From the NCBI GenBank assembly GCA_016871115.1, contig VFZP01000014.1:1-34068 (forward strand): a stretch of 34,068 nt of DNA. The letters are read 5' to 3'. This DNA is from Acidobacteriota bacterium (GTDB lineage Bacteria > Acidobacteriota > Terriglobia > Bryobacterales > Bryobacteraceae). Made by a program: the position numbers and the translations under genes. Positions 1 to 34,068 of the stretch are shown here, piece after piece. The notes under the pieces are model-generated. The model had not been told where the DNA came from. It did not search any database and was given only the letters and a program-made list of their open reading frames with translations. How positions within the stretch are numbered: the first letter of the stretch is position 1; every line of letters begins with the position of its first letter.

Positions 1-236
1 CCTCGGCAGAGAGCATCTTCGATTCCAGCACCCGCCAAGGCATAACGCCAATCCCTCTCGCCTTGGTGAATCCACCGTGGGCAGTTGCGAGGCCTTGATG
101 CGCGGCGGCGGCTGGGGTGGGAGCGTGATGCGGATCTGCTCCAGCAAGGCCTGCACATCGGGCTCCGGCTGGGTGTGGCGCGGCAGCACCAGCCAGCGGC
201 CATCCAGCAGTGGAATCCACACCTCCACCATCTGAA
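1..236 (-). pseudogene. IS transposase C-terminal remnant (IS1634-like, tentative)
   Basis: Read on the minus strand from about position 236, the sequence gives VEVWIPLLDGRWLVLPRHTQ followed by PEPDVQALLEQ and a PPQPPPRIK tail. From memory this resembles the C-terminal end of IS1634-type transposases (DGR, TQPE, a Leu-rich LLxQL stretch, then QPPPRI). No stop codon is met in this frame before the window edge, and no upstream transposase domain exists because receptor sequence begins at about 238. The remnant is therefore truncated at its N-terminal side. A second minus-strand start at 43 (MPWRVLESKMLSAE, running off the window) could be another gene or noise. Family assignment is by recall only. 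Confidence 0.4.
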
Positions 237-237
237 T

Positions 238-1203
238 GGTGGAAAGCTGAACCGCTACAACGTAAATGCCCTGCCGCTTGGTAGCGCCCGGCTGCCGCAG
301 AACCAGGATCCGACCGTGGCCAATCCGACGCGCGACGGCCGGACCGCCAAGCTGGCAAACCTGTACCGCCCGTATCAAGGCTACGGCAACATCCCGATCA
401 CGCAATTCGGCGCCATCTCCAACTACAACTCGCTGCAGGTGAACTTCACGCGGAACTTCCGCAACGGGCTCCAGTTTGGCGCCGCCTACACATGGTCCAA
501 GGCGCTGGGCATCGCCAACGGGGACCAGGATGAGCTGCATCCCTTCAACTACCGCATGGGCAACTACGGCTACCTCGACTACGACGTGCCGCAGCTGCTG
601 GTGCTGAACTTCGTCTACGATGTGCCGAAGCTGACGCGGGGCAGCCTGGCCAAGCCGGGCTTAAAGCACATCCTCAACGGCTGGCAGGTTTCGGGAATCT
701 CCACCTTCCAGATGGGCTTCCCCGGCAACATTACGCCAGGTTTCACGGGCATCGGCGGCGAACTGAACCGCGTCTACACGGGCTCGGAGAACGTGGCGCC
801 CCGCGTGTCTCTGTCGGGCGATCCGATGAGCATCAGCGGGCGGACGCTGGATCGCTCCATCAACACGAGCGCGTTAAGGGCGCCGTCGGTAGGTTCGTCG
901 GGCCTCGAATCGGCGCGCTACGTGGTGCGCCGTCCGGGCATCAACAACTGGGACATCTCCATCTTCAAAAACATCAACTTCACCGAGTCGAAGTACTTGC
1001 AGTTGCGGTTTGAGATGTTCAATGCTCCGAACCACGCCCAGTTCTCGGACTTCAACCGCGGCGTGACGTTCAACCCCGCCACCGGCGCCATCACCAATCT
1101 GCCGACGGCGCTTGGCGGCGGCGGCGGCCGTTACGGCTTCGGCGCGATCAATGCGGTGCGTGACCCGCGCCTGGTGCAGGTCGCCACGAAGTTCTACTTC
1201 TAA
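238..1203 (+). pseudogene. TonB-dependent receptor (Oar/carboxypeptidase-regulatory-like type), C-terminal fragment
   Basis: About 320 residues match the last third of the beta-barrel of acidobacterial Oar-like outer-membrane receptors. Visible family patterns are QNQDP, RPYQGYGNI, SNYNSLQVN, GAAYTWSKALG, FEMFNAPNHAQF and the C-terminal aromatic FYF expected of an outer-membrane barrel. Family members are usually about 1000-1200 residues with an N-terminal carboxypeptidase-regulatory-like domain and a plug, both absent here. Upstream of about 238 the frame loses similarity and minus-strand transposase-like sequence takes over, so the gene looks truncated by an insertion/deletion and not merely cut by the window edge. 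Such receptors bind and import polymer-derived ligands; the substrate cannot be read from this fragment. Confidence 0.8.
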
Positions 1204-1242
1204 AGCGAGTGACAATAGTCGAGTGACTTTGTCTGCGAAGAA

Positions 1243-1272
1243 GGGCCGGCTGATGCCGGCCCTTTTTCTTTT
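1243..1272 (+). terminator. Strong rho-independent terminator after the receptor fragment
   Basis: A perfect 8-bp GC stem (1243-1250 with 1255-1262) closes a TGAT loop and is followed by the T-rich run TTTTTCTTTT (1263-1272). It begins 40 bp after the receptor stop codon. Unusually, the next gene's start codon (1253-1255) lies across the loop and stem, and its AAGGG ribosome-binding-like sequence overlaps the 5' arm. Confidence 0.75.
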
Positions 1273-2869
1273 GGGGGGCGGGGTTGCGGCATTGTGGGCG
1301 CAGGGCGTGGCGTCGCGCGGCGTGACGGCGGCCAAGCGGGGCAGGTTCTCCGGGCGGCCCTGGCCGGTGACGTTCACCGATGTGGCCGCGCGCGTTGGGC
1401 TCGCCGCGCCCGTGAAGTACGGCGGCATGGGCCGTATCGACTATCTCGTTGAGTCTTCCGGCGGCGGCCTTGCGGCCATCAACTTCAATCGCGACGGCTG
1501 GCTCGATCTGTTTGTCGTGGATGGCGATGGCGGACGCCACCGGCTGTACCGCAACCAGCGCGACGGCACGTTCAAGCTGGCGAGCGATCGCGCGGCCGGG
1601 TGGGGCATGGGCGTGGCGCCGGGCGACTATGACGGCGACGGGTCCGACGATCTCTACGTCACGCAGTGGGGGCAGGATTTGCTGCTGCGCAATCGCGCGG
1701 GTGACGGAACGTTGGTGGATGTGACGGCCGAAGCGGGCCTTGCGCACACGGGCCCGGCGCGATGGGGCTCGGGCGCGACGCTCATTGACTACGATCGCGA
1801 TAGCGACCTCGATCTCTTCGTGGCGCGGTACCTGGAGTTCGATCCCGCGAAGACGCCCAAGCCCGGCGCGAATCCCAATTGCAACTGGAAGGGCATTCCC
1901 GTGGCGTGCGGCCCGCGCGGACTCACGCCCAGCCGCCCGGCGCTTTATCGCAATGACCGCGGCCGCTTCACCGATGTGACGGCGGCGTCGGGCATCGGCA
2001 AAGCGCAGCCGACTTTTGGGATGACGGCGGTGGCGGCGGATCTCGATGACGACGCGTGGCCGGATCTGTACCTCGCGTCCGACTCAACGCCCAGCCTGTT
2101 CTTCCGCAATCAGCGCAACGGCACGTTCGTGGAAGAAGGCCTTGAAAGCGCGCTGGCCGTGAATGAAGACGGGCGCGAACAGGCGGGCATGGGCATCGCC
2201 GTGGGTGACGTGAATGGCGAAGGGCGGCTGGATCTGTTCAAGACGCATTTAGCCGAAGACACGCCCGTGCTGTACATCAACGAAGGCCGCGGGCAGTTTC
2301 GCGATGCCACACTCGAAAGCGGACTGGCCGTGGAGACACGTTACGTGGGCTGGGGCGCATCGTTTGCGGACTTCGACAACGACGGTGCGCCGGACCTGCT
2401 CGCGGTGACCGGGCACTTGTACCCGGAGTTGCGGCTGCCCGGGTTTCCGTACCGCACGCCGCCGCTGCTGTTCCGCAACCTCGGCGCGGCGCGGTTTGAG
2501 CAAATCGATTTGAAAACCGGCGCGATGCATTCCAGCCGCGGTTCGCTGGTGGCGGATTTCGATAACGACGGCGACCTGGATGCCGCGGTATGGAACCGCA
2601 ACGAAGCGCCGTCGTTGCTGCGCAACGATCTGGCCGCCAAGCGCGCGTGGGTTCAGTTGGAAGCGCCGCTCCACACGCGCGTGACGGTGCGCGGATTCGC
2701 GCAGGAGGTGGTGAGCCAATCGAGCTTCTACTCGGCGCCCGGCCGCGTGCTGCACTTTGGCTTGGGGACCTCGGCGGCGGTGACCGTAGACGCGACGGTA
2801 CGCTTTGCCGGCGGCACGACGCGTGTACTGCGCGGGCTGGCAATCAACCGGAGACATCGGATTCAATAA
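1253..2869 (+). CDS. CRTAC1-family protein with FG-GAP/VCBS repeats (paralog 1)
   Basis: A 538-residue predicted exported beta-propeller protein. Residues 1-20 are a hydrophobic leader ending near WAQG. Calcium-binding-type FG-GAP/VCBS loops follow (DGWLDLFVVDGDG, GDYDGDGSDDLYVT, DYDRDSDLDLF, DFDNDGAPDLLAV, DFDNDGDLDAAVW). The C-terminus is an ASPIC/UnbV-like segment (SFYSAPGRVLHFGLG). Compared with the paralog at 8758, about 20 residues that include the NRSAIGARV core of the ASPIC motif are missing (APLHTRVTVRGFAQEV). The start at 1253 was chosen because it gives a leader aligned with that of the paralog; the open frame extends back to 1112 but overlaps the receptor gene. The stop codon overlaps the next start in TAATG. 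Role unknown; family members are extracytoplasmic and often sit near heme and oxidation genes. Confidence 0.85.
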   Translation: MPALFLLGGGVAALWAQGVASRGVTAAKRGRFSGRPWPVTFTDVAARVGLAAPVKYGGMGRIDYLVESSGGGLAAINFNRDGWLDLFVVDGDGGRHRLYRNQRDGTFKLASDRAAGWGMGVAPGDYDGDGSDDLYVTQWGQDLLLRNRAGDGTLVDVTAEAGLAHTGPARWGSGATLIDYDRDSDLDLFVARYLEFDPAKTPKPGANPNCNWKGIPVACGPRGLTPSRPALYRNDRGRFTDVTAASGIGKAQPTFGMTAVAADLDDDAWPDLYLASDSTPSLFFRNQRNGTFVEEGLESALAVNEDGREQAGMGIAVGDVNGEGRLDLFKTHLAEDTPVLYINEGRGQFRDATLESGLAVETRYVGWGASFADFDNDGAPDLLAVTGHLYPELRLPGFPYRTPPLLFRNLGAARFEQIDLKTGAMHSSRGSLVADFDNDGDLDAAVWNRNEAPSLLRNDLAAKRAWVQLEAPLHTRVTVRGFAQEVVSQSSFYSAPGRVLHFGLGTSAAVTVDATVRFAGGTTRVLRGLAINRRHRIQ

Positions 2870-3594
2870 TGAACTTGCTGCCCGGCCACGAACCACTCGC
2901 CCAGGAGACGATCCGCGCCATTCGCCACGGAGACGTGGAGGCGCTGGCGCGGCTGCTCGACGCGCACCCCGGACTGGCGCAAACGCGGCTGGTGGACGCC
3001 AAGGGCGTCGGACGCGAGGTGCTCCATTTGGCCTGCGACTGGCCGGGGCACTTCCCGCGCGTGGGCGAGACGATTACGCTGCTCATCGCGCGCGGTGCGA
3101 ATCTCAACCCGGTGTGCACGGGCGGCAACGCGCCGGAACGCCCGCTGCATGGGGCCGCGAGTAGCGACGATGTGGAGGCGATCGACGCGCTACTGGATGG
3201 CGGCGCCGATATCGAAGCCGACGGCGCGATCTTCACCGGCGGCGCGGCGATGTCGGACGCGGTGATCTTCGCGCAGTGGAACGCGGCCCGGCGGCTGCTC
3301 GCGCGCAGAGCGAAGACCACGCTGACGCAGGCCGCCGCACTGGGGCTGTTCGATCGCGTAGCGGCGCACCTTGAGGGCGACCCGCCCACTCCCGATCTTG
3401 TTACTGCGGCCCTGTGGCACGCCTGCCGCGGCGGGCAGCTTGCGGCCGTCAAGTATCTCGTGGAGAAAGGCGCGGATATCAACTGGCTCGGTTGGGATCA
3501 CCTGATGCCGATCGATTGCGCGTTGCAGAGCGGCAAAGCGGAGCTGGTTGCGTGGCTACGGGCGCGGGGCGCGAAGCCGCCGCGGGAGTTGTAG
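2869..3594 (+). CDS. Ankyrin-repeat protein
   Basis: A 241-residue protein with no evident signal peptide or membrane segment. Ankyrin-type helix-loop units occur throughout: DVEALARLLDAHPGLAQ, REVLHLACDWPG, ITLLIARGANLN, RPLHGAASSDDVEAIDALLDGGADIE, AAVKYLVEKGADINWLGWDH and ELVAWLRARGAKPP. The start ATG shares one base with the stop of the CRTAC1 gene (TAATG), implying translational coupling. It probably acts as a protein-interaction module; the partner is unknown. The 3' end lies 9 bp from the convergent DUF1592 gene, with no room for a conventional terminator. Confidence 0.85.
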   Translation: MNLLPGHEPLAQETIRAIRHGDVEALARLLDAHPGLAQTRLVDAKGVGREVLHLACDWPGHFPRVGETITLLIARGANLNPVCTGGNAPERPLHGAASSDDVEAIDALLDGGADIEADGAIFTGGAAMSDAVIFAQWNAARRLLARRAKTTLTQAAALGLFDRVAAHLEGDPPTPDLVTAALWHACRGGQLAAVKYLVEKGADINWLGWDHLMPIDCALQSGKAELVAWLRARGAKPPREL

Positions 3595-3603
3595 CCAGCG
3601 CTG

Positions 3604-4818
3604 CTACCTCCGCCGGAACGCCTCGCTCAGCACCACCAGCTCCACCTGATCCCGCAGGCGATGCCCCTTCTGCGCCACAGCGGTGGCGATGGCGTCGATC
3701 TGCGGACGGTCCGCCGCGTCGAACTTGCGCCCGCAAGAGTACGTCAGCAGGCAATCGGTAAGGAAACGCGTGAACTGCGGCTTGCGCTTGGCGAGCGTCT
3801 CGCGTAGTCCGGCGATATCGGTGAACTTCTCTCCCGTGGTCAACTCACCCGAAGCATCGATCGCCACCGCGCTTTTGCCCGGGTAGTTGGCGCGCCATCG
3901 GCCGATGGGGTCAAAGTTTTCGAGCGCGAATCCCGGTGGATCGATGGAGCGATGGCATGACATACAGGCGGGGCTTTCGCGATGTTTGGTGAGCAGATCA
4001 CGCATGCTCTTGGCGCCGCGCACATCCGGATCGAGGGCGGGCACATCGTCGGGCGGCGGCGCGGGAGGCGTGCCGAAGATATTCTCCAGCATCCACACGC
4101 CGCGCGTCACCGGCGAGGTTTCAATGCCGTTGGCTGAGACCGTGAGAATGCTGCCTTGGCCCAGCAGGCCGCCGCGCCGCGGGTCAGCCAAATGCACTTT
4201 GCGGAAGACGTGGCCGCCGGCACTCGGCATCGCGTTGGCCATGCCGTACAGGCGCGCTAGCGGCTTGTTGATAAAGCTGTAGCGGGCGTCGATGAAGCCG
4301 TGCAGGCTCTTGTTTTCGTCGAGCAGGTGCCGCATCAGCAGGCGCGTTTCGGTCTTCATCGCGTTCTGCAGATCGTCCCAGTAGTAAGCGCCGAAGCCGT
4401 CGCGATCCGGCGGCATGTCGCCGAGGCTGCGCAGATTGAGCCAGCTATCGAGGAAGCCTTCGACAAATACCTTGGAGCGCGGGCTCGCCAGCAGGCGGCG
4501 CGTTTCCGCGCGCAGCACTTCGTCGCGCAGCAGTGCGCCGGATTGGGCCTGCTTCAGCAGTGCTTCGTCGGGCATGGTGGACCACAAGAAGTAGGAAAGC
4601 CGCGACGCGAGCGCATGCGCATTCAGGCGGTCCTTATCCGTATCGGTGGAAATGTAGAGAAACGCCGGCGAGCAGAGCACGGCCTTGAGCGCATCCTGCA
4701 GCGCGGCCTCTGGCGGAACGCCGGCCGCGCGGCGCTTGCCGGCAATCGCCACCAACCGGTTCACCTCTTCCGCGGTGGCCGGACGCCGGTAGGCGCGCGT
4801 GGCGAAGCGTGCCAGGAT
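3604..4818 (-). pseudogene. DUF1592/DUF1588/DUF1585 protein, C-terminal part downstream of an in-frame amber
   Basis: This is the same reading frame as 4819-6003, interrupted only by TAG at 4819-4821. Immediately after the stop the frame reads ILARFATRAYRRPATAEEV, a typical entry to DUF1592. A YFLWS motif, a SGALLRDE segment, DUF1588 and a second heme-c motif CMSCH within CHRSIDPPGFALENFDPIGR follow, and it ends in DUF1585 (CLLTYSCGRKF). The first downstream ATG is at 4764, which would omit part of DUF1592. With the N-terminal part the product would be about 799 residues, normal for the family of secreted cytochrome-linked proteins seen in Planctomycetes, Verrucomicrobia and Acidobacteria. 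Biochemical role is not established. Confidence 0.8.
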
Positions 4819-6003
4819 CTAGCGCGTGCGACCTATGTCAAAAGGACGGTCTCCATAAAGCACGCGCTGACTGGCCGGCATAGCCGGCGCATCGAGCGGC
4901 CCACGAATCTCTACCTGATGAATGCGGATCTGCGGAATCGGCCCGTGCTTCATCATGGCGATGCGTCCCGCCACAATGCCCTGCCCGACGTCCCACTGAT
5001 CCTCCGGCAAAAACTCCGGGAAGCGCCGCGCGAAAGAGCTGAACACGTTGCGCACATTGTTCATGCCGTTCGGGAAGATGAAGCGTGGCTGATAGCCGGC
5101 ATCGAGACGGACGCGAAACGTGACCCATTGCGGACCGCCGTCGGCGAGGTCCACGGGCTCGGCCAGCAACGGTTGAATGGACTGCTCGTGCCGCAGATAG
5201 CCGGCGCGCGAGTTGCCCGCCACCAAGCCAAACCGGAACGGCGCTTCCGGATCCATCCCGAACAGCTTCGCGTCGTAGGGATTCCGGCGGTGGAGCGCTT
5301 CCACCTGCACCTTCACTTCATAGAAGCCGTCATAGGGAACGCCGCCCGAAAACTCGTGCAGCGGCGCGTAGGCGCCTTCGTAGTGCGGCGTGCGTGGATG
5401 CTCAAATAGCGTCATGTACTGCATCAGCTTGTTGCGCTGGCGCGCGCCGTCGAGCTCTTTCTGCTGACGGAAATGCTCTTTGAACATCCACTGGCGCGGC
5501 GCTGGGGCGGGCGTGCCGGGCAGCGCCTTGCGGATGACCGCATCGGCCGCGTCAAGGTACTGCTCGAGCAGATAGCCGGAGGTGACCAGCGTCTCGCCCA
5601 CGTTATCCATGTGCGCATACTGCTGGTCGTGCGGAAAGCGGCTGGTGGGGTCAAACTGGTCCATCTCCATCTGCAACAGATCGCCAATGGTGTTGAGATA
5701 TTCGCGGCGATTAAGACGCCGCAAAGTGACCTTGGCGGGCTCCTGTTTCGCGAGGCCGGCGAGAAACGCCTGGCGCTCAGCGGCGGAGGGCTGTTTGGCG
5801 GTGTGCGGCGGCATGGTGCCGGCTTCAATACGCCGCGCGACGGCGAGCGCGTCGGCCGGATTCAACGGCCCGCGATCGAAACGGCGATTCGCCATCTGCG
5901 CTTTTTCGCCGTGGCAGGCCGTGCAGTAGGTGTCGAGGAAAGCAGAAGCGGGGTCGTTGGCCGCCGCCGCGGCGGCGAACGCAAGTAGCAATGCAGACGT
6001 CAT
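4819..6003 (-). CDS. DUF1592-type cytochrome-linked protein, N-terminal part (PSD1/DUF1587/DUF1595 region)
   Basis: A 394-residue product with a short hydrophobic Ala-rich leader (residues 1-15) and a heme-c motif CTACH at 27-31 (YCTACHGEKA). A RLNRREYLNTIGDLL segment near residue 95 follows (DUF1587-like), then a long beta-rich middle. It ends at RPFDIGRTR before an amber codon, in frame with the rest of the family sequence. The start lies 38 bp after the DUF1552 gene, consistent with one operon (cytochrome, DUF1552, DUF1592). Members are predicted to be secreted, and the DUF1592-DUF1552 pairing is very common. If translation stops here, half the protein and its second CxxCH are lost. Confidence 0.8.
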   Translation of the reverse strand: MTSALLLAFAAAAAANDPASAFLDTYCTACHGEKAQMANRRFDRGPLNPADALAVARRIEAGTMPPHTAKQPSAAERQAFLAGLAKQEPAKVTLRRLNRREYLNTIGDLLQMEMDQFDPTSRFPHDQQYAHMDNVGETLVTSGYLLEQYLDAADAVIRKALPGTPAPAPRQWMFKEHFRQQKELDGARQRNKLMQYMTLFEHPRTPHYEGAYAPLHEFSGGVPYDGFYEVKVQVEALHRRNPYDAKLFGMDPEAPFRFGLVAGNSRAGYLRHEQSIQPLLAEPVDLADGGPQWVTFRVRLDAGYQPRFIFPNGMNNVRNVFSSFARRFPEFLPEDQWDVGQGIVAGRIAMMKHGPIPQIRIHQVEIRGPLDAPAMPASQRVLYGDRPFDIGRTR

Positions 6004-6041
6004 CGCTATCGCCCGCGCAGCGTGCCAGTGGAGAGCGCGAA

Positions 6042-7310
6042 CTACTGCTGCTCCACGCCGAAGCGCTGGAGCATACTGACGAACAGATTTGCCAGAGGCT
6101 GGCGATTCAATCCGGCGGCCGGGAATGCCTGATACGCGCCGTGCTTGAAGCCGCCGCCCGCCAGCACCACCGGCAGGTTCAAGTTCGTGTGCGAATTGCC
6201 GTTGCCCATGCCGCTGCCAAACAGCACCATCGCAGGGTCCAGCAAAGACTCGCCGCCATCGTCAATCGACTTCATCTTGCCGAGGAAGCGCGCAAACTGT
6301 TCCGTCTGGTAGCGCTCCAGTTTCACAAGCAAATCAATGCTCTCCGGAACTTGACCGTGATGCGAAAGCGAGTGGTACTCCTTGCGCACGCCCAGCACGG
6401 AGGCCTCAAAGCCGTCGGCGATTTCGAGCGTCGCAATGCGCATCGAGTCGGTCTGCAGCGCCAGCGCCATCAAGTCAAAGAGCACGGGGATGTCGTTCAC
6501 CAGGCCCTGATTTTCCGGCTCCTTCATGGGCGCCGGCGGCTTGGGCACGTCCGCCCATTTCTGCCGCAGTTCCAGAGTTTTCTCCACTTTGCGCACGGAC
6601 GTGAAGTACTCGTCGAGTTTCTGTTGATCGCGCGCGCCCAGGCGGTGCTTGAGCAACGCAGCGTCACCATTCACGGCATCGAGAATCGAGCCCTGCAACG
6701 TGAGCCGGTCTTTGGTACGTTCCAGCTCAGCCGCGCTCTCTGTGACAAACAGCTTGCGAAACAACTCGCGCGGGCCTTGAATGGGAGTCACGCGCGTGCC
6801 GCTGCGCGTCCAGCTCATCATGCAGCCGCCGTGCAGGCCCTCTTCCGATCCGAGCGTCAGCGAAGGAAACCGCCTGGCGCCACCGACGGTTTCCGCCATG
6901 CGCTGATCCAGGCTGATGTTGCCGTCTGGCATGCCTTTGGCATCCACCTGGCGCACGCCGCTCAGGAAGGAGTGCACGGCAAAGTGTCCGCCTTTTACGC
7001 CGTGGTCCAGCCCGGAAAAGACGGTGAGATCTTTGCGGTACTGCGCGATCGGTTCCAGCAGATGCGGCGCGGTGTAATCCGTGCCCGCTTCGGTGGGAAA
7101 GAACTTCTGCGGAAAAAATCCGAACGCATTGCCGATGGCCACCATGCGCGCAGGCCGCACCGTTTTGGCGTTCGCAGAAAGCGCGGTGACGGCGAGCCCT
7201 GATCCCAACGCGCCGGCGCTCAAGGAATTGAGCGGAGGCAGCGCGAGGCGAACGCCTGCCGCACGGAGGAAAAAACGGCGTCCGGCAAGATCCGGGTGAT
7301 TGGTCGGCAT
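6042..7310 (-). CDS. DUF1552 domain-containing exported protein
   Basis: A 422-residue protein of the DUF1552 family, the usual genomic partner of DUF1592 proteins. The N-terminus has a Tat-like signal (GRRFFLRAAGVRLALPPLNSL), matching the Tat-type leaders common in this family. Family features include RMVAIGNAFGFFP, LTVFSGLDHG, GGHFAVHSFLSG, SLDQRMAE, FGSGMGNGNSHTNLNLPVVLAGGG and a C-terminal NLFVSMLQRFGV. Length and both ends look complete. It lies 24 bp after the cytochrome stop and 38 bp before the DUF1592 gene. The fold resembles alkaline-phosphatase/DUF1501-like exported proteins, but no activity is known. Confidence 0.9.
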   Translation of the reverse strand: MPTNHPDLAGRRFFLRAAGVRLALPPLNSLSAGALGSGLAVTALSANAKTVRPARMVAIGNAFGFFPQKFFPTEAGTDYTAPHLLEPIAQYRKDLTVFSGLDHGVKGGHFAVHSFLSGVRQVDAKGMPDGNISLDQRMAETVGGARRFPSLTLGSEEGLHGGCMMSWTRSGTRVTPIQGPRELFRKLFVTESAAELERTKDRLTLQGSILDAVNGDAALLKHRLGARDQQKLDEYFTSVRKVEKTLELRQKWADVPKPPAPMKEPENQGLVNDIPVLFDLMALALQTDSMRIATLEIADGFEASVLGVRKEYHSLSHHGQVPESIDLLVKLERYQTEQFARFLGKMKSIDDGGESLLDPAMVLFGSGMGNGNSHTNLNLPVVLAGGGFKHGAYQAFPAAGLNRQPLANLFVSMLQRFGVEQQ

Positions 7311-7334
7311 GTCCAGATTTGATCGTGTTTCGCG

Positions 7335-8256
7335 CTACCGGCCGTACAAGCGGATACGGTGATCGGTGAACCGCAGCCCAGGCATGGGGGACGACGCCTT
7401 CATGTGGCAATCGAGGCACCGGTCTGCGGTACGCGGACAACCCGCCCGTGCCCGCACCGCGGCCGCGTGGCACCCCGCGCACACTGCCGCCGGTTCGGGC
7501 TGCGCTTCGCCGTGCGGGTTGTGGCAGGACACGCACGTCAGCTTCCGTGCGGCGCTCCTTTGATAGCACTTGCTCGCCAGCAGCCCGATGGGCGCAAAAC
7601 GAATACTGTTGGGGTCTTCGAGCTCCGGCGTGGCGGAGGCAAATACGGCGTCGGGCGAGCGGTGGCAACGCGCGCACATCGCTACGGAGCGGTCTCGCGC
7701 AATCGCACCGCGCGCCGCGGGCTTGGCGGCGTGCGCCGCGCCGTCACCGTGACACGCCTGGCACGTCACGCCCGGCTCGCCCAACGTCTGATGGCAGCCG
7801 AAACATCGCTGCACGTTGCGGGCACTCTGCACCACGCCGAGTGCGTCTTCAAGATCGACGGCCGCGGCGGCGTCGTGCCCCGGCGTGAGCCCCAGGCGAT
7901 TCTCGTCGCGACACCAGGACACGCGATGCTCCACCACGCGCCCGTTGCGCTCGATCACCGGCGTCACGGCCTGCGTGCCCGCGCCGAAGGCCCACTGCAC
8001 GGTGGCCTGCACCGGCTCAGCGCCGTTCCGCGCAATCTCCACGGTGTTGCCGCGGTACGTGTAGCTCACGCCGCCTGGCCCGCGGAGTTTGCGCCCATCG
8101 AAATGCTCGCCGGTGAACGCGGTGAGAGAACGGGCATGAGCCGACGCGCCCTGATTGCGCGCGCGTTCGGCGTGGCACGCCGCGCATGGCTCGCCGCCGG
8201 CAAACGCTACGGCTAGGGCTGCTGCTCCGAGAACAAGTCCCGCTGCCGCGCGACAT
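7335..8256 (-). pseudogene. Heptaheme c-type cytochrome with a probable start-proximal frameshift
   Basis: The long frame encodes seven CxxCH motifs: CAACH (around 8175-8186), CFGCH, CQACH, CARCH, CVSCH, CAGCH and CLDCH. It ends SSPMPGLRFTDHRIRLYGR. It resembles the cytochrome c554/NapC-like multiheme proteins that accompany TPR and CRTAC1 genes in Acidobacteriota. The only conventional start in this frame is GTG at 8069, which would discard the leader and the first heme. Upstream the frame reads AAAGLVLGAAALAVAFAGG, a clear signal peptide, but has no ATG, GTG or TTG. ATG at 8256 in the neighbouring frame begins MSR directly before it, so one missing base between about 8243 and 8253 would join them. 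Periplasmic electron transfer is the likely role. Confidence 0.7.
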
Positions 8257-8541
8257 CCCGCTCGGACAGTTGCTTCACCCGCGCGAGCGCGCGCGCCGCT
8301 TCGGTTCGCCGTCCCAGCGCCTGCAGCACGGTGCCCTGGAGAAAGAATGTTTCGCGATATTCGGGTCGGCCCGCGTGGCCCGGTCCAATAATGCGGCGGC
8401 CTCCCGGCTCTTGGACTTCTGCCAAATCAGTTTCGCCAACTGATCGTTCACCTGCGCGTTGCGCGGACGCAGCACGAGCGCCGCGCGAAGCAACCGCTCG
8501 GCCTCCGCATGCCGACGCGGGGTTGAACGCCAGAGCTGCGC
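8213..8541 (-). pseudogene. TPR protein remnant, frameshifted
   Basis: Two frames together encode tetratricopeptide repeats. The upstream part (minus frame from about 8541) reads RRHAEAERLLRAALVLRP, NDQLAKLIWQKSKSREAAAL and LDRATRADPNIAK. The downstream part, in another frame, reads FLQGTVLQALGRRTEAARAL and ends LFSEQQP at 8213. The shift falls near 8344-8350. An in-frame TAG at 8542-8544 blocks extension further upstream, and tRNA-Asp starts 41 bp away, so the N-terminal TPRs are missing. The 3' end overlaps the probable cytochrome start by about 44 bp, the arrangement expected of a coupled TPR-cytochrome gene pair. Confidence 0.6.
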
Positions 8542-8582
8542 CTATTCGGTGTGGATGGTACGGGAGATTAACAGGCGGGAAA

Positions 8583-8659
<77 letters not shown>

Positions 8660-8695
8660 GCTTGGGGTAATTGCCCTTTACGGGCAACTCCTTCG

Positions 8696-8724
8696 ATGCT
8701 ACCACGGGCGCTAAAACTCCGCAA
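8696..8724 (-). promoter_or_regulatory. Candidate sigma-70-type promoter for tRNA-Asp
   Basis: On the minus strand, TTGCGG (8724-8719) is followed after 17 bp by TAGCAT (8701-8696), about 36 bp before the tRNA 5' end. A small inverted repeat, TTGCCC/GGGCAA (8671-8687), lies between promoter and tRNA. Assignment is by eye only. Confidence 0.35.
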
Positions 8725-8757
8725 ACCACTCTCGCTCCGCGCTATCCTAATCTCACG

Positions 8758-10473
8758 ATGCGCGTGCTGATTCGTCTTGCCGCCGCCGTTGCCGGTGTCG
8801 CTGTAATCGCCTGGACACAAGGGGTTTCCTCGCGCGTGGTGAAGCCGCAGCCGCGCGGAAAAGCCTCGGGCCTTCCGTTTCGCACCGGGTTTGTGGACGT
8901 GGCCGCCGAAGCCGGGCTCACGCATCCGGTGATTTACGGCGGCGACCAGGTGAAGCAGTACATCCTTGAAACCGTGGGCTGTGGCGTCGCGTGGATCGAC
9001 TATGACCGCGATGACTGGCTCGACCTTTTCCTGCTGAACGGCACGCGCATCGACGCCGCGCCGGTCCCCGGCGTCACCAATCGCCTTTACCGCAATGAGC
9101 GCAACGGCAAGTTCGCCGATGTGACCGAGAAGGCAGGGCTCGCACACCAGGGCTGGGCCGGGTCGGTCACCGCCGGCGACTACGACAATAACGGCTACCC
9201 GGACCTGTTCATCACCCAATACGGCCAGAACCTGCTCTACCGCAACAACGGCGACGGCACCTTCACCGATACCACTGCCGCGGCGGGGCTCCTGCGCCCG
9301 GAGACACGATGGGGCGGCGGCGCGGCGTTTGCCGATATCGACCGCGACGGCGACCTCGATCTGTTCGTGGCCAACTACCTGATTTTCGACATCAAGCGCG
9401 TACCGAAGCCGGGTCAGTCCGGCAACTGCAACTGGAAGGGTGTGCCGGTGAATTGCGGTCCGCGGGGGTTGCCGCCGGACCGCCATCAGCTCTACCGCAA
9501 CGACGGCGGCGGCAAATTCACCGACATCAGCGCGGCGTCCGGCGTGGGCAAAGCGGGCGGCAGTTACGGAATGACGGTGGTGCCGGCGGACCTGGATGGC
9601 GACGGCTGGACGGACTTCTTCGTGGCCTGCGATTCGACGCCCAGCTTCTTCTTCCGCAACAACCACGACGGCACGTTTTCTGAAAGCGGTCTCGAGCGCG
9701 GCATCGCACTGAACGAAGACGGCATGGAGCAGGCGGGCATGGGCGTGGGCGTGGGCGACTACAACCTGGATGGGCACCTCGATATCTTCAAAACGCATTT
9801 TGCCGACGACACCAACGTGCTGTACCGCAACGACGGCAAGGGGAACTTCGACGACGTGACGATTCAGTCCGGGCTCGGCGTGGAGACGCGCTACATCGGC
9901 TGGGGCGCGGCGATTACCGACCTGGACAACGACGGCCTGCCGGATCTGTTCGCCGTGACCGGCAACGTCTACCCCGAAATTGAAAAGCGCCTGCCGGCGT
10001 ATCCGTGGCGCACGCCGCGCGTGGTTTTCCGCAGCCTGGGCCTGCGGTTTGAAGAGCTGTTTGACGAAGCCGGGCCGGCGATTGCGCAGCCGCATGCAAG
10101 CCGCGGAGCGGCGTTTGGCGACTATGACAACGACGGGGACATCGACGCGGTGATGGTGAATCTCGGAGAGCCGCCGTCGCTGCTGCGCAACCAACTGCCG
10201 GCGGGCGGCGTCCATTGGCTCACGGTGGCGCTGGAAGGTACGCGTTCGAACCGCTCGGCCATCGGTGCGCGGGTGACTGCGCGCTACGGCGGCAAGGTGC
10301 AGGCGCAGGAGGTCGCCAGCCAGGGGAGTTTTTACTCGGTGAACGACCCGCGGCTGCACTTTGGCTTGGGCGCGGCGGCGGTGGCGGACCTTGAGATCCG
10401 GTGGCCGGATGGCCGCGTACAACGGTTGCCGCAGGTGAAGGCCGGGCAGATTCTGGCGGTGAAGGAGCCGTAG
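8758..10473 (+). CDS. CRTAC1-family protein with FG-GAP/VCBS repeats and ASPIC/UnbV domain (paralog 2)
   Basis: A 571-residue exported protein. Residues 1-22 are a leader (MRVLIRLAAAVAGVAVIAW). Several Ca-binding-like VCBS loops follow (DYDRDDWLDLFLLNG, GDYDNNGYPDLFIT, DIDRDGDLDLFVANY, DLDGDGWTDFFVA, DYNLDGHLDIFKTHF, DLDNDGLPDLFAVTG, DYDNDGDIDAVMVN). The C-terminal ASPIC/UnbV domain is complete (NRSAIGARVTARYGG, then SFYSVNDPRLHFGLG and WPDGRVQRLP). The start at 8758 was chosen over TTG 8671 because it begins the signal peptide. It is closely related to the protein at 1253, and the pair flanks the cytochrome/DUF1552/DUF1592 cluster. The next gene begins 3 bp after the stop. Confidence 0.9.
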   Translation: MRVLIRLAAAVAGVAVIAWTQGVSSRVVKPQPRGKASGLPFRTGFVDVAAEAGLTHPVIYGGDQVKQYILETVGCGVAWIDYDRDDWLDLFLLNGTRIDAAPVPGVTNRLYRNERNGKFADVTEKAGLAHQGWAGSVTAGDYDNNGYPDLFITQYGQNLLYRNNGDGTFTDTTAAAGLLRPETRWGGGAAFADIDRDGDLDLFVANYLIFDIKRVPKPGQSGNCNWKGVPVNCGPRGLPPDRHQLYRNDGGGKFTDISAASGVGKAGGSYGMTVVPADLDGDGWTDFFVACDSTPSFFFRNNHDGTFSESGLERGIALNEDGMEQAGMGVGVGDYNLDGHLDIFKTHFADDTNVLYRNDGKGNFDDVTIQSGLGVETRYIGWGAAITDLDNDGLPDLFAVTGNVYPEIEKRLPAYPWRTPRVVFRSLGLRFEELFDEAGPAIAQPHASRGAAFGDYDNDGDIDAVMVNLGEPPSLLRNQLPAGGVHWLTVALEGTRSNRSAIGARVTARYGGKVQAQEVASQGSFYSVNDPRLHFGLGAAAVADLEIRWPDGRVQRLPQVKAGQILAVKEP

Positions 10474-10476
10474 CGG

Positions 10477-11319
10477 GTGCGCTGGGATTTGGTTCTTTGG
10501 CTGGCGGCTCTGCCCGCCGCCGCGGCAGCGGCACAACCGCAGCCGGCGGATCTGCGTGAGTTGGTGCGGAAGTCCCTGAGCGGGTTGAAGAACGGCGAGG
10601 AGAACCGCGGCCGCTTTCTGTTCAAAGCCCGGAATGATCGTTCAGAACTGGACGCTTCGGGCAAGCCGATTTCCACACAGTCTTACGCCTGGGAGCGGAT
10701 TGAGATCGACGGTTTCACCTTTGGCCGCACGCTGGAGCGCAATGGCAGGGCGTTGACGGCCGAGGAACGCAAGGCCGAGGAGGCCGCGATCGAGGGCCGG
10801 TTGGCAGAGTTGAAGGCACCCACGCAGAAGGCGAGCGTAACGCGGCGTGCCTCTGCCGGGCGTCGAGGCGCTGAGGAAGATTGGTTCCTGGAATTCCCGG
10901 ACGCGCTCGAGTTCAAGTTGCTGGGCGAGCTTGGGATGGACGGACGCGCTGTGCTGCATCTGGACGCGCAACCGAGGGCGGGCTACCGGGCGCGAAACAT
11001 GCGCGCGCGGGTGTTCGAAAAAATGAAGGGACAGATCTGGCTGGACAAAGCCACGTCGGAACTGGTGCAGGCGGACGCCGAGATGTTCGACACGGTGAGC
11101 GTCGGCTTCGGGATCCTCGGACGGATCGACAAGGGCACCCGCTTTCAGATGCACCGGCGCATCATGCCCGATGGTTCCTGGCTGACTGACCGCCAGCGGA
11201 TCCGCTTTGGCGCGCGGATCATGCTGGTAAAGAACCTGCGCAACGAGTCCTTCACCGAGTGGACCGACTTCCGCCCGCGTGCAAAATCAGCGGCGGCTAG
11301 TCCTGTGACAAGACCTTGA
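10477..11319 (+). CDS. Exported protein, distantly LolA-like (function unknown)
   Basis: A 280-residue product starting at GTG 10477, 3 bp after the CRTAC1 stop, so probably co-transcribed with it. Residues 1-20 are a signal peptide (LVLWLAALPAAAAAAQ). The mature part has an Arg/Lys-rich first half (ENRGRFLFKARNDRSELDA) and then a beta-rich region (RARVFEKMKGQIWLDKATSE, LVQADAEMFDTVSVGFGILG, FTEWTDFRPR). The alternating beta pattern resembles acidobacterial outer-membrane lipoprotein-sorting (LolA-like) proteins, but I see no diagnostic motif. The last 23 bp overlap the convergent JAB-like gene. Confidence 0.7.
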   Translation: MRWDLVLWLAALPAAAAAAQPQPADLRELVRKSLSGLKNGEENRGRFLFKARNDRSELDASGKPISTQSYAWERIEIDGFTFGRTLERNGRALTAEERKAEEAAIEGRLAELKAPTQKASVTRRASAGRRGAEEDWFLEFPDALEFKLLGELGMDGRAVLHLDAQPRAGYRARNMRARVFEKMKGQIWLDKATSELVQADAEMFDTVSVGFGILGRIDKGTRFQMHRRIMPDGSWLTDRQRIRFGARIMLVKNLRNESFTEWTDFRPRAKSAAASPVTRP

Positions 11320-12241
11320 AGTCCATCGACTCAGCCACCGACACACGGTCGGCGATCTGCACTTCGAGCCGGAACCGCACGTTGTTACTGGCGCGGCGGT
11401 ACACCACGCTGCCGTTGCGCAACTGGTCCGCGTCGAGCGCAACGACCTTTTGCGCGCCGCCGTCATTGATCACCAGCGAGCCCTTGGACTGTTCGTGTAT
11501 GGGCCTGGAATCGCGATTCCAACGGACGTGCAAGCTGTCGCCTCCCGACGGCGTGACGGTGAGATGCAAGGAGTAAGGATCAGGCCGCAGGCTGGCGGGC
11601 AGTGAGTTCCGCTGGCTCATCGCAATCTGCAGGCCCAGCGCCGTGCCCAGAACCAGGAAGACAATCGACAGCGGCAACCATACCCATCCGGACTTGAACT
11701 TCGTGCCCGCACCGGCGTCCGATTCTTGCCCAGCCACCTCGGCGGCCGGCATGCCAAACGATGGCACAGCCGATGCGAACGGCCCGGATGAATCGATGGG
11801 GGCTCCTGGCGGAGGAACCGCCACTGGACCGCGGCCTTCCTGACACACCGCAGCCGCCGCGGCAGCCTGCGGAGGAACAGAAGCGGCAGCAACGGCCGCT
11901 GCCCGCGCCGCGGCGCCGGGACGCACAGCCGGCCCGGTAGCGCCACTTAACTCGCGCCGCCGGGATGGAAATTCCTGATAGGAAGACTGCGCGCGGATGT
12001 TACCGTTTTCGCGAAAGAAGATGCCCGCTTGACTGACCCGCGTGGCAAATGGCTTCACCACCAGACAGATCTCTTCAGCCGACGGAAAGAACTGATTGAA
12101 CAGCTCAATGTCTTCCTCGGCGAGGCTCAACCCCTCGCGCGTGTGACTGCGATAGTAACCCACCGCGCAGGTTTGCTTGGCCTCACCCGGCGACCACTTT
12201 TCGAGAGTGCTCTTGAAGCGGTCAAGTTCATCGCCCGACAA
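11297..12241 (-). pseudogene. JAB/MPN-like membrane protein, C-terminal part downstream of an in-frame ochre
   Basis: A 314-residue frame from TTG 12241, continuous with 12245-12523 apart from TAA at 12245-12247. Residues 1-85 are the second half of a JAB1/MPN domain (CAVGYYRSHTREGLSLAEED, then LVVKPFATRVSQAGIFF). The JAMM His-x-His is Arg-Ser-His (31-33), so the first zinc-ligand His is absent and protease activity is unlikely. A Pro/Ala-rich linker (about 95-180), one membrane helix (about 185-207) and a C-terminal beta-sandwich-like domain follow (LHLTVTPSGGDSLHVRWNRD, ending DFKVLSQD). From memory this architecture recurs in Acidobacteriota, with the YRSHTR variant conserved. The second frame could be restarted at TTG, but the split cuts through the fold. 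Confidence 0.65.
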
Positions 12242-12244
12242 TTG

Positions 12245-12523
12245 TTAGGTTGCGCCGCGTGAATTCTGGCAAGGTACGGGCCCATAGTCCTCAACCGTCA
12301 CCACCGGCCGGCCCGAAGACCGGTCAATTGACCCGAGGAGGATGCCGCCCATCTCGACGCCGCGCCGTGGGATTGCGCCGAAGCCGCGCATGACTTCCTG
12401 GAGCAGGCGGTCTACAAAGGCAAGGCTCAGCTTGACCGCAACGGACCTCCCGGCGATTTCCCAGGTATAGAATTCCGAACTCGTATCGGCCGATGGCATG
12501 GGGGGAAGCGAAGTCCCTTTCAC
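12245..12523 (-). pseudogene. JAB/MPN-like membrane protein, N-terminal part
   Basis: A 92-residue frame (GTG 12523, or ATG 12499 giving MPSADTSSEFYTWE) containing the first half of an MPN fold: LSLAFVDRLLQEVMRGFGAI, then RRGVEMGGILLG with the conserved Glu that normally contacts the JAMM zinc-bound water, then VEDYGPVPCQNSRGAT. It stops at TAA (12245-12247) exactly where the family continues with a short strand, and the same frame carries on for 314 residues. A single substitution would restore it, either TAA from CAA or from a Tyr codon. Whether this is a real nonsense mutation or a consensus error cannot be decided from the sequence. Confidence 0.65.
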
Positions 12524-12682
12524 CTTAGCGCCAATCTTTTTCCAATTTGCCGCCTTTGCCCTTGGTGACGGCGCAAGCAGCCTCAGTAGGGGAATCGGCG
12601 CGCTAGGGCGAAACCTTTAGGGTGTCCCGAATGGGCAGCGGCTACTCCGAACAACCACTTAGTTGAGGCCGGGCTGCGTTCT

Positions 12683-13447
12683 TCAGGGGGCCTTCGGGAG
12701 CACGATCCCGCCATCGACGCGCAGGATCGCCCCGGTGATGTAGGAGGCGTCTGGAGAAACCAGAAAACGCGCGGCGCGGGCAATCTCCGCCGGCGTCCCC
12801 AACCGGCCCAGCGGGAGCCTCGCGCCTTCTTCGCGGATCTGTTCCTCGGTATAGAAGGTGCGTTCGCCGGGCGTGTCGGTCCAGCCGGGCTCAATGACGT
12901 TGACGCGGATACGGTGCGGCGCCAGTTCGGCGGCCCAGGTGAGCGCCATCTGGTTCACCGCTGCCTTGGCGCCGTTGTAGGAGGTGGAGCGGGGGAAAGC
13001 ACGCTCGGCATGGACGGAGCTGATCATGACGATGCTGCCGCCCCGGCCGGAAGCAGCCATCTGGCGCGCCGCGAATTGCGAGCAATGAAAGGTGCCCCAC
13101 AGGATCACTTGCCAGACAGGGGCCACGTCGTCCGGCTCCAGTTCGAGGAGCGATTTGCGGATATTGATGGCGGCGTTGTTGATCAGAATGTCCACTGCGC
13201 CGGCGGAGGCAAACAGCGCTTCCATGGCGGCACGGTTGCCGACGTCGGCCTGTTGGTAGAGCACCTCGGCGCCGGCATTCTGGACGTCACGGATCGTTTG
13301 GCGGGTAACTTCGTCTTCTGATGCCCGTACATCGCAAAGCACCACGCGCGCTGCGCCGGCGCGAGCCAGTTCCACCGCGCACGCCGCGCCGATGCCCCTC
13401 GCTGCGCCTGTTATCAGAGCCGTTTGCCCGGCCAGGACAGTTGCCAT
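12683..13447 (-). CDS. Short-chain dehydrogenase/reductase (classical SDR)
   Basis: A 254-residue NAD(P)-dependent oxidoreductase with a Rossmann fold. The cofactor motif TGAARGIG is near residues 12-19, an acidic residue follows beta-2 (LCDVRA, suggesting a preference for NAD), NNAAINIR is the NNAG-type motif, and the catalytic Ser-Tyr-Lys are visible in MISSVHAER and YNGAK. A PGW motif and the C-terminal GAILRVDGGIVLP are also typical. The start at 13447 was chosen because it places the first beta strand directly after MATVLAG; the 18-bp upstream extension adds nothing. It lies 20 bp after the CpaE-like gene on the same strand. The substrate is unknown; FabG-like or sugar-acid dehydrogenases are the nearest general types. 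Confidence 0.88.
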   Translation of the reverse strand: MATVLAGQTALITGAARGIGAACAVELARAGAARVVLCDVRASEDEVTRQTIRDVQNAGAEVLYQQADVGNRAAMEALFASAGAVDILINNAAINIRKSLLELEPDDVAPVWQVILWGTFHCSQFAARQMAASGRGGSIVMISSVHAERAFPRSTSYNGAKAAVNQMALTWAAELAPHRIRVNVIEPGWTDTPGERTFYTEEQIREEGARLPLGRLGTPAEIARAARFLVSPDASYITGAILRVDGGIVLPKAP

Positions 13448-13467
13448 GGCGGCATGATAGCGCAAGA

Positions 13468-14649
13468 TCAGGCGCGTGTTGGAGTGACCGTGAAGTATTC
13501 GAGGAAGTTCTTTTTCTTCTTCGCACCCAGCTTGGGCCCGGACTGTTCGAGCACTGAGTGGCTCAACTGCGTGAACTGCTTGCCGAGTTCGGTGGAGGAG
13601 TCAATCTCGCGGCCCGTGGTGAGTGCGTTGTGCACGCCGCGATAATCGTTCGGGAACTCCTGGTAGACCGGCACGCCGAGCAGCGATTGGATCTGCACGG
13701 TGCTGATTATCGGCCGCTTCTGCGCCCGGTTCATCAGAATAGAGACCTTGTCGCCGAGGTCCATCGATTGCAGCAGGCTGAGCTTCTGGCGGGCCAGATG
13801 CAGCGACGGGATTCCCGGCGTGCATACAATGCACACCTTCTTGCAGTCCTGCATCACTTCAATGAAGAACTTCTCCATGTTGCCGCTGAGATCAATACAG
13901 ATAGAGCTGTAGAACTGGCGTGCAAACGAGACCAGTTGCCGGACCTGCATGGGGTCAATGTGGGTCTGAGAGTCCAAACGCCCAGCGGGCAAAACGTCGA
14001 GCTTGCCAATCGAGGCCACCAGTTGTGGCCAAGGATGCTCGTCCAGCTTGGACGCGTTTTCGGCAGCTTCGTAGATGGTATAGACATTGTCCAGCTTCAG
14101 CATGAAGCCGACCAGCCCGGAGTTGAGATCCAGATCCATCATCAGAACGTGGCTATCCGGCATGCGCGACATGGCCACGGCAGTGTTTAAGGCAATAGTA
14201 GTGGCGCCAGCTCCTGCCTTGGAGGGCGGAAAGCAAAACACGTTGTCGGAAAACTCAATCTTGGCCGGGCGCTTGTCCAGTTGCTCGGCCAGCCGGTTGA
14301 TGGTGACCTTGTACGACTGGCTCTCAAACGGATAGGCAAGGCACTCGCGCACGCCCACTTGCATGAGATTGAGGAGCACTTGCGGATCGCAGGCGCGGTC
14401 AATCGCCACCACCTGACACCCGGGCAGGGTCTCTTCGATCCCCCGCAGCATTTCCTTGGCTTTGGCTAGATCTTCGATGCTGAGAAAGACGATCTGCGGC
14501 GCGTTGGCGCGGAGAAACCGCTCCAAATCGTAACCGGACGGGTAACGGTCGGAGAGCTTCATAAGCCCCACCTGCCCCTGACTTCGGATCATTTCCGAAA
14601 GGCGCGAGGCCATGTCGGCATCTGGCGAAACTATCACTGCGCGCAACAT
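13468..14649 (-). CDS. CpaE-like receiver/MinD-ParA ATPase
   Basis: A 393-residue protein. Residues 1-120 form a response-regulator-like domain (MLRAVIVSPDADMASRLSEM). The rest is a MinD/ParA-type P-loop domain with a deviant Walker A, KAGAGATT (near 150-157). It retains the signature Lys but has Ala in place of the second Lys, as CpaE proteins typically do. A VLMMDLDLNSG Walker-A' segment and a SICIDLSGNMEKFF Walker-B region follow. CpaE proteins position pilus (Tad/Flp) machinery at the pole, yet no tad, cpa or flp genes are in this window. The start at 14649 was chosen as the Met that begins the receiver fold. The 153-bp region to the divergent gene at 14803 presumably carries both promoters. 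Confidence 0.8.
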   Translation of the reverse strand: MLRAVIVSPDADMASRLSEMIRSQGQVGLMKLSDRYPSGYDLERFLRANAPQIVFLSIEDLAKAKEMLRGIEETLPGCQVVAIDRACDPQVLLNLMQVGVRECLAYPFESQSYKVTINRLAEQLDKRPAKIEFSDNVFCFPPSKAGAGATTIALNTAVAMSRMPDSHVLMMDLDLNSGLVGFMLKLDNVYTIYEAAENASKLDEHPWPQLVASIGKLDVLPAGRLDSQTHIDPMQVRQLVSFARQFYSSICIDLSGNMEKFFIEVMQDCKKVCIVCTPGIPSLHLARQKLSLLQSMDLGDKVSILMNRAQKRPIISTVQIQSLLGVPVYQEFPNDYRGVHNALTTGREIDSSTELGKQFTQLSHSVLEQSGPKLGAKKKKNFLEYFTVTPTRA

Positions 14650-14802
14650 TGTCGTCTCCAGTTTCAACAATAAAGCGTTCCTACGAGACGAACAATCAAA
14701 CGGCAACACTAGACCGGCAATTGGAAACCCGTTAGACAATCTCGGCCGGGCGGGAGATTTCTAAGGTGTTCCGCCGAGCCCTGCGTGGGGTAAGCTGCCC
14801 GT

Positions 14803-15123
14803 ATGGCCAAGCCTACCCCTCGCAAACCTTCTGACCTGTGGGAAGTTGAGTGTCCGTGCTGTGACGCTACTCTGCGCATCGATCCGGAAACGCGCGCGGT
14901 GATCACGCACCAAGCTAAGGAAAAGCCCGCTCCGGTGGAGGATCTGGCCGCTGCCGTGCGCCGCTTAAAAGAAGAAGAGGCACAGCGGGGCGACAAGTTC
15001 CAGAAGCATATGGACGACCAGCGCAACCGCCAGGCTGTGTTGAACAAGAAGTTCGACGAGTTGTTCAAACAGGCCCACGAAGACCCCACCTCGCTCCAGC
15101 CCAAACCGAAAGTCTGGGATTGA
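14803..15123 (+). CDS. Small zinc-ribbon/coiled-coil protein, conserved hypothetical
   Basis: A 106-residue soluble protein with a single CPCC knuckle (VECPCCDATLRIDPETRAVI) that resembles half of a zinc ribbon. A Glu/Lys-rich predicted helix follows (EDLAAAVRRLKEEEAQRGDK through RNRQAVLNKKFDELFKQ), and the C-terminus is LQPKPKVWD. I believe similar proteins occur in Acidobacteriota but know of no function. A single CxxC could dimerise to complete a metal site. It stands alone between the divergent CpaE-like gene and the PadR locus. Confidence 0.7.
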   Translation: MAKPTPRKPSDLWEVECPCCDATLRIDPETRAVITHQAKEKPAPVEDLAAAVRRLKEEEAQRGDKFQKHMDDQRNRQAVLNKKFDELFKQAHEDPTSLQPKPKVWD

Positions 15124-15133
15124 TGCCTTGACA

Positions 15134-15149
15134 TTCTACATATATAGAA
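15134..15149 (+). promoter_or_regulatory. PadR-type operator, imperfect palindrome
   Basis: TTCTACATATATAGAA is an AT-rich inverted repeat (TTCTA arms) in an otherwise GC-rich region, directly preceded by TTGACA (15128-15133), a good -35 hexamer. Such palindromes are typical sites for PadR repressors of ADOP permease genes. The PadR frame opens 2 bp after the site, closer than any normal operator-to-start distance. Confidence 0.65.
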
Positions 15150-15150
15150 T

Positions 15151-15456
15151 TTGCGGGGCGCCCTGGACCTGCTTGTTTTAAAGACGCTCGCGCCTGCGCC
15201 GCTTCACGGCTACGGCATCGCGCAGCGCATCCTGATTACGTCGCGTGAAGTGTTGGACGTGCAGCAGGGCTCGCTCGACCCCGCCCTCCACCGCCTGGAG
15301 CGCAAGGGCCTGCTCTCCTCCGAGTGGAAAGAATTGGAAAACGGCCGCATGGCGAAGTTCTACGCGCTGACCGCGTTCGGCCAGCAGCAACTCGCCGACG
15401 AACTGGAGCAATGGCGCAACTACTCGCGCGCCATCGGCTGGGTGTTGGAGGGCTAA
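15151..15456 (+). CDS. PadR-family transcriptional regulator, N-terminally shortened
   Basis: A 101-residue winged-helix regulator: GALDLLVLKTLAPAPLHGYG, then IAQRI, LDVQQGSLDPALHRLERKGL with the DNA-recognition region, and FYALTAFGQQQLADELEQW. Homologs normally have about 10 residues before (Q)GTLDLL. Here a TAG (15143-15145) blocks upstream extension, so the only start is TTG 15151 next to the operator, with no Shine-Dalgarno. Either the message is leaderless or a short deletion removed the -10, ribosome-binding site and first codons. The ADOP pseudogene follows 5 bp after the stop, the usual pairing in which PadR represses the permease operon. Given the decay of the permease, this regulator may also be non-functional. 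Confidence 0.75.
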   Translation: MRGALDLLVLKTLAPAPLHGYGIAQRILITSREVLDVQQGSLDPALHRLERKGLLSSEWKELENGRMAKFYALTAFGQQQLADELEQWRNYSRAIGWVLEG

Positions 15457-15461
15457 CCGCG

Positions 15462-17993
15462 ATGCGCTGGCCGTGGCACAAAGCAGAGACTGAACTCGAC
15501 CGCGAGCTCGAATTCCGCCTCGATGAACTGGCCGCGGCGTTCGAGCGCCAGGGCCTCAGTCACAAGGAAGCCCGCGCAAAGGCGCGGCGCGAGTTCGGCG
15601 GCGTCGATCGTGCCAAAGAGCAGTGCCGCGATGAACGCCGCTAGCAGCCGCTCGCCACGCTGGGGCAGGAGGTGCGCTTCGGTTTACGCATGATGGGCCG
15701 CGCGCCGCTCTTCACCGCCGCCGCCGTGCTTTCGCTCGCGCTGGGCATCGGGGCCAACACCGCCATCCTGTCGCTGATGCAAGGGCTGTTGTGGCGTACG
15801 CTCGATTCACTGGCGCCGGAGCAGATCTCCGAAGTGCTGTGGGAGGCCAAGGCCGCGCCCTAGGGGCTGGACGACCTGATGAGCGGCAACATGTTCCGCG
15901 ACGGCGCGGGCTTGGCCGCGGATTACTTCAGCGTGCGCGCTTTTGAGACGCTGCGAGACCGCGCCGCCGGGCGCGCTGAGATTGCCGCGCATCGAAACCC
16001 GGAAGATGTGAGCGTCAGCTCTTCGCGCGGCGCCGCCGTGGTAGTGACGTACCAATTCTGGGAGTCGCACCTCGGCTCAGACCCGGCTATTGTGGGCCGC
16101 GCCCTGCGCATCAACGACCGCAGCTACACCGCAGCGGGCGTGCTCCAGCGCAGTTTTACGGGCATACGGCTGGGCGACACCACTGACCTGTACACTTCGC
16201 TATGCAAGGCGCCGGACTTGCTTGAGACACGTAGCTGGCTGGCGCGGCATTGGGACCGGCCGCGGTCTTGGTTTCTGCACATGATCGCGCGCCGCTCGCC
16301 GGAGATGACCGCCGAAGCCATGGCGCGTTCGCTCGATCCGGTGTTTGCCTCCACGCGGGAGGGCACACTCAAAGAGCCCGCCACCGCGCCGCGTCTGCGC
16401 TTCCAAGACGGCTCGCACGGGCTCGGCGGCCTGCGCCGCGAGTTCGGCAATCCATTCTCGGTGCTGCTCACGCTGGTGACCTTGGTGTTGCTGATTGCCT
16501 GTGCCAATATCGCCAATCTCCTGCTGGCTCGCGCCGGCGCACGCAGGCAGGAGGTATCGATTCGCGCGTCGCTCGGCGGCGGCCGCGCGCGGCTGGTGCG
16601 CCAGTTCGTCACCAGGAGTTTGATGCTGGCGCTGGCGGGCGGTTTGCTGAGCATCGCCGTGGCGCGCCCGGTAGCGCAGGCGGCGTTGACGTTGTTGCCG
16701 GCTGAGATCGGCGCATTCCGGCTGGACCTTTCCTTCGACACTCGCGCGGCCGGGTACACCCTCACGCTGACGGCGCTGACGCGCTGCTGTTCGGGCTCTA
16801 CCCCACGTTCCGCGTGACGCGCGGGGATCTCGGAGCGGGTTCGCTATCCATGGCGCCGGGCCGCTTGCTGATCGCCGCCCAGGTCTCCATCGGCGTGTTG
16901 TTGCTTGCCGCGGCGTTCGCCTTCACCGGGCGCCTTGCCGATCTGGCCAACCGCGACGCCGGCATAGCGCGCAGCCGGCTGTTGCTGTTCGATGTCAAAC
17001 CCGGGCAATCCGGTTACGAGGGTCCGTGGCTTCGGCAGTTCTCGCTCGACCTTGAACGCAAGCTCGGCGAGGCCCCGGCGTGGAAGCGGTGGCGCTGGCA
17101 CGGGTCCGGCCTCTGAGCGGCGGCGGGTGGGGTGAGAGAATCCAGTTCGACGGCCAGCCCAAGGCGATCCCGGTCTTGGTGAACGCCGTCTCATCCGGCC
17201 ATTTCAGCGCCATGGGGATTGACATCACCGCCGGGCACGGGCTCACTCCGCGGGACTCGCGCGACCAGGCTTACACAGCAGTGGTCAGCGAGGAAATGGC
17301 GTGGCAACTCGGCTCACATGCGCTCGGCGCCCGGTTTCGCGACGGCGACAGGAAGTTCGAGGTAGTGGGCATCGCGCGCCGCGCACGGCACGACTCGATG
17401 GCGCGCCAGTCCGCGCCCGTGCTCTACCTGCCCCATCCGCTTGAGCACGACGCCATGACGGTTGTGGTCCGCACGCGCACCGCTCCGGCGGGGATGATCG
17501 AACCCGTCCGCCGTACCGTGGCTGAGCTCGACCCTGCCTTGCCCATCGTCGGCGCGCTCACGATGGATCAGCAGATCGGCGAAACGCTACGCCGCGAGCG
17601 CCTGTTTGCGTGGCTGTGCGGCTGCTTCGGCGTGCTGGCTCTCACGCTGTGCGCGATCGGCCTCTACGGCGTGCTCTCGTACGCCACGGCGCGGCGTGCG
17701 CGCGAGATTGGCATCCGCATGGCGCTCGGTGCAACGCCCCAAACGGTGCTGCGCATGGTGCTCGGCGAGGGCTCGCGGTCGCCCGCGCCGGCCTTGCCAT
17801 CGGTGCACCGATGGCGTGGTTCCTCGCGCGGCGCTATGTGGATCACGAGCGCTTCGGCCTGGAAGGGTCGCTCGAAGCCGCGCCGCTGGGATGGGCCGTC
17901 GCGGTGCTGGCGCTCGCTGCACTCATTGCGGTGTTGCTGCCTGCGTGGCGCGCTTCGTCGGCCGATCCAGCCCGGGTGCTGCGCGAAAACTAG
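15462..17993 (+). pseudogene. ADOP-type (FtsX/MacB-like) ABC permease, degraded
   Basis: A continuous homology of about 840 residues is spread over several frames. 15462-16790 contains the cytoplasmic N-terminal ADOP helix region (ELDRELEFRLDELAAAFERQ), the first membrane segment (LFTAAAVLSLALGIGANTAI), a MacB-like periplasmic domain and LLIACANIANLLLARAGARR. It carries in-frame TAGs at 15642-15644 and 15861-15863. Near 16790 the frame shifts (RVTRGDL), near 17090 it shifts again (RVRPLSGGGW), and near 17775 a third time, ending AWRASSADPARVLREN. ADOP permeases are an Acidobacteriota family fused at the N-terminus to a PadR-linked domain and presumed to be MacB-type exporters. Five lesions make a functional product very unlikely. 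Confidence 0.88.
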
Positions 17994-18111
17994 AGTGGTC
18001 TCCCTCCTCGCCACAGCTTCTTCCGCGAAAGCGATGTAACGTTCCGTCGCTGGCTTGCACTACCTGTTCGAATCGCCTCCAAGTATCGATTCGCAAAAGG
18101 AGATCGCCAAA

Positions 18112-19533
18112 ATGCCCAATCCCCGTGCGCGTGGATCAAGAAGAACCGCCCAGCCAGCCGAAGCATCCACTGGCGCCGTGACGCCCCTTACCGGCGAATT
18201 CACCGGCAAGTATTTGGTATTGCTGCCCGAGGACTGCGGCAAGAGCAGCCTGGAAGCCATCAAACAGGCCTCGGGCCTGAAGACGGCGTGTAGCGCAGCC
18301 GATTTCACAGGCGCTGCGGTGTCCATGTCACAGGCTGAAGGCGCCGAGGTGCTCTACTTGGACAAACTGAACGTTGCCGTGGTGGATTCCGACCCCTCGC
18401 AGGTGGGCGGGCTCGAATCCGCGGCCGCGTCTGACTCCAAGATCCTGGCCGTTGAACCAGAGCGCATCATCTATACCCTCGGCGGCGGACTTGACGAGCA
18501 AAGCCTGCAGTATTTGCGCGGCTACAAAGACGCGGTGAACCACCTCTACGAAACGCTGGCCACCCGTGAGGGTGAAGCCTCGCTGGAAGACGAAGACGTG
18601 ATGGCCGCGATGCTGGCCAACACCGCGCAATTCACGTTGGGTTTGCGGGCGACCCTCGTCAACCGGTCCCGCTTCGCCGGCCGCGGCATTCGCGTGGCGG
18701 TGCTCGACACCGGCTTCGACCTCAATCATCCGGACTATCCGGGCCGCGTGGTCAGCAGCCAGTCGTTCATCAACGGGCAGGCGGTTGACGACCTCAACGG
18801 CCATGGCACGCACTGCATCGGCAGCGCGCTCGGCCCGCAGCGCCCCGTCACCGGTGTGCGCCGCTATGGCTGTGCGTTTGCGGCGGAGATCTTTGCCGGC
18901 AAGGTGCTCAGCAATGCCGGGAGCGGCGGGGACACCGGGATCCTGGTCGGTATCAACTGGGCCATCACCAACAAGTGCCGCGTGATTCCCATGTCGCTCG
19001 GCGCGCCGGTGCAGGTAGGCGAGGGGCCTTCACCTATCTATGAGAACGTGGCGCAGCGCACCCTACGTTCCAATCCTGGCAAACTGATCATCGCGGCGGC
19101 GGGCAACGACAGCAGCCGACCCGGCCAGATCGCTCCGGTGAGCCGCCCGGCCAACTGCCCGTCGATCATGGCGGTGGCAGCGGTAGATTCGAATTTCGGC
19201 ATCGCGCAATTCTCCAACGGCAGACGCAATCCGAATGGCGGCGGCGTCGACATCGCCGGGCCGGGTGTGGCCGTCTTCTCCTCCGCACCGGATCCGTTCC
19301 CGGCATCGGTTCAGCCCACCGGACCCGGGCGTCCCTGGCCGCCGCGCCATCACACCATCAGCGGCACCAGCATGGCTACGCCGCACGTGGCGGGCATCGC
19401 CGCCATGTGGCTTGAGTCGCGAGGTGTGAACACGCCGGCCACGGCGCTTTGGCAACTGCTCACGGGCAATGCCCGCCGGTTGAATCTGCCTAGCCGCGAC
19501 GTGGGAGCCGGGCTTGTCCAGGCCCCGATCTAG
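18112..19533 (+). CDS. S8 subtilisin-like serine protease without a signal peptide
   Basis: A 473-residue subtilase with the full triad: Asp199 in VAVLDTGFD, His231 in NGHGTH, Ser420 in ISGTSMATPHVAG, and oxyanion Asn332 in AAAGND. Residues 30-125 (GKYLVLLPEDCGKSSLEAIK ... ILAVEPERIIYTL) look like an I9-type propeptide with an insertion. A largely helical linker follows. The N-terminus (MPNPRARGSRRTAQ) is basic, without a hydrophobic segment, so secretion by Sec or Tat is not evident and the enzyme may act in the cytoplasm. ATG 18112 has AGGAG nine bases upstream, which favours it over TTG 18055. The small gene at 19612 follows after 78 bp and may encode its inhibitor or folding partner. Confidence 0.88.
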   Translation: MPNPRARGSRRTAQPAEASTGAVTPLTGEFTGKYLVLLPEDCGKSSLEAIKQASGLKTACSAADFTGAAVSMSQAEGAEVLYLDKLNVAVVDSDPSQVGGLESAAASDSKILAVEPERIIYTLGGGLDEQSLQYLRGYKDAVNHLYETLATREGEASLEDEDVMAAMLANTAQFTLGLRATLVNRSRFAGRGIRVAVLDTGFDLNHPDYPGRVVSSQSFINGQAVDDLNGHGTHCIGSALGPQRPVTGVRRYGCAFAAEIFAGKVLSNAGSGGDTGILVGINWAITNKCRVIPMSLGAPVQVGEGPSPIYENVAQRTLRSNPGKLIIAAAGNDSSRPGQIAPVSRPANCPSIMAVAAVDSNFGIAQFSNGRRNPNGGGVDIAGPGVAVFSSAPDPFPASVQPTGPGRPWPPRHHTISGTSMATPHVAGIAAMWLESRGVNTPATALWQLLTGNARRLNLPSRDVGAGLVQAPI

Positions 19534-19611
19534 CACGACAAGCGCGCCGCCGGGCCCGCGGCAGAGGCAGTCGCAGGCCCGGCGGCTATACTTGTGGTTG
19601 AAGGCTTGACC

Positions 19612-19872
19612 ATGCCCAAGAAAACGGGGAAGAGCAAGCCGGAGCCGCCAGTGGGCGTGTCCGTATTCCTGAAAGAGAGCCACCTGGGCGCCACGCAAGC
19701 CGCTGGAGTCCAACGCGAGTTGAAGGCCAAGGGCTTCACTCTCAGAGAAAACCTGGAAGCGATTGGCGTGCTCACCGGCTCGGCGCCGGCCGCCGCCTTG
19801 GAAGCGCTGGAATCTGTTCCTGGCGCCGAGAAGGTGGAAAAAGAGCGTACCGACTACCGCACGCAGCAGTAG
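19612..19872 (+). CDS. Small I9-like protein, putative subtilase inhibitor/chaperone
   Basis: An 86-residue protein with no signal peptide. After a Lys-rich start (MPKKTGKSKPEPP) comes a single alpha-beta domain: VGVSVFLKESH, a helix containing AAGVQRELKAKGF, IGVLTGSAPAAALEALESVP and GAEKVEKE. The pattern of a strand, a helix with L-K-x-x-G, a strand (GVLTG), ALxxLxxVPG and V-E-x-E is that of subtilase I9 propeptides and stand-alone inhibitors such as yeast IB2 or fungal POIA1. The protease upstream has its own propeptide-like region, so this could be a separate inhibitor or regulator. GAAGG-like GAAGG lies 7 bases before the ATG. The assignment rests on pattern, not alignment. Confidence 0.6.
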   Translation: MPKKTGKSKPEPPVGVSVFLKESHLGATQAAGVQRELKAKGFTLRENLEAIGVLTGSAPAAALEALESVPGAEKVEKERTDYRTQQ

Positions 19873-19878
19873 CGCCCT

Positions 19879-21102
19879 TCAGGGGCGAGCGGCCGCCCCC
19901 GGCTCTTCGTCAAACCCTGTGCCGCGGCTCAGCACGAACCACAACGCGTAGCCCAGCACCGGGCACGATGCCGACACCCAGAACGCCGTCCCATAGTCCT
20001 GCCTATCGAGCAGCCGGCCGATGCGAGGCATCAGCAGTGCCACAAATGCTCCCCAGGAACCTGCGCCGAGGCCCGCGATCAGACTAGCGTTGCGGCGCGA
20101 GAAGGCGCGCGTGGCGTAGCTGATGGGCGCAATCACAAAACCAGCGGCCACGAACATCGCAAAGAACAGGCAGAACATCACGACTGCCGCGCTTGCGCCC
20201 GGCTGGCCGATCGACGGCACGGCGGCGAGCGGCAGACTCAACAGCGTGGCCGCGCCCATCAGCCCCCGATAGACAGCCAGCGGCCGCGCGGAGCGGCGGA
20301 GCGAAGTGTCCGTCAACCAGCCCCACACAAAGTAGCCCGCTTCCCAACCGAGCGGCGGAATCCAGAGCAAAGCGGCGACTTCGCTCTGGCTCAGCTTCAT
20401 CGCGCGATTCAGAAACAACGACGATTGATAGAGCACAAACGCCAGCGGGAAGGCGCCCAGCGCATAGGCGGCCATGAAGGCCCAGACGCGCCGGTCACCC
20501 CAGGCGATCGCGGCGTCTTCGGTGGCGCGCGACGCGGTGCTTTGCATGTCGGCGCGCTGGCTGACGAAATACCAGAGGATGAGCCACGCCGCACCCACCG
20601 CGCCGGTAAACCAGAACGCCCCGCGCCAGCCCCACGCCGCCGCCACAGGCCCGACGATGAGCGGCGTCACCACCGCGCCCAGCGACCCGCCGCTGTAGGA
20701 AATGGCAATGCCGCGCGAGCACAGGTGCGGCGGGAGCGATTGCACGGCCGCGCGCAAGCCGGCGGGGAACGTCGCGCCTTCGCCGAACCCCAGCGCCGCG
20801 CGCGCAATCGCAAACGTCCAGAAGCCCTGCGCGAAGGCGTGCGCGGTGGAGGCCAGCGTCCAGAAGGCGACCGACATCGTCATGCCGCGAGGCAGGCCGA
20901 TGCGGTCGAGCAACTTGCCCCACACCGGGTTGCCGATCATGTAGGCCGTGGAAAAGGTCGAGATGATCCAGCCGTAGTCTTCCACGGTCAGCCCCGTCTC
21001 TTTCAAGACGGTAGGCGCGAGGATGGCGAGGGTGGTGCGGTCTATGTAACTGATCAGCGAGACCAGCAACATCGTTACCGTGGGGACCCAGAGGCGAAAC
21101 AA
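19879..21102 (-). CDS. MFS transporter, anion:cation symporter-like
   Basis: A 407-residue, 12-helix major facilitator. The N-terminal helix reads LLVSLISYIDRTTLAILAP, and the loop 2-3 signature is GKLLDRIGLPRGM. The segment RAALGFGEGATFPAGLRAAV is typical of the ACS (hexuronate, galactonate, tartrate) subfamily (family pattern R-x-x-L-G-x-x-E-x-x-x-x-P). It starts at TTG 21102; the next ATG is inside the first helix, so TTG is more plausible. It is convergent with the small I9-like gene (6-bp gap) and divergent from the aas-like gene. The likely substrate is an organic or sugar acid, by family only. Confidence 0.82.
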   Translation of the reverse strand: MFRLWVPTVTMLLVSLISYIDRTTLAILAPTVLKETGLTVEDYGWIISTFSTAYMIGNPVWGKLLDRIGLPRGMTMSVAFWTLASTAHAFAQGFWTFAIARAALGFGEGATFPAGLRAAVQSLPPHLCSRGIAISYSGGSLGAVVTPLIVGPVAAAWGWRGAFWFTGAVGAAWLILWYFVSQRADMQSTASRATEDAAIAWGDRRVWAFMAAYALGAFPLAFVLYQSSLFLNRAMKLSQSEVAALLWIPPLGWEAGYFVWGWLTDTSLRRSARPLAVYRGLMGAATLLSLPLAAVPSIGQPGASAAVVMFCLFFAMFVAAGFVIAPISYATRAFSRRNASLIAGLGAGSWGAFVALLMPRIGRLLDRQDYGTAFWVSASCPVLGYALWFVLSRGTGFDEEPGAAARP

Positions 21103-21134
21103 CCTTCTATCCTATCGCTGGCTTACCATAGAAA

Positions 21135-21291
21135 AATGCGCTGGTTTCAAGCTGCCGCGATCTTGCCGATCGCGCGGGCTCTTATCCAAGGGCTTTCGCC
21201 GATTGCGCCCGCAGCGCCGCCGGCCAATGCCGGGGAAACGCAACTCCCCAAGTGTTTGTGCGTGGCCAGCCTCCGGATCAACCCGTCATGA
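21135..21291 (+). CDS. Possible 51-residue leader ORF before aas
   Basis: ATG 21135 opens a short frame (MRWFQAAAILPIARALIQGL ... VASLRINPS) whose TGA overlaps the aas start as ATGA. The N-terminal half is hydrophobic. No Shine-Dalgarno is obvious (AGAAAA precedes) and I recognise no family, so it may be chance; if real it would couple translation into aas. Confidence 0.22.
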
Positions 21292-23450
21292 CATTCCTGC
21301 GCTTGATCGTCCGCCTTGTGTTGCGGCTTTTTTCAAACTACGAAGTGCACGGGCCCATTCCGCAAAAAACGCCCGAAAAGCTGTTGATCATTGCCAATCA
21401 CCAGAGCCTCATTGACCCGCTCTACATCGGGTTGCTCTGCCCCTTCGACATCTGGTGGATCACGCACACCACCATCGCCGCGCGCTGGCACTTCAAGTTC
21501 ATCCTGCGCTTTGTGCCGCACCTGGTTGTGGACACCTCCAACCCGCACGCCATGCGCCAGGTGGTGGACCTGATCAACTCCGGCAAGCCCGTGTGCATCT
21601 TCCCGGAAGGACGGATCAGCGCCACCGGCAGCCTGATGAAGGTCTACGACGGCTTTGCGTTTCTGGCCTCGAAGACCGGCGCGGCGATTTTGCCGGTGAA
21701 CTTCGACGGGCTGACTCGTTCGTTCTGGTCTCGCCTGCCCGCGCCCCATCCCACGCGGCTCCGCGTGCCCGTGCGCGTGACGTTTTTCCCCCTGGTGCAT
21801 CTTGACGAACCCACCGGCCGCACGGGACGCGAACGCCGCCGCAAAGCGAGCCATCAGATGCGTCAGATGCTCGAGGCCAACTGGTTTGCCTCGCTGCAGA
21901 TGACGAATCTCTTCGACAAATTCCTCGAGTCGGTAGAGACGTTCGGGCGCAAATCGGAAGTCCTCTCCGATATCCGCTTCACGCCGGATTCGTTCGGCAA
22001 CGTGCTGCGTGGCGCGCTCGCGCTGGGCCGGCTGGTGTCGCGCTTCACGCGCGAGGGTGAAGTGGTGGGGCTGCTGATGCCCAACGCTTCGCCCACCGTC
22101 ATGCTGCTGTTCGGCTTGTTTGGCGCCAAGCGCGTGCCGGCGATGATCAACTACACGTCCGGCGTCGACGGCATGCAGAGCGTGATTCAAACGGCGCAGA
22201 TCAAAACCATCGTCAGCTCGCGCGCGTTCCTTGAAAAAGCCAAGCTGGTCGAGAAATTAGCGGCGCTCAAGGGCGTGGAGGTCAAGTTACTCGAAGACCT
22301 GCGCCCCACCTTCACGCTCACCGACAAGCTGTGGCTGATGTTGTGGGCGCTGCGTTTCCCGCGCCGCGTGGTGGCGGATGTGAAGCCGGACGATCCGGCG
22401 GTGATTCTGTTCACGTCGGGCTCGGAAGGCAAGCCCAAGGGGGTGGTGCTCAGCCACCGCGCGCTTCTCTCGAACATCGCGCAGGTGCAGTCCGTCTACG
22501 AGTTCTCCAATCGCGACAAATTCCTCGCCGCGCTCCCGTTGTTCCACTCGTTTGGCCTCACCGTGGGCGCCCTGGTGCCGCTCACCACGGGCGCGCGCGT
22601 GTTCCTGTACCCTTCGCCGCTGCACTACCGCATGATTCCCGAGATGGCGTATGACCAGGACTGCACGGTGCTCTTCGGCACTGGCACGTTCCTGGCGAAG
22701 TACGCGAAGATGGCGCACGAGTATGATTTCTACTCGATGCGTTACATTCTCTCGGGCGCGGAGAAGCTGCCTGAGAGCGTACGCACTGAGTACTTGCACA
22801 AGTTCGGCCACCGCATCATGGAAGGTTATGGCGTCACCGAATGCTCGCCCGCGATTTCGGTGAATACGCCGGTGTTTAACCGCGTGGGCACAGTGGGCCG
22901 CATTCTGCCGGGGATCGAATACGCATTGACGCCGGTGCCGGGAATCGAGCGGGGCGCGATGCTGCATGTGAGAGGCCCGAACCTGATGCTGGGCTACCTG
23001 CTGCACGATCAACCGGGCGTGCTGCGGCCGCCTGTTTCGCCGGCGAAGGGTCCGGGCTGGTATGAGACGGGCGATATCGTCGAGATCGATGAAGACGGGT
23101 TCCTGAAGATCGTCGGCCGCGTCAAGCGGTTTGCGAAAGTGGCGGGCGAAATGGTGTCGCTCGAAGTGGTGGAGCAGATGGCAAACGCCGCTTCGCCCGG
23201 CAAGGTACACGCGGCCACCACTGTGCAGAGCGTCAAGCGCGGTGAAGTGATCCTGCTGTACTCCGAGGACAAGACCTTGCGCCGCGAGAATCTGCTGGCC
23301 GCCGCGCGTGAAGCAGGCATGCCGGAAGTGGCCGTGCCGCGCCAGGTGCTGTATGTCGACAAGATGCCGCGGCTCGGCAGTGGCAAGGTGGACTACGTAG
23401 GGCTGAAAGAAATGGCCGCGCGCGAGGTGCCTGAGGCCGACCGCGCATGA
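21288..23450 (+). CDS. aas: Aas-like bifunctional acyltransferase / acyl-ACP synthetase
   Basis: A 720-residue fusion. Residues 1-200 are a PlsC-type glycerophospholipid acyltransferase with HxxxxD at 38-43 (NHQSLIDP) and FPEGR at 105-109. Residues about 210-720 are an AMP-forming adenylation domain: phosphate loop FTSGSEGKPKGVVLSH (375-390), EGYGVTE (512-518), YETGD near 613 and the C-terminal Lys region GSGKVDY. This is the architecture of E. coli Aas, which re-acylates lysophosphatidylethanolamine using acyl-ACP formed in the same protein. ATG 21288 was chosen because it starts the first membrane-associated helix (MTFLRLIVRLVLRL). Its stop overlaps the next gene's start (ATGA). In E. coli aas pairs with the flippase LplT; here the partner is a different MFS family. 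Confidence 0.9.
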   Translation: MTFLRLIVRLVLRLFSNYEVHGPIPQKTPEKLLIIANHQSLIDPLYIGLLCPFDIWWITHTTIAARWHFKFILRFVPHLVVDTSNPHAMRQVVDLINSGKPVCIFPEGRISATGSLMKVYDGFAFLASKTGAAILPVNFDGLTRSFWSRLPAPHPTRLRVPVRVTFFPLVHLDEPTGRTGRERRRKASHQMRQMLEANWFASLQMTNLFDKFLESVETFGRKSEVLSDIRFTPDSFGNVLRGALALGRLVSRFTREGEVVGLLMPNASPTVMLLFGLFGAKRVPAMINYTSGVDGMQSVIQTAQIKTIVSSRAFLEKAKLVEKLAALKGVEVKLLEDLRPTFTLTDKLWLMLWALRFPRRVVADVKPDDPAVILFTSGSEGKPKGVVLSHRALLSNIAQVQSVYEFSNRDKFLAALPLFHSFGLTVGALVPLTTGARVFLYPSPLHYRMIPEMAYDQDCTVLFGTGTFLAKYAKMAHEYDFYSMRYILSGAEKLPESVRTEYLHKFGHRIMEGYGVTECSPAISVNTPVFNRVGTVGRILPGIEYALTPVPGIERGAMLHVRGPNLMLGYLLHDQPGVLRPPVSPAKGPGWYETGDIVEIDEDGFLKIVGRVKRFAKVAGEMVSLEVVEQMANAASPGKVHAATTVQSVKRGEVILLYSEDKTLRRENLLAAAREAGMPEVAVPRQVLYVDKMPRLGSGKVDYVGLKEMAAREVPEADRA

Positions 23451-24778
23451 CCCCTTCCGTGCCCTACTCCGCGCGTGAACAGCGCGGCTGGTATGTCTAC
23501 GATTGGGCGAACTCGGCGTTCTACACGACCGTGGTGGCCGTGCTGCTGGGGCCGTATCTGACGGCGCTGGCGAAGTCCGCGGCGGCGGCCGATGGTACGG
23601 TGCCGTATTTCGGCTTCCGCGTGGCCACCGAATCCGTGTGGCCGTACTCGGTGTCGCTGTCCGTGTTTCTGCAGGTGTTCTTTCTGCCCGTGGTGGGCGC
23701 GTATGCGGACTTCGGGCGTCGCAAGCGTGAACTGCTGGGCGTGCTCACGTTGATCGGCGTGGCGGCCACGATTGCGTTGTATTGGGTGCGGGGTACGGCG
23801 TTCATGACGGGCGTGCTGCTGTATCTGTTTGCGAATCTGGCGTACGGCTGCTGCATCACGGTGTACAACTCGTTTCTGCCTGAGATTGCGCCACCTGAAC
23901 AACGCGACTCGGTGTCGGCCCGTGGATGGGCGATTGGCTACTTCGGCGGCGGACTGCTGTTGGCGTTGAATCTGTGGCTGTATTCGAATGCGGAGCGGCT
24001 GGGGCTCAGCGGCGGCGAGTCGGTGCGCCTGGGACTCGCTTCGGCGGGTTTGTGGTGGCTGCTGTTTGCGATCCCCGCGTTGTGGACGCTGCGCAATCGC
24101 GTGCCCGCGCGGCAGCCCGAAGCAGGGCGCGGGGCGCTCGCCTCGGCGCTGGGGCAGTTGTGGCATACACTGCGGGCGCTGCCGCGGTATCCGCAGACGC
24201 TGCTGTTTCTGGTGGCGTATCTCATTTACAACGACGCGATTCAGACGGTGTTCGTGATGGCATCGCAATTCGGCGCCGAAGAGCTGAAGATGTCGACGGC
24301 AGACCTGACCACGGCGATTCTGATGGTGCAGTTTGTGGCCTTCGGCGGCGCGATTGTCTTTAACTGGGTGGCCGCGCGGTTGGGCAGCCGGCGGACGATC
24401 ATGCTGACGCTTGCGATCTGGTGTTTCGCCGTGGTGCTGATTTACTTCTGGGTGTACTCGGTGAGCCAGTTCTACATCGCCGCCACGATCGTGGCCACGG
24501 TGATGGGCGGGAGCCAGGCGCTGAGCCGGTCGTTGTTTTCGTTCATAATTCCGAAGGGGCAAGAGGCTGAGTATTACAGCGTGTATGAGATCAGCGACAA
24601 GGGCACCAGTTGGCTGGGACCGTTGTTCTTCGGCGCGGCCTTGTCCCTGACGCACAACTTCCGCATCGCGATTGTGTCGCTGATTTTGTTTTTCTTCGTG
24701 GGACTGGTGCTGCTATCGCGCGTGGACGTGGCACGGGCGTCGCGCGAGGCGGGCACTGAGCCGCCCGCCGTGCTTTAG
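23447..24778 (+). CDS. Atg22/UMF1-family MFS transporter
   Basis: A 443-residue, 12-helix major facilitator. The diagnostic N-terminal motif of the UMF1/Atg22-like family, RGWYVYDWANSAFYTTVV, is present. So are PVVGAYADFGRRKRELLG between helices 2 and 3, NSFLPEIAPPEQRDSVSARG and GGSQALSRSLFSFIIPKGQE. It overlaps the aas-like gene by 4 bp (ATGA), implying tight translational coupling. By analogy with LplT-Aas, it may move lysophospholipid or another lipid product across the inner membrane, but Atg22 relatives are known as amino-acid effluxers in yeast, so the substrate is inference. It is convergent with the methyltransferase gene. Confidence 0.88.
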   Translation: MTPSVPYSAREQRGWYVYDWANSAFYTTVVAVLLGPYLTALAKSAAAADGTVPYFGFRVATESVWPYSVSLSVFLQVFFLPVVGAYADFGRRKRELLGVLTLIGVAATIALYWVRGTAFMTGVLLYLFANLAYGCCITVYNSFLPEIAPPEQRDSVSARGWAIGYFGGGLLLALNLWLYSNAERLGLSGGESVRLGLASAGLWWLLFAIPALWTLRNRVPARQPEAGRGALASALGQLWHTLRALPRYPQTLLFLVAYLIYNDAIQTVFVMASQFGAEELKMSTADLTTAILMVQFVAFGGAIVFNWVAARLGSRRTIMLTLAIWCFAVVLIYFWVYSVSQFYIAATIVATVMGGSQALSRSLFSFIIPKGQEAEYYSVYEISDKGTSWLGPLFFGAALSLTHNFRIAIVSLILFFFVGLVLLSRVDVARASREAGTEPPAVL

Positions 24779-24809
24779 CCGGCTATCGCGCGCGGGTGGC
24801 GACGACGAT

Positions 24810-25547
24810 CTAGGACGTGGCGAGGAAGCGCTCGATCCACGCAAGCGGCAGGATGCCCGCCACCACTTCATACGCCACGGCAAACGGGACACGGTTGGAG
24901 AACAGGAGCGGGGCTTCCATTGCCTGGATGAAGAATCCGTGCCGTTCGATGATCTGAAGTTGTTCGCGCCCGGTCTTGAGGTTGTGATGGTGCACGGCGT
25001 GGATGCTGGTATCCCACCGCTGGAGGAACTCGCTGGTGCGCCAGCCCTCGCCCTTGAGCAAGCGCAGGAAGGGGTGGATGTACTTGTCGAAGAACGCCGC
25101 GTCGGACTGCACCACCAACCGGCCGCCGGGGCGCGACACGCGGAAGGCCTCGATGTAGAAGTCGCTGAGTTCCCAATTGTAAAGGTGTTCGACGACGAAG
25201 GTGGAAAACACCATGTCGACGGACTGGTCGGCCAGAGGGAGCGTCTGGATGGGCGCGACGAGCGGAGTGAGATTCGCGTGGCCGCGCAGCGCGGCTTTGC
25301 GCAGGCCATGCTCGTCCATATCCACCACGAGTAGGTCATGTTCCGGGTTCAGCCGCGCCCAGCGCGCACTCGCATTCGCCGCACCGCAGCCGCACTCCAC
25401 CACCAGACCCTTGAAATCGGTGAGGAACCGCATGTAGTATTCGTTCTCGGAAAGATCAAGGGCGACATACTGCGGCAGCCTAGTGTCGTTTGAGCCTAAA
25501 TCCGGCAGTTGGGTTGGCCGGTCGGGCATGAAGTGATGGATGCTCAA
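24810..25547 (-). CDS. Class I SAM methyltransferase domain (interrupted gene, C-terminal part)
   Basis: The native frame reads NDTRLPQYVALDLSENEYYM, then VVECGCGAAN (motif I, SAM-binding), DLLVVDMDEHGL, PLADQSVDMVFSTFVVEHLY and VSRPGGRLVV (the usual post-motif-III region). The first 18 residues of the open frame (from TTG 25547) are not native: they are translated from the end of the inserted mobile element (RPTQLPDLG is its inverted repeat). The native N-terminus continues at 26149-26368. The frame ends ATS at TAG 24810-24812, but IVVATRAR follows in frame before the next stop, a sequence much like a natural methyltransferase C-terminus, so this TAG may also be a nonsense change. Target unknown; ubiquinone/menaquinone or small-molecule methylases are similar. 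Confidence 0.8.
   Translation of the reverse strand: MSIHHFMPDRPTQLPDLGSNDTRLPQYVALDLSENEYYMRFLTDFKGLVVECGCGAANASARWARLNPEHDLLVVDMDEHGLRKAALRGHANLTPLVAPIQTLPLADQSVDMVFSTFVVEHLYNWELSDFYIEAFRVSRPGGRLVVQSDAAFFDKYIHPFLRLLKGEGWRTSEFLQRWDTSIHAVHHHNLKTGREQLQIIERHGFFIQAMEAPLLFSNRVPFAVAYEVVAGILPLAWIERFLATS
25490..25512 (+). repeat. Left target-site duplication and left terminal inverted repeat of the inserted element
   Basis: TTGAG (25490-25494) is the target duplication; the second copy is at 26149-26153. CCTAAATCCGGCAGTTGG (25495-25512) is the 18-bp terminal repeat, exactly complementary to 26131-26148. Confidence 0.85.
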
Positions 25548-25551
25548 CGGG

Positions 25552-25677
25552 ATGGGCGAGGAAAAGAGCGTACCGGTCGTTCACCCAAAAGGTGAAGAAG
25601 AAAACCCGGAGTTGCGATATCCGTCACCACGCCGGATCGAGACCTTTGGCGGCAGCGTGGAAGTCCGCTGGGCCTAG
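25552..25677 (+). pseudogene. Transposase N-terminal fragment (IS1380-like, tentative)
   Basis: ATG 25552 opens MGEEKSVPVVHPKGEEENPE, then LRYPSPRRIETFGGSVEVRW, then TAG at 25675. The RIETFGGSVEVRW segment recalls the N-termini of IS1380-type transposases found in Acidobacteriota, which continue with a D-P-x-x-P-V-T-P segment. The reading frame starts 40 bp inside the left inverted repeat, the expected position for the native transposase of this element. Recognition is by recall. Confidence 0.4.
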
Positions 25678-25744
25678 CAGCCCGTGGTAAAAGTCCAGCA
25701 CAGGTGACCCCGGAGATGTTTCCGACGTCTATGCGCATATGGCG

Positions 25745-26074
25745 ATGGGAAGACGCTGGAAGCAGGCCAAGCAGGAGTGGCTGTGGGTGGCCACGGCCGA
25801 ACTGCCGCGTAGTGCCAGCCATCCGTGCTACAGCAAGCTGAACGAAATTCTGGATGAGGCCGGCTTCGACGAGTTCGTCGAGACCCGGTGCGCCGGCTTC
25901 TACGCCGACCGGATGGGACGCCCCAGCTTGGCGCCGGGGATCTACTTCCGAGCGCTGCTGGTGGGCTACTTGGAAGGCATCGATTCCGAGCGCGGTATCG
26001 CGTGGCGAGCCAGCGACAGCCTCTCCATCCGGCACTTTCTCCGTGTGGGCCTGGACGAGCAGGTGCCCGATCAT
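25745..26074 (+). pseudogene. IS1182-family transposase N-terminal fragment
   Basis: About 110 residues (MGRRWKQAKQEWLWVATAEL, ASHPCYSKLNEILDEAGFDE, DRMGRPSLAPGIYFRALLVG, YLEGIDSERGIAWRASDSLS, IRHFL, ending VPDHS) match the N-terminal DUF772 region of IS1182 transposases, which precedes the DDE core. The fragment stops exactly where the 26076 inverted repeat begins; the apparent continuation (KSGSWNRPDEF) is translated repeat. None of the catalytic core remains. Confidence 0.75.
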
Positions 26075-26075
26075 T

Positions 26076-26147
26076 CTAAATCCGGCAGTTGGAATCGGCC
26101 AGACGAGTTCGAGAGGCGGTCTGGTCGATTCCAACTGCCGGATTTAG
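26076..26147 (+). repeat. 72-bp near-perfect palindrome made of two head-to-head element ends
   Basis: Arms 26076-26104 and 26119-26147 (29 bp, one mismatch) flank a 14-bp centre. The outer 22 bp of each arm (CTAAATCCGGCAGTTGGAATCG and its complement, split here at 20 bases by position) include the terminal repeat. The right arm is also the right end of the whole element. Confidence 0.85.
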
Positions 26148-26148
26148 G

Positions 26149-26368
26149 TTGAGTAGTCCTGGAAGCGGTTGCGGCCCGCCTCCGTCCGGGGTTGCAGCAC
26201 GCCGTGGCTGGAATCCAGGCGGTATTCGCAAGCCGTGCAAGCCATACCCCGAAGGCGCACGCGGCAGTGTGGACAGGCAAGCGCGGCCTGGAGGGCCGGA
26301 CGGATACCGTTGACGTGGCTCAGAACGGTTTCCAACTTCATCAGATTGTTGGCGGTTGGTTGCGTCAT
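26149..26368 (-). pseudogene. Zinc-ribbon N-terminus of the interrupted methyltransferase
   Basis: From ATG 26368 the frame encodes 73 native residues: MTQPTANNLMKLETVLSHVN, then a four-cysteine zinc ribbon (CPHCRVRLRGMACTACEYRL, the two CxxC pairs), SSHGVLQPRTEA and FQDYS. It then runs into the mobile element, and TAA (26144-26146) inside the inverted repeat ends it. Joined in frame to NDTRLPQYVALDL after precise excision, the gene would encode a 299-residue protein with an N-terminal zinc ribbon and a methyltransferase domain, an arrangement known from several class I methylases. About 126 bp separate its start from the upstream glycosyl-hydrolase-like gene. Confidence 0.8.
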
Positions 26369-26494
26369 AGTGCAATGCGCGGCAGAGTCCCTCTAGGCCT
26401 GGTGGCCGCGCCGGAGCCCGTGACAGCCGCTCCCTAGAGTCTGAATGCGGGAACCGGCGCCAAAATCTCAGCCGATTTTGTAAAACACGACTGA

Positions 26495-27271
26495 CTAGGC
26501 GCCCTGGTAGCGGAGGGCGAGTTCCACTTTTTCCACTTGCAGGTCGTCACCGATCCGGAACGCGGGCCGGTCGAGCACACGAACCTGGATCTGGTTCTCC
26601 CCGCGCCTGAGCAACGCCGGCGGCAACGCGTAGGTGAGTCGCAGCAGCTTCTGATTGGGTATCGCGGGGTATTCGCCCTTCCCACCGGAATTGGGCTGGG
26701 GATGGGGTGAGAAGATCTGCGGATCCTGCCAATCTGGATTCATCTCGGGGGACGCGAGCAGGCGGCCGTTGCAGGAAACCTCCAGCCGGTCTGCCGCGCG
26801 GGCGCGAAAGAGCACGACCGAGAGCCGGGCATCGGAGGGGATGTCCGTTTCATAGACACGTAGCGGCAAAACCGTGGGCCGGCCATCGTTGGCCAGACGC
26901 GCCGGCAAGGGCAGATGGTCATTGCGGTTGTGATAGCCCTCGGCCCACGGATATCCGCCCCGTCGCTCCACGATGAACAGCTTGTCTTTGCGCCGCATGG
27001 TGTCGAGTCGGCCGATCTCGCGATACGCCATCTGCTGCGAGGCGGGGACCGCGCGACCGCCCACGGGGCGCGCCTCGTCCGCGGGAGCCGCGCCCCAGTT
27101 GAAGGTGGTAACCGAATCGGCGCCCTGATTGAGCCAGTTCGTGGCCACGCCGCGGAAGAACTCGATGGGCGGATAGCGGTAGCCATCGGTGGCATGATGG
27201 TCGTCCAGGCAGGGCGACAACTTGATGCGCGGCCCCACCACGCGGCGGATTTCTTCCACGTTCACGGTCAT
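26495..27271 (-). CDS. Glycosyl-hydrolase-like protein, C-terminal part
   Basis: A 258-residue frame (ATG 27271) that continues the TIM-barrel of the preceding frame. It has VNVEEIRRVVGPRIKLSPCL, DDHHATDGYRYPPIEFFRGV, NWLNQGADSVTTFNWG and MAYREIGRLDTMRRKDKLF. A C-terminal beta-sandwich follows (LSVVLFRARAADRLEVSCNG ... GENQIQVRVLDRPAF). By itself it lacks a signal peptide and the first half of the barrel. Its ATG overlaps the TGA of the N-terminal part (ATGA, 27268-27271). Either two subunits are translationally coupled or, more likely, one base has been lost just upstream in a single gene. Confidence 0.7.
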   Translation of the reverse strand: MTVNVEEIRRVVGPRIKLSPCLDDHHATDGYRYPPIEFFRGVATNWLNQGADSVTTFNWGAAPADEARPVGGRAVPASQQMAYREIGRLDTMRRKDKLFIVERRGGYPWAEGYHNRNDHLPLPARLANDGRPTVLPLRVYETDIPSDARLSVVLFRARAADRLEVSCNGRLLASPEMNPDWQDPQIFSPHPQPNSGGKGEYPAIPNQKLLRLTYALPPALLRRGENQIQVRVLDRPAFRIGDDLQVEKVELALRYQGA

Positions 27272-28083
27272 CGTGCGCGACCCAAGGTCAGCAGGTCAAC
27301 CAGGTTTTCCTTGCCCCACACCGCCAGATCGAAACCATCTTCGCGGCAGCCGCGAAGCGTTTCCGGCACCTTGGCGGCCAGCAGGAAAGAGCGCCCGCGC
27401 CGCCGGCCGGCGTCTACGAGCATGCGGCGCATCATGCGCAGAAACTCGGAGGCATGATCGCGCAACTCCCATTGGCGGCCCGGAGGCAGGCACGGAATGT
27501 GGCGGGCAAAGTCGATCTGAATGCCGTCGATATCGAGGGTTTCAGCGATCTCGCGCAACACCTGGACCTTGTGTTCGCGCAACCCCGGCGAGGCGATGTT
27601 CCAGAGTCCTTGCCACCACCAGGAACGAATCAGCCAGTCCGGGTGTTGCGCTTTCAGCGGACTCAGCTTCTCCATTTCGAGGCCGCCTTCCGGGCGGATA
27701 TCGACTTCGCTGAACCGGTGATGCCAGAACACTTCGATCTTGCGCCGCCGGCAGCGTTCGAGGATGGCCGGAATCCACTCAAAGCCTTCCCGCCGCCATT
27801 CGGCCAGATACCGGTCCGGACTCGGAGGCAGGAGGCGGCTCGGATACGCGGCGTAGGTGTCCCCGAGCGACACGTCCCAGAAGATCGAATCAATCTGCGA
27901 GCCCGGTTCTTCGGCGAAGGCAAACAGATAGGCGAGCCATTGCGCGGGCGGGAGGCGGACGTCGCGATGGTCGGCCGCATCGAACTGCACACAGATACGG
28001 CGCGGCCGAGGCGGCGGCGGCTCGGCGCCGCTCGACAGCGTGGGGGCGGCGAGTAGGGTTTGGAGGAAATGGCTGCGCCGCAT
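27268..28083 (-). CDS. Glycosyl-hydrolase-like TIM-barrel protein, N-terminal part
   Basis: A 271-residue frame with a leader (MRRSHFLQTLLAAPTLSSG) followed by barrel strands: RRICVQFDAADH, IDSIFWDVSLGDTYAAYPSR, KIEVFWHHRFSEVD, WLIRSWWWQGLWNIASPG, LDIDGIQIDFARHIPCLPPG and LAVWGKENLVDLLTLG. The GIQIDFARH strand carries the acidic residue expected at a barrel strand end. The overall layout is that of the acidobacterial family-10-like/DUF4015-like exported hydrolases. It ends LTLGRAR at the ATGA; reading one base differently gives LTLGSRTMTVNVEE, continuous with the next frame. It lies 16 bp downstream of the serine hydrolase gene. Confidence 0.7.
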   Translation of the reverse strand: MRRSHFLQTLLAAPTLSSGAEPPPPRPRRICVQFDAADHRDVRLPPAQWLAYLFAFAEEPGSQIDSIFWDVSLGDTYAAYPSRLLPPSPDRYLAEWRREGFEWIPAILERCRRRKIEVFWHHRFSEVDIRPEGGLEMEKLSPLKAQHPDWLIRSWWWQGLWNIASPGLREHKVQVLREIAETLDIDGIQIDFARHIPCLPPGRQWELRDHASEFLRMMRRMLVDAGRRRGRSFLLAAKVPETLRGCREDGFDLAVWGKENLVDLLTLGRAR

Positions 28084-28099
28084 GCTAAAGAGGCGGCTC

Positions 28100-29242
28100 C
28101 TAGTTTAAACGGAGCTTGCGCAGAAACTCTTCGAAGTGCTCCTGCTCGAACCAGCGGAGGACGATGACGAGATCATGCTCGGGGTCGCAATACACCATGT
28201 TGGTGCCGTTGCCGATGTGGGCGTAGGCGGTGGCGGGCGCGCTGGGCCATAGCTTGCGGTCCGTGTTCAGATACCAGTTCATGAAGCCGTAAGTGGGCTG
28301 TACGGGCGTGGGCGTGCGGGCCAGCTTCACCCAGTTCTCTGAGAGCAATTGCCGCCCGCCCCATTTTCCCTGGCGAAGCGTGAGCAGCCCGAAGCGGGTA
28401 TGGTCGCGCGCGCTGATCCAGAGCCCGCCGCCGAAGTGCGCGCCGCCGGCAACCGACTGCATCATCACGCCGTCGATGTTCACCCACGAGTTTTCGTAAC
28501 CGTACCAGCGCCAAGTCTGCGAGGCGCCGATGGGGTCCATGAGGCGCTCTTTCAACACCTGCGGCAGCGGCTTGCGCCAGACCTGGAGCGCGGAGTAGGC
28601 GAGCAGATTCACGCGCGTGTCATTGTACTTGTAGGTGGCGCCCGGCTCGGCGTGCTGGCGATTGCGGTAGGCCTCCAGCGCATCGGCGCCGGCGGGTGGA
28701 CGGTCTGCCCAGTCCGGCTTGCCCCACAGTGTGCCTTCCCAATCGCTGGTTTGGCGCAGCAGGTGATCCCACGTGATCTTGCGGTTCATGGGCGTCGAGT
28801 CAAACTCGCCGGTGGTGACGTAGCGGCGGACGGGGTCATGGATGGATTGGATCAGGCCAGCGTCAACGGCGAGACCCACGGTGGCGGAGAGATAACTCTT
28901 GGTGGCGCTGAACGTCATGTCCACGCGATGCGGCTCGCCCCACTCGGCCACGAGGTAGCCGCCTTTCAGGATGACGCCGGTGAGGTCGCCGCGGGTTTTG
29001 TAGGGGCCGAGCGGCTCGCCGTAGGGCTCGCGGCCAAACGAGAGTTCGTGGGCCAGGCGTAGGTCGCGCGGGCGTTTGGTTTCCTTGGTTTGGATGAAGG
29101 CGATGGCGTCGCGGACAGCGTCGGGGTTGAGGCCGGCGGCGTCGGGCGAGCGGCGTTCCCAATGGTCATGCGGACCAGGGACGTAGGGCGTCTGGGCGAG
29201 GAGCGGGGCAAGCGGGAGGAGGAACAGGAAACGGCGGCGCAC
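28100..29242 (-). CDS. Exported serine hydrolase (class C beta-lactamase/esterase fold)
   Basis: A 380-residue protein with a signal peptide (MRRRFLFLLPLAPLLAQ). The nucleophile motif SxxK is SATK at 112-115 (MTFSATKSYL), the tyrosine motif is in YKYNDTRVN (204-212), and the third motif is represented by HIGNG near the C-terminus. These are the landmarks of the beta-lactamase-related (PF00144) hydrolases, which include peptidases and esterases as well as lactamases. Only the fold can be assigned. It precedes the glycosyl-hydrolase-like genes with a 16-bp gap, suggesting an operon, and starts 50 bp after mnmE. Confidence 0.88.
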   Translation of the reverse strand: MRRRFLFLLPLAPLLAQTPYVPGPHDHWERRSPDAAGLNPDAVRDAIAFIQTKETKRPRDLRLAHELSFGREPYGEPLGPYKTRGDLTGVILKGGYLVAEWGEPHRVDMTFSATKSYLSATVGLAVDAGLIQSIHDPVRRYVTTGEFDSTPMNRKITWDHLLRQTSDWEGTLWGKPDWADRPPAGADALEAYRNRQHAEPGATYKYNDTRVNLLAYSALQVWRKPLPQVLKERLMDPIGASQTWRWYGYENSWVNIDGVMMQSVAGGAHFGGGLWISARDHTRFGLLTLRQGKWGGRQLLSENWVKLARTPTPVQPTYGFMNWYLNTDRKLWPSAPATAYAHIGNGTNMVYCDPEHDLVIVLRWFEQEHFEEFLRKLRLN

Positions 29243-29292
29243 CGGGAGATGCTATCAAATCCCGGCTGCCCGTTACCACGATAGGGCAGTTC

Positions 29293-30642
29293 CTATTTGC
29301 CGATGCAGAACGTCGAAAAGATGCGATTGAGAATATCGTCCGCGGTGGTCGCGCCGGTGATCGCGTCGATGGGCTGCAGCGCGGCATAGAGATCCAGCAG
29401 CAGCATCTCGTGCGGCAACCCGTGGCCCAGCGCGGCTTCGGCGTGGCGCAGTGCGGCGGCGCTTTCCGTCAGCAGTTGCTCGTGGCGGAGTGAGGTGATG
29501 AAACCGTCCTCGCGCGCGGCGTCCGCACCGGGCGCGGCAGCCTCGACGATGGCCTTGCGGAGCCGCTCCACTCCCTGGCTAGTGAGCGCCGAAACCGCCA
29601 CGGCCGACGCAGCCAGCGCCGTGGGCGTGAGGTTCGGCAGGTCTGCCTTGTTGCCCGCGACGAGGTAGCGCCCCTGGCGTGCGGCGCGTTCGATGAGAGC
29701 TTCGTCCTCGGGCGTGAGCGGCGACGCGAGATCGATCACCACCACCGTCAGGTCCGCATCCGCCATCGCCTGATAGCTGCGTTCAATTCCGAGCCGCTCT
29801 ACGGTTTCGGTGGCCTCGCGAATGCCGGCGGTGTCGACAAAACGCACCGGCAGGCCTTCAATGGACGCGGTCTCTGAAACCAAGTCGCGCGTGGTGCCCG
29901 CGACGTCGGTAACGATCGCGCGATCCTGCTCCAGCAGCCGGTTGAACAGGCTGCTTTTGCCCACGTTGGGCCGGCCGACGATGGCGAGCGTCAGCCCACC
30001 CTGCACCAACTTGCCGTAGGCGAAACTCGCGGCCACCCGCCGTACGCCTTCTTCAATGGGCTGGATGCGGCGCGAGATTTCTGCTTCGGGCGCGACGTCG
30101 ACGTCGTCCTCGGCGAAGTCGATGCCGGCTTCGAGCAGAGCGATCAACTCGAGCAACTGCGCCTTGAGCGGCGCGAGACGCCGCGAAATCGAACCGTCGA
30201 GTTGGCGTGCCGCCACGCGTGCCTGATAGAGCGTCGTCGAGTCGATGAGATCGCGCACCGCTTCGGCCTGCGCCAGATCGATCCGCCCGTTGGTGAATGC
30301 CCGCAGCGTGAATTCGCCGGGCTCAGCGAGGCGTGCGCCCACGTCGCAGCAGCGCTCCAGGCAATGCCGCAGCGCCACCGGCGCGCCATGGCAGGAAATC
30401 TCCACCACGTCTTCACCCGTGTAGGAGCGCGGCGCGGCATACCAAGTCACCAACACTTGATCGATGAGGTTGCCCGCGGCGTCAGCCAGCGTGGCCAGTT
30501 CAGCATGGCGGGGTCCAGAGAGCGACGCGCCGGTGAGAATCTGCAGCGCCATCGCGCGGGACTGCGCGCCTGACAGACGCACGATTCCGATGCCGCCGCG
30601 CCCGGCGGGCGTGGCAATTGCCGCTATGGTGGATGTGTTCAC
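29293..30642 (-). CDS. mnmE: tRNA modification GTPase MnmE (TrmE)
   Basis: A 449-residue protein that, with MnmG, installs the cmnm5/nm5 group on U34 of tRNAs. The N-terminal tetrahydrofolate-binding domain ([34 protein letters not shown]) is followed by a helical domain. Next comes the G domain: G1 GRPNVGKSS (223-231), GTTRD (249-253), DTAG (270-273) and NKAD near 333. The C-terminus has the catalytic FCIGK signature. It begins 2 bp after the khpB stop. mnmG, the usual partner, is not in the window. Confidence 0.97.
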
Positions 30643-30644
30643 TA

Positions 30645-31322
30645 CTAACGCGGAGGACGTGGACCACGGTCACGATCACGGCCGCCGCCGCCCGGACCGC
30701 CACGGCGATCCCGGTCACGCGGGCCGCCCCGGCCCCGCCCGCCGCGATCTCCGCCACCCGGCCGCGACGAAGAGCCCGGCGACATCACCAGTTGACGCTG
30801 GAGGCTCGGTGGCGGCGGCGAAGACGGCATGCCGGCCGGGTAAATGACGACGTAGCGGCGCGGTTCGAGGCCTTCGCTTTCGCTCCGCAGGGTGGTGTCG
30901 TTGCGCAGCGCCAGATGCAGGATGCGGCGCTCCCGGCTGTTCATCGGGTTGAAGCGGAACGGCGCGTTGGTGGACTTCACCCGCTCAGCCGCCTGCGCGG
31001 CGCTGGCGCGAAGTTCTTCAATGCGCAACACGCGATGGTCATGTGCGTCAAAGCAGATGCGAGAGTGCTCTTCCGCCGGCATGCGGAGCGATTCCATGGT
31101 GAGATGCTCCAACGCCAGCAGCACTTCCGTCTTATTGGCCAGCAATTCGCTGACATCCTCGCCATCGAATTTCACGCGAATATCCGGGTTTTCAAACTCC
31201 GGATGCATGGTCTCGTGCTCGGCGAGTTCGAAGGTCAGATCCCAACCGATCAGGGGAAGGACCTTCTTTAGGAAGGCTTCGATCTTCGGTCCGTGCTCGG
31301 CGATGGTGTAACGCTGGCTCAC
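30645..31322 (-). CDS. khpB: KhpB/Jag-like RNA-binding protein with an RGG-rich tail
   Basis: A 225-residue protein in the canonical yidC-khpB-mnmE position. A degenerate KH domain occupies about 20-105; where the GxxG RNA-binding loop is expected the sequence is [15 protein letters not shown], without GxxG. R3H follows ([14 protein letters not shown], Arg132 and His136). The C-terminal 40 residues are a low-complexity Gly-Arg-Asp tail (RGGRGRGG repeats). The Jag_N domain of Firmicutes proteins is absent. KhpB binds RNA and affects cell envelope growth in Gram-positives; the tail may take over RNA binding here. Confidence 0.88.
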
Positions 31323-31344
31323 AAGCGTCCCTACTTTTTTCTGT

Positions 31345-33072
31345 CTATTTTTTCTTCAACGGAGCCGCCGGAGCAACCGCCGCTGGCGCAGGAGAGGCTG
31401 GAAACATCCGATTGAAGAACCACTGCTGCGCAATTCCTACCAAATTGCCAGTCATCCAGTATAACACCAGGCCTGAGGAAGCCCCCCAGAACATGAAGCC
31501 CATCATGACGGGCATCAGGATCATCATCATTTTCTGCTGGGCCGGATCCATGGACGTCTGCGGGGTCATTTTCTGCATCAGCACCTGACTCGCCACCATG
31601 ACCAGCGGCAGCATGCGCAGGGCCAAGGTCTCGGGTTGCGACAGATCGCTCACCCATAGCCAACTGGCGCCGCGCAGCTCAATCGCGCTCGACAGTACTT
31701 TGTAGAAGGCAATGAAGAAGGGGATCTGCAGCATCATCGGCACGCAGCCGCCCGTGGGGCTGACGCCGTGCTTCTTATACAGCGCCATCATCTCTTCGTT
31801 CTTCTTCGCCGCGCGTGGGTCCGTCATGGAGATGCCCTTGAACTTCTCGTTGATGGCTACCATCTGCGGCTGCAGCGCCGACATTTGCTTCATGGACTTG
31901 AGGCTGGAGATCTTCAGCGGCAACAATGCGAAGTTGATGATCACGGTGGCGACGACAATCGCCCACCCATAATTGTGGACGAGGTTGTTGTTCAGCCAGC
32001 GCAGTGCCAGGAACAGCGGCTCAGCAATCAGGCCGAAGTAGCCAAAGTCCACCAGGCGCGGCAGACGCGGCGAAATACTGGCGAGCAGCTTGGTGTCCTT
32101 GGGGCCCACGAAAAACTGAAACTGATTGACCGCGCTGCCGCCCACCGCCATGCCGGCGTTGGCCTGGAGCTTCTTGTCGAAGGGGTTTTCCAGTTGATCC
32201 GACATCGAGTGGATCTCAAAATCCTTCTCGGCCTCGGGCAGCGCCACGGCGGCAAAAAACGCGTCGGTAATCCCGGCGAAAGTAAAGCGCCCGCGGTGCG
32301 CCTGCGCATTGGCGATCTCAGGCGCGGTGAGCTGGTTGAAGCCCGACGTGGCGTCGTGACGCAGCGTTAACTGCGTGGCCGCCGCGCCCAGCACCGTGGA
32401 ATCTCCAAAGCCTCCGCGCCAGTACAGCAGGTGCGGCTTGGGTGCGCCGGAATTGCTGACTTCGCTCGAAACGCGCGACAGGTAAGAATCTGGGGCGAAC
32501 GCGATGCTCTTGCGGGCAAACCACCCGCCCTGCGAGTACTGGAAGTCCACGCGCGACCGGTCCGGCGATACGGTCATCGCATAGAGCGCGCTATTGAGCT
32601 CCTCGGCGGACTGATTGGTGTGGAAGCGGACCGACAGCGGCAGCACCACCCGCCCGGCCGACGCGGGGTTCACCAATTCCAGCGGCGCCCCGTTGCTGTC
32701 TTTGTACTTCTTGAGAATCCAGCTCCGCACGGCCGCGCCGCGATTGGTGAACACGACTTTGTAGAGTTCGGTCTCAATCGCCGCGGTTTGTTCCTGCGCT
32801 GCCGTGACGGCAGCCGCCGTGGCGGACTTGCCCGTGCCCGCAGCGATGGTTGGCGCCGGCTGATCCGGCTTGGGTGTGGCTGCTGTTGTTGCGGCTGCTG
32901 GCGCGGACTTGGCAGGCGGAGGGGCCGGGGCAGGCGGCGCGCTGGGCATGAAGTACTGCATGCCCATGAGCAGCACGCCAATCAGCGCCAGAGCGAGGAG
33001 CATACGCTCCTGCATTCCATCGGGTTCCTGCCCGGGCAGCTTGATCTGTTTGTCGGAAGGGGAATTGCTCAT
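31345..33072 (-). CDS. yidC: Membrane protein insertase YidC
   Basis: A 575-residue insertase of the Gram-negative type. An N-terminal membrane helix (MLLALALIGVLLMGMQYFM, about 24-43) is followed by a Pro/Ala-rich linker and a large periplasmic domain (to about 350). The conserved five-helix core starts at WLNNNLVHNYGWAIVVATVI, contains LQPQMVAINEKF, PTGGCVPMMLQIPFFIAFYK and MGFMFWGASSGLVLYW, and ends with a basic KKK tail. The start at 33072 overlaps the yidD stop (ATGA). It inserts and folds inner-membrane proteins, alone or with SecYEG. Confidence 0.97.
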   Translation of the reverse strand: MSNSPSDKQIKLPGQEPDGMQERMLLALALIGVLLMGMQYFMPSAPPAPAPPPAKSAPAAATTAATPKPDQPAPTIAAGTGKSATAAAVTAAQEQTAAIETELYKVVFTNRGAAVRSWILKKYKDSNGAPLELVNPASAGRVVLPLSVRFHTNQSAEELNSALYAMTVSPDRSRVDFQYSQGGWFARKSIAFAPDSYLSRVSSEVSNSGAPKPHLLYWRGGFGDSTVLGAAATQLTLRHDATSGFNQLTAPEIANAQAHRGRFTFAGITDAFFAAVALPEAEKDFEIHSMSDQLENPFDKKLQANAGMAVGGSAVNQFQFFVGPKDTKLLASISPRLPRLVDFGYFGLIAEPLFLALRWLNNNLVHNYGWAIVVATVIINFALLPLKISSLKSMKQMSALQPQMVAINEKFKGISMTDPRAAKKNEEMMALYKKHGVSPTGGCVPMMLQIPFFIAFYKVLSSAIELRGASWLWVSDLSQPETLALRMLPLVMVASQVLMQKMTPQTSMDPAQQKMMMILMPVMMGFMFWGASSGLVLYWMTGNLVGIAQQWFFNRMFPASPAPAAVAPAAPLKKK

Positions 33073-33320
33073 TGGTGGTGGTGAGGAGACGGGGGAACCG
33101 GATCGATGCCGCCGGTGCAGAGGGGCTGGCATTTTGCCAGGCGTGCAAGGCCCAGCCAGACGCCGCGCAGCGCGCCGTGACGCTCTACGGCTTCGCGCAT
33201 GTAGTCCGAACAGGTCGGGTGAAAGCGGCAGGCGGAAGGCAGGAAGGGAGACACGAGGTGCTTATAGCCTCGCAATAGATAGACGAGTCCGCGGGCGGGA
33301 AGTTCCCGGAGCCGAGTCAT
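33069..33320 (-). CDS. yidD: Membrane protein insertion efficiency factor YidD
   Basis: An 83-residue protein with the family core FLPSACRFHPTCSDYMREAV, then LARLAKCQPLCTGGIDPVP. The start at 33320 overlaps the rnpA stop (ATGA), and its own stop overlaps yidC (ATGA), so three genes are chained by 4-bp overlaps. It assists YidC-dependent insertion at the inner membrane. Confidence 0.95.
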   Translation of the reverse strand: MTRLRELPARGLVYLLRGYKHLVSPFLPSACRFHPTCSDYMREAVERHGALRGVWLGLARLAKCQPLCTGGIDPVPPSPHHHQ

Positions 33321-33757
33321 CGTGTGGCCGCCTCGGCGCGGCGGAGGATGCGCTCGACTTCCGCGCACAACTGGGGGAAGGCGATGTCTGCCACGGGGCG
33401 GCGCGGGTGGAACACATAGTCCACCGGTTGGTGGAAAGCGGGTAGAGTGAGGCGCAAAGCTTCTCGCATCCGGCGTTTGAGGCGGTTGCGGACCACGGAG
33501 TTTCCCGCGGCCCGCGGAGTGGTCAGGCCCACGCGCACACCCACTGCGGGTTCGCCATCACGGCGTAAAAAAAACATCGCAAAGGAGGGACTGGTCACGC
33601 GGCTGCCTTGGTCGTAAACCCGGCGGAATTCTCCACGCTTCAGCAAGCGCGCGGATTTCGGGAATGAAAAACTAGGCTTGACCGGCGTAGCGGACGTTCC
33701 GCTCGTCGCTGACGGTAAGCTTCCAGCGGCCTTTGGCCCGGCGCCGGCTGAGGACAT
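33317..33757 (-). CDS. rnpA: Ribonuclease P protein component, start inside rpmH
   Basis: The conserved part, [20 protein letters not shown] ... [20 protein letters not shown] (RNR motif), is a normal RnpA. The protein subunit helps the RNase P RNA process tRNA 5' ends. Between the rpmH stop and the conserved region there is no ATG, GTG or TTG: the place where homologs begin is a GTC codon (VKPSFSF). The nearest usable starts are ATG 33757 and 33766, both within rpmH. ATG 33757 has AAGGA eight bases upstream, giving 146 residues with a 29-residue Ser/Gly/Ala-rich extension. Overlap with rpmH is 86 bp. Confidence 0.9.
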
Positions 33758-33845
33758 CGCGGCCATCCTTGGTTTCCATCCGGTTCATGAACCCGTGCTT
33801 TTTGGCGCGCTTGCGATTGTTCGGTTGAAATGTACGCTTCGGCAT
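33672..33845 (-). CDS. rpmH: 50S ribosomal protein L34
   Basis: A 57-residue protein. [20 protein letters not shown] is followed by [20 protein letters not shown], the near-invariant L34 core. The C-terminal extension [17 protein letters not shown] is longer than the 44-46 residues usual in many phyla. A GAGG lies ten bases before the ATG. It heads the rnpA-yidD-yidC-khpB-mnmE block and normally lies next to dnaA. Confidence 0.97.
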
Positions 33846-33978
33846 TACTAAACTACCTCGTCTTGAAAGCGCTCGTGGACAAAAGTTGGGTCAACAGGCG
33901 CACGAATAGGGTGACGGCCCGATGGCCCAATCTCCAGTATAGGGGAAGCCCAGGCCGCTCGGCAAGCCAAAGTCTTGT

Positions 33979-34036
33979 CTCATCCAAGATGAGCCTGAAG
34001 GGAGAGTGTGATTCTCACACAAGATGCGCCTGAAGG
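33979..34036. repeat. Direct repeat pair and short palindromes upstream of rpmH
   Basis: CAAGATGAGCCTGAAGG (33985-34001) and CAAGATGCGCCTGAAGG (34020-34036) differ at one base and are spaced 35 bp start to start. Between them GTGTGA-TTC-TCACAC (34006-34020) is a perfect hairpin, and CTCATC-CAA-GATGAG (33979-33993) is another around the first repeat. Position suggests an rpmH/dnaA regulatory or origin-proximal element, but no DnaA box is clear. Confidence 0.55.
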
Positions 34037-34068
34037 AATCGAGGTAGCGGAATCTGGTGATTGATCAT

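What the first reader, a model, noticed from the sequence alone, without database searches (positions are those of the whole stretch)
18112..19872. Subtilase without signal peptide plus a separate I9-like small protein
A complete Asp/His/Ser triad protease (Asp199, His231, Ser420) lacks a secretion signal and is followed by an 86-residue protein whose fold pattern mirrors subtilase propeptides. The protease appears to carry its own propeptide-like region, so the second protein looks like a dedicated inhibitor in trans. A cytoplasmic protease-inhibitor pair could form a regulated proteolysis or defence-type module.
Basis: partly seen in the sequence, partly recalled or inferred. Interest (0 to 1): 0.6.

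Follow-up and report, generated by a model that had tools for sequence, protein, structure and literature searches.

The report
Bacterial cytoplasmic protease with paired inhibitor
A protein-cutting enzyme that apparently stays inside the bacterial cell is encoded next to a tiny protein shaped like the enzyme's own safety catch, and this two-gene pair recurs in distantly related bacteria, so the tiny protein is probably a dedicated off-switch for the enzyme.

Summary
Window 18112-19533 encodes a 473-aa S8A subtilase (Asp199/His231/Asn332/Ser420) without a signal peptide and with its own I9-type propeptide (residues about 30-122). Window 19612-19872 encodes an 86-aa protein whose AlphaFold2 model has the propeptide topology; the 25 best Foldseek matches in the PDB are all subtilisin propeptides. 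No Pfam or NCBIfam model claims it.

Adjacency is conserved: a comparable 64-116-aa ORF directly follows the protease in 42 of 45 distinct loci from about eight phyla, and a profile for it finds nothing in 134 control loci with other S8 proteases. The two proteins diverge in step (Mantel r 0.78, 37 pairs, 0 of 2000 permutations). No third gene recurs.

Most likely this is an intracellular subtilase with a dedicated I9 inhibitor in trans. In propeptide register the inhibitor tail either stops about where P1 would sit or continues as a Pro-Pro-rich segment just beyond it, as if built to bind without being cut. Inhibition itself is inferred; no complex was modelled. The defence idea gained no support. 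Stand-alone I9 inhibitors are known from fungi, plants and protozoa, so this is a new, apparently unnamed bacterial variant of a known kind.

The parts
18112..19533 (+). Intracellular-type S8A subtilase, 473 aa; disordered N-terminus 1-29, cis I9-type propeptide about 30-122, low-confidence helical linker about 123-172, catalytic domain about 173-473 (D199, H231, N332, S420)
18199..18477 (+). Region of the cis propeptide (residues 30-122) with VEPERIIYTL in the register of a subtilisin propeptide C-terminus
   Evidence: AF2 topology; alignment to pro-subtilisins; register counts
19534..19611 (+). 78-nt gap between protease stop and inhibitor start holding an 11-bp G+C-rich inverted repeat (strong predicted RNA hairpin, no U-run after it)
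   Evidence: -48.9 kcal/mol, z -3.78; comparison
19612..19872 (+). 86-aa stand-alone I9-like protein, proposed trans inhibitor of the subtilase; core residues 14-77, tail VEKERTDYRTQQ
   Evidence: conserved adjacency

Best explanation
A two-gene intracellular proteolysis module. The subtilase is made without a signal peptide, folds with its own cis I9 propeptide and (inferred) cuts itself after it. The downstream gene makes a free copy of the propeptide fold that (inferred) binds the substrate cleft of the mature enzyme in the same orientation as a propeptide: its beta sheet on the two surface helices, capped by Glu/Asp residues, and its C-terminal tail through the active site. The tail is (inferred) built to resist cleavage: it either ends where the P1 residue would lie, like a cleaved propeptide, or carries a Pro-Pro-rich segment at about P1'/P2'. 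The inhibitor is thus a persistent latch that keeps a potentially harmful cytoplasmic protease silent until it is removed, outnumbered or degraded. Shown: genes, predicted folds, pairing, co-divergence, tail pattern. Inferred: binding, inhibition, release trigger, substrate.
For: Fold: the 25 best Foldseek PDB matches of the small protein are all subtilisin propeptides or pro-subtilisins (best E 2e-3, TM by target up to 0.76); POIA1, a stand-alone I9 inhibitor solved in complex with subtilisin, aligns at Z 8.6. Sequence: small-protein profile against the family's cis propeptides gives P 5.5e-6, six decoy comparisons 0.055 or worse; 5 of the 8 weak hits of the small-protein profile in 297 genomes fall just before the catalytic domain of other subtilases; Pfam I9 is the most frequent, sub-threshold, match (7 of 42 members). 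Pairing: 42 of 45 distinct loci; gap median 40 nt, 8 of 37 overlap, 33 of 37 at most 100 nt; Mantel r 0.78, 0 of 2000 permutations, 37 pairs. Tail: counting from the propeptide capping Glu, Pro at +9 in 25 of 33 and at +10 in 26 of 32 tails long enough; 8 of 42 end at +7/+8, 7 of those 8 in Ile/Leu; cis propeptides have L/I/V/M at +8 in 24 of 38. BPN' capping residues Glu69/Asp71 are from PMC6993865 (passages); its prosegment is 77 residues long (1spb title), which puts P1 at +8.
Against: No complex was modelled and nothing was assayed. The ferredoxin-like fold is common: ribosomal protein S6, NapD and others reach Z 8-9, and no Foldseek E-value is below 0.001. The window's own tail (RTQQ, ending at +10) fits neither main tail class, so the Pro argument does not cover it. 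3 of 45 loci lack an adjacent partner (L029; G395; G375, whose copy lies about 9 kb away) and four genomes hold a small-protein copy with no family protease next to it. Co-divergence is also expected of any two linked genes. A cis propeptide already gives inhibition, so a second I9 protein is not obviously needed.
Confidence: 0.72

Rival explanations
1. External chaperone: the small protein helps the protease fold or mature, like the ORF2 partner of Aeromonas sobria serine protease ASP, and inhibition is secondary or absent.
For: Same gene order (protease then partner); propeptide folds are foldases as well as inhibitors; stable 1:1 pairing. PMC9549277 (passages) states that ASP is the exception that lacks an N-terminal propeptide; that ORF2 is its external chaperone is recalled.
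Against: ASP has no propeptide, whereas the window protease has a cis I9 propeptide that docks like that of pro-subtilisin E in the model and its relatives align over it, so a second foldase is not needed. The Pro-rich or P1-terminated tails look like active-site blocking.
Confidence: 0.13
2. The pair is a toxin-antitoxin-like or anti-phage module: the inhibitor is lost or removed on infection or stress and the protease kills or arrests the cell.
For: Two-gene unit with potentially harmful activity, patchy distribution, presence on plasmids in the records examined and one IMG/VR contig; one Vibrio plasmid copy lies near DndB, a cytosine methyltransferase and a DUF262 protein.
Against: No recurrent defence neighbour or third partner; PADLOC gives only generic subtilase and weak IetS matches to the catalytic domain; gene order (effector first) and the stable folded inhibitor are not typical of antitoxins (recalled).
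Confidence: 0.08
3. The small protein is only a ferredoxin-like protein (for example a regulatory or metal-binding subunit) that binds the protease elsewhere as cofactor or adaptor.
For: Many unrelated ferredoxin-like domains match at Z about 8; sub-threshold Pfam matches include DAHP_snth_FXD and NapD.
Against: The first 25 Foldseek ranks are all propeptides; propeptide-style VE.E/D capping positions kept (E/D at 0 in 28 of 42, at +2 in 30 of 42); no conserved Cys or His for metal in the alignments.
Confidence: 0.05

Closest known systems
Stand-alone I9 inhibitors: POIA1 (Pleurotus), yeast proteinase B inhibitor, Arabidopsis SPI-1, Toxoplasma MIC5, Plasmodium SUB1-ProM
   Same: Small proteins with the subtilisin propeptide fold, encoded apart from the enzyme; SUB1-ProM is also encoded next to subtilase genes (PMC6993865, passages). 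POIA1 matches the model at Z 8.6.
   Different: Those named there are eukaryotic. Here the partner is bacterial, the protease has no signal peptide, the two genes form a tight apparent operon across phyla, and many tails extend past P1 with Pro-Pro.
Bacillus Isp1 and its inhibitor IPI
   Same: Intracellular bacterial subtilisin with a reported protein inhibitor (PMC3901451, abstract).
   Different: IPI has an Ig-like all-beta fold, not the I9 fold; its intracellular role is itself questioned in that abstract.
Intracellular subtilisins (ISPs) with LIPY/F pro-peptide
   Same: No signal peptide; inhibition across the active site, with a proline that holds the scissile bond away from the serine (PMC6220982, passages), the same trick proposed here for the Pro-rich tail.
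   Different: ISPs carry a 16-20-residue pro-peptide in place of the pro-domain; this family has a full cis I9 propeptide plus a trans I9 protein.
Aeromonas sobria serine protease ASP and its external chaperone ORF2
   Same: Subtilase followed by a gene for a partner protein (recalled).
   Different: ASP lacks a propeptide (PMC9549277, passages) and is secreted (abstract of PMC5638518 in search listing).

Membership tests
Peptidase family S8A (subtilases) | Asp/His/Ser triad in DTG, HGTH, GTSMA motifs with oxyanion Asn | tested here: met
   invariant in 38 aligned family members; Z 43 to pro-subtilisin E
[quoted passage not shown]
   AF2; Foldseek ranks 1-25 all propeptides; predicted model, not a solved structure
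Inhibitor family I9 (propeptide-type inhibitors) | Match to the curated Pfam model PF05922 above its cut-off | tested here: not met
   0 families for the window protein; 7 of 42 members match at E<1, best 0.055
Inhibitor family I9 (propeptide-type inhibitors) | Inhibits a subtilase by binding the active-site cleft | not testable with these tools
   needs assay or complex structure; tail register only suggestive
Intracellular subtilisins (ISP, LIPY/F type) | Short 16-20-residue pro-peptide with LIPY/F motif in place of a pro-domain | tested here: not met
   about 90-residue I9-type propeptide; no LIPY/F in the N-terminus
Intracellular subtilisins (ISP, LIPY/F type) | No secretion signal | tested here: met
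   (hydropathy only; no signal-peptide predictor was available)
ASP/ORF2-type protease with external chaperone | Protease lacks a cis propeptide | tested here: not met
   cis I9 domain present
Known anti-phage defence systems (PADLOC) | System-specific match or conserved defence partners | tested here: not met
   generic 'subtilase' and weak IetS only; no recurrent partner

The most novel reading that the evidence does not exclude
A bacterial kill-switch class: cytoplasmic subtilases held by a dedicated trans I9 latch whose Pro-Pro tail cannot be cut, so that the protease is unleashed only when the latch is removed by a signal (stress, phage or loss of a plasmid), acting as a protease-based toxin-antitoxin or abortive response spread across phyla.
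Probability: 0.12. Interest if true: 0.78.

Novelty: new variant of a known kind. Interest (0 to 1): 0.52.

Why it matters
The stand-alone I9 inhibitors named in the literature seen here are eukaryotic; a widespread bacterial family paired one-to-one with intracellular subtilases would show that this way of controlling a protease is far more general, and would give annotators a name and function for small 'hypothetical proteins' found downstream of many 'S8 family serine peptidases'. It makes a specific mechanism testable: how a propeptide becomes a lasting inhibitor, either by stopping at P1 or by a proline-protected tail. The pairs are also a ready source of matched protease-inhibitor tools.

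Tried and rejected
Co-folding: the two genes share a frame, so a TAG-read-through translation and alignments with it were prepared, but no such chain was folded. In one search the small proteins aligned to the wrong place, and the prediction tool returns no coordinates or PAE, so a fused model could not have shown an interface.

Sequence search of the small protein against the PDB gave nothing useful. The I9 Pfam model in the own genome hit four other places but not this gene. NCBIfam matches of the small family looked random. No terminator-like site on the + strand and no sigma-70-like promoter was found in 17900-20000.

Third partner: clusters of neighbouring ORFs beyond the protease were, judged by eye, antisense shadows of it or generic enzymes. 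Defence. Phages: 14 of 50,697 records matched, none covering 80% of the query.

Recalled idea that NCBI misnames the small protein: one literature search, 0 papers; the plasmid records call it hypothetical protein.

Absence from print rests on searches of open-licence PMC papers only; subscription papers and preprints were not covered.

Tree: labels scatter across phyla but few branches are well supported (12 of 35 starred), so transfer is suggested, not shown; the tree tool put L022, whose record title names the actinomycete Rhodococcus, under Cyanobacteriota, which I disregard.

Rows dropped before the 42-of-45 count: G178/L013 (protease match stops at residue 273 of 473), and L031 and L032, which are the same contigs as G143 and G058.

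Full report
OBSERVATION. The window (contig C14 of genome G000) encodes on the + strand a 473-residue protein at 18112-19533 and an 86-residue protein at 19612-19872, with stop codons included. The first is an S8 protease by Pfam (E 2.7e-39), with Asp199, His231, Asn332 and Ser420 at the expected motifs; all four are invariant in 38 aligned family members. The second matches nothing in Pfam or NCBIfam. The genome belongs to the same family as G058, whose contig has the length of a record titled Bryobacteraceae bacterium, so the host is an acidobacterium of that kind (inference).

THE PROTEASE. An AlphaFold2 model built on 28 family sequences has mean pLDDT 84.1 and pTM 0.83. [quoted passage not shown] In the structural comparison the ten best rows are all subtilases solved with their pro-part, nine aligned over residues 32-473 and one over 26-473 (for example 3whi, Z 43.4, 335 residues, 2.7 A). 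There is no signal-peptide-like segment before it: in 21 family members the best 11-residue hydropathy mean is 1.35 or lower, with four too short to score, against 1.5 or more in 29 of 29 control subtilases. The control stretch was longer, which favours high values. Intracellular location is thus likely but rests on hydropathy alone.

THE SMALL PROTEIN. The AlphaFold2 model built on 32 sequences has mean pLDDT 86.4, pTM 0.70 and topology E14-20 H27-39 E43-48 E53-58 H60-67 E72-77. Foldseek ranks 1 to 25 in the PDB are all subtilisin propeptides or pro-subtilisins (E 2e-3 to 1.4e-2). The second aligner gives Z up to 9.5 for propeptides and 8.6 for POIA1 bound to subtilisin BPN'; ribosomal S6 and NapD reach Z 8-9 as well, because the ferredoxin-like fold is common. 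Three sequence-level results point the same way and do not rely on structure prediction. First, profile-profile comparison with the family's own cis propeptides gives P 5.5e-6, against 0.055 or worse for six decoy comparisons. Second, of the eight weak hits (E 3.6e-5 to 0.009) of the small-protein profile in 297 genomes, five lie just in front of the catalytic domain of other subtilases, that is in their propeptides (L108, L110, L111, L112, L115). Third, Pfam I9 is the most frequent sub-threshold match (7 of 42 members, best E 0.055). The gene is under purifying selection (dN/dS 0.114, 0.267 and 0.087 in three pairs; a fourth was saturated).

CONSERVED PAIRING. In 200 genomes of the order, 8 had a protease relative at E<=1e-40. 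Seven could be read through, and all seven have a 74-86-residue ORF directly downstream; the eighth (L013) is broken and was dropped. A profile built from these seven small proteins was then applied to loci fetched only by the protease. Among the 25 family loci of the public genome scan (L018-L042) it found the partner in 21; three more (L039, L040, L042) were recognised by eye, and one (L029) has none. Two of the 25 repeat order-level loci, so 22 of 23 are new. In 297 genomes of the phylum the protease profile at E<=1e-100 finds 8; apart from the window's own, 5 of 7 have the adjacent partner, G375 has it about 9 kb away and G395 has none. All seven plasmid records examined, of 21 with a match, have a 74-87-residue hypothetical protein directly downstream. 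Six of these match the first profile at E<=0.02 and the seventh (L118) was placed by position and by the later profile of which it is a member. One IMG/VR contig also has the pair. In all: 7/7 + 22/23 + 5/7 + 7/7 + 1/1 = 42 of 45 distinct loci, in about eight phyla going by record titles. Controls: none of 55 other S8 loci in the genome scan and none of 79 in the viral scan has a hit. The gene distance has a median of 40 nt; 8 of 37 overlap and 33 of 37 are within 100 nt. The two proteins diverge in step: Mantel r 0.78 over 37 pairs, highest of 2000 permutations 0.37. No third gene recurs around the 40 loci surveyed (protease tree). Against the pairing, small-protein copies without a family protease beside them exist in four genomes (G375, G364, G322, G295).

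TAIL REGISTER. In subtilisin BPN' the propeptide residues Glu69 and Asp71 cap two enzyme helices (PMC6993865, passages), and the prosegment has 77 residues (title of 1spb), so P1 is eight residues after Glu69. Counted from the equivalent residue (Glu76 in the window's small protein), E or D stands at 0 in 28 of 42 and at +2 in 30 of 42 small proteins. In the cis propeptides Pro stands at +1 in 33 of 38, E/D at +2 in 33 of 38, and L/I/V/M at +8 in 24 of 38, a plausible self-cleavage site. The trans proteins differ. Eight of 42 end at +7 or +8, seven of these in Ile or Leu, like a cleaved propeptide. Most of the others continue with Pro at +9 (25 of 33) and +10 (26 of 32), often to a Gln at +15 (18 of 29). 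The register may be off by one. In intracellular subtilisins a LIPY/F pro-peptide blocks the site with a proline that keeps the scissile bond away from the serine (PMC6220982, passages), so a proline-protected tail is a credible route from propeptide to lasting inhibitor. The window's own tail, RTQQ ending at +10, fits neither class cleanly; the Rhizobium plasmid copy L117 ends in the same four letters.

INTERPRETATION. The evidence supports a dedicated trans I9 inhibitor of an intracellular subtilase (confidence 0.72). Fold, pairing and co-divergence are shown at the level of prediction and comparison; binding, inhibition, release and substrate are inferred. An external chaperone is less likely because a cis propeptide is present. 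The defence reading found no support.

NOVELTY. PMC6993865 (passages) lists three well-characterised stand-alone I9 proteins (fungal, yeast, plant) and adds TgMIC5 and SUB1-ProM; all are eukaryotic. The bacterial intracellular inhibitor IPI has an Ig-like fold (PMC3901451, abstract). Seven searches of open-licence papers showed no bacterial stand-alone I9 family paired with a subtilase; papers outside that library were not seen. I file it as a new variant of a known kind.

Noticed in passing
window 19546-19586; L007, L010, L020, L023, L027, L116, L117 gaps: Strong RNA hairpin in the protease-inhibitor gap without a U-run after it (up to 17-bp stem in L027). z<=-3 in 8 of 21 gaps of 37 nt or more against 12 of 78 control same-strand gaps (Fisher p 0.027); it could shift the inhibitor:protease ratio.
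   Followed up: partly
L101/L123 (G375), L102/L124 (G364), L104 (G322), L105/L125 (G295): Small I9-like ORFs with no family protease beside them; three are in two-contig 3.7-Mb genomes of one genus. Possible stand-alone inhibitors of other subtilases.
   Followed up: partly
window 15324-18039: MacB/FtsX-type permease downstream of a PadR regulator (15151-15456) is split over several ORFs in different frames, so it is frameshifted or the contig has errors there.
   Followed up: partly
L118 (Vibrio alfacsensis plasmid pSEA2): Here the pair lies among DndB, a DNA cytosine methyltransferase and a DUF262 protein, a possible defence-rich stretch not seen in the other annotated plasmid loci.
   Followed up: no
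P0001 residues 123-172 (window 18478-18627): About 50 residues of predicted but low-confidence helix lie between the cis propeptide and the catalytic domain; role unknown.
   Followed up: no
L214 892-1191 (-) and 1175-1414 (-): Downstream of the G375 protease lie a fragment ending like the protease C-terminus and, by eye, a HicB-like ORF, suggesting a decayed duplicate.
   Followed up: no

Follow-up and report, generated by a model that had tools for sequence, protein, structure and literature searches.

We found that two minus-strand frames in the window (the whole 34,068-nt stretch of DNA analysed here) are very probably the parts of a single gene for a putative zinc-ribbon methyltransferase, split by a 654-bp non-autonomous mosaic element that has IS1380-like ends and was most likely moved in trans. 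The genome is a 6.3-Mb draft in 639 contigs, and the locus lies on the window contig (C14). In window coordinates, it reads:

24810-25489, minus strand: 3' part of the split gene, coding for residues 73-299 when the target-site duplication is counted in, with a complete class I SAM-methyltransferase domain
25490-25494, no strand: left copy of the TTGAG target-site duplication, which fits NTNAN
25495-25677, plus strand: IS1380-like left end, 183 bp including the terminal inverted repeat 25495-25512; copies 95-98% identical on about 23 contigs
25674-25677, no strand: CTAG, where the IS1380-like left end meets the IS1182 segment
25678-26075, plus strand: 5' part of an IS1182-family element, about 400 bp, with the leader and the N-terminal part of the transposase (frame from 25739)
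26076-26148, no strand: fold-back (palindromic) right end, made of an inverted stretch (26076-26128) and the outward right terminus (26129-26148, terminal inverted repeat 26131-26148)
26149-26153, no strand: right copy of the TTGAG target-site duplication
26154-26368, minus strand: 5' part of the split gene, an open frame from the start codon to about residue 72, with the zinc knuckle CPHC...CTAC

The insertion can be read to the base. TTGAG-CCTAAATCCGGCAGTTGG stands at 25490-25512 and its mirror, CCAACTGCCGGATTTAGG-TTGAG, at 26131-26153; the element between the two TTGAG copies is 654 bp long (25495-26148) and its 18-bp terminal inverted repeats are perfect, CCTAAATCCGGCAGTTGG at 25495-25512 being matched by its exact complement at 26131-26148. 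When the flanks are joined minus one TTGAG, they form a 900-nt minus-strand frame of 299 codons and a stop, with no internal stop, which reads MTQPTANN...CPHCRVRLRGMACTACEY...RFQDYSNDTRLPQYVALDL...RFLATS. The gene is thus cut between codons 72 and 73. An earlier sequence-only reading had given the same element length, repeats and duplication and had claimed that excision with one TTGAG restores a single frame of 299 residues; all of this proved exact when we re-read the window, as did its remark that the frame at 25547 opens with 18 element-derived codons (LSIHHFMPDRPTQLPDLG; the last codon uses one base of the duplication). As to the further copies that it proposed to look for, the left end is present on about 23 contigs of the genome and the right end on about 18. 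Since the ends recur across contigs and the 5-bp flank matches NTNAN, a pattern with a background of 2.9% of the 5-mers in the window, the insertion reading is not due to chance. What that reading missed is the nature of the element, which is a transposase-less mosaic and not a simple transposon.

The ends belong to a high-copy element, IS1380-like, with roughly 20 copies in the genome. It breaks many contigs of the draft, most of those with its left end stopping inside it, as contigs tend to do at abundant repeats in short-read assemblies, and no complete copy is assembled in the draft genome. After GGGCCTAG, the other copies go on with GACGGTGGGATGAGCTTGCACGG, which opens a protein frame (MSLHGPLAYFVEF), so that elsewhere the same left ends lead into protein-coding sequence. 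The right ends encode, inside the repeat, a protein C-terminus (...TRLADSICRI and a stop) that aligns over 49 aa, at 45% identity, with a 546-aa frame in a full-length relative of the element from the same bacterial family. We name the parent "IS1380-like" because this 546-aa relative matches the NCBIfam IS1380 model at 5.8e-42 and 143.8 bits, below the cut-off of 180, and passes Pfam DDE_Tnp_1_4 (8e-19). The 5-mer directly outside the ends has T in position 2 and A in position 4 (NTNAN) at 18 of 18 left ends and 18 of 18 outer right ends, the window's two included, hence at all 34 other outer ends read; with the window's inner right end, the right ends come to 19/19. This tally is one of single outer ends (L001-L026 for the left; L041-L054 and L093-L108 for the right), the contigs of the other copies breaking before their duplications can be paired. 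The TTGAG duplicated in the window is of the NTNAN type, which makes the 5-bp duplication consistent with the other copies.

In the element itself, an IS1182 fragment lies between IS1380-like ends, the right one being a fold-back, and a complete transposase gene is lacking. Several copies of the IS1380-like left end diverge exactly past element position 183. The only transposase match inside the element is the IS1182/DUF772 fragment, a transposase N-terminus with DUF772 that places it in the IS1182 family (NCBIfam IS1182, 5.1e-14; Pfam DUF772, 5.1e-14) and that, as a fragment, stays under the whole-protein NCBIfam cut-off. It breaks off after VPDHS (GTGCCCGATCAT), and an uncut IS1182 copy on contig C441 runs on as GATCATTCGACCCTTTCGCGC (DHSTLSRNRR); the annotation of the plus-strand frame 25739-26152 is corrected to that of a transposase fragment. 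Past the break come the IS1380-like right end facing inward (TCTAAATCCGGCAGTTGGAATCGGCCAGACGAGTTCGAGAGGCGGTCTGGTCGA) and then the right end facing outward (TTCCAACTGCCGGATTTAGG), the fold-back arms of 34 nt (26071-26104/26119-26152) being 91% complementary. The IS1380-like right ends found elsewhere in the genome are normal and have no fold-back, which is seen in the window copy only. The inner, inverted right end, in which the first base is changed from C to T, adjoins ATCAT, also of the NTNAN type, and could stem from the IS1380-like element having inserted a second time, in reverse. The IS1380-like right end has a natural hairpin (GTCTGGTCGA/GTCTGGCCGA), and the switch from inward to outward falls within it, which is what a fold-back deletion would leave. 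Taken as a separate 73-bp mobile repeat, the stretch 26076-26148 was ruled out, its other matches being normal IS1380-like right ends.

CTAG stands directly before the IS1182 left end in 10 of the 13 places read, the window included (L025-L039, L044), a count that concerns left ends alone, the IS1182 right end being absent from the assembly. Other copies of the IS1182 repeat have unrelated left flanks. The same junction of left end and IS1182 segment at CTAG is found on contig C457 (G000, L002; 4260-4655), 97% identical over 396 bp, and that contig ends there. The two copies differ in both parts, at element positions 20, 48, 66, 123, 188 and 242, and at position 188 they fall into different allele classes of the IS1182 repeat. 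Because the chimeras on C14 and C457 differ in allele set in both parts, the sequences suggest that this CTAG was entered twice, in separate events, the alternative being a single event followed by divergence or conversion. It is conceivable, though doubtful, that the CTAG in the IS1380-like leader is a recurrent IS1182 landing site and that mosaics arise repeatedly and spread in trans. On contig C481, an IS1182 left end is immediately preceded by a second, partial copy of that left end in tandem (GGCAGCCCGTGGTAAAGAAGTCCGG; L005 / L034 left flank).

The mosaic could have been built as follows. An IS1182-family element would have entered the IS1380-like leader at CTAG, and a reversed IS1380-like right end would have come to sit in the IS1182 transposase gene; a fold-back rearrangement would then have joined this reversed end to the outward right terminus and deleted the remainder. 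The transposase of an intact IS1380-like copy would have moved the resulting 654-bp element in trans, by DDE-type transposition into the methyltransferase gene with a 5-bp staggered cut at TTGAG. Movement in trans by an IS1380-like transposase is most likely, being the simplest account of an element that keeps both IS1380-like ends and has no transposase of its own. A different history, which we consider improbable, is that the true insert is a longer nested IS, an IS1380-like element carrying an IS1182 element, and that assembly or amplification produced the 654-bp form as a chimera at the palindromic right end. The palindromic end is indeed found in the window copy only, nearly all other copies in the draft break at contig ends, and the C457 copy with the same left-end/IS1182 junction is itself cut off at a contig end; but the two sides of the switch share only about 10 nt with a mismatch (GTCTGGTCGA/GTCTGGCCGA), which would be too short for an ordinary k-mer misjoin. 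The duplication is identical under either form, so the gene is split even if the 654-bp form is such a chimera.

As far as the sequences allow a test, the protein comparisons support the two frames being one split gene. The 245-aa 3' frame matches residues 73-299 of the restored protein at 100% and wholly contains a class I SAM-methyltransferase domain, Pfam Methyltransf_11 (2.1e-15, profile 2-95/95; 57.1 bits against a cut-off of 21.2); no NCBIfam family reaches its cut-off in a search with the methyltransferase, and the PDB relatives span the methyltransferase domain only (best 3mgg, 8.8e-9). At the N-terminus, for which a four-Cys ribbon was claimed, a CxxC...CxxC knuckle stands ahead of Methyltransf_11; the zinc-ribbon profile Pfam DZR reaches 17.6 bits, below its cut-off of 27.3. 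The same layout exists in two relatives from the same family, whose frames run uninterrupted across the position of the junction: G192 (L122/L152; 31% over 198 aa, E 1.6e-18) and G028 (L062/L153; 25% over 284 aa, E 1.6e-13). Aligning both with the restored protein shows Cys32, 35, 44 and 47 to be conserved in all three. The sequence-only reading would have fallen had the two parts never been fused, or had homologs begun at the position of 25547; none was seen to begin there. The other homologs are generic methyltransferases without the ribbon, aligning from about residue 61-71, so even they extend upstream of the insertion point. In the fused relative at L152 (8946-9671, minus strand), the SAM motif I region reads LDYTEGSFGAS, against VECGCGAANAS in the window protein, and this relative is possibly an inactive methyltransferase-like protein. 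It is very hard to credit that a real, functional methyltransferase gene starts at 25547, or at the internal ATG 25529, next to an unrelated upstream piece: its methyltransferase domain is complete and ribbon-less generic methyltransferases align only from about residue 61-71, but its first 18 codons are transposon end sequence, no evident Shine-Dalgarno lies ahead of 25529, the fused relatives have the ribbon on the same frame, and the alignment of the generic homologs already begins upstream of the junction.

The split separates the putative zinc ribbon (72 codons) from the catalytic part of the gene, and the catalytic domain itself is uncut. Most likely, the methyltransferase enzyme is lost. 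The candidate starts of the 3' frame (TTG 25547 or ATG 25529) lie inside the element and have no evident ribosome-binding site; a ribbon-less product of the 3' part is possible. The insertion would be recent on the scale of gene decay, since both gene halves are otherwise undamaged.

Among 237 genomes of the family, the window's included, the 299-aa protein has no close match besides its own, a search of genome contigs gave no close ortholog, and no empty-site allele was found in any genome searched. The closest named relatives of the window mnmE are from Bryobacterales and other Terriglobia metagenome genomes (Acidobacteriota). At 80 Acidobacteriota mnmE loci, neither the methyltransferase nor a syntenic empty site was found within the flanks covered; in most of them, jag and yidC adjoin mnmE. 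The two fused relatives share no synteny with the window. From an Atg22-like MFS gene to mnmE (23447-29242), the window holds methyltransferase, unknown, GHL10-like and beta-lactamase-like genes; with no match beside mnmE in the 80 loci, these form an accessory stretch. The methyltransferase gene itself looks accessory.

The event is ordinary in kind, an IS-derived insertion splitting a gene in an IS-rich Acidobacteriota lineage, and it answers no long-standing question. What is added here is how the mosaic is composed and the NTNAN pattern at its insertion sites. The annotation changes as well, two separate-looking frames becoming one split methyltransferase gene. The locus shows cleanly how a non-autonomous element that disrupts a gene may arise from two IS families by nesting and fold-back deletion. 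Elements of the IS1380 family (e.g. ISEcp1) have inverted repeats that start with CCT and make a 5-bp target duplication. The window element resembles them in its CCT-starting repeats, its 5-bp duplication and the match of a relative in the same bacterial family to the IS1380 model; unlike them, it has no transposase and its ends enclose foreign DNA. Like other non-autonomous IS derivatives (MITEs, transposase-less IS), it keeps both ends, has lost the coding part and would move in trans, but its inside is a fragment of an IS of another family plus a fold-back end, and not just a deletion of the parent. The interrupted gene, in turn, resembles zinc-ribbon (CxxC..CxxC) class I SAM-methyltransferases, with an N-terminal four-Cys knuckle followed by Methyltransf_11, as in its fused relatives in the family.
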